DNA from: Bacteroidales bacterium
GTDB lineage: Bacteria; Bacteroidota; Bacteroidia; Bacteroidales; JAADJA01
NCBI GenBank assembly: GCA_021740645.1
Contig: JAIOZL010000013.1
Span: 1-64,000, forward strand
Length of the DNA: 64,000 nt
Direction of reading: 5' to 3'
A program made the position numbers and the translations under genes. The notes below the pieces were generated by a model. The model saw only the letters and a list, made by a program, of their open reading frames with translations, had not been told where the DNA came from and searched no databases. Positions 1 through 64,000 of this stretch are shown piece by piece (the stretch's first letter is position 1; every line of letters starts with the position of its first letter).

Positions 1-2
1 CT

Positions 3-95
3 ACTAAAGATGCAATTCATTTATATAATCATAAAAGATTACATTTATCTTTGAACTATAAAACACCTGATCATGTGTATAAATTGGTCGCCTAA
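3..95 (+). pseudogene. IS3-family transposase (OrfB) C-terminal end, partial at window edge
   Basis: The reading frame open at the left edge ends with YNHKRLHLSLNYKTPDHVY and then a stop at 93-95. The pattern YNxxRxHxSLxYxTPxxV is the usual end of the integrase (rve) domain of IS3-family OrfB transposases. Only 30 codons are visible, so it cannot be said whether the full gene is intact outside the window. No terminal inverted repeat could be recognised in the about 80 bases downstream. It marks the left part of the window as an accessory region. Confidence 0.75.
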
Positions 96-176
96 TTTAT
101 TTTTTAACCTGTAGACTTATTTTAGGACTAGACATTTTAAAAGACAGAAACCAATTGAAGAAAATGAATAGTAATA

Positions 177-590
177 ATGTTTCGATCAAGTTTTAATTAT
201 TGGAAAGGAGTATTAGACAAAATAATCCCTGCCAAATACCAGGGTTATATTTTTCTATTGAGTTTGGTAATTATTGTTCTAGCATTGACCTTGAATAACA
301 ATGAAAAGGATAAGACTAATCAAGATTTCTATAATTTAGAATTAAAAAGTAGGGTAAGTGAAATTGTTGATAAAGAAGAGGGATTCCATTATAGAATTGA
401 CTCGAACTGGTATCTCATAAAACATATTATTGTAAAACACATTTCAATTGGAGATTCAATATTGAAAGACTCAAATTCATTAGACATTATAATAAAAGGA
501 CCAAAAGGAATAAAATGGAATTCATCTGTAAATAGGGACATAATTTTTAAACTAATTACACCAGAAAATAAAAAAGCAGAAAAAGATTAA
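177..590 (+). CDS. Hypothetical single-pass membrane protein
   Basis: This is a 137-residue protein of unknown function. A basic N-terminus (residues 1-20) is followed by one hydrophobic segment at about residues 24-40, then a polar, lysine-rich domain likely to lie outside the membrane. An upstream ATG at 164 runs into a stop after ten codons, so 177 is the best start. No family was recognised. It follows the IS3 transposase remnant and is followed by 590 non-coding bases with repeats, so it may belong to mobile or accessory DNA. Confidence 0.5.
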   Translation: MFRSSFNYWKGVLDKIIPAKYQGYIFLLSLVIIVLALTLNNNEKDKTNQDFYNLELKSRVSEIVDKEEGFHYRIDSNWYLIKHIIVKHISIGDSILKDSNSLDIIIKGPKGIKWNSSVNRDIIFKLITPENKKAEKD

Positions 591-612
591 ACAAAAAAAA
601 ACGACACTCATC

Positions 613-664
613 GTTGTCCGTAGCGTCCCGGCTACGGACCTTTACAAAAGTACATTTCTTAGCA
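613..664 (+). repeat. Dispersed palindromic repeat, copy 1
   Basis: A perfect 9-bp stem GTCCGTAGC (616-624) / GCTACGGAC (631-639) with a 6-base loop is followed by the tail CCTTTACAAAAGTACATTTC. Copies 2 (about 1005-1048) and 3 (about 8453-8510) share the stem and tail in the same orientation. The function is unknown; it resembles a small non-coding mobile or REP-like repeat. Confidence 0.7.
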
Positions 665-1004
665 TCCCCAAATGGCGCAAGTGTCCAAGCCAGGCCTCCT
701 GCGCAAGCATCACTTATGCCTAAGTAGAAGGAACTACAGGCTCGTACCTGCAAGATGATTTTTTCTTCTGGGGTTTATAAACATAAGTAGGATGTAAAAA
801 AGAGCGGTGGCCTGAAAAAACGCCGGGCGTGGGCAGGCCATGTGGGTGGATAGGATCGTTTTTTCTTGATTTTTTGTATCTTTTTTATCAAGAAAAAAGA
901 TAGAAAGAATGGAAACCTGCCACGGGAAAAATCAGACTGAGACCAGGACATAGGACTACGAAAACGAAAATATAAGAAAGACTCCCCACTACCCCAAGTT
1001 AAAC

Positions 1005-1048
1005 TCCGTAGCCTCCCCGGCTACGGACCTTTACAAAAGTACATTTCC
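1005..1048 (+). repeat. Dispersed palindromic repeat, copy 2
   Basis: The stem TCCGTAGC (1005-1012) / GCTACGGA (1020-1027) with a 7-base C-rich loop is followed by the same tail as copy 1 (CCTTTACAAAAGTACATTTC). The upstream part of copy 1 (TCGTTG) is missing here. Confidence 0.7.
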
Positions 1049-1184
1049 CATGTTCTATTCAATTGTGCTTCGTGCTCGCACATATAATAACAATCTACCT
1101 TAACTTTAATCTTTGTTCTTTGTTATTGTATAGGTCTAAACCTTAAGATAATTTAAGGGGACAAAACACTGACAAATTGCAGAT

Positions 1185-1631
1185 ATGAAAACGAATGAGG
1201 AAATTTTCAAAATTTTAATAGAGGAAGGATTCAGTAAAGGTGACCTATCTGTTTTTGATACATATTCTTCACCAAAATTTGTTGAACATCAACATGGATT
1301 CTTCCCTCCCAATGTTGAAGGAGTAAAAAAGGCAATTAATAGTCTGCACTACTCATTTCCAGATTTTTCAATGACCATAGATGATATGATTATTGACGGC
1401 ACCAAGGTTTGGGGGCGGATGACAGCAAGGGGGACTCAAAAAAACAAATTCGGACCCTTGTACCCAACTGGTAAAAAATTTGAGATTACCGTAATCGATA
1501 TTATGCGATTCGATTCAGGAAAACTAATAGAACACTGGGGCGTCCCCGATAAATTGGCCCTCATGGAACAACTTGGCATGAAACCACCACCAAAACTTAT
1601 TATGAAAATAATGAGCTTGCTTAACAAATGA
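1185..1631 (+). CDS. SnoaL-like / ester cyclase family protein (NTF2-like fold)
   Basis: The 148-residue protein has the length and pattern of SnoaL-like proteins, which share a cone-shaped NTF2-like fold. A helical N-terminus is followed by VEHQHG at about residues 33-38, then FPDFSMTIDDMIIDGTKV, and the strand FEITVIDIMRFDSGKLIEHW at about 100-119, a typical final motif of this family. The substrate cannot be predicted; family members range from polyketide cyclases to proteins of unknown role. The stop codon overlaps the start of the downstream cupin gene by four bases (ATGA), so the two are probably translated together. Confidence 0.75.
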   Translation: MKTNEEIFKILIEEGFSKGDLSVFDTYSSPKFVEHQHGFFPPNVEGVKKAINSLHYSFPDFSMTIDDMIIDGTKVWGRMTARGTQKNKFGPLYPTGKKFEITVIDIMRFDSGKLIEHWGVPDKLALMEQLGMKPPPKLIMKIMSLLNK

Positions 1632-2197
1632 AAATGAAAAGAAGAAATTTTTTTATATCAGCACTTGCAATTATACCTACGCTTGTATTTGCTAAAATTG
1701 AATCAATAATTCCCATGAGAACGAAAAAAGGGTTTAAAGTAAATGCAGGTGAAGCCAGATTCGGCAAGCACTACAAAATGAAAGGTGTTACACAAAATAT
1801 ATTGGACATCAAAATATCTGGAAATGATACTGAGAATGATTTAGCTGTATTTGAGCAAACCGGTCTTAGTCCTGACGGTGGGCCACCTTTGCATATTCAT
1901 CCATTTCAGGATGAATGGTTCTATGTTATAGAAGGTGAGTATTTGTTTCAGGTTGGTGAGGACAAATATCAAATGAAATCAGGTGACACAATTTTTCTTC
2001 CAAGGAATGTTCAACATGCCTTTATTCAATTGACAGAAAAAGGGAAAATGATTGTTTCTTATTTGCCTGCTGGTAAAATGGAAGAGTTCTTTGCTGTTAC
2101 TGACAAATGGACATCTCCTCCATCGAAAGAAGAAATTTTAAAAGTATTTACCGACCATGATATGCAAGTTGTTGGACCAGCTCTGAAAGTTGAATGA
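1628..2197 (+). CDS. Secreted cupin-domain protein
   Basis: The 189-residue protein begins with KRRNFFIS and a hydrophobic stretch ending near residue 22. This looks like an export signal, possibly twin-arginine, although the arginine pair lies close to the start. The cupin core shows GPPLHIHPFQDEW and a second motif GDTIFLPRNVQHAF. The expected metal ligands are His89, His91, Glu96 and His130, all present. It is predicted to be a single-domain metal-binding cupin; the reaction is not known. It overlaps the upstream SnoaL-like gene by four bases, so the two probably form one operon. Confidence 0.78.
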   Translation: MKMKRRNFFISALAIIPTLVFAKIESIIPMRTKKGFKVNAGEARFGKHYKMKGVTQNILDIKISGNDTENDLAVFEQTGLSPDGGPPLHIHPFQDEWFYVIEGEYLFQVGEDKYQMKSGDTIFLPRNVQHAFIQLTEKGKMIVSYLPAGKMEEFFAVTDKWTSPPSKEEILKVFTDHDMQVVGPALKVE

Positions 2198-2501
2198 AAG
2201 ATAAGTAAATAATACGCATGAACGCACAACCCCCCCCACTGGCCCCATCTTATAACAGGTGCCTCGCTAAAAACAAGATTGCTGGCAAGGTACGAATACC
2301 GGAATTGAATTAAAACCCGGGATTATGATGGTAAAATTGGTTTTGATAATGTTTGTATTTTAGGATTAGTTTATTTTCAAGTACATTTTTGAACATCCCT
2401 TTAAAAGCCCTAAATTTGATCTTTTATTGAATAAACCGATGTGTTTATGACGAACTGCAGTTATGCATAACTTTGACCCCATCCTGAAATAGAATAACAT
2501 T
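2198..2501. other. Intergenic stretch, no gene seen
   Basis: About 300 bases. There is a run of eight C residues near 2230 and a short palindrome GTTATGCATAAC near 2460. No open frame on either strand looks real, and no promoter consensus is clear. Confidence 0.4.
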
Positions 2502-3554
2502 ATGAAGAAGAAACAAATAAAACGGCCTGCCCCGTCTTTACGGGGAATACTCAGAATAGCATTTATTCTTGCAAGCATAAGCTCGCTGTACTTTGTACCA
2601 TGGATTTTGGTAAAGGCCTGGATTTTGCCTCTACCGGATACGGTACAGGAACAACTGGATGAAGCAATTGGATATGGATTTGACGGGATGATTGTTTACG
2701 TGGACCAGGCAGGGAAGCCTCCGGAGTTTTATGCTGCAGGCTGGCACGACCGGAAAAATAAAATACCTGCCTACCCGCAAGCCTTATTCAAGATTGCCAG
2801 TATTACCAAGCTATATGTCGCTGTTGCTACCGCAAAATTAGTAAAAGCAAGGCGTTTGTCTTTGAATAAAACACTCGCTGAATACTTTCCGGAACTTGAG
2901 GGAAGAATTGAAAATGCAGACAAAATAACCTTGAGAATGATGCTGCAACACCGGAGTGGCATTCCCAATTTTGTAGACCATCCTGAGTATTGGACAAAAC
3001 CTCCAAAAAGCAGACAGGAAACACTTGAATACGCACTGGATTTACCAGCAGACTTTGAACCGGGTGAGGATTATGGTTATTCAAATACCAATTATATGTT
3101 GATTGAGGACCTCATTGATAGAACATTGGGCTATCCTCACCAGCAATATATCAAGGAGGAAATTTTGAATCCGCTTGGGCTGAAAAACACTTTTGGTTCG
3201 CTTGGTGAAGTTGATATAGACGATGTGATGAGTGGCTATTATGTTGGCGTTGATGTAGATTTTAAGTATGAGAACACATGCTTAATGCTGGCTACAGCAG
3301 AGGATGTGGGTATATTCTTGCGAGCATTAAACGATGGTTCCGTATTTAATAAAGGTGAACAGGAAATCTATTCCTCCATTTACGTGTACGAACATACAGG
3401 TTTGCTACCCGGCTACCAGAGCATAGCAAAATACCACAAAGACATGGACATGGTTGTAATCCAATTCAATAATACAACCAACTTTGATGGATATGACTGG
3501 AATTTAGCGGAAATCATTTATAGCCGGGTTGTCAAAATAGTAAGGAATAAATAA
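2502..3554 (+). CDS. Beta-lactamase-family serine hydrolase (class C / D-alanyl-D-alanine carboxypeptidase-like)
   Basis: The 350-residue protein has an N-terminal membrane anchor at about residues 17-38 and a penicillin-binding-protein/class C beta-lactamase fold. All three active-site motifs are visible: SITK (Ser100, Lys103), YSN (Tyr193-Asn195) and HTG (298-300), the last in place of KTG as is common in this esterase/peptidase subfamily. Proteins of this type act as peptidases, esterases or amidases in the cell envelope, and true beta-lactamase activity should not be assumed. It stands alone, with about 300-430 non-coding bases on each side. Confidence 0.85.
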   Translation: MKKKQIKRPAPSLRGILRIAFILASISSLYFVPWILVKAWILPLPDTVQEQLDEAIGYGFDGMIVYVDQAGKPPEFYAAGWHDRKNKIPAYPQALFKIASITKLYVAVATAKLVKARRLSLNKTLAEYFPELEGRIENADKITLRMMLQHRSGIPNFVDHPEYWTKPPKSRQETLEYALDLPADFEPGEDYGYSNTNYMLIEDLIDRTLGYPHQQYIKEEILNPLGLKNTFGSLGEVDIDDVMSGYYVGVDVDFKYENTCLMLATAEDVGIFLRALNDGSVFNKGEQEIYSSIYVYEHTGLLPGYQSIAKYHKDMDMVVIQFNNTTNFDGYDWNLAEIIYSRVVKIVRNK

Positions 3555-3903
3555 GGCGCATAAAATTTTGTATAAATAGAATAGTCCGGAAAGCTTACGA
3601 GACTGCCATTACGCCTACAGTTCACCCTTTTAACCCATACCAAAAAGACGCAGCAGAAGTTTGTCATCCAAAACAAACTTAGTTTTTAACTTTCAGAATA
3701 AAGCCAGGGAAAAACTCATAATAGGGTTAATTAAATTACTTTATAAGAAAAATGCATAAACGGTTTTCAAAGAAAAACCGATACTTTAAACAAAACGAAA
3801 ATCATTGAACCGGATCAAGGATGTAACTTAGCGTAATATTTAAACAACTATTTACTATATTAAGAGTTAAATCTTTGTGAAGATTAGTTTAAATCATTTT
3901 GAA

Positions 3904-3993
3904 ATGTCAGCTAAAAGATTAAAAACCAAAATGGATGATTTACCTAAGTCATCGCAAAAAATAACTTCACAGCCAAAGGGGAAAATAAAATGA
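3904..3993 (+). CDS. Possible 29-residue leader ORF upstream of the PAS kinase
   Basis: An ATG at 3904 opens a 29-codon frame rich in Lys and Ser (starts MSAKRLKTKM). Its stop codon overlaps the start of the kinase by four bases (ATGA). That arrangement suggests translational coupling or a short leader. It could also be the remains of a longer N-terminus or chance. There is no similarity that I recognise. Confidence 0.3.
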   Translation: MSAKRLKTKMDDLPKSSQKITSQPKGKIK

Positions 3994-5324
3994 ATACCAT
4001 AATAGAAAACAGCGTTAGAAATTCGGATCATTATGCCAGAAGCCTGATTGAAGCAAGTTTAGATCCACTGGTGACCATTAGCAGAGAAGGAAAGATAACC
4101 GATGTTAATGAGGCATCAGTAAACATTACTGGTATTCCGCGAGGAGAAATGATGAATACAGACTTCTCAAATTATTTTACTGATCCTGGAAAAGCGCGGG
4201 CAGGTTATCGTAAAGTTTTTGAAAAAGGTTTTTTAGCAGATTACCCATTAACCATAAAACACACAAATGGGAATTTAACAGATGTGCTTTACAATGCTTC
4301 TGTTTATAAAGATGACAAAGGAAATGTACTTGGCGTTTTTGCGTCAGCACGTGATGTTACGGAGCAAAAATGGGCAATAGAACTAAGAAAAGTCAATAAA
4401 GAGCTTGCCTTTCAAAATAGCGAGAGAGAAAAACGTGCAGATGAATTGGTCGTGGCAAACAAAGAACTCGTATTTCAAAACCAGGAGAAAGGGAAGCGGG
4501 CAGCAGAATTAATCATTGCAAATAAAGAACTTGCCTATCAAAACATGTTGAAAGAAAAACGGGCGATTGATCTTGTAATCACAAATAAGGAACTTCAGCA
4601 ATTAATTCAGTTAAACAAGGACAAGGACAAATTTTTCTCAATTATTACCCATGATCTGAGAAGCCCTTTCAATTCTATTATCGTGTATAGCGAATATCTC
4701 GTAGAACAGATCAATGAAAAGAACTATGAAAAAATTGGAGATTTTGCTAATGTCATACTTGAGTCGTCGAACAGGGCAATGGATTTGCTGATGAACCTTA
4801 TGGTATGGGCGAAATCGCAATCCGGTAGATTGGATTTCAATCCAGAGTATTTCGATATTATCACACTTTTCGACGAAGTTAGGCTCCTATTAAATGACGT
4901 TGCCAGGCATAAATCCATCCATATTGAATGTACACCTTCTTCTGGTATTTTAGTTAATGCGGATAAGGAAATGATTAGCTCAGTATTGAGAAATTTGATT
5001 TCAAATGCTATAAAATTCACCCAAGCTGAAGGAAAGATTACGATTTCAGCAGTGGACCAAAAAGACCAGTTAACCATTTCGGTAAGCGATACGGGTATTG
5101 GAATATCAAAAGAGAGAATAAACAAACTGTTCAATATTAGTGACGGTTATTCAACTCAGGGTACGCAGGATGAAACGGGGACAGGTTTGGGTTTGATTCT
5201 CTGTAAGGAGTTTATTGAAAAAAACGGGGGGAAAATTTGGGTTGACGGTGAGGATGGAATCGGGACTACCTTTTACTTTTCATTACCAAAAAGGATTAAT
5301 AACAGGCTGAGTATTGATACCTGA
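3990..5324 (+). CDS. PAS-domain sensor histidine kinase with a 21-residue coiled-coil repeat
   Basis: A 444-residue soluble sensor kinase. Residues about 13-127 form a PAS/PAC domain (ISREGKITDVNEAS ... ASARDVTEQK). Residues 136-198 are three near-identical 21-residue units beginning NKEL, exactly three heptads each, predicted to be a coiled-coil signalling helix. The HisKA domain follows, with the phospho-accepting His221 in THDLRSPFNS. The HATPase domain has an N box (NLISNAIKF), a G1 box (DTGIGIS) and a G2 box (GTGLGL). There is no transmembrane segment and no receiver domain, so the input is cytoplasmic and the partner regulator lies elsewhere. There is no response regulator next to it. 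Confidence 0.9.
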   Translation: MNTIIENSVRNSDHYARSLIEASLDPLVTISREGKITDVNEASVNITGIPRGEMMNTDFSNYFTDPGKARAGYRKVFEKGFLADYPLTIKHTNGNLTDVLYNASVYKDDKGNVLGVFASARDVTEQKWAIELRKVNKELAFQNSEREKRADELVVANKELVFQNQEKGKRAAELIIANKELAYQNMLKEKRAIDLVITNKELQQLIQLNKDKDKFFSIITHDLRSPFNSIIVYSEYLVEQINEKNYEKIGDFANVILESSNRAMDLLMNLMVWAKSQSGRLDFNPEYFDIITLFDEVRLLLNDVARHKSIHIECTPSSGILVNADKEMISSVLRNLISNAIKFTQAEGKITISAVDQKDQLTISVSDTGIGISKERINKLFNISDGYSTQGTQDETGTGLGLILCKEFIEKNGGKIWVDGEDGIGTTFYFSLPKRINNRLSIDT

Positions 5325-5562
5325 AAACAATAATATCTTTCGAAACGAATCAGCCCGATTTTTATAACCCACTGTAAAAAGGTCTTTTTTAATATTGTAT
5401 CTTTTATTTGCTATTGCAGAACTAAACCTGCTTTCTCATACTATACTACTTCAAAATTTAGAACCAATTTAAATACAATATTATCTATTTTAGCTTCACC
5501 AAAAACAAACAAATGCTGTTTGCTAAAACCGTTTATACATGCTTATACCTGTTTACAATTGA
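5325..5562. other. Intergenic stretch between the kinase and the attC-like array
   Basis: About 240 AT-rich bases with no open frame worth calling. It may be the remains of an earlier cassette, because an attC-like site begins immediately after it, but no intact gene or matching core site was found here. Confidence 0.35.
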
Positions 5563-5701
5563 GTATAACACGATGGTCATAGCCAATTGGCAGGACAGTG
5601 GTATTTTGATAGGGAGGTTAGTAAATTGAAATGAAGTGCAAATTTATAAACATACGTGGGGTAAAATGCCAACTGGCCATACCACGATAACGTTATGCAG
5701 C
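5563..5701 (+). repeat. attC-like recombination site A (left end of cassette 1)
   Basis: An imperfect palindrome: left arm TGGTCATAGCCAATTGGCA (5574-5592), right arm TGCCAACTGGCCATACCA (5667-5684). They pair except for one extra C on the left arm (about 5578) and G/A exchanges. The outer parts are GTATAAC (5563-5569) and GTTATGCAGC (5692-5701), in the positions of the inverse core and core sites of integron attC elements. GTTATGC differs from the classical GTTRRRY core at one position. The site immediately precedes the gene at 5735. The identification is by architecture, not by a covariance model. Confidence 0.55.
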
Positions 5702-5734
5702 AGTTAAAAATACAGACAAATAATACATAAAATC

Positions 5735-6394
5735 ATGACTAATACCATAGAAAAAACAAAATCATTTGCAATGCAAACTGTTTCTTATGGAACACCAGTG
5801 GGGATAACAGCTGTATCTGCTGTGGCATTGTATAACCAAGTGACATTACTTGTAAATATTCTTATTCCAACTGCAATTCTATTAGTTTATGGAATGGTTT
5901 GGGCTTTATTAGAAATTCAAAAAGCAAGACAAGAAATCTCAAGATTGACCACACAGATTTCAAATGATGATAAGAAGAAATACTATTTACCAAATAAACT
6001 AAGATATCAAACAGGTGATCCGACAGAAAATGAGGATTGGTATTTTTTAAGTAACTATTCAGAAACTGCCAGAAAATATGAAGAATTAATACATTTATTA
6101 TCAAATCGGATTGGGATACAACTAAGTCCAGCAGCAAAAGAATTGTTAATAATTCCAATTCTCGAACAATATCAAATAAAAGGTGAACTTGATTATTGGG
6201 AAGTTGAGAATTCATTGAATAGTATTCTCCGCTTAGCTAAAAATGAGCCTTCAGTTATAGAATCTGACAATTCAAATAAAAGGACAACAATGTCTATTAT
6301 TAAAGCGTGGTGGAAAGACTTCTGTAACATACCACCATTTTGTACAAAAAAAGATAAAAACGAAAAGGACTTAAATGATAGAAACAATGTGTAA
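5735..6394 (+). CDS. Hypothetical membrane protein, first gene of cassette 1
   Basis: The 219-residue protein has one or two hydrophobic segments at about residues 17-58, then a cytoplasmic-looking domain with a possible short coiled coil (about 58-75) and a conserved-looking helical region at about 80-175. The tail is rich in Lys, Asp and Asn. No family was recognised. It overlaps the next gene by 20 bases, so both are likely made together. It begins about 35 bases after the core-like end of attC-like site A, the usual place for a cassette gene. Confidence 0.65.
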   Translation: MTNTIEKTKSFAMQTVSYGTPVGITAVSAVALYNQVTLLVNILIPTAILLVYGMVWALLEIQKARQEISRLTTQISNDDKKKYYLPNKLRYQTGDPTENEDWYFLSNYSETARKYEELIHLLSNRIGIQLSPAAKELLIIPILEQYQIKGELDYWEVENSLNSILRLAKNEPSVIESDNSNKRTTMSIIKAWWKDFCNIPPFCTKKDKNEKDLNDRNNV

Positions 6395-6977
6395 TCAAGA
6401 ACATCATAAAGATTCGATTAAAACATATACCGAACAAACAAAGTTACTTGTGACTCTTGCTTCTGCATTTATAATTGCTCCAGCAGCAACCTTCACATTA
6501 GTACCTGAGGCTAATCTTTACTTACTAATTTTCTCTGAGCTTTTTTTCGTCTTATCTGTATTATCTGGATATGTTGTTTTAGCATCAATTTCTGGTTGGC
6601 AAGCAATTAATAAATACGATGTTGATAGACCTGCAACAAGAAACTCTTCTCGTTTTCAAATTACATTTTATCTCATCGGTTTAATACTTTTTGTAGTAAT
6701 GATTAAAAATGCAAGTATTAATGATAAAGCGGAAGCAACTAACGAGAATAAGGACTTAATAATCTATACAGACGAAAAAATATTTGAACTGAAGGTAAAT
6801 CAATCTATAGTAATTTTTAACAATGACACTATAAGAACGGATTTATCAACTGATAGTACAACCAACATAGAATCTATTAACAGAATCTATATTATAGAGA
6901 AAAAACAAAACCGCTGCATAACAAAAAATATAGTGCATTTGGCAGATAGTGCTAAATGTGAGGATGATAGCAATTAA
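6375..6977 (+). CDS. Hypothetical membrane protein, second gene of cassette 1
   Basis: The 200-residue protein has three hydrophobic segments at about residues 24-46, 48-72 and 94-113, then a hydrophilic C-terminal domain. It overlaps the upstream membrane-protein gene by 20 bases. The last 20 or so codons lie inside the left half of attC-like site B (from 6913), so the C-terminal sequence is partly dictated by the recombination site. No family was recognised. A two-membrane-protein unit could be an effector pair, but nothing visible proves a role. Confidence 0.6.
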   Translation: MIETMCNQEHHKDSIKTYTEQTKLLVTLASAFIIAPAATFTLVPEANLYLLIFSELFFVLSVLSGYVVLASISGWQAINKYDVDRPATRNSSRFQITFYLIGLILFVVMIKNASINDKAEATNENKDLIIYTDEKIFELKVNQSIVIFNNDTIRTDLSTDSTTNIESINRIYIIEKKQNRCITKNIVHLADSAKCEDDSN

Positions 6978-7048
6978 GAAACATATTAGAAAATTGAAAG
7001 TTTGGAGCGTTGAGATGCCAAACGCACCATATTCAAACCGTTATGGGC
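6913..7048 (+). repeat. attC-like recombination site B (between cassettes 1 and 2)
   Basis: An 18-bp arm AATATAGTGCATTTGGCA (6927-6944) pairs with TGCCAAACGCACCATATT (7016-7033) with only two mismatches, both G/A. The outer sequences are GCTGCATAAC (6913-6922), the reverse complement of the start of cassette 1, and GTTATGGGC (7040-7048), the start of cassette 2. The total length of about 136 bp fits long attC sites of the VCR type. Confidence 0.6.
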
Positions 7049-8395
7049 AAGGCTAAAAAAACCATGAGAAAACAATAAACGGAAAAAAGAAAATGGGCTC
7101 CCTCTCTCAAATAACATTTGCAGACTATCCAATTTTTGATAATAAAAACTGGTATTATAATGAAATAGTGAACCTGATCTTTCAACCAAGTGATTTTCTA
7201 ATAGAAAAAAGAAAATACTCGACAAGGAACAAGTTGGTATGGGGTGATGCATACGAAAATGAGAAAGGTTATTTTGAATTTAAAGGATTCAGGCAAACGA
7301 GAGAAGTCTGTAAACAGCGGATTGAAATTTATGGCAATTCTTTAAAGAAAGCAAAGAAGGACTTTGTTAACGCCAAAAAGATTGCTAAACAAGAAGGTGA
7401 TTATTTCTTTTCATTAAGTGGTTTAAAATATGAAAGTTACTTATCAGAAATACAAAGCATTATTAAAACTAAAGAAAAGGGGTTCGATCAGGATTCTTTT
7501 AGTTTGCGGGATAGCTTAGGTAGTGGAGATTTGGGGATTTATGGACAATCCTTAGAATGTCTAATTTTTTCGATATTGAATGTATTAGAAGATGATGATA
7601 TCATAGAGTATGATTTGACAGATGTTATAGAAGGCGGTTGGGTAACAGAAACTCAAGCGAAAAGTATTGACATCGAGAAAATCATTATTCTGACTGAAGG
7701 AAAAACTGACGTTGAATTTATCCTAAAAAGCCTTGAGATACTTTATCCACATTTAAAGGACTATTATCATTTTATAGACTTTGAAGAATATAAGGTTGAA
7801 AGTAATGCATCTGCATTGGTAAAACTAGTTACTTCATTAGCAGCTGCTAACATAAAACATCCAATAATCGCCCTATTTGATAATGATACAACTGGTTTAA
7901 TGGAAATGAAAAAATTAACCTCACGAAATCTTCCCATTAATTTTAAAGTTTTAAAATACCCTGACATTTCTTTAGCAAAAAAGTATCCTACTATTGGTCC
8001 AACAGGTAAAAAACGAATGAATATCAACGGATCAGCTTGTGGTATAGAAATGTATTTTGGTATAGACGTTTTGACAAAAGACGATAATTTAATACCTGTT
8101 CAATGGAAAGGTTTTAATGAGAAAGAAAAGAAATATCAAGGAGAAATATCAGAAAAAAGATATGTTCAGGAGACCTTCAGAAAGAAAATAACTTCACATC
8201 AAACAAATGATATGACAGAAATGAAAAGATTATTAAATGAAATATTTAATGCATATAAATAATAGCCCAGCCCATAACAGCAAGTATATCACATAGCCGC
8301 GTTAGGGTTATCAAGTCAAAGAATTGTAAATTTGAAAATAGTACAAATCAACATAAATCAGAGTAAGGAACGGCTACGTGCCATACTTGCAACAC
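7040..8395 (+). mobile_element. Integron-like gene cassette 2 (HEPN/Toprim gene)
   Basis: The unit starts at GTTATGGGC (7040-7048), and the exact reverse complement GCCCATAAC occurs at 8270-8278, just after the gene. A single gene in the cassette direction fills most of the unit. The right core is degenerate (GTCACAC near 8396), so the right limit is approximate and this end may no longer be active. Confidence 0.5.
7093..8262 (+). CDS. HEPN/Toprim-associated domain protein, putative nuclease
   Basis: The 389-residue protein starts GSLSQITFADYPIFDNKNWYY and resembles the N-terminal domain found in HEPN/Toprim-associated proteins. A Toprim core follows at about residues 195-270: the catalytic Glu202 in LTEGKTD and the DxD pair Asp263/Asp265 in LFDNDTTG. 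Toprim domains cut or join nucleic acids using metal ions, and this group is usually found in defence or mobile contexts. No ATPase domain is fused. It is the only gene of integron-like cassette 2. A role in phage or plasmid defence is inferred from family and context only. Confidence 0.7.
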   Translation: MGSLSQITFADYPIFDNKNWYYNEIVNLIFQPSDFLIEKRKYSTRNKLVWGDAYENEKGYFEFKGFRQTREVCKQRIEIYGNSLKKAKKDFVNAKKIAKQEGDYFFSLSGLKYESYLSEIQSIIKTKEKGFDQDSFSLRDSLGSGDLGIYGQSLECLIFSILNVLEDDDIIEYDLTDVIEGGWVTETQAKSIDIEKIIILTEGKTDVEFILKSLEILYPHLKDYYHFIDFEEYKVESNASALVKLVTSLAAANIKHPIIALFDNDTTGLMEMKKLTSRNLPINFKVLKYPDISLAKKYPTIGPTGKKRMNINGSACGIEMYFGIDVLTKDDNLIPVQWKGFNEKEKKYQGEISEKRYVQETFRKKITSHQTNDMTEMKRLLNEIFNAYK

Positions 8396-8402
8396 GTCAC
8401 AC
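8270..8402 (+). repeat. attC-like recombination site C (right end of cassette 2)
   Basis: The left arm at 8280-8303 (GCAAGTATATCACATAGCC then GCGTT) pairs with the right arm at 8369-8390 (AACGGCTACGTGCCATACTTGC), with a two-base bulge and three mismatches. The inverse core is GCCCATAAC (8270-8278), the exact complement of the start of cassette 2. The core side reads CGTCACACTG and departs from GTTRRRY, which suggests decay. Confidence 0.55.
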
Positions 8403-8452
8403 TGTGCAAAAATCAGTTAAAAACTTCTCATTTTAAAACACTCATAAAATAC

Positions 8453-8510
8453 TCGTTGTCCGTAGCCTCCTCGGCTCCGGTCCTTTACAAAAGGGCACTT
8501 CTTAGCATCA
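8453..8510 (+). repeat. Dispersed palindromic repeat, copy 3
   Basis: The sequence CGTTGTCCGTAGC followed by a C-rich loop, GGCTCCGG and CCTTTACAAAAG, then CTTCTTAGCATC, matches copy 1 closely. Two substitutions weaken the right half of the stem. It lies in the same orientation as copies 1 and 2, so copies 1 and 3 are direct repeats around the accessory region of about 7.8 kb. Confidence 0.65.
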
Positions 8511-8699
8511 TAAAACGAATCATTTTTTCGAAATACCCGTTTCCCCGCATCATATCCTCCTTTGTAACGAGCATGATTTTATAAAGCATCGTATAAAACT
8601 ACACAAATCTAACAGCCAACAGCTAACAGCCAATAGCTAAAAGCTAACAGCCACAATCCAGAAGCACAAATTTTTATCCCCGGTAATTCAAATTGATTT

Positions 8700-8707
8700 T
8701 ATCTTTG
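8700..8707 (+). promoter_or_regulatory. Putative -7 promoter element for tRNA-Thr
   Basis: TATCTTTG is a perfect TAnnTTTG element of the Bacteroidota primary sigma factor, 13 bases before the tRNA. The -33 region is only T-rich (about 8670-8675). Confidence 0.55.
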
Positions 8708-8720
8708 CAAAGGTATTATT

Positions 8721-8793
8721 GCCTCCTTAGCTCAGCTGGTAGAGCAGCTCACTCGTAATGAGCAGGTCGTGGGTTCGAGTCCCATGGGAGGCT
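8721..8793 (+). tRNA. tRNA-Thr (anticodon CGT)
   Basis: A complete 73-base cloverleaf. The acceptor stem GCCTCCT pairs with GGGAGGC (one T-G pair). The D arm contains AGCTCAGCTGGTAGAGC, the anticodon stem GCTCA/TGAGC carries the loop CTCGTAA with anticodon CGT (reads ACG, threonine), and the T arm contains GGTTCGAGTCC. The discriminator base is T and CCA is not encoded. Confidence 0.95.
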
Positions 8794-8813
8794 CAAAAAA
8801 TTCATGCACAAAA

Positions 8814-8844
8814 AAACCCTGACAAAGCAAGCCTGTCAGGGTTT
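8814..8844. terminator. Bidirectional terminator between tRNA-Thr and korB
   Basis: An 11-bp perfect stem AAACCCTGACA (8814-8824) / TGTCAGGGTTT (8834-8844) with a 9-base loop. On the minus strand it is followed by seven T residues, a classical intrinsic terminator for the korAB operon; it can also serve the tRNA. Confidence 0.85.
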
Positions 8845-8865
8845 ATTATATTTAGGAGTGGAATA

Positions 8866-9891
8866 TTAAATATCCCAGGTCTTTCCGCTGTTTAGCAGGT
8901 CATCCATCGTTTTAATGGGGTTGTTGGCCATTTCAAATTTCACCATTTGATCCATTTTCCCGTCATAGGTAAAATCATCTATTGCACGTATCACACCAAA
9001 GGCTATCGGATAAAGAGGTGGTTTCATCGTTGCCAGTAAAACATGTATCCCCGATTCTTTTTGTGTTTTATCATGAACCAGGATATCCTTTTCTGTAATT
9101 CCGTTTTCACCAATCTTAACCACTTCGAGGCGTGTACCTTTTAACATGATCCCTTTATCATTCTCCTTGCCAAAAATCATGGGTTCTCCATGGCGAAGGA
9201 ATATCTGCATGTCGTCGCGCGTTTCCCTGGAGGTATATTCTGCATGGATCTTGTCGTTAAAGATCACACAGTTCTGCATGATTTCAATTAACGACGTACC
9301 AGAATGCTGCGCTGCCTCCAGCATAACCTCTGCCATCATCTTCGGATTGGTATCTACTGCCCGCGAGAAAAAAGTTCCCTGCGAACCAATAGCCAGCTCA
9401 CCTACATTGAAAGGATGCTCAATGGTGCCCTGAGGGGATGACTTTGTTTTAAACCCCGTGGGGGTAGTAGGAGAGAACTGTCCCTTAGTAAGCCCGTAAA
9501 TCTTATTGTTGAAGAGCATTACGTTCACATTAATATTTCTCCTCAACAAATGGATAAAATGATTGCCACCAATAGCCAGGGAATCCCCGTCACCGGTAAT
9601 CATCCATACCATAAGTTCGGGATTGGCTATTTTAATTCCTGAGGCCAATGCCGCCGCCCTTCCATGAATCCCATGAAATCCGTAAGTTTTCACATAATAG
9701 GGAAAACGGGAAGAACACCCGATACCCGATACCACCACCACATTTTCTTTACGTACACCTGTCTGTGGCAATACTTTTTGAAAAGAGGATAAGATTGCAT
9801 GGTCGCCACATCCCGGGCACCACTTTACCATTTGATCGCTGGTAAAATCTTCTTTTGTCAGTTCAGGAACGATTAGTTTTTGATCTGTCAT
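8866..9891 (-). CDS. korB: 2-oxoglutarate:ferredoxin oxidoreductase, beta subunit
   Basis: The 341-residue protein is the thiamine-diphosphate-binding subunit of a 2-oxoacid:ferredoxin oxidoreductase, which decarboxylates 2-oxoglutarate to succinyl-CoA and reduces ferredoxin. It shows the N-terminal CPGC pair (Cys25, Cys28), the GDGD motif at 100-103 and the NNKIYGLT loop that binds the cofactor and metal. It overlaps the alpha-subunit gene by four bases (ATGA), so the two are co-translated. A strong terminator follows. Specificity for 2-oxoglutarate rather than pyruvate is inferred from the two-subunit architecture and from the TCA genes elsewhere in the window. Confidence 0.92.
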   Translation of the reverse strand: MTDQKLIVPELTKEDFTSDQMVKWCPGCGDHAILSSFQKVLPQTGVRKENVVVVSGIGCSSRFPYYVKTYGFHGIHGRAAALASGIKIANPELMVWMITGDGDSLAIGGNHFIHLLRRNINVNVMLFNNKIYGLTKGQFSPTTPTGFKTKSSPQGTIEHPFNVGELAIGSQGTFFSRAVDTNPKMMAEVMLEAAQHSGTSLIEIMQNCVIFNDKIHAEYTSRETRDDMQIFLRHGEPMIFGKENDKGIMLKGTRLEVVKIGENGITEKDILVHDKTQKESGIHVLLATMKPPLYPIAFGVIRAIDDFTYDGKMDQMVKFEMANNPIKTMDDLLNSGKTWDI

Positions 9892-11747
9892 GATTTTGCC
9901 TCCTCTAATTTACGTGTAAACAAAGTAACTAATTCTTTTACCATAAAGGGAAGGCCCTGGATTTTATTATATTGGTCAAATGAAAACTGTTGGAAATTCA
10001 TTCTCAGGTACAATACAAACTGGCCAAGATTTAATTCAGGAACAATTATTTTTTTGAACCTGCTGAAAATTTCAGCGGTATTTTTTGGCAGAGGATTAAT
10101 ATAATGAAAGTGAGCCAGGCTAACTTCTTTGCCTGCCTCTTGCATTTCCTGAACGGCTTCCATCATTACGCCGTAGGTTCCGCCCCAGCTAACGATAAGT
10201 AAGTCACCACTCTGGGGGCCGTATACTTCCTGATCTTTAATATAATTGGCTACTCTGGCCACTTTTTCGGCACGGTACTCCGACATGATCTGATGATTCT
10301 CAGGGTCGTGTGAAACATTGCCGTAAATATCTTCTTTTTCCAACCCCCCGATCCTGTGCCTTAAGCCTTCTGTTCCCGGGATGGCCCACTGCCTGTTCAG
10401 TTTTTCAGGATCCCTTTTATAGGGATAATAATCCGGGTCATTGGCTTTTGCAATGGGAGGATTAATTTCAGGGAGGTCAGCCATTTTCGGAATTTTAAAT
10501 ACTTCTGATCCATTGGCAAGATATCCTTCAGTGAGCAGAATGACCGGAGTCATATGTTCCATAGCCAGTTTGGAAGCTTCAAAGGCATAATAAAAACAAT
10601 TGGCTGAAGAAGATGCTGCAATAACAATACAGGGAGCTTCACCATTTCTTCCAAACAAGGCCTGCATCAGGTCAGACTGTTCCGATTTTGTTGGCATACC
10701 TGTTGATGGACCGGCTCTTTGTACATCTACTATCACGATAGGTAATTCTGTCATTACCGCTAAACCGATGGCTTCACTTTTAAGGGATAAGCCAGGACCT
10801 GATGTGCTGGTAACTGCAAAGGACCCTGCAAAGCTGGCTCCAATGGTAGAAACAATTCCTGCGATTTCATCTTCGGCCTGGAGTACCTTTGTCCCCAGGG
10901 ATTTGTGAATGGATAACTCTTGCAATATTTCGGATGCCGGAGTAATCGGATATGAACCAAGAAAGAGGGGCCTGCCTGATTTTTCCTGGGCTGCTAAAAA
11001 TCCCCATGCGGTGGCCACGTTTCCGGTAATGTTCCTGTACTTCCCCTTTGACAATGCTGCAGGCTCCACCTTATAGGTAATTGAGCTCAATGCTTCCACC
11101 GACTCGGCAAAAATATAACCTGCCCTGAGTATCCTTTTGTTCGACTCAACGATCAATGGGTTTTTACCAAATTTCTTTTCGAAGAAATCGTCTGCCGTAG
11201 CAAATTCCCGGTTAAAAATGAATAGCATCACCCCAAGAGCGAACATGTTCCTGCTTTTCAGGATCATCTTATTATCCAGTCCCATTTCTTCCACACTTTT
11301 TTTCGTGAGGGTGCTGATAGGGGCCTGAATAAGATTATAGTCCTTTAAGGAACCATCCTCCAACGGATTGGAAACATAGCCTGCTTTTATCAGCGCTTTT
11401 TCGTTGAAAGTATCCGTGTCAACGATAATGGTTCCACCGTCTTTCACCCATACCAGGTTTTTCATTAACGGAGCTGGATTCATGGCTACAAGCACATCAG
11501 CCTGGTCGCCGGACGTATGTATCTCTTTATGCCCGAAATGAATCTGAAATCCTGAAACTCCCGAAACAGTGCCTTGCGGGGCTCTAATTTCTGCGGGATA
11601 GTCGGGGAAAGTTGCAAAATCATTTCCTGCAAAGGCTGTGGTATCTGAAAACAGTGATCCGGTAAGCTGCATTCCATCTCCTGAATCTCCTGCAAACCTT
11701 ACAACCACGTGTTCAAGTTCAACCACCTTCTTTTCTTTGGTAGCCAT
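9888..11747 (-). CDS. korA: 2-oxoglutarate:ferredoxin oxidoreductase, alpha subunit (gamma-alpha fusion)
   Basis: The 619-residue protein fuses the gamma domain (about residues 10-195; RFAGDSGDGMQLTG, YPAEIRAPQGTVSG) to the alpha domain (about 230 to the end; SYPITPASEILQ, QAEDEIAG, STSGPGLSLKSEAIG). This arrangement is typical of KorA/OorA-like enzymes. Together with KorB it forms the ferredoxin-linked last step of the oxidative TCA branch, whose earlier enzymes lie at 39-44 kb. It is the first gene of a two-gene operon and its upstream region (11748-12172) is AT-rich and gene-free. Confidence 0.92.
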   Translation of the reverse strand: MATKEKKVVELEHVVVRFAGDSGDGMQLTGSLFSDTTAFAGNDFATFPDYPAEIRAPQGTVSGVSGFQIHFGHKEIHTSGDQADVLVAMNPAPLMKNLVWVKDGGTIIVDTDTFNEKALIKAGYVSNPLEDGSLKDYNLIQAPISTLTKKSVEEMGLDNKMILKSRNMFALGVMLFIFNREFATADDFFEKKFGKNPLIVESNKRILRAGYIFAESVEALSSITYKVEPAALSKGKYRNITGNVATAWGFLAAQEKSGRPLFLGSYPITPASEILQELSIHKSLGTKVLQAEDEIAGIVSTIGASFAGSFAVTSTSGPGLSLKSEAIGLAVMTELPIVIVDVQRAGPSTGMPTKSEQSDLMQALFGRNGEAPCIVIAASSSANCFYYAFEASKLAMEHMTPVILLTEGYLANGSEVFKIPKMADLPEINPPIAKANDPDYYPYKRDPEKLNRQWAIPGTEGLRHRIGGLEKEDIYGNVSHDPENHQIMSEYRAEKVARVANYIKDQEVYGPQSGDLLIVSWGGTYGVMMEAVQEMQEAGKEVSLAHFHYINPLPKNTAEIFSRFKKIIVPELNLGQFVLYLRMNFQQFSFDQYNKIQGLPFMVKELVTLFTRKLEEAKS

Positions 11748-12172
11748 ATTTAGCGATTTTAAATCGAGGCAAAGTTAAAGGTTTTATTTTGGAATTATCA
11801 AGCTCTTTTTACTATTTTTTAACATTGAAAATAGCAGCAAAATATTTATATAAAGCCCATGATCAGAGGACTTTGAAAACAGCTTGTGGGCTGTGACCAT
11901 TTTGTTATAAAACAGAAGATGTTAAATCAAGTTAAAATTGTGTTAAGTAAAAAACAGTAAATAAGAAATATTACAATTTACCGTTAAGTATTTATTGAGA
12001 TTCAATTTGTACCTGGGTTTCCAGATTTGAGAATAATTAGAAATTAAAAAAAATGTGTAAATGTCGCAAAATCAGGTTTTAGGAGTTTTGGTATGTAAAT
12101 CGCATCACCCAAATAAGCCAGTAATTTTCTTGATTATTGGAAAACCTGAAAGACATCCTAAACTAGTGAATC
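11748..12172. other. Intergenic region upstream of korA
   Basis: About 425 AT-rich bases between divergent genes. It should hold the korA promoter on the minus strand and that of the small gene at 12173. No clear TTTG/TAnnTTTG pair could be placed with confidence, and no repeat or RNA structure stands out. Confidence 0.4.
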
Positions 12173-12358
12173 ATGTTACGGTATTGTAAAACAGTTTTGC
12201 AAAAAGTGAGCTTCAGTAGGGAATTATTTCAAAGGGAACTTAATAAGTCTATACAGTGGCTTCGGAAAGAAGAAATCAATGCATTAAAAATTTGGTGTAT
12301 TATCAACTTTGGCGCCATATATATGGATGTGATCAATGAAGTTTTTAAACAGGTTTAA
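12173..12358 (+). CDS. Small conserved-looking hypothetical protein (61 residues)
   Basis: The small protein begins MLRYCKTVLQKVSFSRELF and is mostly alpha-helical, with a pattern of charged and hydrophobic residues that looks like a real protein. It resembles short cytosolic proteins of about 60 residues common in Bacteroidota, for which no function is known. Its 3' end overlaps the end of queD on the other strand by four bases. Confidence 0.6.
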   Translation: MLRYCKTVLQKVSFSRELFQRELNKSIQWLRKEEINALKIWCIINFGAIYMDVINEVFKQV

Positions 12359-12807
12359 CCCTCCTGGTCAGAAGCAAACCATTCGGCAAATGAAGTTGCG
12401 GTTTCTCTTAACCGAAGGCTAAATAACTCCATGTTAGTTGGTAGTTTTGACTTTATCCTGTGGGCAAAATCTTCCACCATATTTTCACTGGTCGGCTGGT
12501 AGTCCACAAATATCAACTTATCAAAAAGCTCACGGGTTGATTTAAATCCGCCCCCGGGAGTCGCTGCATTCAATACAAGGGCATGATCAAAAATATCTAC
12601 CACGTTTTCCTTCACAATTTTTTTTAGGTCACCAAAATCGATGACCATACCCAATTTTGGGTTGGTTTTACTTTCGATGGGTTTGCCTTTTACGGTTACT
12701 GACAATCCGTATGAATGGCCATGAACATATTTACAAGATCCGTCATATCCCAGAAGTGCATGGGCCATTTCAAACGTGAATTCCTTAGTTACTCTGATGT
12801 TTGCCAA
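12355..12807 (-). CDS. queD: 6-carboxy-5,6,7,8-tetrahydropterin synthase (QueD/PTPS family)
   Basis: The 150-residue enzyme of the PTPS family makes 6-carboxytetrahydropterin from dihydroneopterin triphosphate in queuosine (7-deazaguanine) synthesis. The catalytic cysteine and zinc histidines are visible in CKYVHGHSYG, with the first zinc His in FEMAHALLG, and the late motif PTSENMVED and a glutamate in LRETAT are as expected. Length is slightly above the usual 120-140. It is divergent from nfo, with a 74-base spacer. The other queuosine genes are not in the window. Confidence 0.88.
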   Translation of the reverse strand: MANIRVTKEFTFEMAHALLGYDGSCKYVHGHSYGLSVTVKGKPIESKTNPKLGMVIDFGDLKKIVKENVVDIFDHALVLNAATPGGGFKSTRELFDKLIFVDYQPTSENMVEDFAHRIKSKLPTNMELFSLRLRETATSFAEWFASDQEG

Positions 12808-12881
12808 AACAATATATTTTTAAAACATGCAAAGTTAGAACAATTTCATAATCTGATAGTTTTATTATTTTTGAAAGCATT

Positions 12882-13736
12882 ATGAAAGACAAAAAATATA
12901 TAGGTGCACATGTAAGCGCATCAGGAGGTGTGGAAAATGCACCGGTCAATGCCCATGAAATTGGAGCAAAGGCTTTTGCATTATTTACTAAAAACCAAAA
13001 GCAGTGGTTTTCCAAAGCCCTCACAGAAGAGAATATCAATGGCTTCAAAGAAAATTGCGAAAAGTATGGGTATACAGCTGAGCATATTATGCCGCATGAC
13101 TCTTACCTCATAAATTTAGGCAATCCGGTTCCTGAAAATTTGAAAAAGTCGAGGAGTGCTTTTTTAGATGAAATGAAAAGATGCGAACAACTGGGGATCA
13201 ATTTGTTGAATTTTCATCCCGGTGCACACTTGAAACAAATTACAGAAGATGAGTGCCTGGATAAAATTGCCGAATCAATTAATATGGCCCTGGATAAAAC
13301 AAAAGGCGTTGTTGCTGTGATAGAAAATACAGCAGGGCAGGGAAGTAATGTTGGATACAAATTCGAACATTTGGCTCATATTATTGATAAGGTGGAAGAC
13401 AAAAGCCGGATTGGTGTTTGTTTGGATACCTGTCATACCTATTCTGCCGGATACGATATTAAGACGGAAGATGGATATAAAAAAACCTTTCAGGATTTTG
13501 AAAAAATCGTAGGATTTAACTATCTGAAAGGTATTCACCTTAATGATACAAAAAAAGAATTTGCCAGCCGAGTCGACCGCCATGACAGTATTGGTAAAGG
13601 TTTGCTGGGGGAGGAAGTGTTTAAGCGTTTAATGAATGATTCCCGTTTCGACCATATGCCCATTATCCTTGAGACTCCGGATGATAGTTTGTGGGAAGAG
13701 GAAATAAAAAGCTTGTATGGAATGATAGGGGTATAG
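12882..13736 (+). CDS. nfo: Deoxyribonuclease IV (AP endonuclease, Nfo family)
   Basis: The 284-residue TIM-barrel enzyme cuts DNA at abasic sites with a three-zinc centre in base excision repair. It starts [12 protein letters not shown], the usual opening, and shows [43 protein letters not shown] and the ending ILETPD. These hold the zinc-binding His, Glu and Asp residues. A possible TATTTTTG element lies at 12866-12873, very close to the start. The stop codon lies within the start of a G/A-rich tandem repeat. Confidence 0.94.
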
Positions 13737-13975
13737 GGGACTAGGGTTTAAAGGTAAATAGGGAAAAGTAAATAGGGAATAAGGGAATAAGGTATAGGGG
13801 AATAAGGGAATAAGGAATAAGGGAATAAGGTATAGGGGAATAAGGGAATAAGGTATAAGGGAATAAGGTATAAGGGAATAAGGGAATAAGGTATAGGGGA
13901 ATAAGGGAATAAGGGAATAAGGCATAGGGGAATAAGGTATAAGGTAAAGAGGGTATAAGGTAAAAGGGTATTGAG
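13727..13975. repeat. Tandem GGGAATAAGG-type minisatellite
   Basis: About 240 bases built from repeated GGGAATAAGG units alternating with GTATAGG or GTATAAG spacers. It starts at the very end of nfo and runs to just before the next gene. The antisense frame at 13629-13925 (a protein of repeated PYSLI) is a by-product. A similar but shorter tract occurs at about 55745-55835. Confidence 0.85.
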
Positions 13976-13980
13976 AAGGT

Positions 13981-14922
13981 TTAGGGTTCTTTTTCGATTG
14001 AAGATAGGATGGTTTCCTTCACTATTTTTTTTGTTTCCGCCGGAGTTGGCGTAAGGTCAGCTGTTTGAAATGATCCCTTTTCGGTATCAATGCGCTTATA
14101 TATTTCAAGATAGAGTCCGAAAATGATTTTAAGGCTCAACAAATATCGTTGATCAAGTTGGGGTTCTAATTGCTGGATAACAATTTCGGTTTTCTGCTTG
14201 TATTCCCGGGCATAATCAAGATATGTAGTTACTACTTTCCTGAAATTGGGATGGATCTTTCCACTTTGCGCCATTATCTTTAAATCAGCAGGCTGAAGGT
14301 TGTTTTCCCGGAGAATATCCTCCGCAAAATAGTTAAGGTTATTTAACTGGTCGGTTTGAAAATCGCGGATAATATGCACGATATAGCTAAATATGGCACA
14401 TGGCCGGGCGAGTTCTTTAATATCTTTAACCGGGGTAACATACTCCGTATGAGTTTCAGATAAGCAGCATAGGTGAAGAAAAACAGATGCAGGAGCTACG
14501 GCCGCTCCTTCGGTATATTCAAGAAATGAAGTGAAGCTGGGGAAGCCATCATTGTGAATGTCATAAATCATCGACTTTGCAAAATTATGAAACAGGTCCA
14601 AAGGAATATGGTAAGCGTTAATTATTTTAATTATTTCTGAAAGAGAAGAATCATTGGATGCAATACCCTGCAAACAATCTACCCAATCATAAACCTTATT
14701 GGTAAACAGGGATTTTTCGCAATCGTCAATCGTTTTCATATCTGCTTTTCGATTATCTATCATGTCATCAATTTTTCGCATAAACTGGTAGCAAATTGAA
14801 GCTGCATGATACCTGTCGGGTTCCCAAAACCCAGCAGATATTAGTATGTTTGGATGTTTGTTCAATTTGTCGAATTGAATTTCTTCTAATATTTCCCGTA
14901 TTTTAAGTTTAGTTGCTTGCAT
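13981..14922 (-). CDS. Squalene/phytoene synthase family protein (CrtB-like)
   Basis: The 313-residue all-helical prenyl synthase. The first aspartate-rich motif reads DDMID at about residue 51 and the second DFQTD at about 192, both needed for magnesium and diphosphate binding. This family joins two C15 or C20 prenyl diphosphates head to head. It begins two bases after the stop of the CrtI-like gene, which makes carotenoid synthesis (phytoene from geranylgeranyl diphosphate) the best guess; a C30 route cannot be excluded. Confidence 0.82.
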   Translation of the reverse strand: MQATKLKIREILEEIQFDKLNKHPNILISAGFWEPDRYHAASICYQFMRKIDDMIDNRKADMKTIDDCEKSLFTNKVYDWVDCLQGIASNDSSLSEIIKIINAYHIPLDLFHNFAKSMIYDIHNDGFPSFTSFLEYTEGAAVAPASVFLHLCCLSETHTEYVTPVKDIKELARPCAIFSYIVHIIRDFQTDQLNNLNYFAEDILRENNLQPADLKIMAQSGKIHPNFRKVVTTYLDYAREYKQKTEIVIQQLEPQLDQRYLLSLKIIFGLYLEIYKRIDTEKGSFQTADLTPTPAETKKIVKETILSSIEKEP

Positions 14923-14924
14923 AC

Positions 14925-16409
14925 CTATAAATTACAATATTGAAACACTTTCTCTGAAGTCAGTTTAGCAGATAGAAGGACCATTGGTATTCCATTCCCC
15001 GGATGTGTGCTTCCTCCAACAAAAAACAGGTTTTTATATTTTCTGTGTTGATTGTGGGGTCGCATATAACCCATCTGCATAAGACTGTGGCTTAAACTAC
15101 CAAACACTGAACCAAAAGATATATTATATAGACTTTCCCATGTTTTAGGATTGTAACAGGTTTCAAATTTTATATGTTCTTCAAAGTCAGTAAGCCCTTC
15201 TGTTTTAAGTCTGGTTATTACTGCATCTCTAACGATTTTTTTTAATTTGTTCCAATCTTGTTTATCTTCTTCGATGTAACGCCCCACAGGCACTATTATT
15301 GAAATAGTATCCTGGTTTTCAGGAGCTGAGGATATATCTTTACGTGAAGGAGCATGTACATAAAAACTCACATCCTCAGGGATTTTCTTTTGGGTAAAAA
15401 TAGCATCTATATTTTGCTTGTAATCTTTCGATACAAAAACATTATGCTGCTCAAACTGGGGGTAAACTTTGTTCATCCCGAAATGAAAGATAAAAGCCGA
15501 ACAAGTATAATCAAGGTTTTCGATCTTTTTAGCAGTGGCCTTATCAGGTAACAAATGATCATAAACATAGGGTAAATCGGCATTGGCAATCACTACATCT
15601 GCATGTTCAATCTCCCCGTTTTCCGACTGAATCCCATTAACCTTTCTTCCATTTACAATAATTTTATCTACGGGCTTGTTGTACTCAAATTCTACATTGA
15701 ATTGTTTTGCAATCAGCACCAGGTTTTCTACAATTTTTGACATGCCTCCGCGCGGAAACCAAACACCATCCGTTAATTCAAGAAAGGGCAGCATGGCAAA
15801 TATTGCGGAAGCTTTGTAGGGATCCTGTCCAACATAAATATTTTGAAAGGTGAAAACGACCCGTAGAAAATCACTTTTAAAATATTTGGCTGTATGGCTG
15901 TAATGATTATTAAATGCCCTAAGCCGGAAGAGTAAAAACAGGTTTTTAAGATTAAAAAACTCTGTGAATTTGTTAAAATTTCTGTCAATGATATATTTCA
16001 TTGAAAGCTGGTATGTACGAAAGCTTTGATCCATGTATTTTAAAAATTTTTCAAAACTTCCTTTTTCCACTGTTTCTAATTGATGCTGCATCATAGTTAG
16101 ATCCGAAGAAAACAAAATCTGCTTCTGCCCGTGAAATTTTACACTATATATGGGATCCATGCGGATAAGATCCAACTCTTTGTAAAGGTCCCTGCCAAAA
16201 GATTCCCAGGTTTTTTCATAAATGCCAGTCATCATAAGCAAAGTGGCTCCAATATCAAAACGATGGCCATCTTTTATAAAACTGCTGCAACGTCCTCCCG
16301 GATGGGAGTTCTTTTCCACAATTTTTACATTTAAGCCCTTACGGCCTAAATGTATAGCCGTCGTAATTCCTCCGATACCAGCGCCAATTACCAGTACTTT
16401 TTTGCTCAT
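14925..16409 (-). CDS. Phytoene desaturase family FAD-dependent oxidoreductase (CrtI-like)
   Basis: The 494-residue flavoprotein has an N-terminal dinucleotide-binding motif VIGAGIGGI (about 6-14), followed by the EKNSHPGGRCSSF segment. The C-terminal FVGGSTHPGNGIPMVLLSAK is typical of CrtI-type desaturases. The length matches the family (about 490-510). It is the first gene of a two-gene unit with the CrtB-like synthase. Together they could make a coloured carotenoid; cyclase and hydroxylase genes are not nearby. The first gene on the other strand (DUF2141) is divergent. Confidence 0.85.
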   Translation of the reverse strand: MSKKVLVIGAGIGGITTAIHLGRKGLNVKIVEKNSHPGGRCSSFIKDGHRFDIGATLLMMTGIYEKTWESFGRDLYKELDLIRMDPIYSVKFHGQKQILFSSDLTMMQHQLETVEKGSFEKFLKYMDQSFRTYQLSMKYIIDRNFNKFTEFFNLKNLFLLFRLRAFNNHYSHTAKYFKSDFLRVVFTFQNIYVGQDPYKASAIFAMLPFLELTDGVWFPRGGMSKIVENLVLIAKQFNVEFEYNKPVDKIIVNGRKVNGIQSENGEIEHADVVIANADLPYVYDHLLPDKATAKKIENLDYTCSAFIFHFGMNKVYPQFEQHNVFVSKDYKQNIDAIFTQKKIPEDVSFYVHAPSRKDISSAPENQDTISIIVPVGRYIEEDKQDWNKLKKIVRDAVITRLKTEGLTDFEEHIKFETCYNPKTWESLYNISFGSVFGSLSHSLMQMGYMRPHNQHRKYKNLFFVGGSTHPGNGIPMVLLSAKLTSEKVFQYCNL

Positions 16410-16611
16410 ATTAAATTCATAAGCTTGATTAGCTTTATGTTACAAAACTATATTATGATCAATTATAATTCGTTGTTTTTGTGTTAAATTTTGCAATATA
16501 TACCGGTTTTAAATAGCTATAATAAATTCTATGGATTTACTTCCAGTGACAGTATTATTTCCAGGGGGTTGCAAGAGATTATTTAATTTTGTTTTTCTTA
16601 AATCTCGTTTT

Positions 16612-17070
16612 ATGCAGATACAGATTAACATAAAAAGAACACTGCTGCCTGTTTATTTATTATTTTTCTTTTTGAATATAATTGCCCAAAATGATTCGTC
16701 AACAGTGATCGTAGTTAAAGTTATTGGATTAAGGAATGATAATGGCAGTGTTGGGATTACCCTGTTTAATTCGGCGGAGGGATTCCCAATGGATTTTAAT
16801 AAGGCTATACGAAAAAAATACATCGAAATAAAAAACAACACGGTTGAAACTACTTTCAAAGATGTACCTGAAGGGGCCTATGCAATAGCCGTTTACCACG
16901 ATGAAGATAATGACCGGAAAATGGATACCAATTTTCTGGGGATACCCAAAGAGGGGACAGGCAGTTCAAACAATCCAAAACCAAGGATGGGTCCTCCTGT
17001 CTATACTAATTGCCAATTCGAAACAAAAAATAGCACCAGCCTCATTATTATTATGAAGTACCTTTTATGA
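16612..17070 (+). CDS. Secreted DUF2141 protein
   Basis: The 152-residue protein opens with a signal peptide (MQIQINIKRTLLPVY ... IIAQ), which is why 16612 is preferred over an in-frame ATG at 16531. The rest is a DUF2141 domain: VTGLRNDNGSVGITLFN-like opening (here VKVIGLRNDNGSVG), then AIAVYHDEDND and GIPKEGTGSSNNPKPRMGPP. DUF2141 genes often lie near carotenoid genes, and this one is divergent from the crtI/crtB-like pair; the role is unknown. Confidence 0.82.
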   Translation: MQIQINIKRTLLPVYLLFFFLNIIAQNDSSTVIVVKVIGLRNDNGSVGITLFNSAEGFPMDFNKAIRKKYIEIKNNTVETTFKDVPEGAYAIAVYHDEDNDRKMDTNFLGIPKEGTGSSNNPKPRMGPPVYTNCQFETKNSTSLIIIMKYLL

Positions 17071-17164
17071 AAAATCCCGGGTAAATAAATTAATTAGGGC
17101 TTTATTTGTAAAAGATCACCTAAAGAAAATAGAGGTATAAGGCAAGAATTTCAACGCTGGGGAA

Positions 17165-18967
17165 TTAGCCCATCAGATCTATCTGGAGCATACTCAGGTT
17201 TCGGTAAATACCATTTTCGAGTTTCAATAATTCTTCATGTGTCCCTGATTCTTTTACTTCTCCTTTATCTATCACAATAATTTTATCGGCATTATGGATG
17301 GTCGATAAGCGGTGTGCAATAATGATGGATGTCCGGCCTTCCATCAGCTTCAGAAGTGCTTCCTGTACCAGGCGTTCCGATTCAGAATCCAGTGAACTGG
17401 TGGCTTCGTCAAGAATTAAGATCGCGGGGTCTTTTAATATGGCACGGGCAATAGCGATCCTCTGCCTTTGTCCACCTGATAGTTGTATACCGCGCTCACC
17501 AACTCTTGTCTCAAGGTTTTCCGGAAAAGAATCAATGAATTCCCATGCATTCGCTTTTTTGGCTGCCTGTATAATTTCATCTTCCGACGCACCAGGTTTC
17601 CCGTATTCAATATTTTCACGAATTGTGCCACCAAAAAGGAGCACTTCTTGGGGTACAATCGCCATATTATTTCTTAACTCTCCTAAATCATAGTCTTTGA
17701 TGTTTTTCGAATCAATTGTAATCTCTCCGGAAACCGGATCATAAAAGCGAAAGAGAAGCTGGGTTATTGTGCTCTTACCTGCACCAGAAGGACCTACCAG
17801 TGCAACCTGCTCACCTTTTTGAACACTAAATGTGATATCGTTCAATACAACCATATCCTTTCTGGTGGGATAGTTAAAATTAACATGCCGAAAGCGGACT
17901 TCACCATTACAACAAATATCCTTGTGTTCTCTTGTTAAATCAATGGGTTCAGGATTTTCGTCCAGGATATCCAGCAAGTTTTCAGTGGCTCCAATGGCTT
18001 TTTGTAATTGGGAATATAGGTCAGCCATCCCACTAATCGATCCGGCAATAAAAACGGTATAAAGTACAAACTTGAATAAATCACCAGAGGTCATTCCTTC
18101 CCCTTTGTTTACAAGGTAAACCCCATACCAAATCACACCTACAATAGAGCCAAACAGGGCAAAGAAAATAAAGGAAACAAAAAGTCCCCGGTATTTAGCT
18201 CCTTTTAACGCGATGTCAATAACTTCATCTGTTTTCTTTTTATACCTGAAAATCTCAAAAGCTTCATTGGAAAAAGCTTTTACATTAGCAATAGCTTGTA
18301 AGGTTTCTTCCACAATGGTATTGGATTCCGCCACTTTATCCTGGGTTTGTTTCGAAAGTTTCCGGATAAAGGTTCCGAAAATCCTTGCAATAATTGCTAC
18401 AACAGGAATAAAGGCCAACATAAATAAAGTTAGCCTTGGAGATATTATGGAAAGTAATGCAATGCCCCCAAAAATAGTAATGACCTGCCGGATAAATTGC
18501 GCAAGGGTAGAGGTAAAGGTTTCCTGGAGTAAAGCGATATCGGCGGATATGCGGCTATTTAACTCGCCTACTCTGCGGCTCGAGAAAAACACCATTGGCA
18601 GTTTGATCAGATGGTTATAGGTGGTTTGTCTTAAAAGGGCAAGTGTCTTTTGAGTAACCACTGCAAACAGGTATATTCTGAAATATGAAAAGAAAGCATT
18701 GGCCACAAAAATACCGAGTAAAATAAGGCCAATTTTGTTAATTTTTTCAAGGGTTCCGCTATTTGCTGAATCAAGTAAATCACCTATCAGCATGGGAAAA
18801 ACAAGTGTGGTGAGACTTGAGAGAATAAGAAAAAACAGTCCCAGGGCAAAAACTTTGCGCTGAGGTTTTACAAAGCGAAAGAGCCTGAAAAATCGTTTCA
18901 GGCCCTGACGTGTTACTTTTTTCTTGGGTGTGTCCCTTTCTGAAGAGGGCTTGCCATGTCGTGCCAT
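17165..18967 (-). CDS. ABC exporter, fused permease and ATPase (MsbA/ABCB type)
   Basis: The protein of about 600 residues has an N-terminal membrane domain with six predicted helices (about residues 25-310) and a C-terminal ATPase with Walker A GPSGAGKST, signature LSGGQRQR and Walker B ILILDEATSSLD. Such half-transporters work as homodimers exporting lipids or drugs. An in-frame ATG at 18979 exists, but a TACTTTTG -7 element at 18977-18984 (minus strand) would put the transcript start downstream of it, so 18967 is preferred. The first about 100 bases of the gene and its promoter are duplicated at 20113-20237. Confidence 0.88.
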   Translation of the reverse strand: MARHGKPSSERDTPKKKVTRQGLKRFFRLFRFVKPQRKVFALGLFFLILSSLTTLVFPMLIGDLLDSANSGTLEKINKIGLILLGIFVANAFFSYFRIYLFAVVTQKTLALLRQTTYNHLIKLPMVFFSSRRVGELNSRISADIALLQETFTSTLAQFIRQVITIFGGIALLSIISPRLTLFMLAFIPVVAIIARIFGTFIRKLSKQTQDKVAESNTIVEETLQAIANVKAFSNEAFEIFRYKKKTDEVIDIALKGAKYRGLFVSFIFFALFGSIVGVIWYGVYLVNKGEGMTSGDLFKFVLYTVFIAGSISGMADLYSQLQKAIGATENLLDILDENPEPIDLTREHKDICCNGEVRFRHVNFNYPTRKDMVVLNDITFSVQKGEQVALVGPSGAGKSTITQLLFRFYDPVSGEITIDSKNIKDYDLGELRNNMAIVPQEVLLFGGTIRENIEYGKPGASEDEIIQAAKKANAWEFIDSFPENLETRVGERGIQLSGGQRQRIAIARAILKDPAILILDEATSSLDSESERLVQEALLKLMEGRTSIIIAHRLSTIHNADKIIVIDKGEVKESGTHEELLKLENGIYRNLSMLQIDLMG

Positions 18968-18994
18968 AATGGTTGGCAAAAGTACAAAAAGAAA
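18871..18994. repeat. Direct duplication, copy 1 (ABC exporter 5' end and promoter)
   Basis: The 124 bases at 18871-18994 recur at 20113-20237 (125 bases, one extra A in an A-run). It covers the first codons of the ABC exporter, its start and its putative promoter. The two copies bracket the REP/RAYT element. Confidence 0.9.
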
Positions 18995-19138
18995 TCTATC
19001 GCACTTTATTTATATTTAGGTATGCCGATACTTTCATGATTAAATCAAAGAGAGAAAGCCAATTTGCGAGCATAAGGTAATCTTCTAATATTACCCAATT
19101 GCAACCTTGAACTTTTTTCAGGGCTATTCTCAGGTTAA

Positions 19139-19199
19139 TCATCCGATGACTACGAGTCATCGGATGATTCCAATAGGGCTGATTGTAAAAACTACCGCC
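19139..19199. repeat. REP-type direct repeat flanking the RAYT gene, left copy
   Basis: A 61-base unit identical to 20003-20063. It starts with a perfect 13-bp hairpin TCATCCGATGACT / AGTCATCGGATGA with an ACG loop, then CCAATAGGGCTGATTG and so on. Hairpins of this kind flanking a RAYT gene are REP sequences, the presumed substrates of the transposase. Confidence 0.85.
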
Positions 19200-19207
19200 T
19201 TAACTCC

Positions 19208-19933
19208 ATGTCATCGGATGATTTTTTTTCTATGGTTCATCCTACGATTTTTTGCATACTATTTAGTAATTTTGAAAAAATAAACCATTACTACATTGTG
19301 TACTTCAAGGCTGGATATACTTATCACATTTATAATAGGGGGAACAATAAAAGTTTAATTTTCTTTAAAGAAGACAATTACATATTCTTCTTGAAAAAAC
19401 TTCGGCTCGAATTATCAGAATATTTTGATTTTCTGGCGTATTGTTTAATGCCAAATCATTTCCATATTTTGGCACAAGTTAAAATACCGGATCGTTCATC
19501 CGATGACTCCAAGTCATTGGATGAACCTATTATTTTAATAAATTCGGATAATTTTACAACTAAGCAAATCAGCAATAAAATTGCAATTCTACTGCGATCA
19601 TACACCCGGGCAATTAATAAGCAAGAAGAAAGAATAGGTTCCTTATTTCAACAAAAAACAAAGGCGAAATGTCTCAATGATTTTGATGATAAAAAAAATG
19701 ATTATACATCTTCTTGTTTTTATTACATCCATCAAAATCCATACAACGCGGGCATTGTAAAAAAAATGGAGGATTGGAAATATTCTTCATTTTTGGATTT
19801 TGCAGGTTTAAGAAATGGTACTTTATGCAATCAGAAACTGGCCTTTGAAATTATTAATTTCGAAAAGGAAAACTTCATTGAGCATTCTTATGCCATTATT
19901 GATGAGAAAAACCTTACAGGTATTTGGTTATGA
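19208..19933 (+). CDS. REP-associated tyrosine transposase (RAYT, Y1 HUH family)
   Basis: A single-strand DNA transposase of the IS200/Y1 type. It shows YHIYNRGNN near residue 38, the HUH metal motif in CLMPNHFHIL, and YIHQNPYNAGIVKKMEDWKYSSF near the C-terminus; the catalytic tyrosine should lie in or just before this last region. The start is uncertain: the first 30 residues are not family-like and overlap a REP half-site, so GTG at 19298 may be the real start. It is flanked by 61-base REP direct repeats, and a further REP palindrome lies inside the coding sequence (19495-19525), encoding an extra RSSDDSKSLDEP segment in frame. Confidence 0.85.
   Translation: MSSDDFFSMVHPTIFCILFSNFEKINHYYIVYFKAGYTYHIYNRGNNKSLIFFKEDNYIFFLKKLRLELSEYFDFLAYCLMPNHFHILAQVKIPDRSSDDSKSLDEPIILINSDNFTTKQISNKIAILLRSYTRAINKQEERIGSLFQQKTKAKCLNDFDDKKNDYTSSCFYYIHQNPYNAGIVKKMEDWKYSSFLDFAGLRNGTLCNQKLAFEIINFEKENFIEHSYAIIDEKNLTGIWL
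19495..19525. repeat. REP palindrome inside the RAYT coding sequence
   Basis: TTCATCCGATGACT (19495-19508), loop CCA, AGTCATTGGATGAA (19512-19525): the same hairpin as the flanking REPs with one mismatch. It keeps the reading frame and adds about ten Ser/Asp-rich residues between two parts of the transposase. Confidence 0.8.
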
Positions 19934-20002
19934 TTTCCTCCATTAAAAGATTTCAATCCTCGGACTATTTATCGGATAACTAAAAGTAATAAGTCACGTT
20001 AT

Positions 20003-20063
20003 TCATCCGATGACTACGAGTCATCGGATGATTCCAATAGGGCTGATTGTAAAAACTACCGCC
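20003..20063. repeat. REP-type direct repeat flanking the RAYT gene, right copy
   Basis: Identical to 19139-19199, including the 13-bp hairpin. Two more half-sites are nearby, at 19211-19222 and 20282-20293 (TCATCCGATGAT). Confidence 0.85.
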
Positions 20064-20112
20064 GTATAATAAATTTTCTGGAAACTGTTTCGTTTTGTGT
20101 TTGCAGATTAGT

Positions 20113-20237
20113 CAAAGCGAAAGAGCCTGAAAAATCGTTTCAGGCCCTGACGTGTTACTTTTTTCTTGGGTGTGTCCCTTTCTGAAGAGGGCTTGCCATG
20201 TCGTGCCATAATGGTTGGCAAAAGTACAAAAAGAAAC
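20113..20237. repeat. Direct duplication, copy 2 (ABC exporter 5' end fragment)
   Basis: A copy of 18871-18994 lying beyond the RAYT element. It contains the start codon and the first 30-odd codons of the ABC exporter in antisense, but leads into no gene. One added A changes the promoter element of the original to TACTTTTTG. Confidence 0.9.
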
Positions 20238-20318
20238 TATTTGAATTTAATGTTTAATGAATCGGGATTTTCGTATTATACTCATCCGATGATTCGAAAT
20301 CAAAGGAAGTGTTTTTCC

Positions 20319-21332
20319 TTACTTTATAATATTCAGCTTTTTAGAAAAGAATTTATCTTCTTGTCGTATCTTCACTATATAATACCCTGAAGGTAATAGC
20401 GATAGATCTATCTTATCTTTCATTATATAAGATTCTCTTAAAACTTCCAGTCCAAAAAAACTTACTATGGAAACTACACTTGTTTCATGGCTTAGATTTG
20501 GAGATTCAATGCTAATAAAATCACTGGCAGGATTTGGATACAATATTAATGATCCACTAGCCTGTGCCTCTGCCCTGGTATACGTATCCCATAACATACC
20601 AACAAACTCAGGATGATCAATAAATGGATTCCGGTTATTTTGATAACTATAAATCACATTATTCCTGTTGATTTCAAAGGCATCAGGAGGATCAAAAACA
20701 TGCCACGACATTAATGTGCTAAATTTACCATGCTGAGGAGCCGGGGCAGTATTCACCCAATCTACCACTTCCAGGTCAGGCTCACCATTATCCCCTTCGT
20801 ACCTAACGGCCATATATAAAATCATCCTTGCTACATCCCCTTTAACTTCATCGCGTGGTTCCCAGGTATCATTGGTGTAATAGCAACCAGTGGCTTCAGG
20901 ATGCTGCTGACCTCCATTATCAAAATCCTTATTTCCCCTGGAACTATTTACCGAAGCATCGGTCGGGCGCATGTGATGAGCATCTGTGCCACAAGGTGGG
21001 ACAGTCCCGAAATCGCCATGTGATTTAGCCCACACATGTTCCCGGTTCCAGTCATCGGCCCCACCTCCAAATGTGTTCTTATTTTGTGAACGACCGGTAT
21101 AGAGTAAAATAATATTATTTGAATTATTCGGATCCTCATCCGTATCCATCAGAATAAAATCCCTTAAGTCATCATAAGAATACTCCACATGGTCATCAAT
21201 GATATTATGCAAAGCAGATTTAAGCGCATTGCCCGACAACCCCATTGCACTGTTGTAATAACCAGGGGGGATTTGCCCGAAACTCAGGCTATATAAAAAT
21301 ATGCCTGCAATCAAAAAAAGGATCCTGTTCAT
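20319..21332 (-). CDS. Secreted endonuclease I family nuclease with T9SS sorting domain
   Basis: The 337-residue protein has a signal peptide (about 1-19), an endonuclease I domain (about 40-240) with the core motif WNREHVWAKSHGDFG and the following DAHHMRPTDASVNSSRGNKDF, and a C-terminal T9SS type A sorting domain (from YPNPASDFISIE to the end, YYIVKIRQ). Enzymes of this family degrade extracellular DNA or RNA without sequence preference; here it is probably exported by T9SS and anchored to or released from the cell surface. A TAATTTTG element on the minus strand at 21349-21356 fits its promoter. Its 3' end lies next to the duplicated ABC fragment and a REP half-site. Confidence 0.9.
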   Translation of the reverse strand: MNRILFLIAGIFLYSLSFGQIPPGYYNSAMGLSGNALKSALHNIIDDHVEYSYDDLRDFILMDTDEDPNNSNNIILLYTGRSQNKNTFGGGADDWNREHVWAKSHGDFGTVPPCGTDAHHMRPTDASVNSSRGNKDFDNGGQQHPEATGCYYTNDTWEPRDEVKGDVARMILYMAVRYEGDNGEPDLEVVDWVNTAPAPQHGKFSTLMSWHVFDPPDAFEINRNNVIYSYQNNRNPFIDHPEFVGMLWDTYTRAEAQASGSLILYPNPASDFISIESPNLSHETSVVSIVSFFGLEVLRESYIMKDKIDLSLLPSGYYIVKIRQEDKFFSKKLNIIK

Positions 21333-21348
21333 TGTGAATAATTTTTAG

Positions 21349-21356
21349 CAAAATTA
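21349..21356 (-). promoter_or_regulatory. Putative -7 element for the endonuclease gene
   Basis: On the minus strand the sequence reads TAATTTTG, a perfect TAnnTTTG match, 17 bases before the start codon. No clear -33 TTTG was placed. Confidence 0.4.
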
Positions 21357-21427
21357 GCAATTAAAAATGCTTTAGAAAACTTTTGATAAAAATCTGTTTT
21401 TGAAAGGATATATATCTTCAGGATACT

Positions 21428-21435
21428 TAATTTTG
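21428..21435 (+). promoter_or_regulatory. Putative -7 element for the transglutaminase-like lipoprotein gene
   Basis: TAATTTTG lies 24 bases before the ATG at 21460. A TTTG occurs at 21399-21402, but the 25-base spacing is long. It supports 21460, not the in-frame ATG at 21400, as the start. Confidence 0.4.
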
Positions 21436-21459
21436 TATGTCAACATTTATCTCACTGTC

Positions 21460-23019
21460 ATGAAAAATATTCTTCTAATATTAATTGTTTTGTTTGTTGC
21501 AGGTTGTGGGCCACGAGAGTTTGAAATTCCTGAAAAAGTAACCGCTATACTTGACCTGGCTGGAGAAAACCGGCCTGAACTCGAGAAAGTTATTCGCCAT
21601 TTTAAGGATAAGGGAGATGTGATAAAAGAAGAGGCTGCATATTACCTGATTGGCAACATGAAGGAGCACGGCTATGCGATTTTTAAACTTGTAGACTCTA
21701 CAGGCCAAAAAATTGACTTTGATGTGTTGGATTTTGAGGATTATGAAAAATTACTTGCAGGATGGGATAGGCTTGAAGAGCAGAAAGGGATTATCCATTT
21801 CGAGTTGGATACCCTGTTGAAGGATTATGAAACTGTAACAGCGGATTATCTCATCCAAAATATAGAACTTGCTGTGGATGAATGGAATAATAATTCCTGG
21901 GCGCAGCACCTTTCTTTTGAACAGTTTTGTGAATATGTGCTTCCGTATCGCAGCAGCAATGAACCGATTGAAGATTGGCGTTCCTATTTTATAAATGAGT
22001 TAGCATGGGTAAAAGATTCCGTTAAAGATGAAACTGACCCTGTTGAAGCTGCCTGTTTTGTGAATGATTATATCAAGTCGTGGTTCAGGTTTGATCCACG
22101 TTATTATGAGCACCCCACTGACCTGGGCTTAAAGGAGATATTGGATAATAAAATGGGCCGTTGTGAAGACATGACCAACATTGCCATTTATGCTATGAGA
22201 GCCCTTGCTATTCCTGTGATGAGTGATTTTACCCCCTATTGGGCCAATACCGGGAATAATCATGCATGGAATGCTATTTTAGATAAAAACGACAGCATTA
22301 TCATTTTTATGGGTGGAGAAGCCAATCCAGGTGAATATCATTTAGGCCATAAAATGGCGAAAGTTTACCGGAAGTCATTTGCAGTGCAGGAAAATAGCCT
22401 GCCTGAAAAAATGGAGCCATGGGAAACTGCTCCACCATACCTTAATAAGAATAGTATTTATGACGTAACTCCTGATTATACTGAAACAAAACGAATTAAA
22501 ATAGAATTAATAAAGGGGATCCCAGATAGTACTAATTTTTCATACCTCTGTGTTTTTAATTCCGGCGATTGGAAGGCTATTGACTATACCCGATTTTATG
22601 GAACCAAGGCCTCTTATTCCAAAGTGGGCTTAGGTGTTGCTTATTTGCCTGCATTTTATTATGACGAAGAAATAATTCCGGCGGGTGATGCTTTTATCCT
22701 AACAGATTCAGGAAATGTGGAATATAAAATACCGGATGGAAGCAAACGCATTGAAATGAATCTCTTCTCTACCACTCAAAGACTTACCAAACAAACTACT
22801 GATTTTATTAGTGAAACTGAATTTGTAAAAGGAGCAGAGTACATTTTGTATTATTGGAATGATAAGTGGGTTGAGGTAGGAAGACAAAAAGCAGCCAATG
22901 GACCATTGCGCTTTATGGAGGTCCCTTCAGGTGCAATATACTGGCTGGTTGAAAAAGGATCGAGGGAAGAAGAAAGGATTTTTACGATTGATAAAAATGG
23001 AAAGCAGATATGGTGGTAG
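21460..23019 (+). CDS. Lipoprotein with transglutaminase-like domain
   Basis: The 519-residue protein begins MKNILLILIV and has a lipobox VAGC with Cys16, so it is a lipoprotein. The transglutaminase-like core lies at about residues 185-285 with a full Cys-His-Asp triad: Cys235 in MGRCEDMTN, His268 in NNHAWNA and Asp275. Similar proteins of Bacteroidota are of unknown substrate and may act as peptidases or peptide ligases at the cell surface. About 200 further C-terminal residues look like beta-rich domains (CBM-like, unassigned). It ends four bases before the convergent MATE gene. Confidence 0.8.
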   Translation: MKNILLILIVLFVAGCGPREFEIPEKVTAILDLAGENRPELEKVIRHFKDKGDVIKEEAAYYLIGNMKEHGYAIFKLVDSTGQKIDFDVLDFEDYEKLLAGWDRLEEQKGIIHFELDTLLKDYETVTADYLIQNIELAVDEWNNNSWAQHLSFEQFCEYVLPYRSSNEPIEDWRSYFINELAWVKDSVKDETDPVEAACFVNDYIKSWFRFDPRYYEHPTDLGLKEILDNKMGRCEDMTNIAIYAMRALAIPVMSDFTPYWANTGNNHAWNAILDKNDSIIIFMGGEANPGEYHLGHKMAKVYRKSFAVQENSLPEKMEPWETAPPYLNKNSIYDVTPDYTETKRIKIELIKGIPDSTNFSYLCVFNSGDWKAIDYTRFYGTKASYSKVGLGVAYLPAFYYDEEIIPAGDAFILTDSGNVEYKIPDGSKRIEMNLFSTTQRLTKQTTDFISETEFVKGAEYILYYWNDKWVEVGRQKAANGPLRFMEVPSGAIYWLVEKGSREEERIFTIDKNGKQIWW

Positions 23020-23023
23020 AGTT

Positions 23024-24334
23024 TTAAGAAAGCTGTTTGTTGAAATTGAAAATATTTGATTTTGAGAACAGGGTTAACAATAACCCACGGCTTGTCATAA
23101 ATAAGATCATAGCTAACCATAGCCCATGGTTTCCCATGCTATTCCTTAATAGGTAGTAGGTAGGAAGGAAAACTATCAGCGTTGATATCAGCAAAGTATT
23201 TCTCATTGCAGCAGATGCTGTGGCACCAATGTATACTCCATCCCAGATAAAGGCTGCAAAAGTCACTATCGGAACAATTCCTATCCAAAAAATATAGGGT
23301 GAGGCAGCCAAAAGCACTTCGGGATTATCTGTTAATAAATATAACATTTGATCTCCTGCAAAAAGATAGACCAGGGTGAAAGGGATACTCATGAACAATC
23401 CCCACATAAATAATAGTTTGATTGATCTTTTTAGGTTAGGCATATTTTGTTCTCCAAAAAATTTACCTACCAGCGCCTCGGCTGCATAGGCAAAGCCATC
23501 AACCATGTATGAAAATACGAATAAAAACTGCAATAGGACAGTATTTACTGCTAAAATGGTATCATCCATTTTGGCCGATTGTGTAGTGAAAAATGCAAAA
23601 GTGAAAATCAAGCAAAGGGTCCGGATAATAATATCAAGGTTGACTTTAAAAAACTTCCCCAGTTTTTTCCAGTTGAAAAATTCCTGCTGATCCCAAAAGG
23701 AATACAAATATTTATATTTTCTCAGAAAAAGAATAATCGCTAAAGTTAATCCTGAATATTGAGCAATCAGCGTTCCCCATGCTACTCCATCTGATTTCAT
23801 TCCAAACCCATACACAAAAATTACATTGGCACCAATGTTTATAATGTTAATTAAAATTGCAATTGCCATTGGAAACTTAGCATTTTGCATTCCTGTATAC
23901 CAACCTGATATGGCCATTATTCCAAGGGATGCAGGCGCGGCATATATGCGAATATAATAATATTCACGGGCCAGAGATTCAACTTCTTCTGATCCTTCAA
24001 TCAAATAAAAGCTGAGCCAGTCAATTGGAACTTGCAGTAAAATGAGCAATAATCCCCCGGCGAAAGCAAAAAACATTGACCTGCCTAACATCATCGTTAT
24101 CTCTATCTGGTTTTTTTCACCAAAGGCCTGGGCAGTAAAACCACTGGTTCCCATTCTCAGGAAGCTAAAAATGGCATATATAAAATTGAAAATTAATCCT
24201 CCCAGGGCAATAGCCCCAATGTATGCAGCTGATTCCATGTGGCCCAAAATTGCCAGGTCGACCATCCCCAATAAAGGAACTGTAATATTGCTTATGATGT
24301 TTGGTATGGCCAGTCTCAGTATCTGTTTGTTCAT
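23024..24334 (-). CDS. MATE family efflux transporter (DinF-like)
   Basis: The 436-residue protein has twelve predicted membrane helices and the MATE opening AIPNIISNITVPLLGMVDLAILGHM. These pumps export cationic compounds using a Na+ or H+ gradient. The frame extends 35 codons upstream to 24439, but the family-typical start MNKQILRLAIPN is at 24334. It is convergent with the transglutaminase-like gene and divergent from the YceI gene. Confidence 0.88.
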   Translation of the reverse strand: MNKQILRLAIPNIISNITVPLLGMVDLAILGHMESAAYIGAIALGGLIFNFIYAIFSFLRMGTSGFTAQAFGEKNQIEITMMLGRSMFFAFAGGLLLILLQVPIDWLSFYLIEGSEEVESLAREYYYIRIYAAPASLGIMAISGWYTGMQNAKFPMAIAILINIINIGANVIFVYGFGMKSDGVAWGTLIAQYSGLTLAIILFLRKYKYLYSFWDQQEFFNWKKLGKFFKVNLDIIIRTLCLIFTFAFFTTQSAKMDDTILAVNTVLLQFLFVFSYMVDGFAYAAEALVGKFFGEQNMPNLKRSIKLLFMWGLFMSIPFTLVYLFAGDQMLYLLTDNPEVLLAASPYIFWIGIVPIVTFAAFIWDGVYIGATASAAMRNTLLISTLIVFLPTYYLLRNSMGNHGLWLAMILFMTSRGLLLTLFSKSNIFNFNKQLS

Positions 24335-24457
24335 GCCGCAATTCTTGTTGCGAAGGTATAAATTTGTTAAAGACAATTTAAGTGGTAAATTAAATGAACA
24401 TATTTCCAAAGATGTTGTTATGTGTTTAAAATTTAACATAAATAATTAAACAAATTA

Positions 24458-25147
24458 ATGATGAACAGATTAAGTAAAATATTTGGAATGATAGTAATTG
24501 CCCTAACAATAGGGGCATGTAATTCTGCCAGCGTGGGAGAAAAAGCAGTAACAGGAGATGCGAAAGAAGTAAATCAGGTTGAGAATAGCGCAGTTACGAT
24601 GGCAATAAATACAGATAATAGCCTGTTAGAGTGGGTTGGCACAAAACCTACTGGCCAGCATCACGGTACAGTAATGATCAAGAGTGGTGAATTATTCTTA
24701 AATGACGGTAAAATTGAGGGAGGTTCTTTTGTAATGGATATGACATCTATTAAAAATGAAGACCTTGAAGATCCTGAATGGAATGCAAAATTAGTTGGAC
24801 ATTTGAATTCATCCGATTTTTTCAATACATCGGAATTTCCTGTTGGAAAATTTGAAATTGCAGAAGTGAAAAATTTCGAGGGTGAAGTAAAGGAAGGTGA
24901 AGCTAAGCCAACACATACAATCACAGGTAACCTTACTATTAAAGATATTACCAGAAGCGTAACCTTTAATGCATTTGTTGAAATGAACGAAAATGGGTTT
25001 AAAGCTCATACCGCGCAGTTTGCAATAGACAGGGCCGAGTGGGATATCCGCTATAAATCAAAAAAGTTTTTCGATAACCTTAAAGATGATTTCGTTAGTG
25101 ATGAAATTGGAATCCTGATCAGAATTGAAGGCGGAACACAATCTTAA
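24458..25147 (+). CDS. YceI family lipoprotein
   Basis: The 229-residue protein has a lipoprotein signal ending GACNS (Cys at about residue 21) and a YceI lipocalin-like domain from residue about 45 to the end. Features are SLLEWVGTKPTGQHHG, FVMDMTSI, HLNSSDFFN, the ending DRAEWDIRYKSKKFFDNLKDD. YceI proteins bind isoprenoid-type lipids and are secreted. The glutathione peroxidase gene begins 21 bases after it, so the two are probably one operon. Confidence 0.88.
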   Translation: MMNRLSKIFGMIVIALTIGACNSASVGEKAVTGDAKEVNQVENSAVTMAINTDNSLLEWVGTKPTGQHHGTVMIKSGELFLNDGKIEGGSFVMDMTSIKNEDLEDPEWNAKLVGHLNSSDFFNTSEFPVGKFEIAEVKNFEGEVKEGEAKPTHTITGNLTIKDITRSVTFNAFVEMNENGFKAHTAQFAIDRAEWDIRYKSKKFFDNLKDDFVSDEIGILIRIEGGTQS

Positions 25148-25168
25148 TAATCCAGATAAAGTTTAAAA

Positions 25169-25714
25169 GTGAAAAAATCAATAATGTTTATAGCGCTAAT
25201 TAGCGTAGCAATTTTTGGAAAAATGCAGGCACAGCAAATGAATTTTCATGATTTTAAAGCAGAAACTATTGATGGCAAAATGCTTGATTTCAGTACTTTC
25301 AAAGGTAAAAAGGTACTAGTAGTAAATACTGCTTCAAAATGTGGTTTTACCCCACAGTATAAGGATTTGGAATTACTATACCAGGAATATGGTGGAGAAA
25401 ATTTTACCATAGTAGGATTTCCGGCTAATAATTTTTTAAGACAGGAACCAGGGACTAACGAGGAAATTAAATCCTTTTGTGAAATAAATTATGGTGTCAC
25501 TTTTCAAATGATGGCCAAAATATCAGTGAAAGGTGATAGCATCAGTCCGGTATATAAATGGCTTACGAAAAAAGCGGAAAATGGCGTAATGGACTCAAAG
25601 GTATCCTGGAATTTTCAAAAATACATGATTGATGAAAATGGAAACTTAGTGGATTACGTTAAACCTCAAAAAAGCCCAACTACTGATAAAATTGTGAATT
25701 GGATAAAAGGCTAA
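25169..25714 (+). CDS. Glutathione peroxidase family protein, exported
   Basis: The 181-residue protein uses a GTG start and a cleavable signal peptide (to about AQA, residue 21). Cys58 in NTASKCGFTPQY is the peroxidatic residue; Gln in FPANNFLRQ and Trp in WNFQKY complete the site. With cysteine rather than selenocysteine it is likely to use thioredoxin-like reductants in the periplasm. It follows the YceI lipoprotein by 21 bases. A terminator lies right after it. Confidence 0.9.
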   Translation: MKKSIMFIALISVAIFGKMQAQQMNFHDFKAETIDGKMLDFSTFKGKKVLVVNTASKCGFTPQYKDLELLYQEYGGENFTIVGFPANNFLRQEPGTNEEIKSFCEINYGVTFQMMAKISVKGDSISPVYKWLTKKAENGVMDSKVSWNFQKYMIDENGNLVDYVKPQKSPTTDKIVNWIKG

Positions 25715-25736
25715 CATTGCATACTATTTGTTTTTC

Positions 25737-25767
25737 AAAAACCGGTTAATTTCAAAAACCGGTTTTT
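25737..25767. terminator. Terminator between gpx-like gene and ung (convergent)
   Basis: The stem AAAAACCGG (25737-25745) / CCGGTTTTT (25759-25767) with a 13-base loop is followed by T residues on the plus strand. It overlaps the last codons of ung on the other strand. Confidence 0.65.
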
Positions 25768-26447
25768 TTGTTTAGGCTCCAATCGACCGGTGTGATATTA
25801 TATGTCAAAAGGTAATTATTGGTTTTAGAAAATGGTTTACTTCCAAAAAAACCTCTATCAGCTGAAAACGGGGATGGGTGAGCTGATTTAATAATAAAAT
25901 GTTTGGAGGCATCTATCAGGCATTCTTTGGCCTGGGCAAATTTCCCCCACAAAATAAAAACCAGGTTGTTTTTCCTTTCTGATAAACTTGAAATGGCTGC
26001 ATCTGTAAATTGTTCCCATCCTTTGTTTTGGTGGGATCCTGCTTGATGCGCCCTTACAGTGAGGGTGGCATTTAACAAAAGTACTCCCTGCATTGCCCAG
26101 TTTTTCAAATTACCACTTTCAGGAATGGGTATACCCAAATCGTTGTGAAGTTCTTTAAAAATGTTTTGAAGAGAGGGAGGCTTCCGGATGCCCTCATTCA
26201 CCGAAAAGCATAATCCATTTGCCTGGTGGGGCCCATGGTAGGGATCCTGGCCTATAATAACCACTTTTACCTGGTGAAAAGGAGTAAGATTAAAGGCTGC
26301 AAAAATATCCGATCCCGGAGGAAATATCCGATATCTGTGTTTTTCCTCAATAAGGAATTTTTTTAATTGAGAAAAATAGTCTGATTGAAATTCCTTTGAA
26401 AGCGCCTCTAACCAAGAGTTTTCGATGTTTGGTTTGATATTAGCCAT
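25752..26447 (-). CDS. ung: Uracil-DNA glycosylase
   Basis: The 231-residue enzyme removes uracil from DNA in base excision repair. The active-site motif GQDPYHG, the uracil-binding SFIN-type and HPSPFSADRGF (His in the leucine-loop region) motifs, and LLLNATLTVRAHQAGSH are all present. The frame extends 18 codons upstream to 26501, but MANIKPNIENSW fits the family start. The 3' end lies in the terminator shared with the glutathione peroxidase gene. Confidence 0.93.
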   Translation of the reverse strand: MANIKPNIENSWLEALSKEFQSDYFSQLKKFLIEEKHRYRIFPPGSDIFAAFNLTPFHQVKVVIIGQDPYHGPHQANGLCFSVNEGIRKPPSLQNIFKELHNDLGIPIPESGNLKNWAMQGVLLLNATLTVRAHQAGSHQNKGWEQFTDAAISSLSERKNNLVFILWGKFAQAKECLIDASKHFIIKSAHPSPFSADRGFFGSKPFSKTNNYLLTYNITPVDWSLNKKTGF

Positions 26448-26545
26448 ATTTGTTGCTCGTTTTTTTCCCGCTTGGCAGATTAATTGCAATACCCGAATCA
26501 AAAATAAGTTTTATTCACTTAAAGCTGAAAATTAGAAAATAATTT

Positions 26546-26553
26546 TATCTTTG
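26546..26553 (+). promoter_or_regulatory. Putative -7 promoter element of small lipoprotein gene
   Basis: TATCTTTG is a perfect TAnnTTTG element 22 bases before the ATG at 26576. Confidence 0.55.
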
Positions 26554-26575
26554 TAAACTTCATATTCAAATAACT

Positions 26576-26704
26576 ATGAAAAAAATTGTTGTCCTTGTTC
26601 TGGCCCTGATAACCCTGAGTATAATCATGTCATCATGTAAGTCAACAGAAAGTTGTCCGGCGTATGGCGAGGCTAAGAAATTTCAGATTGAACATCGCAG
26701 GTAA
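26576..26704 (+). CDS. Small lipoprotein, 42 residues (CPAY motif)
   Basis: A short gene reading MKKIVVLVLALITLS then SSCKSTESCPAYGEAK. It has a lipobox SSC (Cys21) and a second cysteine in SCPAYG. A TATCTTTG promoter element lies just upstream and a hairpin terminator (26740-26775) follows, so it looks like a separate transcription unit. Very short lipoproteins with CPAY are, as I recall, widespread in Bacteroidota; the function is not known to me. Confidence 0.7.
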   Translation: MKKIVVLVLALITLSIIMSSCKSTESCPAYGEAKKFQIEHRR

Positions 26705-26739
26705 TTTAGTCTTTATTAAGAATAAGTTTAAAATATATA

Positions 26740-26775
26740 TTTATCAGATTTCGTTATCTGGTAAATATTTTTTAT
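26740..26775 (+). terminator. Putative terminator after the small lipoprotein gene
   Basis: The stem TTTATCAGAT (26740-26749) / ATCTGGTAAA (26756-26765) has one G-T pair and a 6-base loop, and is followed by a T-rich tract. Confidence 0.6.
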
Positions 26776-26805
26776 TTTAGGGCTCTTATACATGCTTCAA
26801 TATCC

Positions 26806-27570
26806 ATGAGAATCTTAGTAATTATAGCTGCAATTTATACCATGCTGGTTTCTGCATTTGCCTTAAATGCACAAACAAATGCTGAAGTTGTGGATACTTC
26901 TAAAAATATTATTTTATTTAAGGAACGAAGTTGGGGTGGTATTTTTCATACTCAGGGATGGGGGTTGAAGTATTCAAAAGGGTTTAATAAAACTGCCTTC
27001 GAAAGAAGAGTGTGGTCAGTAGAGATGGTTGAAATGCAATCTCCCAAACAGATCAGGACAATTAACCCATACTTTACCAATTCTAAGAGTTTTATCCATG
27101 GGAAGCTTAATGTGGTGTTTTTATTTAGGGGAAGCTATGGTAATTACAAACAATTGAACCGTAAGCCTTATTGGGGCGGAATTGAGCTTAGGATGTTTTA
27201 TTCAGGTGGGATTTCTGTTGGAGTGGCCAAGCCGGTATACCTTTATATATACGACATAAATACTAATTCGGATAGTTATATAGTAACGACTATTGAACGC
27301 TACGACCCTGAGAATCATGGATTGGATAATATTTTCGGCAGGGCTTCTTTTACTTATGGGCTTGATAAAATAGAATTTTACCCTGGGCTGCATGGGAAAA
27401 TGGGCCTCGACTTTGATTATGCTTCCTACCGGAATAAATTAAAATCCCTTGAAATAGGTGTTATGCTTGATCTTTTCCCCAGGGCTATCCCTATTATGGC
27501 GTTTAACGACCCCAATTATTATTTCCTTACTTTTTATTTGAACTTTAATTTTGGTAAGCGTTTTAATTAA
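26806..27570 (+). CDS. Outer-membrane beta-barrel-like hypothetical protein
   Basis: The 254-residue protein has a signal peptide (about 1-22, ending LNAQ). The rest alternates hydrophobic and polar residues, with many aromatic strand ends, and finishes FYLNFNFGKRF, an ending typical of outer-membrane barrels. No close family could be named. It has about 100 non-coding bases upstream including the terminator of the preceding gene, and is convergent with the T9SS gene at 27723. Confidence 0.65.
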   Translation: MRILVIIAAIYTMLVSAFALNAQTNAEVVDTSKNIILFKERSWGGIFHTQGWGLKYSKGFNKTAFERRVWSVEMVEMQSPKQIRTINPYFTNSKSFIHGKLNVVFLFRGSYGNYKQLNRKPYWGGIELRMFYSGGISVGVAKPVYLYIYDINTNSDSYIVTTIERYDPENHGLDNIFGRASFTYGLDKIEFYPGLHGKMGLDFDYASYRNKLKSLEIGVMLDLFPRAIPIMAFNDPNYYFLTFYLNFNFGKRFN

Positions 27571-27670
27571 TTATTTATTACCCAGCTTACCTTTACTCAT
27601 CCTTTTCAAATTCACATCAACCTCAGGCTTTTTTTTATTTAGCTATCAGGCTTTTAATTAGAATATAAAA

Positions 27671-27702
27671 TAAAAGCCGGCTCAATTCAAAGCCGGCTTC
27701 CT
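27671..27702. terminator. Terminator between 26806 (+) and 27723 (-) genes
   Basis: The perfect 9-bp stem AAGCCGGCT (27674-27682) / AGCCGGCTT (27691-27699) with an 8-base loop is followed on the minus strand by a T-rich tract, so it terminates the T9SS gene. It may also act on the plus strand. Confidence 0.75.
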
Positions 27703-27722
27703 CTCATAAACATAAATTTTCT

Positions 27723-30026
27723 CTACTTGTCGAGAATGACCTTTTGCGTGTATACGGTTTTTCCTGATTTAAACTGAACGATGTATAAACCATTTTGAAG
27801 TTCATCCAATTTTATTGTTCTTTGATTTATACCAGGCCTAAAATCATATTCCTCGGTTAAAATTATTTCGCCGAGTAAATTAGATAATGTAAAGAGCACA
27901 TTGCCCTGAACTTTTCCACCCACTTCTATATGAAGTACACCATTACTGGGGTTGGGGAAGAGTTTTACATTATGTTGGTTAAGTTGATTGATCCCTAATG
28001 TGTCTTCACCGATGGTGAAGTTCCAGGTATCACTCCAATTGGTTGTATCGCCACTGTCATAGGCTCTAATCTTCCAAAAATAAGTCATTCCATCTTGCAA
28101 AGCGAAAGGAACTTTATACGTGTTTTTAGGTCCTTCAAGGTGCGCCACAACAGGTTCTGTGAAGTTTTCATCCATATCGTAGTTTACTTCTACTCCACCT
28201 ACGCCCGATAATTCCATCCATTCCAGCGTAGGGAATATTTCAGGTGTAAATGATCCGTTTTCTGGACTAACAAGATCAATATTGTTTAAAGTTTCAAAGC
28301 TCCAGACAGCGGAGAAATCAGAAGTGTCCTGCGTGTGTGCAGCTTTTACATGCCAGTAATACGTATTATTAAAGAGTAATCCCTGTGGAGTGAAAGAGTT
28401 TTCATCAGAGTAAAATAAGCAAGGAGTTGAAAAATTGGGATCATCACAAAGCTCAATTATGTATTCAAAAACGCCTGAAATATTTTCCCATTCAACTGTA
28501 AGATCGGTCATCTGGTTAGTTGAGTTGTTAGCAGGCCCAACATTGGTTACATTTGCGATGGTGGTAAAATATTTGACTGAAGACCATTTACTTGTATCTG
28601 CATTATGAATTCCCCTTATCCTCCAAAAGTACTTTGTGCCAAAATACAATTCGGATAATCTAATTTTAGTACTATCAGCATTGGCTGAAATTTTCTTTGA
28701 CAAAGGACTTTCAAAACCTCCGTCGGATTTCATTACCAAAGTCCCGTTTTCGCCAACAACCAATGCATGATCTGCATCCTGACTCGAAATTCCACGAAGT
28801 ATTTTTGTTGAGCCACTTGCAGTTTCAAGCCAACTAATGCCATCATACTCAAGCAAGAAACCATCTTTGCCTCCTGCAATTCCTGAATCCGTTCCATCCA
28901 TTGATATAAAATAAATATCAATTCCTGAATCAATATCTACTTCACTCCATTCATTTCCGTCAAAAAATAACATTGTCCCGCTTTTACCAGCAGCCCAGCC
29001 ATTATTCCCATCCGCAAAACTTACACAAAACAGGTCTTTAGAGGAGGGAGAAGTCTGTTCTGCCCATTCCGTGCCATCATAATAAATAATGACACCGTCT
29101 TCACCTACAGCCCAGCCATTATTCTCATCTATAAAATATACAGCAGTTAAAGGGCCCGTAACCGGACTATCAGCATATTCTGTCCAATCAGTGCCATCAA
29201 ACGAAATGATCATTCCATCACTTCCAACGGCCCAACCATTGTTTGCATCCAGCATAACTAATCCTTGCCAATGAGCACTTACGGGACTGGTTTTTTCCAT
29301 CCATTCGGTTCCATCAAAATATAAGATAGTTCCTGATTCGCCAACAGCCCAACCATTAGAACTGTCAGTAAAATCAATAGCAAATAAATCCTCAGTTGAC
29401 GGATTGGTCTGCTCGGCCCATGAAGTTCCATCATAATAAAGGATAGTTCCTCCTGCACCGACTGCCCAAACATTGTTGTCATCCAAATAATAGGAGGCAA
29501 ACAAATTATCTGTAGTAAGTGTTTGGTTGATTTTTCGCCAGAAGAATGCCGTATCAATCTGGCACTGAATAATTGAAAGGCCACTTACCTGTGTTCCACT
29601 TATTGATGGTTTCCAGGTAATCGATTCATTGGGTTCTACATTCTCTTCATCATTATTTGGTTTATTTGGTAAGAGTCTGCTAAAAATGCTGAATGAATAT
29701 ATTGCTGACCACTCACTTTCGCCAATATTATCAATGGCTTTAACTCTCCAAAAATAAGTATGTCCGAAAAGTAAATTCTCAAGTTTCTGACTTGTTAATT
29801 CTGTATTATAAACCACCGGATTTGGAAATGTGTTATCCTCATCTAACTCTACCCTATACATAACCCCACCAATGCCAGCACTTGCATACCAGTCAAGTTC
29901 GGTATCTGGCATTTGTTTAACCGCATCATTTAGCGGAAAAACAAGCTGTGGAGGTAAAATATCGGTTTGCGCGAAGAGAAACATCGATATGATAACTGCA
30001 ATTTTTGTTAATAGTAATTTTTTCAT
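27723..30026 (-). CDS. T9SS-exported protein with fibronectin III-like domains and a seven-repeat propeller
   Basis: The 767-residue protein has a signal peptide (1-20), a Fn3-like domain (about 25-115), then seven repeats of roughly 40 residues with the pattern NGWAVGxxGTILYFDG (about 175-445), likely a seven-bladed beta-propeller of the YCF48 type. Two further Fn3-like domains follow (YFWRIRGIH; YYWHVKAAH; YFWKIRAYD) and a T9SS type A sorting domain (from about 690; LFPNPSNGVLHIE ... YIVQFKSGKTVYTQKVILDK-like end). It is probably a cell-surface or secreted adhesion or recognition protein. It lies in a block of three similar large genes on the minus strand. Confidence 0.85.
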   Translation of the reverse strand: MKKLLLTKIAVIISMFLFAQTDILPPQLVFPLNDAVKQMPDTELDWYASAGIGGVMYRVELDEDNTFPNPVVYNTELTSQKLENLLFGHTYFWRVKAIDNIGESEWSAIYSFSIFSRLLPNKPNNDEENVEPNESITWKPSISGTQVSGLSIIQCQIDTAFFWRKINQTLTTDNLFASYYLDDNNVWAVGAGGTILYYDGTSWAEQTNPSTEDLFAIDFTDSSNGWAVGESGTILYFDGTEWMEKTSPVSAHWQGLVMLDANNGWAVGSDGMIISFDGTDWTEYADSPVTGPLTAVYFIDENNGWAVGEDGVIIYYDGTEWAEQTSPSSKDLFCVSFADGNNGWAAGKSGTMLFFDGNEWSEVDIDSGIDIYFISMDGTDSGIAGGKDGFLLEYDGISWLETASGSTKILRGISSQDADHALVVGENGTLVMKSDGGFESPLSKKISANADSTKIRLSELYFGTKYFWRIRGIHNADTSKWSSVKYFTTIANVTNVGPANNSTNQMTDLTVEWENISGVFEYIIELCDDPNFSTPCLFYSDENSFTPQGLLFNNTYYWHVKAAHTQDTSDFSAVWSFETLNNIDLVSPENGSFTPEIFPTLEWMELSGVGGVEVNYDMDENFTEPVVAHLEGPKNTYKVPFALQDGMTYFWKIRAYDSGDTTNWSDTWNFTIGEDTLGINQLNQHNVKLFPNPSNGVLHIEVGGKVQGNVLFTLSNLLGEIILTEEYDFRPGINQRTIKLDELQNGLYIVQFKSGKTVYTQKVILDK

Positions 30027-30067
30027 CAGTTAATATATTTAGAATATTAATAATTGATATCTCATTT

Positions 30068-33000
30068 TTATTTAACAACCACAATTTTGTTAATTCCAAC
30101 TTTATTTCCGGAAACCACCTGAATCAAATATGTTCCTTCATTTAGGCCTTGAATTTTTACTGGAATTTTATTATTGTTTTGATCAATTGACGTATATTTT
30201 TCTGATATTACCAGTTTCCCTGCCAAATCAAAAACATTTACCTGAATATCCATCCTGGAAGAAAGTTGCACCTCAATGATGGCTATATCTGAGGCAGGAT
30301 TTGGATAAACACTTAATTGAATGTTGTTGTGTTTCTCTGCATATTTCTGTTCTTTTATGCCAACGTATTCTTCCACATCAACCCTAAAGACACCCCGGCC
30401 ATGAGTTGCTGCATAAATGTCCCCATAGTTTTCGGTTTCCGGGAAAATTTCCCAGTAAGGACTTCCAGTTGCAGGATCAAAGAAAGTTAAAGTAAAACTA
30501 CCTTTATATGAACTTTGTTGTTTTAGAGCCATAACGGGAACATCTCCAATTTCCTCAGCAGCTTCATACCAGATACCGGTAGCAGGATCGTCTGATGCCC
30601 ACACACCCATTTCAGTCCCAAGTAAAGCCATATCCGTATCTTCGCCCATTTCGAGCAGGGATGAATAAACGGGCATCCCTGGGAGGTTTCCTTGAACAGA
30701 GGTAAATACAGGATTATCACTTAAGGCATTGGTACTGTAATATACATAATCAGCGTTTCCATAATTACCCAGAGTTACCAAAACCTTATTGGCATCTTTT
30801 GGATCTACAGAAATTGAGGTGATAGCCTGGGTTATTCCTTCATAAAGTTCAATCATGGTAGAAGAAATTATACACTCACTGCTGTTAACATCAGCTCTGG
30901 CTTGGTTATAGGCTAATGCAATATTGGATATTTTATAAAGACCGCCTTCGTCATTTCCAACATAAAGTACATTCCCATCGGCTGAAACTCCCATTCCAAC
31001 AGGTACTCCTTCAAATCCATTATGTTGAAAATCTGAAATAACCCACCATTCAGGATTGAGATCAAACCTGTGAGACTCTTTAGTCATCCATATTTCATCT
31101 TTAGTAGCAATAAATAATTTAGTCGAAAAAATATCCTGGATCATCATAGAGTCACCATCTTCCAAATTATCAGGAAGAAAGTATATAAAGGGGTGATCAT
31201 AAATATTACTTCGTACCATAATTGTATCGCCAGCAGCCAGGTCTTCCGTGGCAAAATATTGAATTGAATCCCTACTATTGGGATCATTATAACTTTCCCA
31301 TAATAACATAGGGGTGATAAAGGCATTATTTGTCATATCTCCATCAAGGAAATTATTTGAAAAATCAAAGCCAAGAGTTTCTGAACGTCTCATTCTTGTA
31401 TCGAGCCCTTCAGCTGCATCAGGGTATCTTGATTTAGAGTAAAATGATGGGGGTGCAAATTCTTCTATACCAGGTAATACCTTCCTGAAGTTAGAAAAGG
31501 CAACTGAACCTCCATCTGTTCCGGTTGGATAAATTGAACTAAGATTTGCAAATCTCCAGATGTCTTCAGCCGTTTTTCCAGAACTACTGTTCCCGCTGTT
31601 GTATACTGTGCCATTGTCCTGAGTCCCTCCAATATATTCCATTGGTCTGGTGGAAATATCCAATGAGTAGAATTGGGTCACATTGTAGTTCTTATTAATT
31701 GACTGGAAATTTACCAGTGTAGGAGAAGCTGTAGCATAGAACATTCCACCATCAGTCCCGGCAATAAACTGGTTGTTATATCCAGGCCTGAAAACATAGG
31801 TGTGATGATCCATATGGCAGTATTGCTGATCATAAATACCATTGAAGAGTAGGTAAGACTCTGAAACGGAAACTTTGGCCCAATCGAAATAACCGGTTTC
31901 ATTAACTTTCGTTCCCATCCACATATTGATTCCTCCCGCCAGTATCCTGTAAGGATTATTAGGGAATACAGCCAGTGTATTGCTAAAATCACCCTGGTAA
32001 TAGGCTAGATTAGCACCATAATAAGAACCCAGAATATTTAGTGAACTCGAAGCCCCGGGTGCTACTAATCTCCATGATTGTCCACCATTTTCTGATAAAA
32101 ATATCCCTTCAAGCCTGTTAGCGTTAGGACTGGTTCCTTTTGCTATCATTGCATATACTATATTTCCATTTGATGGAGCAATGGCAAATTCTGTTCTTCC
32201 TCCATCTATGCTTTTGGGATACCCTTTAAAACCTGAAAAATCGTCATAATAGTAATCTGAATGCCAGGTATAAACTTCTGATGATTGGCTAACTGAATCC
32301 AGGATTACAACGCCTGATTTATTTTTTATCACAATATGCGCAGTCCAGTCAATATTATCTTTCCGGATACTTTCAGGATTACTCGGATAGACTGACTTAT
32401 TAACCATTTTGTTAGGATCACCACTTTCAGATACATAAATTTTGTTATTAAATGAGGTGATTATCCAACCCTCGGGGCTAACCTTTACATCGTAACAATT
32501 GCCATAGGTTTCAAAGGGCAGATACTCCTGGTATATAACTTCCTGGTTTACGGTATCGTTTATTGTTACGTTAGTTTGCCAGCCTAATGATCCGTGAATT
32601 ACAAAGTTTCCTTCAACAATGCTAAAGCTGTCGCACAAAATTACCGAGTCAATTGATATTTGCCTGTTTACAATGGTACTATCCATTGAATACTTAAATT
32701 CTGATTGCCAGTTATCCAATGCCGGAAGGCTTGCATAATTTAATCCATTTTGAGTCGCAGCAAATAAGCGATTTCCGGTGACATCAATTGCAATATCATT
32801 CACATAAGCCCAGTCAGCCGTTTCTCCTGACATTAAAGGTTGTGTGCCGGCAACGAGGTAAAAATCATCGTTGTTATCAGATTTAAAAATGCCTTTCCCA
32901 ACAAATCCACCTTCATATCCAAAAAATCCTGTACCAGTATAGTTTTGGGTGTTAAACCCTTCACCTGTTCCCACATATATGGTTCCATCAGCAGTCTGAA

Positions 33001-33463
33001 CCATAGAGGATACATTCAAATTTGCTGTTCCACTGCCCATGTTGACTTTAGTCCAATTAGCTCCTACATCGGTAGATTTAAAAATGCCACCGTTTACACT
33101 TCCAGCATAAATTGTTTTACCTGACGGGTCCCTGTTGTCGAAAATGAGGGCACGGGTTCTTCCACCCATATTATCGGGACCAAGTTCCAGCCAGTTATAG
33201 CTAGCAGCTTTTCCTGATTTAGTATAGGCTAAATTACTTTTTTGTTCTCTTGCTTTTAAAACATCTTGCGGATTGAGCAATCCGGTATGCTGGTTGTTCC
33301 GGATAGATGCCAGATATTGTTTCGCCCCTTCAATGCTTTGTGCATCGTTCTTAACCAAAGTTGGTTTTTCATTTTCTTTTGGAATATAGCTTAGCGCAAA
33401 AACGCTGGCTATCAGAAGAAGTAAAAATGAAAAAAAACCAAGTGGTAAAAATCTTTTTTTCAT
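30068..33463 (-). CDS. T9SS-exported protein with BNR/sortilin-like repeats
   Basis: The 1131-residue protein has a signal peptide (about 1-25) and BNR/sortilin-type beta-propeller repeats: IYAGSVNGGIFKSTDVGANWTKV at about 120-145 and similar units such as IFLSENGGQSWRLV and VYVGNDEGGLYKIS. A T9SS type A sorting domain occupies about the last 85 residues (LSVYPNPASDIAIIE ... GTYLIQVVSGNKVGINKIV). The propeller probably forms a large binding surface. No catalytic residues were recognised. It is 42 bases upstream of the T9SS gene at 27723-30026 in the same direction. Confidence 0.85.
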   Translation of the reverse strand: MKKRFLPLGFFSFLLLLIASVFALSYIPKENEKPTLVKNDAQSIEGAKQYLASIRNNQHTGLLNPQDVLKAREQKSNLAYTKSGKAASYNWLELGPDNMGGRTRALIFDNRDPSGKTIYAGSVNGGIFKSTDVGANWTKVNMGSGTANLNVSSMVQTADGTIYVGTGEGFNTQNYTGTGFFGYEGGFVGKGIFKSDNNDDFYLVAGTQPLMSGETADWAYVNDIAIDVTGNRLFAATQNGLNYASLPALDNWQSEFKYSMDSTIVNRQISIDSVILCDSFSIVEGNFVIHGSLGWQTNVTINDTVNQEVIYQEYLPFETYGNCYDVKVSPEGWIITSFNNKIYVSESGDPNKMVNKSVYPSNPESIRKDNIDWTAHIVIKNKSGVVILDSVSQSSEVYTWHSDYYYDDFSGFKGYPKSIDGGRTEFAIAPSNGNIVYAMIAKGTSPNANRLEGIFLSENGGQSWRLVAPGASSSLNILGSYYGANLAYYQGDFSNTLAVFPNNPYRILAGGINMWMGTKVNETGYFDWAKVSVSESYLLFNGIYDQQYCHMDHHTYVFRPGYNNQFIAGTDGGMFYATASPTLVNFQSINKNYNVTQFYSLDISTRPMEYIGGTQDNGTVYNSGNSSSGKTAEDIWRFANLSSIYPTGTDGGSVAFSNFRKVLPGIEEFAPPSFYSKSRYPDAAEGLDTRMRRSETLGFDFSNNFLDGDMTNNAFITPMLLWESYNDPNSRDSIQYFATEDLAAGDTIMVRSNIYDHPFIYFLPDNLEDGDSMMIQDIFSTKLFIATKDEIWMTKESHRFDLNPEWWVISDFQHNGFEGVPVGMGVSADGNVLYVGNDEGGLYKISNIALAYNQARADVNSSECIISSTMIELYEGITQAITSISVDPKDANKVLVTLGNYGNADYVYYSTNALSDNPVFTSVQGNLPGMPVYSSLLEMGEDTDMALLGTEMGVWASDDPATGIWYEAAEEIGDVPVMALKQQSSYKGSFTLTFFDPATGSPYWEIFPETENYGDIYAATHGRGVFRVDVEEYVGIKEQKYAEKHNNIQLSVYPNPASDIAIIEVQLSSRMDIQVNVFDLAGKLVISEKYTSIDQNNNKIPVKIQGLNEGTYLIQVVSGNKVGINKIVVVK

Positions 33464-33831
33464 ATCAGTTTTATTTGATTATTATATTATTATATGTCAA
33501 ATCTGTGCTTCAAAAAGAGTGGCACAAGTTACACCTTTTTTGTTTATTTGCAAGTAAGTTTTTTCTAAAAAAATATCAACACAACCGGCATATTAATAAT
33601 GCTGGTAGTGCTTTTCAGGAATATTAGTTTTAGACAATTTCTCAATTCTCTGTTTAACAAGTGCTTTCAACTTTCTACAAAAATACGCGAATTTGGCAAA
33701 ATGTCAATTGGTAATCAGTTAACGGCGGTTAAAAATCAGTTTTCGGCCATGATTTAGAAAGGTTCTAAATGAGAATATTCAAAAAAGGGCCGGTAAACTT
33801 TACCAGCCCTGTGAAAAGTTCTATAAAGATT
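33464..33831. other. Intergenic region with a terminator
   Basis: About 370 bases between two minus-strand secreted-protein genes. It contains the terminator of the S8 peptidase gene (33781-33810) and should contain the promoter of the downstream gene. No open frame is credible. Confidence 0.45.
33781..33810 (-). terminator. Terminator of the S8 peptidase gene
   Basis: On the minus strand a 9-bp hairpin with one mismatch (GGGCCGGTA at 33787-33795 pairs with TACCAGCCC at 33801-33809) is followed by six T residues. Confidence 0.75.
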
Positions 33832-36800
33832 TTACAACTTCAGGATTTTTTCATTCAATTTAATTGTGTCAGTTTCAACTATTAAATAATATAGCCCATT
33901 TTTTAGTGATGAAATATCCAAGTAATAAATTCCGTCATTAGAATTTAAATCTGACATCTGATCGATATAAACAATCCGGCCTGTTACATCCATCACTTTT
34001 ATGCTGGTATTTTCAGTAATTGATTTCTTCATTCTTACCTGATAAATGCCTGATGAAGGATTAGGGGATACTTCCATGTATTTCCCTGCCTGATTGGAAG
34101 AAATTCCTGTCATTTCCGTAACAATAATATCGTCTATAGCCATATCACTTAATTCTCCATTCCCCGTATATCCTCTAAATCTAACATTTATTGTTTTACC
34201 CGCATATTCATCCAGGTAAAGATTTCCTTCATGCCATTCAGGGCCAAAATTTCCGGAAATTGGCCAGATAAAATCTTTGTTCAAAATCCCATCACTAATT
34301 ATATCAACATGCAATGATCCCATATCCGCGCCATTCAGATTGTACCAAAAATGCAATCCCGGGCTTGATAAACCGGAAAGATCAATACAGGGTGAATTCA
34401 AAATAGCTTTTTTATTGTAACATTCTCCTGAGGCTTCAAGATAGAGAAAATTACCTGAAATAGTTCCCGAAGTATGATCCCCGGTTGGCCCGGTACCAGT
34501 GGTGGGCGTTATTCCATTCATTACACGCCAATCAATTTCATCATTCAATTCATTTTGAAGATTAAACCATTGTACATTGATATAGCAGTTAACGTCTTCA
34601 CAATCCGGAGCAAATCCGCAGTTATTATATGAATCAAAAGTTTCCGTTGCATTAATATTCAAGTTCTGTGTCGACTTTAATTTACACACTCCTTCTATAA
34701 TATCATTGGCAGAGTTTTGATCATCTGGGGTTTCAATCCAGGCTGTCAGATCATAAACACCGGTTGAAGGAAGGCTTATACTGGAAGAAAATTCATGGAT
34801 TATGGTTTCTCCAGCCATGATTGTTCCTGGTATAGCTTCACTTATTGCACCCCCACCTTCAAATTCGTAATAGGCTACTACATTTTGCATATCTTCTAAT
34901 CCGCTGTTATTTATTTCCACCCTCACCGTTACATCTGAATAATCCTGGCATTCGTAGAGTACGCCTATTGGAGGAGAAATAATATCGGTAATGGCCATAT
35001 CCTTACTGAATACACAATTCCAGATCCCTGGCTCTTTCATTTTGGCAATGGCTCTTCGACCAACTGCATTATCTGGTCCGATTGCTCCTACGCTGAACCA
35101 ATACTCATTCTCAAAATTGATCCCTTCTACTAACATTGAATCTGCTGTAGTATTCCCAATAACTTCCATATATTTTTCACCTAATTGATAAACATCATAG
35201 GATACCGCATCATCAACAGGGTCCCAGGTAATGAGAACGGATTCGGGACAGGACCTCTCGTAGGTAATTAAATCAGTTATTCCCATAATATTAAAAGTTT
35301 CGGGGCTTGTGTCGCTTAATCCATCCCTGCTCACTCTAATGCGTGCTTTTGAAGTAATGCCTGCCGGAACATTCCAATTATAATAACGCCTGTTAGCATT
35401 TATACTTGCGTTAGCCGTTGTCCAGTTTACACCATCATCCAAAGAATATTCAACCATAAATGGGCTAGTTTCTCCAAAAGCATCCCATCTCACCAGTACA
35501 CCTTCACCAGGATCAAAAGATTCTCCTCCAATAGGGTATGTAAGGTTGATTTCATCCATTATCAGCTCATAAAATACGTAATACTCCTGAGGGCCCCAGG
35601 GTACTTCAAATCCATCAACTGTTAAGGTATATGAACCAGCGGCAGGATCATCAATACTAACTTGTTCCATATTATTTAAATGATCCATCCCTTTGGTAGC
35701 GGGCGAGTTTAAGCTATCAGGATCAGGGTAATGACTCAATACCCATGGCAAATGAACCATCGATGAAGGATCCTCGATTTGAATATCCAGGTCATTCAAC
35801 AGGGCTTTGTTGGTACCTATACTGGCTTCTTTGTCGGTCCAGTAAACCATTACCTTTAGCTGCTTTGTTCCGGCAGGAACATTAAAGGTATGGATGTTTG
35901 TATTTCCTTCATCAATTTCATCCGTTTCATAACGTTCATCTTCAAGTAGTTTGACCGCTTTTAGATTATTTATTTGGCCCCAGCCATATTTAAAGTCAGG
36001 TCCTTCATTCCCTAAATCATCTGCTGTATTGAGCACCAAACCTTTTATAAATCCCCCTTTAGGGTCATCACCGCTATTCAGTTCCCTGTAAGCCTGGTAA
36101 AGCTGGCCCAGAGACCCGGAAACTCCCGGACATGACATTGATGTTCCGGATTTATAGGCATATTCATTGGGATCAACAGTTGAATAAACATCACTTCCTT
36201 TTGCGCTAATATCTGGTTTAATCCGTCCATCATGAGCCGGGCCTCTACTGCTTGAACCAGCTAAAGAACTTGTTTCTGAAAGGTTAGCCACCGTGATTAC
36301 ATTTTTTCCAATTTTATGCCCTCCGGTTATATTTCCCCATCCGGCTCCAGCACCATATCCACAATCTGAACCACCATCGTTTCCCGCTGAAAACACATGC
36401 ATCAGTGATTCATACTGATTGATTTGTAAATCCATTGTTCGTGCCAGACTGGTATATCCCGCATTACAACCATTACTATACGATGTGGAAGAAATCCGAA
36501 TATCATAGGTGCCATAATGCGATGGAATTGATGTGAACCCAGGGTATAGGGGTGCTGCTCCATAAGTATAAAGAGTGGCTCCCGGTGCCTGCCCTGAAGT
36601 TGTTGGATCAATGTTTCCTGATCCGAAAATAATCCCAGCACAATGGTCTCCATGGTCGCCTCCATTGGTTGTTATAAACTGGTTTCCGATTCTTCCTTCA
36701 TAGTCGGCATGAGGGCCTATGGTGCCATCATCCTGAAGCATAATATTTACTCCTGTTCCATCATAATGCCTTCCCAATTCATATTTCGAATCTAATACGT

Positions 36801-37479
36801 TTGAGCGGTGTAGGGTCTTTCCTGTATAGTTTTCCGGTTCCCCCGGAGCATACACAGGTTCGATAAACTGCACATAATTTTGATTAATTATCTTCTCTAA
36901 ATTTGAAATATTCACCCTGGCGACAAGCGTATTGGAAATGGCATCTTCCTGAATAGATTCAACGAACAATCCGTTTAGTTTTTCAAGCCCAAAGCTGAAA
37001 GGTAAATTTCGATAAAAGGAAATAATTACATCCATTTGATTATTTTCCCGCAGTGCCCATTGCGGGTATTTTTTATCAAGGATATATTGATCCTGCTTAT
37101 ATTCCGGCGGTATTTTGGAAAGATGCCTGATGTTAAAATCAGCCAGTTGTTTTAGATCAAAACTGAAAGGAAAGGCCAAGATATAAGCTTTATTCGGAAT
37201 GTAATCGACAAAAACGATTCCTAACTCCTGCAGTTGTGCCTTAATATCCCTGGAAGGAATTTGATAAAATTGTACTATTAAATAATAGTATGAATTTACC
37301 AGGTCATTTTCGGTTATTGGGTTTGCTTTAATAAACTCTGCCGCATTTTCAGCAAGGTTTACATTACCAAATTTAAGAAGCAAATCAAAACGATTATCTG
37401 ATTGCTGAGCATTTGAGCCCATCATTAAAAAGAAAAGATATCCTGTAATAAAGATAAACCTGAGAATAGATTTTTTCAT
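33832..37479 (-). CDS. Secreted subtilisin-like serine protease (S8) with T9SS sorting domain
   Basis: The protein of about 1215 residues has a signal peptide (start at MKKSILRFIF, chosen over an in-frame ATG 12 codons upstream) and a pro-region of about 220 residues. The S8 catalytic triad is complete: Asp250 in LQDDGTIG, His276 in DHGDHCAG, Asn367 in SAGNDGG and Ser447 in SGTSMSCPG. Downstream are a beta-rich P-domain-like segment, Fn3/CARDB-like domains and a MAM-like region (about 980-1120). The T9SS type A sorting domain occupies the last 80 residues. It is predicted to be an exported broad-specificity protease. Confidence 0.9.
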   Translation of the reverse strand: MKKSILRFIFITGYLFFLMMGSNAQQSDNRFDLLLKFGNVNLAENAAEFIKANPITENDLVNSYYYLIVQFYQIPSRDIKAQLQELGIVFVDYIPNKAYILAFPFSFDLKQLADFNIRHLSKIPPEYKQDQYILDKKYPQWALRENNQMDVIISFYRNLPFSFGLEKLNGLFVESIQEDAISNTLVARVNISNLEKIINQNYVQFIEPVYAPGEPENYTGKTLHRSNVLDSKYELGRHYDGTGVNIMLQDDGTIGPHADYEGRIGNQFITTNGGDHGDHCAGIIFGSGNIDPTTSGQAPGATLYTYGAAPLYPGFTSIPSHYGTYDIRISSTSYSNGCNAGYTSLARTMDLQINQYESLMHVFSAGNDGGSDCGYGAGAGWGNITGGHKIGKNVITVANLSETSSLAGSSSRGPAHDGRIKPDISAKGSDVYSTVDPNEYAYKSGTSMSCPGVSGSLGQLYQAYRELNSGDDPKGGFIKGLVLNTADDLGNEGPDFKYGWGQINNLKAVKLLEDERYETDEIDEGNTNIHTFNVPAGTKQLKVMVYWTDKEASIGTNKALLNDLDIQIEDPSSMVHLPWVLSHYPDPDSLNSPATKGMDHLNNMEQVSIDDPAAGSYTLTVDGFEVPWGPQEYYVFYELIMDEINLTYPIGGESFDPGEGVLVRWDAFGETSPFMVEYSLDDGVNWTTANASINANRRYYNWNVPAGITSKARIRVSRDGLSDTSPETFNIMGITDLITYERSCPESVLITWDPVDDAVSYDVYQLGEKYMEVIGNTTADSMLVEGINFENEYWFSVGAIGPDNAVGRRAIAKMKEPGIWNCVFSKDMAITDIISPPIGVLYECQDYSDVTVRVEINNSGLEDMQNVVAYYEFEGGGAISEAIPGTIMAGETIIHEFSSSISLPSTGVYDLTAWIETPDDQNSANDIIEGVCKLKSTQNLNINATETFDSYNNCGFAPDCEDVNCYINVQWFNLQNELNDEIDWRVMNGITPTTGTGPTGDHTSGTISGNFLYLEASGECYNKKAILNSPCIDLSGLSSPGLHFWYNLNGADMGSLHVDIISDGILNKDFIWPISGNFGPEWHEGNLYLDEYAGKTINVRFRGYTGNGELSDMAIDDIIVTEMTGISSNQAGKYMEVSPNPSSGIYQVRMKKSITENTSIKVMDVTGRIVYIDQMSDLNSNDGIYYLDISSLKNGLYYLIVETDTIKLNEKILKL

Positions 37480-37713
37480 AAAATTGAAAAGTTTAAAATG
37501 TTTAACAATATTCAAACAACACCAGATAATGAAGTGTTCAAATGTTTTTCACCCTCTGAATCAGGTATTAAAATTTAGATAATACCATAATAGTTTCCTT
37601 ACAAATTTAAGCAAAATTACTTCATAGCATAAGAAATCTCGACTTGATTTAACCAATGGATAAATTCGGTTAACTAATCTAGTTTAAAAATAATGATAAC
37701 GAAACCAATAAGA

Positions 37714-39081
37714 TTACTTTTCTGCCTGCTTTTTAAGTAGTTCTACTTCAGCTTCCAACTTCTCGATTTTATCGTTTAATTCCTGGATGGCTTTAATGGA
37801 TATGACTGCGAAACCATCATAAACCAAACCTTTAAAACCATCATCAGTTTCCCTGACCAGGTTCGGGAAAAGTGCTTCCACTTCCTGGGCGATAAAGCCA
37901 ATTGACTTAATTGATGAAGGGTCTCCGTCAATATAATGATATGTAGCAGGTTTAAGTTGTTTTACTTTCGGCAGGACAGACTCCAAATAGATAATATCCT
38001 TTTTTAGTCTTAGGTCGGAAGATTGTGTATAAGCACCATCTGTTGAGGAAATATCTGCCCTAAAAAGGTTGTTGTAGTAAAATTTATAGTTTTTTGTTGT
38101 TGTCCCTACACCATTTTCCCAATAATCAGTCGTACTTTGGTGTTCATGACGAATGGATTTATTTGGAATATCTTGTTTAATATGAAGCATCACATCCGGG
38201 GAAAGTGTATTGATACCTACCCAGCCAATATCAGTAATCCTAACTTGAGTAGTGCCAACAGTACCCAGGCTCAATGATTTGGTTGGCTCATCATTGATAA
38301 TATAAGCATTTCCACTTCCGCTCATGCCCATTCTAAGTCCGGATGTGGGCCCCGATGTGTTATCAGATACCCTAATATAGGTTATTCCTGAGGAGGAATG
38401 AACGTTTAGGTTCATATCCCCGGAAGAAGTCCCGATTCCTATCCTGCCCTCATTCGGTTCAATCATCAGTGGAGAAAATGTTGTCCCCGTGGTTTTAACC
38501 ACCCTAAAAGTACCATCAGTCCAGGAAGTCAGGCGCCATTCTATGCCCCCTCCTGTATTAGTTAGGCCAACTGCAGAACCATAACCAGCTGCACTTTTAA
38601 GGGATAAACCTGCTCCCGGACTTGGGTTGCCAATTCCAACGTAGCCATCCTCATAATAAATATTATTTCCTGATTTTAACCAATCAGAACCTGAAAATAA
38701 GGCATAGGGTACACTCATAAGTTCGGCGGTTCCTAATTCCTGGTAGGTGGTTCCTCCTGTCGGGTCCATCTCCACTTTAAGAAATTTGGCATTTGTTCTC
38801 CAGTCAATATCCGCAAATACACCTGAAAGAACATTTCCCTGGCCCACCACAAGATTGGCCAACCCAAAATCATTGGTGTTGACTTGTTGTATTTCTTTAT
38901 ATAAGGCAGGGCCCGCACTGCTTATATCAAGAATGGATAAACGGAAATTAACCAGCTGATTATCCACAATATCTCCGGTGTTATCACGGACGACTGCCTG
39001 GTATTTAAATCCCTGAGGAAGCTGTGCAAAAATATTCATACCTATGAATAGGGCACATAATAAAGTAATTACTCTTGTCAT
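37714..39081 (-). CDS. Tail-fibre-like secreted protein with C-terminal S74 chaperone domain
   Basis: The protein of 455 residues has a signal peptide (start at MTRVITLLCAL, 26 codons inside the frame), a beta-rich shaft with repeats of the type GNVGIGT (about 130-310), and a C-terminal intramolecular chaperone domain (peptidase S74) at about 350-450, with SSDLRLKKDI, IGFIAQEVEALFP and a leucine-rich coiled coil at the end. In phage fibres the S74 domain is cleaved off after trimer assembly; similar proteins on Bacteroidota chromosomes form surface fibres. It is a single gene upstream of no operon partner. Confidence 0.82.
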   Translation of the reverse strand: MTRVITLLCALFIGMNIFAQLPQGFKYQAVVRDNTGDIVDNQLVNFRLSILDISSAGPALYKEIQQVNTNDFGLANLVVGQGNVLSGVFADIDWRTNAKFLKVEMDPTGGTTYQELGTAELMSVPYALFSGSDWLKSGNNIYYEDGYVGIGNPSPGAGLSLKSAAGYGSAVGLTNTGGGIEWRLTSWTDGTFRVVKTTGTTFSPLMIEPNEGRIGIGTSSGDMNLNVHSSSGITYIRVSDNTSGPTSGLRMGMSGSGNAYIINDEPTKSLSLGTVGTTQVRITDIGWVGINTLSPDVMLHIKQDIPNKSIRHEHQSTTDYWENGVGTTTKNYKFYYNNLFRADISSTDGAYTQSSDLRLKKDIIYLESVLPKVKQLKPATYHYIDGDPSSIKSIGFIAQEVEALFPNLVRETDDGFKGLVYDGFAVISIKAIQELNDKIEKLEAEVELLKKQAEK

Positions 39082-39263
39082 GATGGTGTGTTTTAGTTGT
39101 GTGAATTGATAGGCACGAAAATAACGATAATTATAAGTGATTGAAAGCAGGTTTATCAAATTATATTAAGTGACCTTTTCAATTTCTTTAACAAAGAGAA
39201 AAACATGAAGTAATTTATACCAATTCCAAACTATATATGTGTGAAAAATCAATTTGAAAAATA

Positions 39264-39293
39264 TTTGCCAGTATCGTTAAAATTGTAAATTTG
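39264..39293 (+). promoter_or_regulatory. Putative promoter of isocitrate dehydrogenase
   Basis: TTTG at 39264-39267 and TAAATTTG at 39286-39293, separated by 18 bases, match the Bacteroidota consensus. This leaves an untranslated leader of about 50 bases. Confidence 0.55.
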
Positions 39294-39350
39294 AGGCCTT
39301 TATTTTGAAACACAATTAAACATATTATCAATACTTTAAAAGAATAAAAA

Positions 39351-40547
39351 ATGGCAAAAAGAACCATTGTGAGTATGCCTGGAGATGGCATCGGAAAAGT
39401 TGTTTTGGAAGAAACCATTCGTGTCCTCGAAGCCGCAGGATTTAAAGCCAATTATGTTAATGGTGACATCGGCTGGGAATTTTGGTGTAAAGAGGGAAAC
39501 CCTCTTCCGGAGCGTACTATCAAACTGATCGAAGAACACAAAATTGGATTGTTTGGTGCAATTACATCAAAACCCAAAGATGCCGCTTTCGATGAGCTGG
39601 CCCCTGAGTTAAAAGAAAAGGGCCTTGTATACTCAAGTCCAATAGTTGGCCTACGCCAGCATTTTGGATTGGATATTTGTTTGCGGCCCTGTAAATCCTA
39701 CATCGGAAATCCTTTGAACTTTATTCGCAGAGGCCAGGGTGATGCCATTGAGGAACCTGCAGTGGATGTGGCAATTTTCCGCCAGAATACAGAAGGATTA
39801 TATGGCGGTGTTGAATGGAGCAATCCTCCCGACCAGGTATATGAGGCTCTGATGACCCATCCGAAATTCAAGAAAAATTTTGAATGGTGCCCGAAAGAAG
39901 AACTTTCTGTATCAACACGGATATTTACTAAAAAGTATACCGAACGAATATTAAGGGCAGCTTTCGAACATGCTAAAAAATATGGATATAAGTCGGTTAC
40001 CGTTTGTGAAAAACCAAACGTAATTCGCGAAACATCAGGCATGATGTACAAAATGGCCCAGCAAATCCAAAAAGCGGATTATCCAAATATAGAGCTTTGG
40101 AATACCAACATTGATGCACAAATGATGTGGCTGACTAAAAATCCGGAAACATATGGGGTAATAGTAGCGGGAAATATGTTTGGTGATATTGTATCTGATG
40201 GTTTTGCCGGTTTGATTGGTGGATTAGGTTTTGCCTGTTCAGCCCAAATTAATCCTGAAAAAGGCATTGGAGTATTTGAACCTACCCATGGGTCTGCACC
40301 AAAGTATGCCGATTATAAAGTTTCTATTGTCAATCCGATTGCGATGATAGAATCAGCATGTATGATGCTCGATTTTATCGATGAGAACAAAATCGCAGCT
40401 AAAATCCGCAAAGCAGTTGCAGAAGTAATTAAAGAGGGTAAAGTAAGAACCTATGATATGATGAAGATGGCCGGACGGGCTGATGTTGTTGAAAAAGGAG
40501 CAGCCTCTACCCAGCAAATGGCTGATGCAGTAATTGCTAAACTATAA
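39351..40547 (+). CDS. icd: Isocitrate dehydrogenase (isocitrate/isopropylmalate dehydrogenase family)
   Basis: The 398-residue enzyme decarboxylates isocitrate to 2-oxoglutarate in the TCA cycle. It shows MPGDGIG at the N-terminus, substrate-binding LRQHFGLDICLRP, FRQNTEGLYGGVEW, and the conserved GNMFGDIVSDGFAGLIGGLG. The cofactor loop THGSAPKYA keeps Lys-Tyr, which in E. coli ICDH favours NADP+. It lies near aconitase (42.0 kb). A promoter of the expected type is visible upstream. Confidence 0.88.
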   Translation: MAKRTIVSMPGDGIGKVVLEETIRVLEAAGFKANYVNGDIGWEFWCKEGNPLPERTIKLIEEHKIGLFGAITSKPKDAAFDELAPELKEKGLVYSSPIVGLRQHFGLDICLRPCKSYIGNPLNFIRRGQGDAIEEPAVDVAIFRQNTEGLYGGVEWSNPPDQVYEALMTHPKFKKNFEWCPKEELSVSTRIFTKKYTERILRAAFEHAKKYGYKSVTVCEKPNVIRETSGMMYKMAQQIQKADYPNIELWNTNIDAQMMWLTKNPETYGVIVAGNMFGDIVSDGFAGLIGGLGFACSAQINPEKGIGVFEPTHGSAPKYADYKVSIVNPIAMIESACMMLDFIDENKIAAKIRKAVAEVIKEGKVRTYDMMKMAGRADVVEKGAASTQQMADAVIAKL

Positions 40548-40552
40548 GTTAT

Positions 40553-40615
40553 TCACGCTAAGGTGCAGAGGAAAAATAAATATTTTTTTTCACGTCTTTA
40601 CGCCTTTGCGTGAGA
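40553..40615. repeat. Short imperfect inverted repeat after icd
   Basis: CACGCTAAGGTG and CGCCTTTGCGTG face each other over about 50 bases. The sequence resembles the CACGCAAAGGCGCAAAGACG-type repeat seen in other Bacteroidota. It may act as a weak terminator. Confidence 0.4.
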
Positions 40616-40647
40616 TTTTAATTGGTGATTAATATAACTCAAAAAAA

Positions 40648-41199
40648 ATGAATAAAACAGTATTAAAACTCTGGCCGGAACTGGAATGGATCAAAGATGA
40701 ATCACTCAGGGAACAAACGGCTAAAACCTGGGAGCTGGCCCTTGAAAGAAGTGTGCTTACACCCGATGATTTGAATCGTATTCCCTTCACCCTTTTATGC
40801 GGACCTGATCTAAAGGTGACCTTTATGGATCACAAACGTTCTGTGGTGCATATTGCCCGCGATGCCGGACAGAAAATAAACGATATGTACAAAGGGGAAC
40901 TTACCTGCAACATGGATGTATTGATAGCAGGAGCTATTTTAGCTGATGTGGGTAAATTGCTGGAATATGTTTTGGATGGTAACGGCAAAGCCGTGCAGGG
41001 AACCTATGGAAAATACCTGAGGCACCCTTTCAGTGGTGTTTCTTTGGCTGAGGAATGTAATGTTCCTGCTGAAGTTTGCCATATTATTGCAACCCATGCA
41101 GGAGAAGGAAATATGGTGAAAAGAACTACCGAAGCTTATGTGGTTCACCATGCCGACTTCATGACATTCTTACCCTTTAAAGAAAGGCTGGTTGTATAA
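40648..41199 (+). CDS. HD-domain-like protein with altered HD motif
   Basis: The 183-residue protein has an HD phosphohydrolase layout, with HKRSVVHIARDAG and a late HHADFM, but the usual His-Asp pair (HDxGK) reads AILADVGK, so Ala99 replaces the metal-binding His while Asp100 stays. Other ligand histidines (residues near 65, 131 and 150) remain. Loss of metal binding at the classical site is likely, so a regulatory or a non-standard phosphohydrolase role is possible. It lies between icd and the PrsW-like gene on the same strand. The relation to them is not clear. Confidence 0.75.
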   Translation: MNKTVLKLWPELEWIKDESLREQTAKTWELALERSVLTPDDLNRIPFTLLCGPDLKVTFMDHKRSVVHIARDAGQKINDMYKGELTCNMDVLIAGAILADVGKLLEYVLDGNGKAVQGTYGKYLRHPFSGVSLAEECNVPAEVCHIIATHAGEGNMVKRTTEAYVVHHADFMTFLPFKERLVV

Positions 41200-41307
41200 G
41201 AGGATTTATCCGGGGAAGGCGTTCAATTTGTAAAAATGATAAAGCTTGAAATCATGACAAGGATAGCTCTATACGCTAAATGGCCACTTTACCTTTAACT
41301 TTTTACC

Positions 41308-41982
41308 ATGAATTTAATTGCTCTTGCTTCTGCTCCGGTTATCATTATCCTTGTATATGTATATATAAGAGACAAGTATGAGCGTGAACCTCTTGGCTTG
41401 CTTTTTAAGGCACTGTTGGCCGGGGCCCTTACCGTTATTCCAGTCCTCCTTGTTAATTCTCAAATTGAACCCTTTAAAGATAATTTTACAGGCTTATTTC
41501 AAACAGCCTATGTAGCATTTATTGTTGCTGCTGTAGTAGAGGAAGCTTTTAAGTTCCTTGCTTTGTATTTGATTATCTGGCGAAACAAAGAATTTAATGA
41601 GAAGTTTGACGGGATAGTTTATGCTGTATTTATTTCCCTTGGATTTGCCCTGGTAGAAAATATATTTTACGTAAATAAATTTGGCGAAACCACCGGTTAT
41701 ATGCGGGCACTTACTGCCGTTCCCGCACATGCTTTGTTCGGGGTGGCAATGGGCTATTATTTTGCTTTAGCAAAATTCAGTAAAGGGCGAAACGGGTATT
41801 ATTTATTGATGGCTTTGGCCATGCCTGTTCTATTGCATGGAGTTTATGACTTTCTGTTAATGGCTCACATGAACATTTTCCTCCTCATCTTTGTACCTTT
41901 TATATTCTACCTCTGGAAAGCAGGATATAAAAAGATGAAAATATTGTCGGATAATTCCAGATTTAAAAAAGATATATCATAA
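41308..41982 (+). CDS. PrsW family intramembrane metalloprotease
   Basis: The 224-residue protein has about seven predicted membrane helices. The family motifs are AAVVEEAFKF (EExxK), VENIFY and the later conserved HALFG and LHGVYDF. PrsW in Bacillus starts regulated intramembrane proteolysis of an anti-sigma factor; the substrate here is unknown. It follows the HD-like gene by about 110 bases and precedes aconitase by 33 bases. Confidence 0.85.
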   Translation: MNLIALASAPVIIILVYVYIRDKYEREPLGLLFKALLAGALTVIPVLLVNSQIEPFKDNFTGLFQTAYVAFIVAAVVEEAFKFLALYLIIWRNKEFNEKFDGIVYAVFISLGFALVENIFYVNKFGETTGYMRALTAVPAHALFGVAMGYYFALAKFSKGRNGYYLLMALAMPVLLHGVYDFLLMAHMNIFLLIFVPFIFYLWKAGYKKMKILSDNSRFKKDIS

Positions 41983-42015
41983 AATTTCCATTTAATTTTG
42001 CCAAAAATATTTCAC

Positions 42016-43818
42016 ATGACAATTATAGAAAAAATCATAGCGAAGCACTCGAAATTCGATAAGGTTAAACCGGGTGACATTGTAGACATTGAAATCGATG
42101 CAAGGGTAGCCCGCGACTTTGGCGGGGCTAATGTAATAAAACACATTGAAGACAATAACCTGAAAATCGATGATGTTAAAAAGACCTTTTTTACCTTTGA
42201 TACCAACCCTACAGGTTCAGATCAAAAGTATGCGGCTAACCAGCATATTATCCGTCAATTTGCCCGCAAGCATGGCATTAAGGTTTTTGATATCAATAAC
42301 GGGATTGGCACGCATACATTAATTGCTGAGGGTGTTGCTATTCCTGGTGCAACTGCTTTAACCACCGATTCGCATGCAAACATTTTAGGTGCCATAGGTG
42401 CATTTGGGCAGGGAATGGGTGATAAGGATATTGCCGCGGCATTTAATAAAGGGAAAGTCTGGTTTAAAGTTCCAAAGTCGGTGAAGATTAAACTAACAGG
42501 TAAAAGGCCAAATGGAGTGAGTGCCAAAGATGTTGTATTGAATCTTTTAAACCGTTTTGGTGCAAATTCACTTTTGGGTTATGCTGTAGAAATTGAGGGT
42601 GAAGAAGTAGATAAGTTCACCATGGATGAGCGAATTACGATTTCTTCAATGGGTACTGAAATGGGTACTATCATCATCTTCTTTACACCAAACAAGGAAG
42701 TGATGGACTATTGCGAAGCAGCAGCCGGAAGAAAACTGGAAGTTATAGCTGCCGACCCGGACGCAAAATATGAACAGGAATTTGAAGTGAAGCTGGATGA
42801 GTTTGTAACCATGGTTTCACTGCCAGGGAAACCCCACGATGCAGTGAATATCCTGGAAGCTAAAAAAGTTAAGATCGACTCCGCTTTTGTTGGAAGTTGT
42901 ACCAATGGCAGAATGGAAGACCTGAGGGCAGTAGCGAATATTCTCAAAGGCCGTAAAGTAGCTCCGGGAGTCGTATTGAAGATAGTTCCAACAACTAATG
43001 AAATGTGGGATCAATGCCTTGAAGAAGGATTATTCAAAATATTTAAAGATGCGGGTGCAATGGTTTCCAATGCCGGATGTGCCGGATGTGCAGCCGGACA
43101 GGTAGGTCAAAACGGACCTGGTGAAATTACAATAAGTACTGGTAACAGGAATTTCCCGGGGAAACAGGGTAAAGGCAGTGTTTACCTTGCTTCACCGGCC
43201 ACCGTTGCTGCTAGTGCAGTGGCAGGATACATAACTACCTTTGATGATATCCCAGACGAACCGGCAGTATTCTTACCTGATGAAACCAGAGTAGTGGAAC
43301 TTAAATCTTCTTCCTCAGATAAGCCTGTGACAAAGGATTCTGTTATTGAAGGGCGCGTTTGGTATATCAAAGAGGATAACATAGATACGGATATGATCTT
43401 CCATAATCGTTACCTCACCATTACCAATATAGATGAAATGGGCCAGTACACTTTTGATAACTTGGAGGGTTATGAAGATTTTGCAAAGAAGGCTAAACCG
43501 GGAGATATCGTTGTGGTTAAGAAGAATTTTGGAAGCGGGAGTTCACGCCAGCAGGCGGTGGATTGTTTTAAATCCCTTGGTGTTCAGGCTGTAGTTGCTG
43601 AATCCTTTGGTGCAATTTACGAACGAAATGCCATCAACGCAGCTTTCCCAATCGTAACGTATACCTCAATTGATGAACTCGATTTACAGGATGGTGATAA
43701 CATCCGGGTCGATTTTGAAAGGGGTGAGATTACTAACCTGAAAAACAATAAAACGGTTGAAGGAGAAAAATTCTCGGAAGTTCAGTTAGAGATATATCAA
43801 AATGGTGGATTGTTTTAA
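42016..43818 (+). CDS. Aconitate hydratase, homoaconitase/LeuCD-like fused form
   Basis: The 600-residue enzyme converts citrate to isocitrate. The catalytic large-subunit-like part (about 1-410) carries the three iron-sulfur cysteines: Cys295 in GSCTNG, and Cys355 and Cys358 in NAGCAGCAAG. A swivel domain (about 440-590; GRVWYIKEDNIDTD, VKKNFGSGSSRQQAVD) is fused in the same chain, as in short mitochondrial-like or archaeal types. An upstream in-frame TTG exists at 41998, but ATG 42016 (MTIIEKIIAKHS) is the natural start. A terminator follows at 43845-43867. Confidence 0.88.
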   Translation: MTIIEKIIAKHSKFDKVKPGDIVDIEIDARVARDFGGANVIKHIEDNNLKIDDVKKTFFTFDTNPTGSDQKYAANQHIIRQFARKHGIKVFDINNGIGTHTLIAEGVAIPGATALTTDSHANILGAIGAFGQGMGDKDIAAAFNKGKVWFKVPKSVKIKLTGKRPNGVSAKDVVLNLLNRFGANSLLGYAVEIEGEEVDKFTMDERITISSMGTEMGTIIIFFTPNKEVMDYCEAAAGRKLEVIAADPDAKYEQEFEVKLDEFVTMVSLPGKPHDAVNILEAKKVKIDSAFVGSCTNGRMEDLRAVANILKGRKVAPGVVLKIVPTTNEMWDQCLEEGLFKIFKDAGAMVSNAGCAGCAAGQVGQNGPGEITISTGNRNFPGKQGKGSVYLASPATVAASAVAGYITTFDDIPDEPAVFLPDETRVVELKSSSSDKPVTKDSVIEGRVWYIKEDNIDTDMIFHNRYLTITNIDEMGQYTFDNLEGYEDFAKKAKPGDIVVVKKNFGSGSSRQQAVDCFKSLGVQAVVAESFGAIYERNAINAAFPIVTYTSIDELDLQDGDNIRVDFERGEITNLKNNKTVEGEKFSEVQLEIYQNGGLF

Positions 43819-43844
43819 TTAAAAAATTATTGTCAATAATAAAG

Positions 43845-43873
43845 GGCCATCCAATAATTGGACGGCCTTTTTT
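43845..43873 (+). terminator. Terminator after aconitase
   Basis: The stem GGCCATCCAA (43845-43854) / TTGGACGGCC (43858-43867) has one mismatch and a TAA loop, and is followed by six T residues. Confidence 0.8.
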
Positions 43874-43885
43874 GTTATACTTTTG
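43858..43885 (+). promoter_or_regulatory. Putative promoter of mrdA overlapping the aconitase terminator
   Basis: TACTTTTG at 43878-43885 is a perfect TAnnTTTG -7 element. A TTGG at 43858-43861 sits 16-17 bases upstream, inside the terminator stem, so terminator and promoter share sequence. Confidence 0.4.
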
Positions 43886-43917
43886 TGTTTGATCAAATAA
43901 GAGCAAGGAGCCTGTAA

Positions 43918-45729
43918 ATGCAGCGAAACTTTACCGAACGGAAATATATTATCATTGGCTTGTTTATTGTTGTAAGCCTTATCTATCTCATTCGGCTTTT
44001 TTATCTTCAAGTCCTGGATGATACCTATATTTTGTCAGCAGAAAGTAATGTTTTAAGAAAGAATATTATCTATCCCAACCGGGGCCTGATTTACGACCGT
44101 AATAATAAACTCCTGGTGTATGACGAAGCTGCCTACGACCTGATGATCATTCCGGGGCAGGTGAAAGAAATAGATACTGCTGAATTCTGCACTTTGCTAG
44201 GTATTACTGATTCAATTTTTCAACTGAAAATGAAAAGGGTAAATAAGTATTCGAGGTATAAACCTTCCATATTTATTTCACAAATCACAAAGGAGGAATT
44301 TGGCTTCATCGAAGAAAAAATGTTTAAGTTTCCTGGTTTTTTTGTTCAGTCCAGGTCTTTACGCAAATACCCAATTCCCATAGCTTCTCACACATTGGGT
44401 TATATCGGGGAAGTAAATAATAAGGATATAGAAAAGGATGCTTATTATAAAAGTGGTGATTACATTGGTAAAAGTGGCCTTGAACGCTTTTATGAAAAGG
44501 AGTTGCGCGGTAAGAAAGGGGTAGAGATCGTGATGGTGGATGTGCACAACCGCGAACAAGGCAGTTATCGAAGTGGCCGATATGATACCATTTCGGAACA
44601 GGGTAAAAATCTTTATTTGTCCATTGATGCAGATCTCCAGGCTTATGGAGAGCAATTAATGCAGAATAAGTTGGGAAGTATTGTAGCCATCGACCCAAAT
44701 ACGGGTGGCATATTAGCCTTTGTGACCAGCCCGGTATACGACCCCAATCTACTGGTAGGGAGAGTGAGAGGCGATAACTTCAACAAACTCAATACCGATT
44801 CACTTAAGCCATTACTTAACCGGGCAATTATGGGAAACTACCCCCCCGGTTCCACATTTAAAATGGTCAATGCACTGGTAGGATTACAGGAAGGTGTTTT
44901 ACATGAAGGAACGAGATATTCATGCAGTGGGCCTGCTTCCACCCCAATCCGATGTACGCACAACCATATCTCCCCACTGGCCCTTCAGATGGCCATTGAA
45001 CAGTCGTGTAATCCTTATTTCTGGAATGTTTACAGGTCGATTATCACAAACTACCCCTCTTCAAAGGAGGCTTATACTATTTGGCGGCAACATGTCTTAA
45101 GCCTGGGTTTTGGGCAGGAATTTAATACTGATATCCCTTTTGAACTGGGCGGAAATATACCTCCTGCCGAATACTTTGATAAAGTTTATGGGGAGGGGCA
45201 TTGGAATGCTTTTACCATTCGGTCGTTGGCCATCGGACAGGGTGAAATCCTGGTAACTCCTCTGCAGTTAGCCAATCTTGCAGCTGTTATTGCCAATAAA
45301 GGATTTTATTACCCCCCGCATTTGGTAACTGCCGTCGGGACAAAGCAAAATAAAATTGAGGCATTTACCGAGAAAAAAAACTCAAGCATTGCTCCTGAAA
45401 ATTTTACCGTAGTGCAGGAGGCCATGCTTGAAGTGTTTGAGGGGGAACATGGTACTGCCCGCTGGGCGAAACTTCCGGGGGTTCATATTTGCGGTAAAAC
45501 AGGAACAGTTCAAAACCCGCATGGTGAGGACCATTCCATGTTTATTGCGTTTGCACCCCTCGAAAATCCCCAAATAGCCATAACAGTGATCGTTGAAAAC
45601 TCAGGATATGGATCTACCTGGGCAGCACCTATTGCCAGTTTGCTGGTCGAAAAATATTTAAATGATACGATCACCCGTCCTCAAATAGAAAAAAGAATGT
45701 TAGCCGGAAACCTGATCCATAAAAAATGA
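43918..45729 (+). CDS. mrdA: Penicillin-binding protein 2 (elongation transpeptidase)
   Basis: The 603-residue transpeptidase is anchored by one N-terminal helix (about 10-30). Its pedestal domain (about 45-220) is followed by the transpeptidase domain, with SxxK Ser312-Lys315 (GSTFK), SxN Ser363-Asn365 (EQSCN) and KTG 527-529 (CGKTG). With RodA it makes the side-wall peptidoglycan. It overlaps rodA by four bases. The mreBCD genes that usually precede it in Bacteroidota are not next to it here. Confidence 0.94.
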   Translation: MQRNFTERKYIIIGLFIVVSLIYLIRLFYLQVLDDTYILSAESNVLRKNIIYPNRGLIYDRNNKLLVYDEAAYDLMIIPGQVKEIDTAEFCTLLGITDSIFQLKMKRVNKYSRYKPSIFISQITKEEFGFIEEKMFKFPGFFVQSRSLRKYPIPIASHTLGYIGEVNNKDIEKDAYYKSGDYIGKSGLERFYEKELRGKKGVEIVMVDVHNREQGSYRSGRYDTISEQGKNLYLSIDADLQAYGEQLMQNKLGSIVAIDPNTGGILAFVTSPVYDPNLLVGRVRGDNFNKLNTDSLKPLLNRAIMGNYPPGSTFKMVNALVGLQEGVLHEGTRYSCSGPASTPIRCTHNHISPLALQMAIEQSCNPYFWNVYRSIITNYPSSKEAYTIWRQHVLSLGFGQEFNTDIPFELGGNIPPAEYFDKVYGEGHWNAFTIRSLAIGQGEILVTPLQLANLAAVIANKGFYYPPHLVTAVGTKQNKIEAFTEKKNSSIAPENFTVVQEAMLEVFEGEHGTARWAKLPGVHICGKTGTVQNPHGEDHSMFIAFAPLENPQIAITVIVENSGYGSTWAAPIASLLVEKYLNDTITRPQIEKRMLAGNLIHKK

Positions 45730-46985
45730 GACAACGGACCAACATATTACAAAATATCGACTGGATAACGGTTTCGCTGTATTTTTTGCTGGTGATTATT
45801 GGCTGGATTAATATATATGCTGCAGAATATACTTCTGAACATTCCAGTATTTTTGATATGGGTATGAACTATGGTAAACAAATGATGTGGATCCTTACCT
45901 CCGTGATCCTGATCTTTTTGATCTTTATCATTGATGCTAAATTCTTTTCTACCTTTTCATGGTTTATTTTTCTCGGCATAATGGGAATGCTTGTTGGCGT
46001 GCTTTTGTTTGGTAAAGAGATTGCCGGAAGTAAGTCCTGGTTTCAAATAGGAAGTTTTTCACTTCAGCCATCAGAGTTTGCCAAGTTTGCCACGGCCCTG
46101 GCCCTGGCCGGTTATATATCTAAAATTAATACGGACTTTTCGAAGGTCTCCACCAAAATGAAAGCTGCTGTGATCATATTCATTCCATCGGTTCTCATTT
46201 TATTGCAACACGATACCGGGTCAGCACTGGTGTTTTTTGCGCTGGTATTGGTTTTGTTCAGGGAAGGTATGTCAGGATCTTTATTATTCCTTGCCATAGT
46301 AGCTGCCATATTATTTATATCTGCTTTGCTTATCAACAAGTTTATTATTCTGGGGATACTGGCATTAATTGCTATTCTGATTTTCTACTTTATGAAAAGA
46401 TTGCGGAAAAAATGGCTTTGGATTGTAGGAATTTTCCTGATTACCTCGGGTTATATTTTTAGTGTGGATTACGTTTTTGAAAATATATTAGAGCCTCACC
46501 AAACAAAGCGTATCAATGTTTTATTAGGAATAGAAAAAGATATCCGTGGTGCAGGTTATAATGTGCATCAATCTAAAATAGCCATTGGTTCAGGTGGATT
46601 TTCCGGCAAAGGATTTTTAAAAGGGACCCAAACAAAGTTTGATTTTGTACCCGAACAAAGCACCGATTTTATTTTTTGCACCGTGGGTGAAGAGTGGGGT
46701 TTTATTGGCACCTTCGTGGTTATTGCCTTATTCCTGGGATTGCTGTACAGATTAATTTTTTTAGCCGAAAGGCAAAGGTCAAAGTTCAGCCGGGTTTATG
46801 GATATGGTGTGGCCTCTATCCTGTTTTTTCATTTTGCCATTAACATTGGAATGACCATCGGATTATTCCCGGTAATTGGAATTCCATTGCCTTTTCTATC
46901 CTATGGTGGTTCTTCCCTCTGGGGATTTACTATATTGTTGTTTGTTTTTTTAAAGCAGGATGCGGTGCGGCTGGAGTTGTTGTAG
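45726..46985 (+). CDS. rodA: Peptidoglycan glycosyltransferase RodA
   Basis: The 419-residue SEDS protein has ten predicted membrane helices and conserved loops SWFQIGSFSLQPSEF and FPVIGIPLPFLSYGGSS. It polymerises glycan strands with PBP2, whose gene it overlaps by four bases (ATGA). The last 41 bases, including the stop codon, are repeated at 53751-53791, with a five-gene surface operon lying between the two copies. The gene itself remains intact. Confidence 0.94.
   Translation: MRQRTNILQNIDWITVSLYFLLVIIGWINIYAAEYTSEHSSIFDMGMNYGKQMMWILTSVILIFLIFIIDAKFFSTFSWFIFLGIMGMLVGVLLFGKEIAGSKSWFQIGSFSLQPSEFAKFATALALAGYISKINTDFSKVSTKMKAAVIIFIPSVLILLQHDTGSALVFFALVLVLFREGMSGSLLFLAIVAAILFISALLINKFIILGILALIAILIFYFMKRLRKKWLWIVGIFLITSGYIFSVDYVFENILEPHQTKRINVLLGIEKDIRGAGYNVHQSKIAIGSGGFSGKGFLKGTQTKFDFVPEQSTDFIFCTVGEEWGFIGTFVVIALFLGLLYRLIFLAERQRSKFSRVYGYGVASILFFHFAINIGMTIGLFPVIGIPLPFLSYGGSSLWGFTILLFVFLKQDAVRLELL
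46945..46985. repeat. 41-base direct repeat, copy 1 (rodA 3' end)
   Basis: It starts with TTTTTTTAAAGCAGGATGCG and ends at the rodA stop codon. It is identical to 53751-53791, as a direct repeat. Confidence 0.9.
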
Positions 46986-47012
46986 AAAGCAGCAAGTTAA
47001 TGTTAAATCATG

Positions 47013-47050
47013 TTTGCCCGATGAGGAACAAAGTATTTTGGCCGGGCAAA
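47013..47050. terminator. Possible terminator at the 3' end of the surface operon
   Basis: A perfect 8-bp stem TTTGCCCG (47013-47020) / CGGGCAAA (47043-47050) with a 22-base loop, just past the last gene of the minus-strand operon. The T-run is weak. Confidence 0.4.
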
Positions 47051-47054
47051 TTAT

Positions 47055-48665
47055 TTAATGATAGATCACTTTTTTGATAAACAACTGATCCCCAACTCGT
47101 ATTTTTACGAAATAGATGCCTTTAGGATGTTCACTGATATCCACTGCAAAACTGTTTTGATCAAAAGTTTGCTTTTGATAAATCGTTTCTCCAAACATAT
47201 TGCTTATTTCTGTAGTAAAATCTTCGGTTTCAAAATCATGTAGCTTTATTGTGAAGATTCCCGGGTTGGGGTTAGGGAAGATTTTTACAAAGGTATCAAC
47301 TAGTGGGTTGTCATCATGCGAACCTTTTTGATTTGACTTTTGATTTTTTTCAGGTACTCCAACGATATTTGATTTTGCATCAGATTCTGATGAGTTTATT
47401 GAATCTTTGGATGCTAAAAAAAGTATTTTATGAGCGGGTACAACAAGTTCCTTATCACACTCATTACTTAGGGTTAAATAAGCATCGTATGATCCCGGCC
47501 AAACATAACCAATATCAAAACATAAATTTGAAGAAGAAATGCTACCTGACTCACTGAATTTTAACTCGTCATCTTTGTATAGATCAAATCCATAAAATTC
47601 GGAATTAAAAATTTCCGAATAACAGACCTGATAACCTGACAATGTTAAGTTTGCCATTGATGGAAGGTTGCCCATACTTGGTAATGGAAAACATTGATCA
47701 ATTACGGCATGGAAATGCGATCCGGGCTTTGCGTGAAACCCGGGGTTCAAAACTATTTTTTTACCAGAGGCAAATGTAATTTCTGCACCACTATTGATTT
47801 GACATTTTTGTTTAACAGGGTTAGGGTGGTCAGAATGATATTGGACATCTCCCAGTTTTGCAACAGACCCATGCACTTCATGATTGGCATAAAACCCAGC
47901 CTTATCGTCTGAATCGAATTCAGTTATATTCCACACCATTGTATCACAATCATTAAAATAGCCCCAGTAATTAGGGCTGTCGTACCATTGGTTTATAAAC
48001 TTGCAGGTCAAGGTTTCAGGGGCTGCACATTTTTTATCTTTTGACTTTTCTCCAAAATAAAAGGTTCTCATTAGAAATGAACTATACGGTTCAGGAATCC
48101 AGTTGGGCTTACGGATCCCAAGAGCTTTGTTTTCTACAATCAAGGCTATTATTTCAAGGCCAAGAAACATATCAATTGATAAATAGTTGTCAGTTGGCTT
48201 GGTTGAAATATAGTGTGAAACATAGCAATGGTCAAGATTTGAATTATAGGTTTCATGAAAGTAGGCTGAAAGTTTTAGTTGATTTTCCATTTTATCATGG
48301 TATTTCCAACCCAAATGAAGTTTATTTCGATTAGTATTATTTGCCCTCATAAAACTTATTCGTCCTGCCTTATTCCATCCGGCATTACAACTATCAGAAC
48401 AATCGCTATCTACAGAGGCTCCATGGGTCCAGCACTCGTCCCAAAAGGCGATATTAAATTTATACCTCCTGTTGGAAGTATTTGATTTGTCCTTTTTAAC
48501 CCCTGCCCAGGCATGATCATCGCATTTATTAATTTCCTTTTGACTTCCCTTAAAGGAACCGTAACCCCCATCCGGGTCTGGAAAAATTTGTGCCATTAGG
48601 TTATTTGAAATAATAGTAAATAGTATACCACATATTATAAAAAATAAATTATTGTGTTTTATCAT
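47055..48665 (-). CDS. T9SS-exported surface protein, last gene of a five-gene operon
   Basis: The 536-residue protein has a signal peptide (about 1-25) and a large cysteine- and histidine-containing domain (about 30-280) that I do not recognise. A segment with GAEITFASGKKIVLNPGFHAK near 310 is common in Bacteroidota cell-surface proteins. The last 80 residues form a T9SS type A sorting domain (IFPNPNPGIFTIKLHD ... IYFVKIRVGDQLFIKKV). The 3' end of the gene is 70 bases from rodA. It is likely transported by T9SS and attached to the cell surface. Confidence 0.75.
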   Translation of the reverse strand: MIKHNNLFFIICGILFTIISNNLMAQIFPDPDGGYGSFKGSQKEINKCDDHAWAGVKKDKSNTSNRRYKFNIAFWDECWTHGASVDSDCSDSCNAGWNKAGRISFMRANNTNRNKLHLGWKYHDKMENQLKLSAYFHETYNSNLDHCYVSHYISTKPTDNYLSIDMFLGLEIIALIVENKALGIRKPNWIPEPYSSFLMRTFYFGEKSKDKKCAAPETLTCKFINQWYDSPNYWGYFNDCDTMVWNITEFDSDDKAGFYANHEVHGSVAKLGDVQYHSDHPNPVKQKCQINSGAEITFASGKKIVLNPGFHAKPGSHFHAVIDQCFPLPSMGNLPSMANLTLSGYQVCYSEIFNSEFYGFDLYKDDELKFSESGSISSSNLCFDIGYVWPGSYDAYLTLSNECDKELVVPAHKILFLASKDSINSSESDAKSNIVGVPEKNQKSNQKGSHDDNPLVDTFVKIFPNPNPGIFTIKLHDFETEDFTTEISNMFGETIYQKQTFDQNSFAVDISEHPKGIYFVKIRVGDQLFIKKVIYH

Positions 48666-48676
48666 TTTTTCTGTTT

Positions 48677-49201
48677 TTAAAATTTATAAGAAATTACAAT
48701 TGGTATAATTTCAATTTTTGGAAACTCGTGTCGATCTTCTGTAAAAATACTTTCTGCCGAAACCTGAATTGAAGGGCCAAATTTAAAATCACCAATGTTA
48801 TAACTAATGATTGCATTTACGCCAAACCTTTTATTCTGCTCTTCTCCGTTGAATAAAATATCTGTGCTACTGAATAATCCTAAGTTGTAGGTGAAATTAA
48901 TCCTTTCTGATTGTTTTAAAAATAAATCCCGTACATAAAAACCAATTTGTAAACTGGTTAAATGCCATTCGTTAATTTGCTCCAATCGATACTGTATGCC
49001 GGCCCCTATTCCTGTTTTAACCCCAATGGATAACCCAGGGTTAAAATTCCTTATGTATGAATAGGAGAAAAAACCAATTGGTTGTAAGGAAACTTCATGG
49101 TTACTTTTAGGGATATTATCAATACCCTTTTGACTAAAAGTGTTAGATGGAATAAAAGCTAATCCACATAAAGCACATGTTATCATTACATATAATCTCA
49201 T
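48677..49201 (-). CDS. Small outer-membrane beta-barrel-like protein (surface operon)
   Basis: The 174-residue protein has a signal peptide (1-24, ending NTFSQ) and alternating strands, ending in IEIIPIVISYKF, typical for an outer-membrane barrel. It is short (6-8 strands). It lies 11 bases before the T9SS gene at its 3' side and 10 bases after the fibre gene, so it belongs to the operon. It may anchor one of the exported proteins, but this is inference. Confidence 0.6.
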   Translation of the reverse strand: MRLYVMITCALCGLAFIPSNTFSQKGIDNIPKSNHEVSLQPIGFFSYSYIRNFNPGLSIGVKTGIGAGIQYRLEQINEWHLTSLQIGFYVRDLFLKQSERINFTYNLGLFSSTDILFNGEEQNKRFGVNAIISYNIGDFKFGPSIQVSAESIFTEDRHEFPKIEIIPIVISYKF

Positions 49202-49211
49202 GGTTAAAAAA

Positions 49212-50888
49212 TTAATCTTGAATCCGTTTCTCTAATTCGATAACATGCAGAGTAAGCTCCTCTATTTTTTTTAACAACAAGGCATTCATTTCACCCAGAT
49301 CGATCCCGTTTTCAAGGACTTCTTCTTCTGAAGGCAGGTCTGGTAAGTGACCGTTATTGTTAATATATTCTTCTACATCACTTAGTGGCATTAGTTGATA
49401 GTCTGCATCAAATACTTCGTCCCACCAATTGCCCATATGTACTTCAACTTCTTCAGCATCTATTTTTCCGTTTACTTCCATATTGTAGTTATCACTTCCT
49501 GTCCCAATAACCATTTTGTCGTCGGCATACATATTCATCCGCATTTTACCATTAGTCCTGAATTCAATGTTCCCATCAATATAAGTTGCTAACTTCAATG
49601 ACCTTTCATTTGCATTAACACCTTTCCATAGTTCAATTACAGCAGAATTTGAATTTTCACTTCCTTTGATCTCTAACTTACTACTACTACCTGATGAATT
49701 TCCCTTAATAACATTATGCACCCGGAGGTTCCCAAATATATCAAGTTTTTCAATTGGATCCATACCAATTCCTACATTACCGACACCCCGTATTATATCA
49801 CTTCCATCAATTTCCCAGTCCCCATCATCATTATCCGGCATTTCTACCCAGCTTGCATTTCCATTGGCATCTGATTGTAAAATATATCCACTGGCCTGGT
49901 TGCCGTCGGTCAACCTGAATCCATTTGTTTTAATTGTTCCGGCAACTTCCAGTTTGTGATTAGGTGAGGTTGTGCCAATCCCAACATTGCCGCTTAACCT
50001 GAAAAGATTATCACCAGCAATTGTCCAATCCCCATCATCAACACTTAAGGTCATAGGGTCCACCCAGCTGGCCAGGCCGTTGGCATCGGATTGTAATATC
50101 CTGTTGGCGGCCTGCTGGCCGTTTTCAAGGATAAAACCCGTAGATTTAATATTCCCGTTTACCTGGAGTTTTTCGGTTGGGTTGTGTATGCCAACACCAA
50201 TATTGGAGTCCCAAAACACAAAATCAGAAGCGGTATAGAAATTAAGGTCGCTGTCTGGTTTGGCCTCAATACGGTTGGGTGAGCTATTGGGGGCAGTTTC
50301 CCCGAATTTTAGTTTGGCATATTTCAAAGTGGCCGGATCGAGCAATATGTCGGCCTGTTCGTTGTCATCGCCTTTAATGTGGAGCTTTGCCTGGGGGTCG
50401 GTAACATCACCGATGCCGATTGAGCCGGTGTAACCATTGCCCGGAGAGGGCCCTACAAAAAGTGTATGTTTATTAGAATTAAAACCAATCATCATTGAAT
50501 ATGCAATGTTGTTTTCGAGAATAGATGATGAACTTTGTCCGTTGCCAAGAACAAATGAATTGGTACCACTGGCTTTGTTAAAACTACCCATTGCAACGGC
50601 ATTACTGCTTTCTGCAGAAGTTAAAGCACCAAGGGATATTGAATATGGATCACTTGCCAATGCTGAGCTTCCAAAAGCAAATGACACACCCCCTGAAGCA
50701 GTTGAATTAACACCTCCGGCAAATGAATAAGAGCCAGAAGCTGTTGTACCCTGCCCTATTTCACTGGCATAATTGCCAGGTGGGTTGCCAGTATTATCAC
50801 ATTGGGTACATGATTGAGAATACATATTTTGTACTAATAATATGGCGAATATGCACATGAATGTGCTTATAAATATATTTGTTTTCAT
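49212..50888 (-). CDS. YadA-like / tail-fibre-like surface protein (surface operon)
   Basis: The 558-residue protein has a signal peptide (about 1-24). Residues about 40-130 form YadA-head-like repeats of about 14 residues (ASGSYSFAGG, ASGGVSFAFG, ASGTNSFVLG). Then come paired modules with VGIGTTSPNHKLEV and YILQSDANGNASW (about 160-380), as in tail fibres. The C-terminus has the leucine-rich coiled coil EMNALLLKKIEELTLHVIELEKR. No T9SS sorting domain and no YadA barrel is present. A trimeric extracellular fibre is likely. Confidence 0.75.
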   Translation of the reverse strand: MKTNIFISTFMCIFAILLVQNMYSQSCTQCDNTGNPPGNYASEIGQGTTASGSYSFAGGVNSTASGGVSFAFGSSALASDPYSISLGALTSAESSNAVAMGSFNKASGTNSFVLGNGQSSSSILENNIAYSMMIGFNSNKHTLFVGPSPGNGYTGSIGIGDVTDPQAKLHIKGDDNEQADILLDPATLKYAKLKFGETAPNSSPNRIEAKPDSDLNFYTASDFVFWDSNIGVGIHNPTEKLQVNGNIKSTGFILENGQQAANRILQSDANGLASWVDPMTLSVDDGDWTIAGDNLFRLSGNVGIGTTSPNHKLEVAGTIKTNGFRLTDGNQASGYILQSDANGNASWVEMPDNDDGDWEIDGSDIIRGVGNVGIGMDPIEKLDIFGNLRVHNVIKGNSSGSSSKLEIKGSENSNSAVIELWKGVNANERSLKLATYIDGNIEFRTNGKMRMNMYADDKMVIGTGSDNYNMEVNGKIDAEEVEVHMGNWWDEVFDADYQLMPLSDVEEYINNNGHLPDLPSEEEVLENGIDLGEMNALLLKKIEELTLHVIELEKRIQD

Positions 50889-50908
50889 TTTGGTAATATT
50901 TAGGTTTA

Positions 50909-52348
50909 TTATTGTTTTAATACTTTTCCAGATTGAATAGTCTTTCCATTATCTGATATTTTATAAATATAGTATCCGGGGTTTAACCCGGTAGTTTCGA
51001 TTTGTGTACGTGGGATTGAAAGTTTAAGGTTTGCAATCAATTTTCCTCCATCCTGTGAATATAAGGACACACTTAAATCGGCCCTGTAGGTTTCTATTTT
51101 AATGTAACTATCAAAGGGGACCGGGTACACCAAAACATCGTAATCATTTGGATCAGTTGTCTCTTCGGCATGGGTAATGATGCTTTCTGGCATTACCTTC
51201 TTAAAATATGCATCCCGGTATCCAGTGCCCCCTTCATCGTCCTGAATGCCTGTAATTATGCAACCGCCATCTTCAAGGGCTTTAATGGAATACAAATATC
51301 TTGGGGTACTGCCCCCAAAGTATTTGGCACCTTTTACATTGAGCCCCGAATCGAAAAGATATATACGCCCAATCCCTTCGGTATTTGGGAAAGTTTCATC
51401 TTGTGGATAGGTGACTACCCAAATGTTGTCTTCATCAACAAAGTCAAGCCCACTAAAAGCCGGCAACCAGTTTCGGCCATCGTCAAAGATAACTGTGTCC
51501 ATCAATGGGACAAGGTCGGTATCACTGATCCTCATGTGCAAATCATAATATGCACCCGGCACTTCCTGGTTGGCCAGGCTGCCGATCACCAGGTTCCCGT
51601 CAGACAACCATCTGGCACCTATTGCACCATGATAAAAATAATTGGAGTTCATGGGAATTGTATTTACAATGTTGAGGTCATTATCAAACTCAATTAAGTT
51701 AACGAATGAAAAATCCCCAATAGCAAGGTACCCGTTGTTATCTGATTTGCAAAGAATTTCATTTCCATAATAACTTTTATAAAGGTCAGAAATAGTTGTG
51801 TTCAGCAAATCACCTGATTGGCTGAGTGTTGCAAAATAGGAATGTCTCATATCTCCTGGTAATGAGTCATCAAGGCTACCAAAAACAAATATTGTACTAT
51901 CGGGCCTTATCAGCATATCAAATAAAGAAAACTTATCGTAAGCCTCTGGAATGGGGTACATGTTTTCTTTTAGGATATCTAAACTCTCGCTTATCTCAAC
52001 AACATAGAGGTTCCTTTTATATAGCTCTACTTGGTTATCAATTGCACCAACGACCAAATAATTTCCATTTTCAAGTAAAATGCCATTACTAAAAACAGAA
52101 GTAGTATCATCCTTTACAAAAGTTTTAATTACCACATCATTTTCATTTGTAAATTTCATTATCAATGCATGCCTGTTGCCAGGTAATCCTGACCCGCCAA
52201 AAGAAATGAAGTTTCCAGACTTGTCAATAAATGTTGAAATACAATATGTATTTACTGAATCTGCTACACTAAACTCAAATACATCTTGGGCTAGTGTGAA
52301 TGTGCATTGAAAAACTATTGCAAATAATAAGAACAATTCTTTTTTCAT
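50909..52348 (-). CDS. T9SS-exported propeller-like protein (surface operon)
   Basis: The 479-residue protein has a signal peptide (1-20) and repeats of strand-turn-strand type (ISFGGSGLPGNRHALIMKF, YLVVGAIDNQVELYK, FVFGSLDDS, LVIGSLANQ, CIITGIQDDEGG) that suggest a beta-propeller. The end is a T9SS type A sorting domain (about 400-479; VYPVPFDSYIKIE ... YYIYKISDNGKTIQSGKVLK). It lies between a lipoprotein gene and the fibre gene in the same operon. Confidence 0.75.
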   Translation of the reverse strand: MKKELFLLFAIVFQCTFTLAQDVFEFSVADSVNTYCISTFIDKSGNFISFGGSGLPGNRHALIMKFTNENDVVIKTFVKDDTTSVFSNGILLENGNYLVVGAIDNQVELYKRNLYVVEISESLDILKENMYPIPEAYDKFSLFDMLIRPDSTIFVFGSLDDSLPGDMRHSYFATLSQSGDLLNTTISDLYKSYYGNEILCKSDNNGYLAIGDFSFVNLIEFDNDLNIVNTIPMNSNYFYHGAIGARWLSDGNLVIGSLANQEVPGAYYDLHMRISDTDLVPLMDTVIFDDGRNWLPAFSGLDFVDEDNIWVVTYPQDETFPNTEGIGRIYLFDSGLNVKGAKYFGGSTPRYLYSIKALEDGGCIITGIQDDEGGTGYRDAYFKKVMPESIITHAEETTDPNDYDVLVYPVPFDSYIKIETYRADLSVSLYSQDGGKLIANLKLSIPRTQIETTGLNPGYYIYKISDNGKTIQSGKVLKQ

Positions 52349-52405
52349 AGGTTATGAATATAAAACCAGAGTAGGGCACCATACAGATACCCTACTTCTA
52401 ATTAT

Positions 52406-53479
52406 CTATAATTCTGATGGCCCATCGCCTTCGCCATAGAATATTTTTAACCCATAAACAAAACTCGCTTTATGAAAATATTTTGTGGTTTCTTCTATTC
52501 CATTTACAAGTTTTTCATCTTCAAGTAAAGTTAATGACTCCACCGAATACCCATTTAAATTGTACTTGTTTGGCAGATAGGTATTAGGCAAATAATCGAA
52601 CATCAAACCATTTAAATAGGTATAATAAGCATTCATTTCAGTGTATTCAAGGCATAAAACTTCATCTTCATCAAAAGGAATGGAACTTCCTTCAATGGAA
52701 TAGTACAACCAATAGTCAAGGTAATTGTCAGGAGATGTATCACGTAACAAATCTGGCTCGCCCCCAAAAATTGAAAAACTAAATTCATTTATAAAATAGT
52801 AATTACCACTTGGATCGGGTATCAGACCTAAGGCTTCCTGGTAAAGGCGGTTGGCCGCATCATCATTAACTGTATAAGGTTCGTAGCAATAGCCCACATT
52901 TTCCCCATACCACCAGTCGTCACCTTCCTCAAATGGGCCATTGATCCCCGGGTCTGGTGGTGGTTCGTTACCTTTCTCTCCCGTAACAGTTTCCACGTTC
53001 AATGTTATTTCACCTGCTGATTGGGAAACCTCGCTAATGTCAACCAGCACAAGGCCTTTGTCTTCGTAGGTACTGTTGTAATAAACATCGGTTATGGCCT
53101 GTTTCATTTCAGTGTATTTCTGGGTCAAGTCATCCATATCTACTCCGCCATTTGCATTTTTGGGCACAACCAGGTTTAGGTCTTCGCTCTGCATTTCATC
53201 GTAGTACTCATTGGGGAAAGTATGGCTAAAATTAATGGTTGCTTCCAATAGCCAAAGTGCATCCTCTGCACTTACTACCTCCCCGCTCTTATAGCCGGGG
53301 TTTTCCTTGTATAGGGCTATTTTTTGTTTAAAGTCTTTTATTCGTTGGTTTACCTGCATTTCATAGGGTGTAAGTTCCACTTTATTTGCAGCCTGGTTAT
53401 TTGTTTCCTCTTTCGAACATGACCAAACTATAGCAATAGTGGCCACTAATATACTTATTATTAAAATTATTTTCTTCAT
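52406..53479 (-). CDS. Hypothetical lipoprotein, first gene of the surface operon
   Basis: The 357-residue protein has a lipoprotein signal ending WSCSK (Cys21). It is acidic, with a proline-rich hinge near 175-180 (EPPPDPG) and two domains on either side. No family was recognised. It lies first in a minus-strand operon of five genes (52406 back to 47055), whose products all look surface-bound, and is preceded by about 270 bases up to the rodA-tail copy, where the operon promoter should be. Confidence 0.65.
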   Translation of the reverse strand: MKKIILIISILVATIAIVWSCSKEETNNQAANKVELTPYEMQVNQRIKDFKQKIALYKENPGYKSGEVVSAEDALWLLEATINFSHTFPNEYYDEMQSEDLNLVVPKNANGGVDMDDLTQKYTEMKQAITDVYYNSTYEDKGLVLVDISEVSQSAGEITLNVETVTGEKGNEPPPDPGINGPFEEGDDWWYGENVGYCYEPYTVNDDAANRLYQEALGLIPDPSGNYYFINEFSFSIFGGEPDLLRDTSPDNYLDYWLYYSIEGSSIPFDEDEVLCLEYTEMNAYYTYLNGLMFDYLPNTYLPNKYNLNGYSVESLTLLEDEKLVNGIEETTKYFHKASFVYGLKIFYGEGDGPSEL

Positions 53480-53842
53480 TTTTTATTTTTTGGTTTTATT
53501 AAGAAAAATATCCCCTGGGTTGTTTATTCCATTCAATGTTTAGTATTTGTCGTCAGAAATAGGAAAGTAACTGCAGGAAGGAGCTTATTCCACAATAAAA
53601 TAAAATTCCGTAATATGCTGAGGGGGGGGCACTTAAATGCCCGGAAGGATCGAATTGATATGTTTTGCTTTGTCCTCTTGTTAGCATGGTTTATTGCCTG
53701 TAATATATAGTACATCCATTGGGAAAGGAAAAAGGAACCCTGAATTTTTATTTTTTTAAAGCAGGATGCGGTGCGGCTGGAGTTGTTGTAGGTGCGCGGT
53801 TTACCGTATATTTAATTTTGCCAACTGCATACTGCCAACTTT
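53480..53842. other. Intergenic region with the second rodA-tail copy
   Basis: About 360 bases. Up to 53750 it is part of the presumed insert; at 53751-53791 it has the 41-base duplication; beyond that is the 3' spacer of the convergent polyprenyl synthase gene. A G-run of eight near 53622. The frame at 53533-53715 (minus) is not convincing. Confidence 0.5.
53751..53791. repeat. 41-base direct repeat, copy 2 (rodA 3' end)
   Basis: Identical to 46945-46985. It encodes FLKQDAVRLELL and a stop, without the rest of rodA. Confidence 0.9.
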
Positions 53843-54817
53843 TCACTTCTTCCGCTCAATTGTAAAATCAACAAGTTTTTTCAGGGAAGTTTTTGAGGGT
53901 GAGTCGGGCAGACCTTTCAGAATATCAAGGGCTTCCTTATGGTAGGAATTCATTTTTTCAGCAGCATATTCAATTCCCCCGCTATGGTTAACTTTATCAA
54001 TAACGAACTTAACTTTGGCAGGGTTGGTATTGTGGTTTTTAATGATGTTGATGATCTTCCTTTTTTCTGACCTATCCACATTGTTCAATAAATATATTAA
54101 GGGTAGGGTCATTTTCTGCTCCTTAATATCAATTCCATTGGGTTTGCCGGTTTTGTTTGCAGTTTGGTAGTCAAACAGGTCGTCTTTGATCTGGAAAGCA
54201 ATCCCTACTTTTTCTCCAAAGTCCTTCATTAACTTTATGGTAGCTTCATCGCTGCCCACTGAAGCGGCACCTGCTGCACAACACGAAGCGATCAGGGAAG
54301 CTGTCTTTTTGCGGATGATCTCAAAATAAATGGCTTCGTCGATGTCGAGCTTCCGGGCTTTTTCAATTTGTAGCAGTTCCCCTTCACTCATATCTTTGGT
54401 GGCATCAGAAACTATTCGGAGCAACTCAAACTCATTGGAATTGAGAGAGAGCAGCATCCCTTTCGAAAATAAATAATCACCCACCAGTACCGCAACTTTA
54501 TTTTTCCATAATGCATTGATGGAAAAGAAACCACGCCGCTCATTGCTATCGTCTACCACGTCATCATGAACCAGGGTAGCAGTGTGCAATAATTCTATCA
54601 GGGAAGCAGCAATATAGGTAGGCTCTTTGATTTCGCCATGAATGCCCGCGCTTAAGAACACAAACATCGGGCGCATCTGTTTGCCCTTTCTTTTTAAAAT
54701 ATACCTTGTAATGATATCGAGCAGGGCTACATTGCTTTTCATCGACGCCCTGAACTTTTTTTCAAAAATATCGAGGTGAGATTGTATGGGTGCTTTTATT
54801 TCGTTTAGCTTACTCAT
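53843..54817 (-). CDS. Polyprenyl diphosphate synthase (trans-isoprenyl)
   Basis: The 324-residue enzyme extends allylic prenyl diphosphates with isopentenyl diphosphate. Both aspartate-rich motifs are present: DDVVDDS after LLHTATLVH (about 84-90) and FQIKDDLFDYQ (about 210). The length fits octaprenyl- or heptaprenyl-type enzymes, needed for the quinone side chain. The sequence does not fix chain length. It is convergent with rodA apart from the inserted operon. Confidence 0.88.
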   Translation of the reverse strand: MSKLNEIKAPIQSHLDIFEKKFRASMKSNVALLDIITRYILKRKGKQMRPMFVFLSAGIHGEIKEPTYIAASLIELLHTATLVHDDVVDDSNERRGFFSINALWKNKVAVLVGDYLFSKGMLLSLNSNEFELLRIVSDATKDMSEGELLQIEKARKLDIDEAIYFEIIRKKTASLIASCCAAGAASVGSDEATIKLMKDFGEKVGIAFQIKDDLFDYQTANKTGKPNGIDIKEQKMTLPLIYLLNNVDRSEKRKIINIIKNHNTNPAKVKFVIDKVNHSGGIEYAAEKMNSYHKEALDILKGLPDSPSKTSLKKLVDFTIERKK

Positions 54818-54931
54818 TTAATGAATAATTAACGCCAAAATTACTTCAAATTATTCAGCCCATTAAAAAAATATTTAGCTATGCTAAAATAACCAAATGG
54901 GCTAACTATATTTGCATCCTTATCAAATGTA

Positions 54932-55708
54932 ATGACATTTTTATTCGAAGATATTATATTCGGGCCTGTTAAAAGTCGCCGATTCGGGGTATCGCTTGGG
55001 GTAAACCTTTTGCCAGTAAATTTTAAGTACTGCACATTCAATTGTATTTATTGCGAATGTGGCTGGACCCAAAAAAAGCAGTCTGAAAAGATAAAGTTGC
55101 CTACCAGGGATGAGGTAAAACAAAGCCTTCAGCATAAATTACAGGCAATGAAAGAAGGCGGTGATGCCCCCGATAATATAACCTTTGCCGGCAATGGTGA
55201 ACCGACTATCCACCCTGAGTTTGACGGTATCATTGACGATACGATTGAATTAAGAAATTTATATTTTCCAAAAGCAAAAGTTACAGTATTGTCCAATGCT
55301 ACCTTGCTTCATAAAAAGAAAGTATTTGCTGCTTTAAATAAGGTGGACAATAATGTGTTGAAATTGGATTCGGTAATTGAAGAAACTTTTCAAGCGATTA
55401 ACCAGCCAGCCTCTTCCATTAAAGTGAAGACGATAATTGAACAAATCAAACGATTTGATGGGAACCAGGTAATTCAAACTTTATTTATGCGAGGAGTATT
55501 TGATGGGAAAAAAATTGACAATACAAAAGATGTGGAAGTAAATGCCTGGCTGAAGGTGTTAAAAGACATTAATCCGCAGTATGTTATGATTTACCCGGTA
55601 GAGCGGGATACGGCTGCGGAAGGGATTGAAAAAATTCCAAAACATGAGCTTCGGGTAATCGCTGATAAAGTTGAAAAGGCCGGGATTAAAACAAAAGTTT
55701 ATTTTTAG
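54932..55708 (+). CDS. Radical SAM protein
   Basis: The 258-residue protein begins FGPVKSRRFGVSLGVNLLP, a start shared by a subfamily of small radical SAM enzymes, and has the CxxxCxxC motif as CTFNCIYC (about 34-41), followed by a further Cys at 43. GNGEPTIHPEF is the conserved SAM-binding GGEP-type motif. No partner domain is visible and the substrate is unknown. It is divergent from polyprenyl synthase by about 115 bases. Confidence 0.85.
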   Translation: MTFLFEDIIFGPVKSRRFGVSLGVNLLPVNFKYCTFNCIYCECGWTQKKQSEKIKLPTRDEVKQSLQHKLQAMKEGGDAPDNITFAGNGEPTIHPEFDGIIDDTIELRNLYFPKAKVTVLSNATLLHKKKVFAALNKVDNNVLKLDSVIEETFQAINQPASSIKVKTIIEQIKRFDGNQVIQTLFMRGVFDGKKIDNTKDVEVNAWLKVLKDINPQYVMIYPVERDTAAEGIEKIPKHELRVIADKVEKAGIKTKVYF

Positions 55709-55742
55709 CGTTGGTTTTTGATAGAATCTGGAAATAGCGTGT

Positions 55743-55835
55743 TGGAGGGGAAAGAGTTTAAGGTATAGGGGAAATAGGGTATAAAGGTATAAGGAAAATA
55801 TGGGGAATGGTGTACAAGGGAATACGGGGAATAAA
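55743..55835. repeat. G/A-rich low-complexity tract
   Basis: Repeated GGTATAGGGGAAATAGGGTATAAAGG-like motifs (the units GTATAGGGG and GGAATA), similar in composition to the minisatellite at 13727-13975. The first codons of the next gene lie inside it. Confidence 0.65.
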
Positions 55836-56373
55836 GGTTTATGGAAATAATGACACTATTCTAGTTAAAGAAATTTTTAATACCCTATACCTAAAGATAC
55901 TCTGGTCAAACTTCATAGCACAACAGAAAGAAGACACAAAAAAACAATTCGATTATAGTATGCAAAAAGGACAATTAACCGAATATCCGGCAAAAATATT
56001 AGTTGCGTTTGGAGAAGCTATTGACGGGAATGATAAGATTTTCATGTGGTTACTAAAAAACGGGTATGCCGAACTGGCCGCTTTAGCAAAAGCAATTCGG
56101 GGAAGTGATGAAGCCTTTCAGTGGTTGATGAAAAACGGCTATCCACAATATGCTGCCCTTGATATGGCCATAGTAAATGACAAAAAAGCCTTTGAATGGC
56201 TTAAAAAATACAATTATGAATTGTTAATTCATTTTGCCCTTGCTACTCGCGGACATGTCCCTGCCATCAGGTGGTTTGCGATAAACGACCTTCAGATTTT
56301 TATCCGGTTATCAAAAAAGATCAAAGCCTTTACCGACAATCAAAAGTTTGATTACCATAAGTTGCATTTTTAA
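55807..56373 (+). CDS. Conserved-looking hypothetical protein with ankyrin-like helical repeats
   Basis: The 188-residue protein has three helical repeats of about 31 residues in its second half (FMWLLKNGYAELAALAKAI, FQWLMKNGYPQYAALDMAI, FEWLKKYNYELLIHFALAT; about residues 85-170). The first 15 or so codons come from the G/A-rich repeat tract, so the real start may be further in, for example the Met near residue 52. A protein-binding role is possible. No named family was recognised. Confidence 0.6.
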   Translation: MVYKGIRGIKVYGNNDTILVKEIFNTLYLKILWSNFIAQQKEDTKKQFDYSMQKGQLTEYPAKILVAFGEAIDGNDKIFMWLLKNGYAELAALAKAIRGSDEAFQWLMKNGYPQYAALDMAIVNDKKAFEWLKKYNYELLIHFALATRGHVPAIRWFAINDLQIFIRLSKKIKAFTDNQKFDYHKLHF

Positions 56374-56415
56374 ATTTCTTATTTTTGAGGTTCATTAATT
56401 GAGTCGTAAGAATTA

Positions 56416-59373
56416 ATGCCAACACGGAGGTTATTTATATCTAGTACTGTCCTGCTTTCTTTTATGTTCCTTTTATTTTATGTGTCCTTATTTTCTCAGG
56501 AATATAGTTACAGACATTATACAGTAAAGGATGGTCTTATCCAGAACCAGGTTATCTCAATGTTTCAGGATAGCAGGGGATATCTTTGGCTCGGGACAAA
56601 AGGGGGTGTAAGTCGTTTTGATGGATTAAAATTCCAGAACTATACAGTAAATGATGGTTTGCTATCAAATCTGGTCCGCAGATTTTATGAAGATGAAAAC
56701 GGAGGAATTTATTTTTGTTCGCTGAATGGTATCTCCAAACTTTATAAAGGAGTTCTTAATACAGTTCTTTTAAACGATACTTTGCCGCAAGATAAGAATA
56801 CATTAATTATCCCTCACTTATCAAAAACTGATTTTTGTGTGCTAAATAAAAATCGGTTAGCCACTTATATAGGTCCTTATGATTCAGTATTAATTCAAAA
56901 GCTTTCTGGGTTTGTTGATTTGGAAATAGGATCCATTGTGGAGGAGAAAGCCTATAATAAATATTGGCTCAGGGGCGAAGAGAATGGATTATTTAGTATT
57001 GAAAATGATTCTATTGTTTACTTCAACAAAAAGATGAGGACGGGTTTTGTAAAAGATAAATCTGGAGGAATTTATTCATTTTATGAAAACACATTATATC
57101 AGCCTGATACAACAAACTTTACATTTAATGATTTGTATCATTTTCCAACAGAAGAATCAGTAACCTTATATGATTTTGACCAAAGTAAAAATGCTTACCT
57201 GGTTTCGGGGCAAAAGAAAATCCTTGTGTTCAACGGAAAAGAGGTAGAAGAGTATAAAAAGAAATTCAACTTTATCAACAGACTTCTTATCGACCGTGAA
57301 GACAACCTCTGGATAGCTACTGAAAGAGGGTTTTATAAAAAGATTAGCGATGTTTTTGAAAACTTTACTAAGGAGACAGGGGCAAATGAATATGTATGGA
57401 GCATTGTTGAGGATGAGCAAAAAAATATTTGGTTTGCGTCGTATGGAGATGGGTTAAGTAAATTTGATGGAGAAAATATTCTGGATATAAGGGATTACAA
57501 AACTGCATATTCGTATATGCAGGGCGATTTTTTTTACACTGGGGCAATTTTGGCTACCAACCATAATTTGTATTTCCCTGTTAAAAATTCCGGAATTTTA
57601 AAATTTGATGGAAGTCTTTTTTCAACGCTTCCTGAAATGCCAAAAGGATCGGTACTTGATGTGTACGAAGATAGCCTGAACAAAAGGCTAATGGTTGCTT
57701 CCACCGCGGGGTTGGTGATGTTGGAGAATTATCAATCTCCAATTATCTATGATAGTGGTTTTATTGAGCCTAAAAGTTATATCAAGACTATCGCACAAGA
57801 CAGGTCGGGCAGGTATTGGCTTGGTGGGGATTATATGTTATGTATTTTTGATGGGCAACAATTCATTAATTTCCCCAATAAACAATACGATTACAATGCA
57901 GGGGCTATTTCTATTTTTTACGATAATAGAGAAAACCTATGGATTGGTACATCATCTGGCTTGTACTTTTATGATTATAATGAGTTTAGGAAAGTGGCCA
58001 GGCATGACCTGAAATCACAGGTTGTTTCCTTTGTAGAATTGGATTCAACCAAACTGCTTATGGGAATAAGCGAGGGCCTGGCAATATTTAACCTGGAAAA
58101 ATTTTACCAAAATTGGGAGGAATCCCTTACTATTCTGGATGAATCACGGGGATTCCTTGGATTTGATTGTATCAGAAACGGTATATTAAAAGATTCGGAA
58201 AATAATATTTGGGTGGCAGCATCCGACCGGGTTGTGAAGTTTTATCCTGACAGGTTAAAACCAGATACATTAGAACCCAAAATAGTTATTCAAAAAATAA
58301 CTGCATCCGGAGAAAAGGCTGACAGTACAATGGCATTTTATATAAATGAAATTACTGATTCAGTAATAAAACTGCCCTATTTTATGAAAAATATCAGGCT
58401 GGATTTTAATTCAATTCATTTTTATGCCCCGGAAAAAATCTCCTACAAATTTAAATTAAAAGGGTATAATGATAATTGGTCAGGACCTACTTCTGAACGA
58501 TACGTTTCTTATACAAACTTATCACATGGAAAGTATAGATTTGAAGTAATAGCTGAGAATGCTGACGGGGTTAGGAGTAAAATTCCTGCCTCTTTCTTAT
58601 TTGAAATAGTCCCTGCCTTTTGGCAAACATTAACATTTCGTGTGATTGTAAACCTGGTTATCCTTTTGGCTTTAATTTTCACTATCTATATAGTATGGAG
58701 TTTACGTAATAGAAGAAAACGACAAATTGAAGAAACGGAAAAACAAATATCTGAGCTTCAACTTAAAACTATACGTAGTCAGATGGACCCTCATTTTACA
58801 TTCAATGCGCTTAACTCCATAAGCTCCGTCATCTATAAAGAGGATAAAGAAAAGGCTTACCGATACTTCACTAAGTTCTCAAAGTTAGTACGCTCTTCTC
58901 TTGAAGCATCCGATAAAATTTCCAGAACGCTTGAAGAAGAGATTGATTTTACAAGAAATTACCTTGAGTTGGAAAAAATCAGATTCAGGGATCAGTTTAT
59001 ATTTACCATAAATGTTCAGGATGGGGTAAACCTGGAGACAGTTGTTCCTAAAATGATAATTCATAATTATGCTGAAAATGCAGTAAAGCACGGACTAAAA
59101 CATAAATCAGAAAACCGAAGATTAAAAATTGAAATCTATTCGTTGGATAATATTTTAAAAGTAATTATAGAGGATAATGGTATTGGCAGAAAACAAGCTG
59201 AAATACTGAGTGAAAACACTACAGGTAAAGGCCTGAAAATTATGAATAATATATACGACCTGTATTTTAATCTTTATAAAGTTAGGATAGAACAAAATAT
59301 TGAAGATTTGATGGATGATTCAGGGAATTCTGTCGGAACAAAAGTTGGGTTGAAAATACCGGTATTAAAATGA
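56416..59373 (+). CDS. Sensor histidine kinase with N-terminal propeller (LytS-like, Y_Y_Y)
   Basis: The 985-residue protein has a signal/anchor segment at 1-28. The extracellular part carries two-component regulator propeller repeats (YLWLGTKGGVSRFDG at about 56-70; NLWIGTSSGLYFYD and so on) and a Y_Y_Y domain (about 650-735). One membrane helix (about 737-760) leads to a coiled coil and a LytS-type kinase: the phospho-accepting His793 in QMDPHFTFNALNS, then an ATPase with HNYAENAVKHGL and DNGIGRKQAE. The gene for a LytTR response regulator follows by 66 bases, so the two form a two-component system. Confidence 0.9.
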   Translation: MPTRRLFISSTVLLSFMFLLFYVSLFSQEYSYRHYTVKDGLIQNQVISMFQDSRGYLWLGTKGGVSRFDGLKFQNYTVNDGLLSNLVRRFYEDENGGIYFCSLNGISKLYKGVLNTVLLNDTLPQDKNTLIIPHLSKTDFCVLNKNRLATYIGPYDSVLIQKLSGFVDLEIGSIVEEKAYNKYWLRGEENGLFSIENDSIVYFNKKMRTGFVKDKSGGIYSFYENTLYQPDTTNFTFNDLYHFPTEESVTLYDFDQSKNAYLVSGQKKILVFNGKEVEEYKKKFNFINRLLIDREDNLWIATERGFYKKISDVFENFTKETGANEYVWSIVEDEQKNIWFASYGDGLSKFDGENILDIRDYKTAYSYMQGDFFYTGAILATNHNLYFPVKNSGILKFDGSLFSTLPEMPKGSVLDVYEDSLNKRLMVASTAGLVMLENYQSPIIYDSGFIEPKSYIKTIAQDRSGRYWLGGDYMLCIFDGQQFINFPNKQYDYNAGAISIFYDNRENLWIGTSSGLYFYDYNEFRKVARHDLKSQVVSFVELDSTKLLMGISEGLAIFNLEKFYQNWEESLTILDESRGFLGFDCIRNGILKDSENNIWVAASDRVVKFYPDRLKPDTLEPKIVIQKITASGEKADSTMAFYINEITDSVIKLPYFMKNIRLDFNSIHFYAPEKISYKFKLKGYNDNWSGPTSERYVSYTNLSHGKYRFEVIAENADGVRSKIPASFLFEIVPAFWQTLTFRVIVNLVILLALIFTIYIVWSLRNRRKRQIEETEKQISELQLKTIRSQMDPHFTFNALNSISSVIYKEDKEKAYRYFTKFSKLVRSSLEASDKISRTLEEEIDFTRNYLELEKIRFRDQFIFTINVQDGVNLETVVPKMIIHNYAENAVKHGLKHKSENRRLKIEIYSLDNILKVIIEDNGIGRKQAEILSENTTGKGLKIMNNIYDLYFNLYKVRIEQNIEDLMDDSGNSVGTKVGLKIPVLK

Positions 59374-59439
59374 AAACTTTTTTCCAATCCAATTTAATTA
59401 AGGGTATAACGCGAATTAGATATTTTGTAATTTAGAGAA

Positions 59440-60177
59440 ATGAAAAAAATAACTGCAGTTATAGTCGATGACGAACCGGAAGCCAGAGATATTATGGAAA
59501 ACCTTTTATGTGATTTCTCTGATATCCAGGTTTTGGCAAAGGTTGATAGTGTAAATAAAGCAGTAAAATCTATTCGGGAATTTGAACCCGATCTGGTATT
59601 CCTGGATATTGATATGCCAGGGAAAAATGGATTTGACCTTGTTCAGAAAGTAAAAGATTACGGACTGAACCCAACAATTATTTTTGTTACAGCCTATGAT
59701 CAGTTTGCTATTGAAGCCATAAAAAATTCTGCTTTTGATTACCTGGTAAAACCGGTTGATATAGATGACTTAATAACCACTATTGATAGGTATAAAAAAG
59801 AGCGAAAGTCGATGGCCAGTCTTGATCGTATTAAAACCCTGATACAGGCTTTGCACGAGGAAAAGTTGAAATTCAGTACACGGACAGGTAGTATTTTTAT
59901 AAGCCCATCAGAAATCATCTGGTGTCAGGCTGACGGAAATTATACTGACCTTTATTTGATAGGTGAAGAAAAACTTACGATTACAAAAAACATTGGCCGT
60001 CTTGAGTTATTTTTACCAAAGTCAAAATTTACTAAAATTAATCGGTCGGTAATAATCAATAAACAATTTCTGTCATCCATTAACAGAAAAGAAAAGAAAT
60101 GTATTCTTCGGTATAATTCTAAAGAGGTAGCGTTTGAAATTCCCACCAGGTATATTAGTTTGCTCGAAAAAAGTTGA
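59440..60177 (+). CDS. LytTR family response regulator
   Basis: The 245-residue regulator has a receiver domain (1-120) with the acidic pair Asp10/Asp11, phosphorylation site Asp56 in LVFLDIDMPG and the conserved Lys near 105, and a LytTR DNA-binding domain (about 140-240; GSIFISPSEIIWCQADGNYT, RSVIINKQF). It pairs with the sensor kinase encoded just upstream. Its targets are not visible in the window. Confidence 0.93.
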   Translation: MKKITAVIVDDEPEARDIMENLLCDFSDIQVLAKVDSVNKAVKSIREFEPDLVFLDIDMPGKNGFDLVQKVKDYGLNPTIIFVTAYDQFAIEAIKNSAFDYLVKPVDIDDLITTIDRYKKERKSMASLDRIKTLIQALHEEKLKFSTRTGSIFISPSEIIWCQADGNYTDLYLIGEEKLTITKNIGRLELFLPKSKFTKINRSVIINKQFLSSINRKEKKCILRYNSKEVAFEIPTRYISLLEKS

Positions 60178-60538
60178 TCAATTAAGATTTCCTAAAACAC
60201 TTTATCCAAAATACCAGCATCTTCGTCCGCATAAATGCCCCCTTCATACAATAAGTCATAAATAATATCAATAAGTATATGCATTTCTCTATTTTTACCA
60301 AAGAGAGAGAAAAGAATAAACCTGATTATTATCCACCTCAATCATCAGAAAAAAACATTTTATTAATTTATAAACGTGTAAATTTCAAAAGCCTTTATAT
60401 ATTTATCTGATTCCTCTCACTGTTAAGCCATGCTTCTGCTCTGCCAAAGAGAAATACCAAACTGCTAAATTCAAACTTTCATTTTTCACATTAATCATTT
60501 TCCTATCTTTGCACCCAATTTTTTAGCTCGAAAATAAC
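60178..60538. other. Intergenic region upstream of lepA
   Basis: About 360 AT-rich bases. It contains the lepA promoter (TATCTTTG at 60504-60511). Nothing else was recognised. Confidence 0.45.
60504..60511 (+). promoter_or_regulatory. Putative -7 promoter element of lepA
   Basis: TATCTTTG, a perfect TAnnTTTG, 27 bases upstream of the TTG start of lepA. Confidence 0.55.
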
Positions 60539-62326
60539 TTGAAAAACATACGTAATTTCTGTATCATCGCACACATCGACCATGGTAAAAGCACCCTGGC
60601 CGACCGGCTGCTCGACATGACGGGTTCAATTGAAGACAGGGACAAACAGGACCAGGTGCTGGATAATATGGAACTTGAGCGCGAGCGTGGCATTACCATT
60701 AAAAGCCATGCCATACAGATGGACTATGAGCAGGATGGCAAGAAATATGTCCTGAATCTGATCGACACACCGGGCCATGTGGATTTTTCGTATGAAGTAT
60801 CCCGCTCTATCGCGGCTTGCGAAGGAGCTTTGCTCATCATAGATGCTACGCAGGGGATCCAGGCACAAACAATTTCCAATCTTTATCTTGCCATTGATAA
60901 TGATCTTGAAATCATACCTGTATTAAATAAGATGGACCTGGAAGCCGCTATGCCGGAAGAGGTGAAAGACCAAATTGTTGATTTACTTGGGTGTGACAGG
61001 GAAGATATCATTGAAGCAAGTGGGAAAACAGGCTATGGAGTTGACCGCATACTCGAACAAATTGTGCTGAAGGTTCCTCCCCCAAAAGGGGACCCTGACG
61101 CTCCACTTGAAGCCCTGATTTTTGATTCAGTGTATAATTCATACAGGGGTATAGTGGCCTACTTCAGGATCATGAATGGAACTATTGGAAAAGGCGATTT
61201 TGTGAAATTTGTGGCCACAGGTAAAAAATACAATGCGGATGAAATTGGGGTTTTGAAAATGAAAATGGAACCCCATAAATCATTGAGTGCAGGTGATGTG
61301 GGATACATCATATCCGGAATTAAAACTTCTAAGGAGGTGAAAGTAGGCGATACCATTACACAGGTGGACAATCCCTGTAAGTCGGCCATCGATGGGTTTG
61401 AAAATGTTAAGCCTATGGTTTTTGCCGGGATATATCCCGTGGATGCAGATGATTATGAAGACCTCAGGGCCAGCATTGAGAGACTCCAGTTAAATGATGC
61501 TTCTCTTACCTTCGAACCCGAGTCTTCAGCAGCCTTAGGATTTGGATTTCGTTGCGGATTCCTGGGCCTGCTGCACATGGAGATCATTCAGGAGCGACTT
61601 GACAGGGAATTTGATATGGATGTGATCACCACTGTACCCAATGTTTCATTTAAAGTTGTTTCAAACAAAGGCGATATCGTGGAGGTCCATAATCCCTCTG
61701 GAATGCCCGACCAAAAATACATTGATCATATTGAGGAACCTTATATCCATGCACAGATCATTTCCAAGTCGGAATATGTGGGAGCCATTATGAATCTTTG
61801 TATTGATAAAAGGGGTATTTTAAAAAACCAGGTGTATATTGGAACTGACAGGGTAGAGATCAGCTTTGAGATGCCATTAAGTGAAATTGTTTTTGATTTT
61901 TATGATAAACTCAAAAGTATTTCCAAGGGTTATGCTTCTTTTGATTATTATCAAACGGAATTTAAACCGGCCAAATTGATTAAGCTTGATATATTGTTAA
62001 ATGGTGAAACGGTAGATGCTCTTTCCTGTTTGATTCATTTTGATAATGCCTATAGTTTCGGGCGCCGAATGTGTGAAAAACTCAAGGAATTGATCCCAAG
62101 ACAACAATTTGATATCGCCATACAGGCAGCTATTGGGGCTAAAGTTATTGCCCGCGAAACGGTCAAAGCTGTGAGGAAGGACGTAACCGCTAAGTGTTAT
62201 GGTGGAGATATCACCCGTAAACGTAAGCTCCTTGAGAAACAGAAAAAAGGGAAAAAACGGATGCGCCAGGTTGGGAATGTAGAAGTACCTCAATCCGCTT
62301 TCCTTGCTGTGCTTAAGCTTGATTAA
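60539..62326 (+). CDS. lepA: Elongation factor 4 (LepA GTPase)
   Basis: The 595-residue GTPase binds stalled ribosomes and helps in translocation and ribosome assembly. It has the G1 motif [10 protein letters not shown]3 DTPGHVDF, G4 NKMD, and the LepA-type C-terminal domain ending in [18 protein letters not shown]. The start is a TTG: no in-frame ATG lies upstream before a stop, and [16 protein letters not shown] is the normal LepA beginning. A promoter element of the expected type lies 27 bases upstream. Confidence 0.95.
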
Positions 62327-62458
62327 AACAAACCCATCAGCCCTGGAAGTTTTTCAGGGAAAACCTTTCTAATTTTCAAACGTTTTAAACAATATCGTGC
62401 CCGGAAATTTGTTTATTTTAGCACATTAATTGAAGTATTCCTTTCCTTGTAATAGGTA

Positions 62459-64000
62459 ATGGCTAAACAAAAGAAAATAAAACAAATAAGAATTATACAT
62501 AAAGCAACAGGATTGGTCATTCTGTTTCTTTTATTTTCTCTATTTGCTCAAGCGCAGTTTTACAACGGCATGCAAATGGCATTTGGAAAAAACCGGGTGC
62601 AATTCAAAGACTTTTTCTGGACCTATTACAACTATGAGGATTACGATGTTTATTTTTATCTCGGAGGAAAAGAGTTAGCCCTTTATACCGCAAAATATGT
62701 AGACGAACATCTTGGCGAAATTGAAGATAAACTCGACACAGGTTTAGATGATAAAATGCAATTTGTTATTTACAATACCCTCACCGACCTGAAGCAAAGC
62801 AATATTGGTTTACTCCAGAATGAAAGCTATAATACGGGAGGGGTTACTCATATTGTTGGCAAAAAGGTATTTCTTTATTACGATGGGACGCATGAAAACC
62901 TGGATAAACAAATTCGCGCGGGGATTGCCCAAACCCTGGTCAACCAGCTTTTGTATGGCAGTTCTATTGGCTCGCAGATAAAAAACACCTCACTATTCCC
63001 TTTTCCCGATTGGTATCTTAACGGACTCGTTTCTTATGTTTCTGAAGAGTGGAATCCAGAGATTGATGGACATGTTAAAGATGGAATTTTATCCGGAAGA
63101 TTTGATAAGTTTAATCGCCTTAGCGGCGAAGAAGCCACATATGCCGGACATGCTTTTTGGAAATACATTGCCGATAAATACGGAGAATCATCTATTTCAA
63201 ATATCATCTACATGGCCAAAGTGAGCCGTAGACTGGAAAGCGGATTTTTATACATCCTCGGAATATCCTATAAAAACCTCGTAAGTGAAACCCTGGCTCA
63301 TTATAAGGATATTTATAATGAGAGTGATGAGGGCCGGGAATTCCCGGAAGAAACTATACTTAAAAGAACCAAAGATGATGTAGTGTATAGTAAGGTGAAG
63401 ATCAGCCCTGATGGAAATACTGCATTATATACCTATAACCGTTCCGGGAAATACAAAGTTTTTTTACAGGATTTAAATTCAGGTAAAAAGAAAAAGCTTT
63501 TAAAATCAGGTTATCGTTTAGATGAAAAAATTGATTATTCTTATCCCCTGGTTGCCTGGCATCCCTCTGGAAAGATCATCGCCATTCATGTTGAAAAAAA
63601 GGGTGAACCGGTGATGTACTATTATCTGATGGACGAGAAAAAATTCGAAAAAGTGGTGCTTTATCAGTTTGAAAAAATCCTCGATTTTTCTTATTCGGAT
63701 GATGGGCGGAGCCTCCTAATGTCGGCCGTGCAAAAGGGGCAGACAGACATTTTTATTTATTATCCCGGGTCTAATTCATTCGACCAGATCACAAAAGATC
63801 ATTACGATGATCTGTATCCCCGATTCCTGAATAATTCGAAAGAAATTATTTTTAGCTCAAACCGATCGAACGATACCCTGCGCCTGGAGAGAAAATATAA
63901 AATGGAAGAGGTCCAGAAGAAATATGACCTGTTTCTATATAAACCTGGTCAAACAACCAATATATTAAGACGGGTTACCAAAACACCTCTGGCCAATGAA
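62459..64000 (+). CDS. TolB-like / PD40 beta-propeller secreted protein, 3' end outside window
   Basis: An open frame from ATG 62459 to the window edge (514 codons). It has an N-terminal membrane/signal segment (about 18-35, ending AQAQ). Residues about 40-300 form a mostly helical domain that resembles the peptidase-MA-like region of similar Bacteroidota proteins, but no metal-binding HExxH is seen. From about 310 the WD40-like PD40 repeats begin (VKISPDGNTALYTYNRSGKYKVFL; DFSYSDDGRSLLMSAV; YPRFLNNSKEIIFSSNRS). It is probably a large TolB-like periplasmic or outer-membrane-associated protein. No start alternative is needed. Confidence 0.75.
   Translation, partial: MAKQKKIKQIRIIHKATGLVILFLLFSLFAQAQFYNGMQMAFGKNRVQFKDFFWTYYNYEDYDVYFYLGGKELALYTAKYVDEHLGEIEDKLDTGLDDKMQFVIYNTLTDLKQSNIGLLQNESYNTGGVTHIVGKKVFLYYDGTHENLDKQIRAGIAQTLVNQLLYGSSIGSQIKNTSLFPFPDWYLNGLVSYVSEEWNPEIDGHVKDGILSGRFDKFNRLSGEEATYAGHAFWKYIADKYGESSISNIIYMAKVSRRLESGFLYILGISYKNLVSETLAHYKDIYNESDEGREFPEETILKRTKDDVVYSKVKISPDGNTALYTYNRSGKYKVFLQDLNSGKKKKLLKSGYRLDEKIDYSYPLVAWHPSGKIIAIHVEKKGEPVMYYYLMDEKKFEKVVLYQFEKILDFSYSDDGRSLLMSAVQKGQTDIFIYYPGSNSFDQITKDHYDDLYPRFLNNSKEIIFSSNRSNDTLRLERKYKMEEVQKKYDLFLYKPGQTTNILRRVTKTPLANE

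Follow-up and report, generated by a model that had tools for sequence, protein, structure and literature searches.

In an uncultured Bacteroidales bacterium, five minus-strand genes (the block) stand between rodA and the polyprenyl synthase gene pps, flanked on each side by a copy of the final 41 nt of rodA. All positions refer to the window, i.e. the whole stretch of 64,000 nucleotides that was analysed. The features of the locus are as follows:

45726..46985, plus strand: rodA, FtsW/RodA/SpoVE family, intact, ends within repeat copy 1 (Pfam PF01098, E 2.2e-77)
46945..46985, plus strand: repeat copy 1, the final 41 nt of rodA with the stop codon, exact match to 53751-53791
46986..47054, minus strand: spacer between repeat copy 1 and the stop of g1, 69 nt, with a 9-bp hairpin (47012-47020 / 47043-47051)
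47055..48665, minus strand: g1, T9SS type A protein with GCX_COOH domain (PF18962, 1.8e-15; NF045639, TIGR04183)
48677..49201, minus strand: g2, orphan small protein of 174 aa, no Pfam hit
49212..50888, minus strand: g3, fibre protein with YadA head repeat (PF05658, 2.6e-7)
50909..52348, minus strand: g4, T9SS type A protein (PF18962, 2.7e-6; TIGR04183, 5.1e-7)
52406..53479, minus strand: g5, first operon gene, lipoprotein from a conserved family without a name
53480..53750, minus strand: region upstream of g5, 271 nt, presumed promoter region
53751..53791, plus strand: repeat copy 2, the rodA end again, identical to copy 1 but non-coding
53792..53842, no strand: spacer of 51 nt, presumed ancestral rodA-pps spacer, of a length that fits the range seen in the six empty relatives
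53843..54817, minus strand: pps, right-hand neighbour (PF00348, 1e-66)

Genes of the block

The five minus-strand reading frames and the convergent pps lie where the initial annotation had placed them. In the operon order g5-g4-g3-g2-g1, surface-protein signatures are present in four of the five genes, and the predicted product of the operon is a surface structure that combines a lipoprotein with T9SS-secreted proteins and a fibre bearing a YadA head. The description of g1 as a T9SS protein is borne out by its Pfam T9SS tail (PF18962), and eight further relatives of g1 were found with E <1e-50. Its N-terminal part matches no family, and its fold model (pLDDT 57) is too weak for a structure search. 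For g4, initially called a T9SS propeller, Pfam yields the T9SS tail, and for g2, initially called a small barrel, it yields nothing; hence the T9SS part of the g4 description stands, and both "propeller" and "barrel" are unproven. That g2 is an outer-membrane barrel is no more than a guess from a motif at its C-terminus. A search of approximately 5.8 billion proteins returned only g2 itself, and matches occur in 3 of 198 genomes, its own included, the other two being weak.

The proposed YadA-like fibre encoded by g3 is confirmed as to the head repeat and not as to the anchor: a YadA anchor domain is absent among the Pfam hits at E <= 0.01, and the NCBIfam YadA models score far below cut-off. 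The protein thus resembles trimeric autotransporter adhesins (YadA) in its head repeat, and differs from them in that no anchor was found and in having a lipoprotein and T9SS proteins as operon partners. In g5, Cys21 is invariant in all 55 proteins aligned (55 of the 89 family proteins). No Pfam family matches g5, and no fold was assigned because, despite a good model (pLDDT 83.1), the best PDB E-value was 0.1, with no match at E <= 0.001.

PADLOC lists no defence family in the block. The GC content of the block genes (31.6-41.1%) and that of the neighbouring genes (34.2-42.1%) span similar ranges, and composition was therefore discarded as uninformative about a foreign origin. For the DNA upstream of g5 (53480..53750), a search for a donor found no clear relative in the genus; the best match elsewhere covers 38 bases (E 0.003). 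The 9-bp hairpin 3' of g1 is a weak candidate for an operon terminator. The fold of 46986..47054 has a z-score of -1.83 on the plus strand (11 of 200 shuffles as stable) and of -1.34 on the minus strand (24 of 200), and the hairpin (47012-47051) is not among the terminator-like sites of our scan, which accepts loops of 3-8 only.

The duplicated end of rodA

The duplication of the rodA end claimed at first is exact: 46945-46985 and 53751-53791 are identical at 41 of 41 positions and in direct orientation, an identity far beyond chance. The match grows to 45 nt if one mismatch is allowed. Read in the rodA frame, copy 1 gives FLKQDAVRLELL*, with the frame intact to the stop, and rodA is complete, as had also been proposed. 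The end of the repeat coincides exactly with the rodA stop codon. Outside the 41-mer the flanks agree at chance level (10/40 bases on the left, 6/40 on the right), so that both copies are sharp-ended. Within the window, where closer-spaced repeats exist, the 41-mer is the sole exact direct repeat of at least 20 nt spaced by more than 1.5 kb. A search of the 5.06 Mb draft genome with the 31-nt core of the repeat, allowing up to three mismatches, returned these two sites only (control hits 0).

A survey of 136 partly overlapping Bacteroidota stretches (2.22 Mb) found 11 repeats of at least 30 nt spaced 1.5-15 kb, four of which have sharp ends. Three of these four are intergenic on both sides, and the repeat of the window is the only one with one copy at the 3' end of a gene and the other in an intergenic site, which makes it a rare event; one target-duplication event was thus found in 2.22 Mb. 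No further gene-end duplication was found in a 0.50 Mb sample of this genome, and the long repeats examined closely in it are intergenic families or paralogous genes.

The rodA-pps junction in related genomes

In ten genomes of the genus, the window's included, rodA and pps share a contig (pps is matched in 16 of the 17 genus genomes, its own among them). At six of these ten junctions there is no gene between the two, and three hold other cargo, namely MNT/HepT, DUF6364/PIN, or a Fib_succ_major/DUF1761 set; each of these nine has one rodA tail and none a second. The five-gene block with two rodA tails is found in the window only, and four kinds of cargo thus occur between the same neighbours among the ten linked genomes. 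The empty site is seen at genus level only, the full-length rodA relatives compared being 68-74% identical. Because six relatives' junctions are empty and three hold other cargo, the block is, on the sequences compared, a gain at a variable junction.

This comparison had been suggested by the initial annotation, with the expectation, now confirmed, that relatives lacking the block have a single tail. The proposed insertion with target duplication is supported likewise, by the six empty single-tailed junctions and by the restriction of two tails to the window. If the block and one repeat are removed in silico, 51 nt separate the stop codons of rodA and pps. On the measure used for the relatives the restored spacer is 55, compared with 13, 16, 48, 48, 68 and 133 at the empty junctions, and the idea that such a removal restores the rodA-pps arrangement holds accordingly. 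In one relative (G005), a single 14-nt match is a short tandem repeat behind the stop codon rather than a rodA tail. Few groups of a rodA tree are supported (the pair G001 and G008 is one of them); placing the lineage of the window by this tree was abandoned, as support at its base is too weak.

Routes of gain and known systems

We see roughly an even chance that one illegitimate event brought the operon in between rodA and pps, with replication template switching as the probable mechanism and the rodA end copied again in its course. Synthesis from the pps side through the rodA tail would have come off its template once 41 bases of rodA were copied, would then have copied, or been joined to, operon-bearing DNA, and would have resumed at the rodA stop codon. 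The outcome would be a whole rodA with two identical tails, and no recombinase would be needed. The repeat, its sharp ends, the single pair of core sites in the draft genome and the empty or differently filled junctions are observed; template switching as the route, and the donor of the operon, are inferred. The event may be young: the 41/41 identity would bound divergence at approximately 7% if copy 2 is neutral. Since six of the nine readable sites in relatives hold no gene, a one-off copying accident is likely, rather than the action of a dedicated DNA-moving enzyme.

The 3' ends of genes serve as attachment sites for genomic islands and mobilizable elements, and the initial annotation had named a recombinase that uses the rodA end in this way. 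On this reading, an island or mobilizable element entered by site-specific integration and brought a copy of the gene end with it, its recombinase having since been lost or having acted in trans. The block is like such islands in that the repeat occupies the 3' end of a gene and stops at the stop codon, with the gene end duplicated and the gene restored whole, and 41 nt is a length of attachment sites. Nevertheless, this reading appears unlikely, and the searches lent no support to the recombinase. Searches with five tyrosine recombinases of this genome as queries returned no relative from the window or from 115 further stretches, and no transposase or integrase was detected in the block by Pfam analysis of its five genes or by the tyrosine-recombinase search. 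A second rodA tail is present in none of 95 rodA entries, the best match being 14 nt, and the search for the repeat beside different inserts, which had been suggested at first, gave a negative result. The 95 entries represent 90 distinct contigs (L121-L125 repeat genus contigs of L033-L047), and one of them (L139) has no downstream sequence. The 22-nt core of the repeat has no exact match in genome_contigs or viral_contigs; in phages and plasmids the matches are short and weak, with at least 80% of the repeat covered in 0 of 21 phage and 0 of 44 plasmid records. The 41-mer shows no unusual symmetry either, its best internal inverted repeat being equalled by 140 of 500 shuffles.

The same footprint would result from capture at a staggered double-strand break, if an operon fragment was joined at 41-nt overhangs and fill-in duplicated the target; the class of "insertion with long target duplication" described in Helicobacter speaks for it. 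We nonetheless regard it as distinctly unlikely. None of the 17 genus genomes (drafts, 65-97% complete) yielded Ku, and LigD_N was not found in the genome itself; among the controls, each search was positive in only 1 of 14 genomes. These results favour a Ku-independent route over classical end joining. Very doubtful, in our judgement, is homology-assisted integration, in which incoming DNA that carried a piece of the rodA end (a circle released from the rodA locus of another cell, for instance) recombined by one crossover at the rodA end. A single crossover with a circle would give the same two direct repeats, and 41 nt exceeds the RecA threshold, quoted as 30-bp (PMC2884548). A ComEC-type competence protein is present, which makes DNA uptake possible, and possible at most, as the same search is also positive in E. 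coli. However, this route requires a prior event attaching the rodA end to the operon, and searches of genome_contigs, viral_contigs and phage and plasmid records did not find a molecule that joins the two. Misassembly or misbinning at the repeat could be invoked, as the draft has 83 contigs and an estimated contamination of 5.95%. Some contig ends of this assembly overlap by 134-137 nt, which suggests an assembly word much larger than 41 and sets a 41-nt repeat apart from the usual assembler overlap; on this ground an artefact seems highly improbable. In addition, three block proteins are each found on two contigs, which may be one assembly twice, and the join between the block and the second rodA tail would presumably require reads that span it.

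A near counterpart of the block among known systems is the class of insertions with long target duplication from Nobusato et al. (2000, Gene 259:99), which PMC1643837 and PMC3031569 cite and describe. Both concern a gene unit without a recombinase between long direct copies of the target, and here direct target copies lie on both sides (41/41), relatives at genus level have an empty site with a single copy, and no transposase or integrase was found. According to these two papers, the published cases are frequently restriction-modification genes in Helicobacter strains, whereas here a whole surface-protein operon of a Bacteroidales bacterium is flanked and species, not strains, are compared. 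Gene-transfer hotspots without mobile elements (PMC5635113) are similar in their conserved neighbours, varying cargo and lack of a visible integrase. They differ in that our comparison comprises ten linked genomes only, and in that a duplicated gene end goes beyond what homologous flank exchange alone would give. As no Ku was found in the genus drafts, the locus points to replication-based capture as a route by which surface gene sets may reach new sites.

No description of a g5-headed operon type appears among the titles listed by our literature search, and g5 has no match on plasmids or phages. Repeats of at least 16 nt around the operon are absent from 18 stretches with other g5 loci, approximately five of which have both flanks (L103, L105, L106, L112, L117); hence the rodA-tail footprint is not general for the operon. 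It is quite improbable, in our view, that the g5-g4-g3 operon is a mobile Bacteroidales cargo which spreads whole and recombinase-free into gene junctions, with the rodA tail as a fresh, undecayed footprint. The operon type itself is found at many loci in the genus, with several copies in some genomes. At the 18 other g5 loci, a selection from 36 other matches within the genus, g4 adjoins in 17 and g3 as well in 15. For the locus described here, we predict that recombination between the 41-nt repeats should remove the block and restore an ordinary rodA-pps junction.

The duplicated rodA end and the genes between its copies

The final 41 bases of rodA, stop codon included, occur twice in the window in direct orientation, at 46945-46985 and 53751-53791, and the two copies are identical at 41/41 positions, confirming the repeat reported in the initial annotation. 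If one mismatch is allowed, the match amounts to 45 nt. The sequences flanking the two copies agree at 10/40 and 6/40 bases, which is the level expected by chance, and the ends of the repeat are therefore sharp. This pair is the only exact direct repeat of at least 20 nt in the window with copies more than 1.5 kb apart. A 31-nt core (up to 3 mismatches) has only two sites in the draft genome of 5.06 Mb, both of them the rodA-end copies, while the reversed control of this core has zero matches there. The interval between the copies holds five genes on the minus strand, transcribed in the order g5, g4, g3, g2, g1, as originally described; that description calls g4 a "propeller" and g2 a "barrel", names that the tool results neither support nor exclude.

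Genes of the block in order of transcription
g5, 52406-53479, minus strand, lipoprotein (Cys21 invariant in 55/55 aligned relatives)
g4, minus strand, T9SS sorting tail
g3, minus strand, YadA head repeat
g2, 48677-49201, minus strand, orphan of 174 aa
g1, minus strand, T9SS sorting tail and GCX_COOH domain

Some contigs in this assembly have 134-137 nt in common at their ends (four pairs, involving five contigs), pointing to a large assembly word; the 41-nt repeat differs from such contig-end overlaps. Each of g5, g2 and g1 appears on two contigs, which may reflect one assembly present twice. The second copy of the rodA end is non-coding and should drift. Given 41/41 identity (0.93 to the power 41 being 0.05), the copies are unlikely to have diverged by more than about 7% since the event, if the second copy is neutral. 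The nearest full-length rodA compared is 74% identical.

In 136 Bacteroidota DNA stretches (2.22 Mb in total, with some overlap between stretches), a survey for exact repeats at least 30 nt long and 1.5-15 kb apart yielded 11, 4 of them sharp-ended. Three of these four are intergenic at both sites, and a gene 3' end paired with an intergenic site is found in the window's repeat alone; the survey repeats that were inspected more closely belong to intergenic families or to paralogous genes. The window's genome also contains scattered repeat units, 32-124 nt long, some of which have a palindromic core.

Scattered repeat units
Window, 627/1016, 18871/20113 and 19139/20003
DNA stretch L217, 1238, 7262 and 10935

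The junction of rodA and the polyprenyl synthase gene in relatives

The genus sample comprised 17 genomes, the window's own included. rodA and the convergent polyprenyl synthase gene (pps) share a contig in 10 of them, namely the window's genome and nine relatives. In six relatives (G004, G006, G007, G010, G011, G013) the two genes stand tail to tail at a distance of 13-133 nt with no gene in between. Without the block and one repeat, the spacer would measure 51 nt (or 55 by the distance measure used for the relatives), within the range of these empty sites. The remaining three carry other cargo: a nucleotidyltransferase (MNT) with a HepT-like protein in G008 (stretch L036), a DUF6364/PIN protein pair in G012 (L044), and 3.3 kb of DNA encoding Fib_succ_major and DUF1761 proteins in G005 (L045). 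A second rodA tail is present in 0/9 linked relatives. rodA and pps lie on separate contigs in G001, G003, G009, G014 and G015; G016 yielded only a distant rodA paralogue, with pps close to a contig end, and pps was not found in G002. An HTH-HipA pair adjoins pps in G001 (L053), and the rodA tree places G001 and G008 as close sisters, yet they carry different genes beside pps. In a second species, G009, a gene pair resembling a HEPN/nucleotidyltransferase module lies 549-1231 downstream of rodA (L040).

Judged by these arrangements, the junction changes its content readily. Because this content varies among relatives, the block is more plausibly a gain than the ancestral arrangement. The six empty sites, each with a single rodA tail, support the proposal that the target was duplicated upon insertion.

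Possible routes of insertion

The alternative proposal, a recombinase using the rodA end as its attachment site, seems improbable. A restored gene end, a repeat halting at the stop codon and the length of an attachment site are the signature of a gene-end integrase, and the assembly contains five tyrosine recombinase family matches. However, these five have no relative in the window, 15 rodA stretches (genus and near kin), 20 stretches from the retrieval of g5 loci or 80 rodA loci of named genomes, in a search that works on its controls. A second rodA tail downstream is seen in 0/95 rodA rows (90 distinct contigs, one without downstream sequence; best match 14 nt), and the expected recurrence of the repeat beside different inserts was found neither there nor in the three relatives with other cargo. 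A 22-nt core has zero exact matches in genome_contigs and viral_contigs, the 45-mer gives only short, weak matches to phages (0/21 records cover 80%) and plasmids (0/44), and the best inverted repeat of the rodA-end repeat is ordinary, being equalled in 140/500 shuffles.

Several routes would need no recombinase. End joining at a staggered break would leave an identical footprint, but Ku was found in 0/17 genus genomes (65-97% complete) and LigD_N was not found in the window's own genome, each search being positive in only 1/14 control genomes. The footprint could likewise come from a single crossover with a circle bearing a rodA end; the window's genome encodes a ComEC-type protein (family positive in 10/14 controls), but no such molecule was found. 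Template switching during replication, as modelled for nonrecurrent rearrangements in the part of the source consulted (PMC2621351), would require neither Ku nor LigD_N and would leave identical copies with sharp ends. We consider it the likeliest of several routes. Hence, the initial observation stands, and of its two interpretations target duplication is the right one, while the recombinase is without support.

The class "insertion with long target duplication" was reportedly named by Nobusato et al. in 2000 from Helicobacter genomes. In the portions of the literature consulted, such insertions are frequently associated with restriction-modification genes (PMC1643837), and the duplications are long and variable (PMC3031569). 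The footprint in the window fits this class, whereas its cargo, a surface operon, differs from that frequently described in these portions; the rodA block is a clean new member. Many hotspots are described, in the excerpt consulted, as lacking recognizable mobile elements (PMC5635113), and the changing content of the rodA-pps junction is consistent with this. Since 41-nt repeats exceed the 30-bp RecA threshold given in an excerpt on homology-assisted illegitimate recombination (PMC2884548), the block could in principle be lost precisely.

A recurrent, predicted surface operon

The more interesting side product of this analysis is a g5-g4-g3 operon, headed by a lipoprotein of an unnamed family, that recurs at numerous genus loci (L101-L119). 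Relatives of g5 occur in 34/198 genomes searched (own counted), often in several copies; in the window's genome, contigs C33, C43 and C76 carry more, the one on C76 having one internal stop. At the 18 loci fetched out of 36 other genus matches, a g4 relative adjoins g5 in 17 and a g3 relative as well in 15. Gene content after g3 differs among operon copies, with small proteins, varied T9SS-tail proteins, or both. These fetched stretches, about five of which include both operon flanks, contain no exact repeats of at least 16 nt more than 1.5 kb apart, except inside L107. The g5 lipoprotein matches no Pfam family; its structure model is good (pLDDT 83.1), with no PDB match at E <= 0.001 (best E 0.1). 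g2 relatives are rare (3/198 genomes including its own, two of the three weak), and g2 itself was the only protein found when about 5.8 billion were searched. Small proteins occupy the position equivalent to g2 in several other operon copies.

Downstream of g1 lies a hairpin of modest stability, matched in 11/200 shuffles on the plus strand and 24/200 on the minus strand, and the 271 nt upstream of g5 are without a clear relative within the genus. The inserted DNA comprises no less than a full gene set and perhaps a complete transcription unit. The products may reasonably be predicted to form a surface assembly anchored by the lipoprotein, with partners exported by the T9SS and a fibre with a YadA head.

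In the window's own genome, one g5-g4 copy is directly followed by a gene (L105, 6603-7154) for a small protein that we take to resemble a REP-associated transposase. In G012, an operon copy is trailed by a series of genes for T9SS-tail proteins and small proteins (L107, 4669-9311), with repeats up to 60 nt long, as if the cargo end were growing through duplication.
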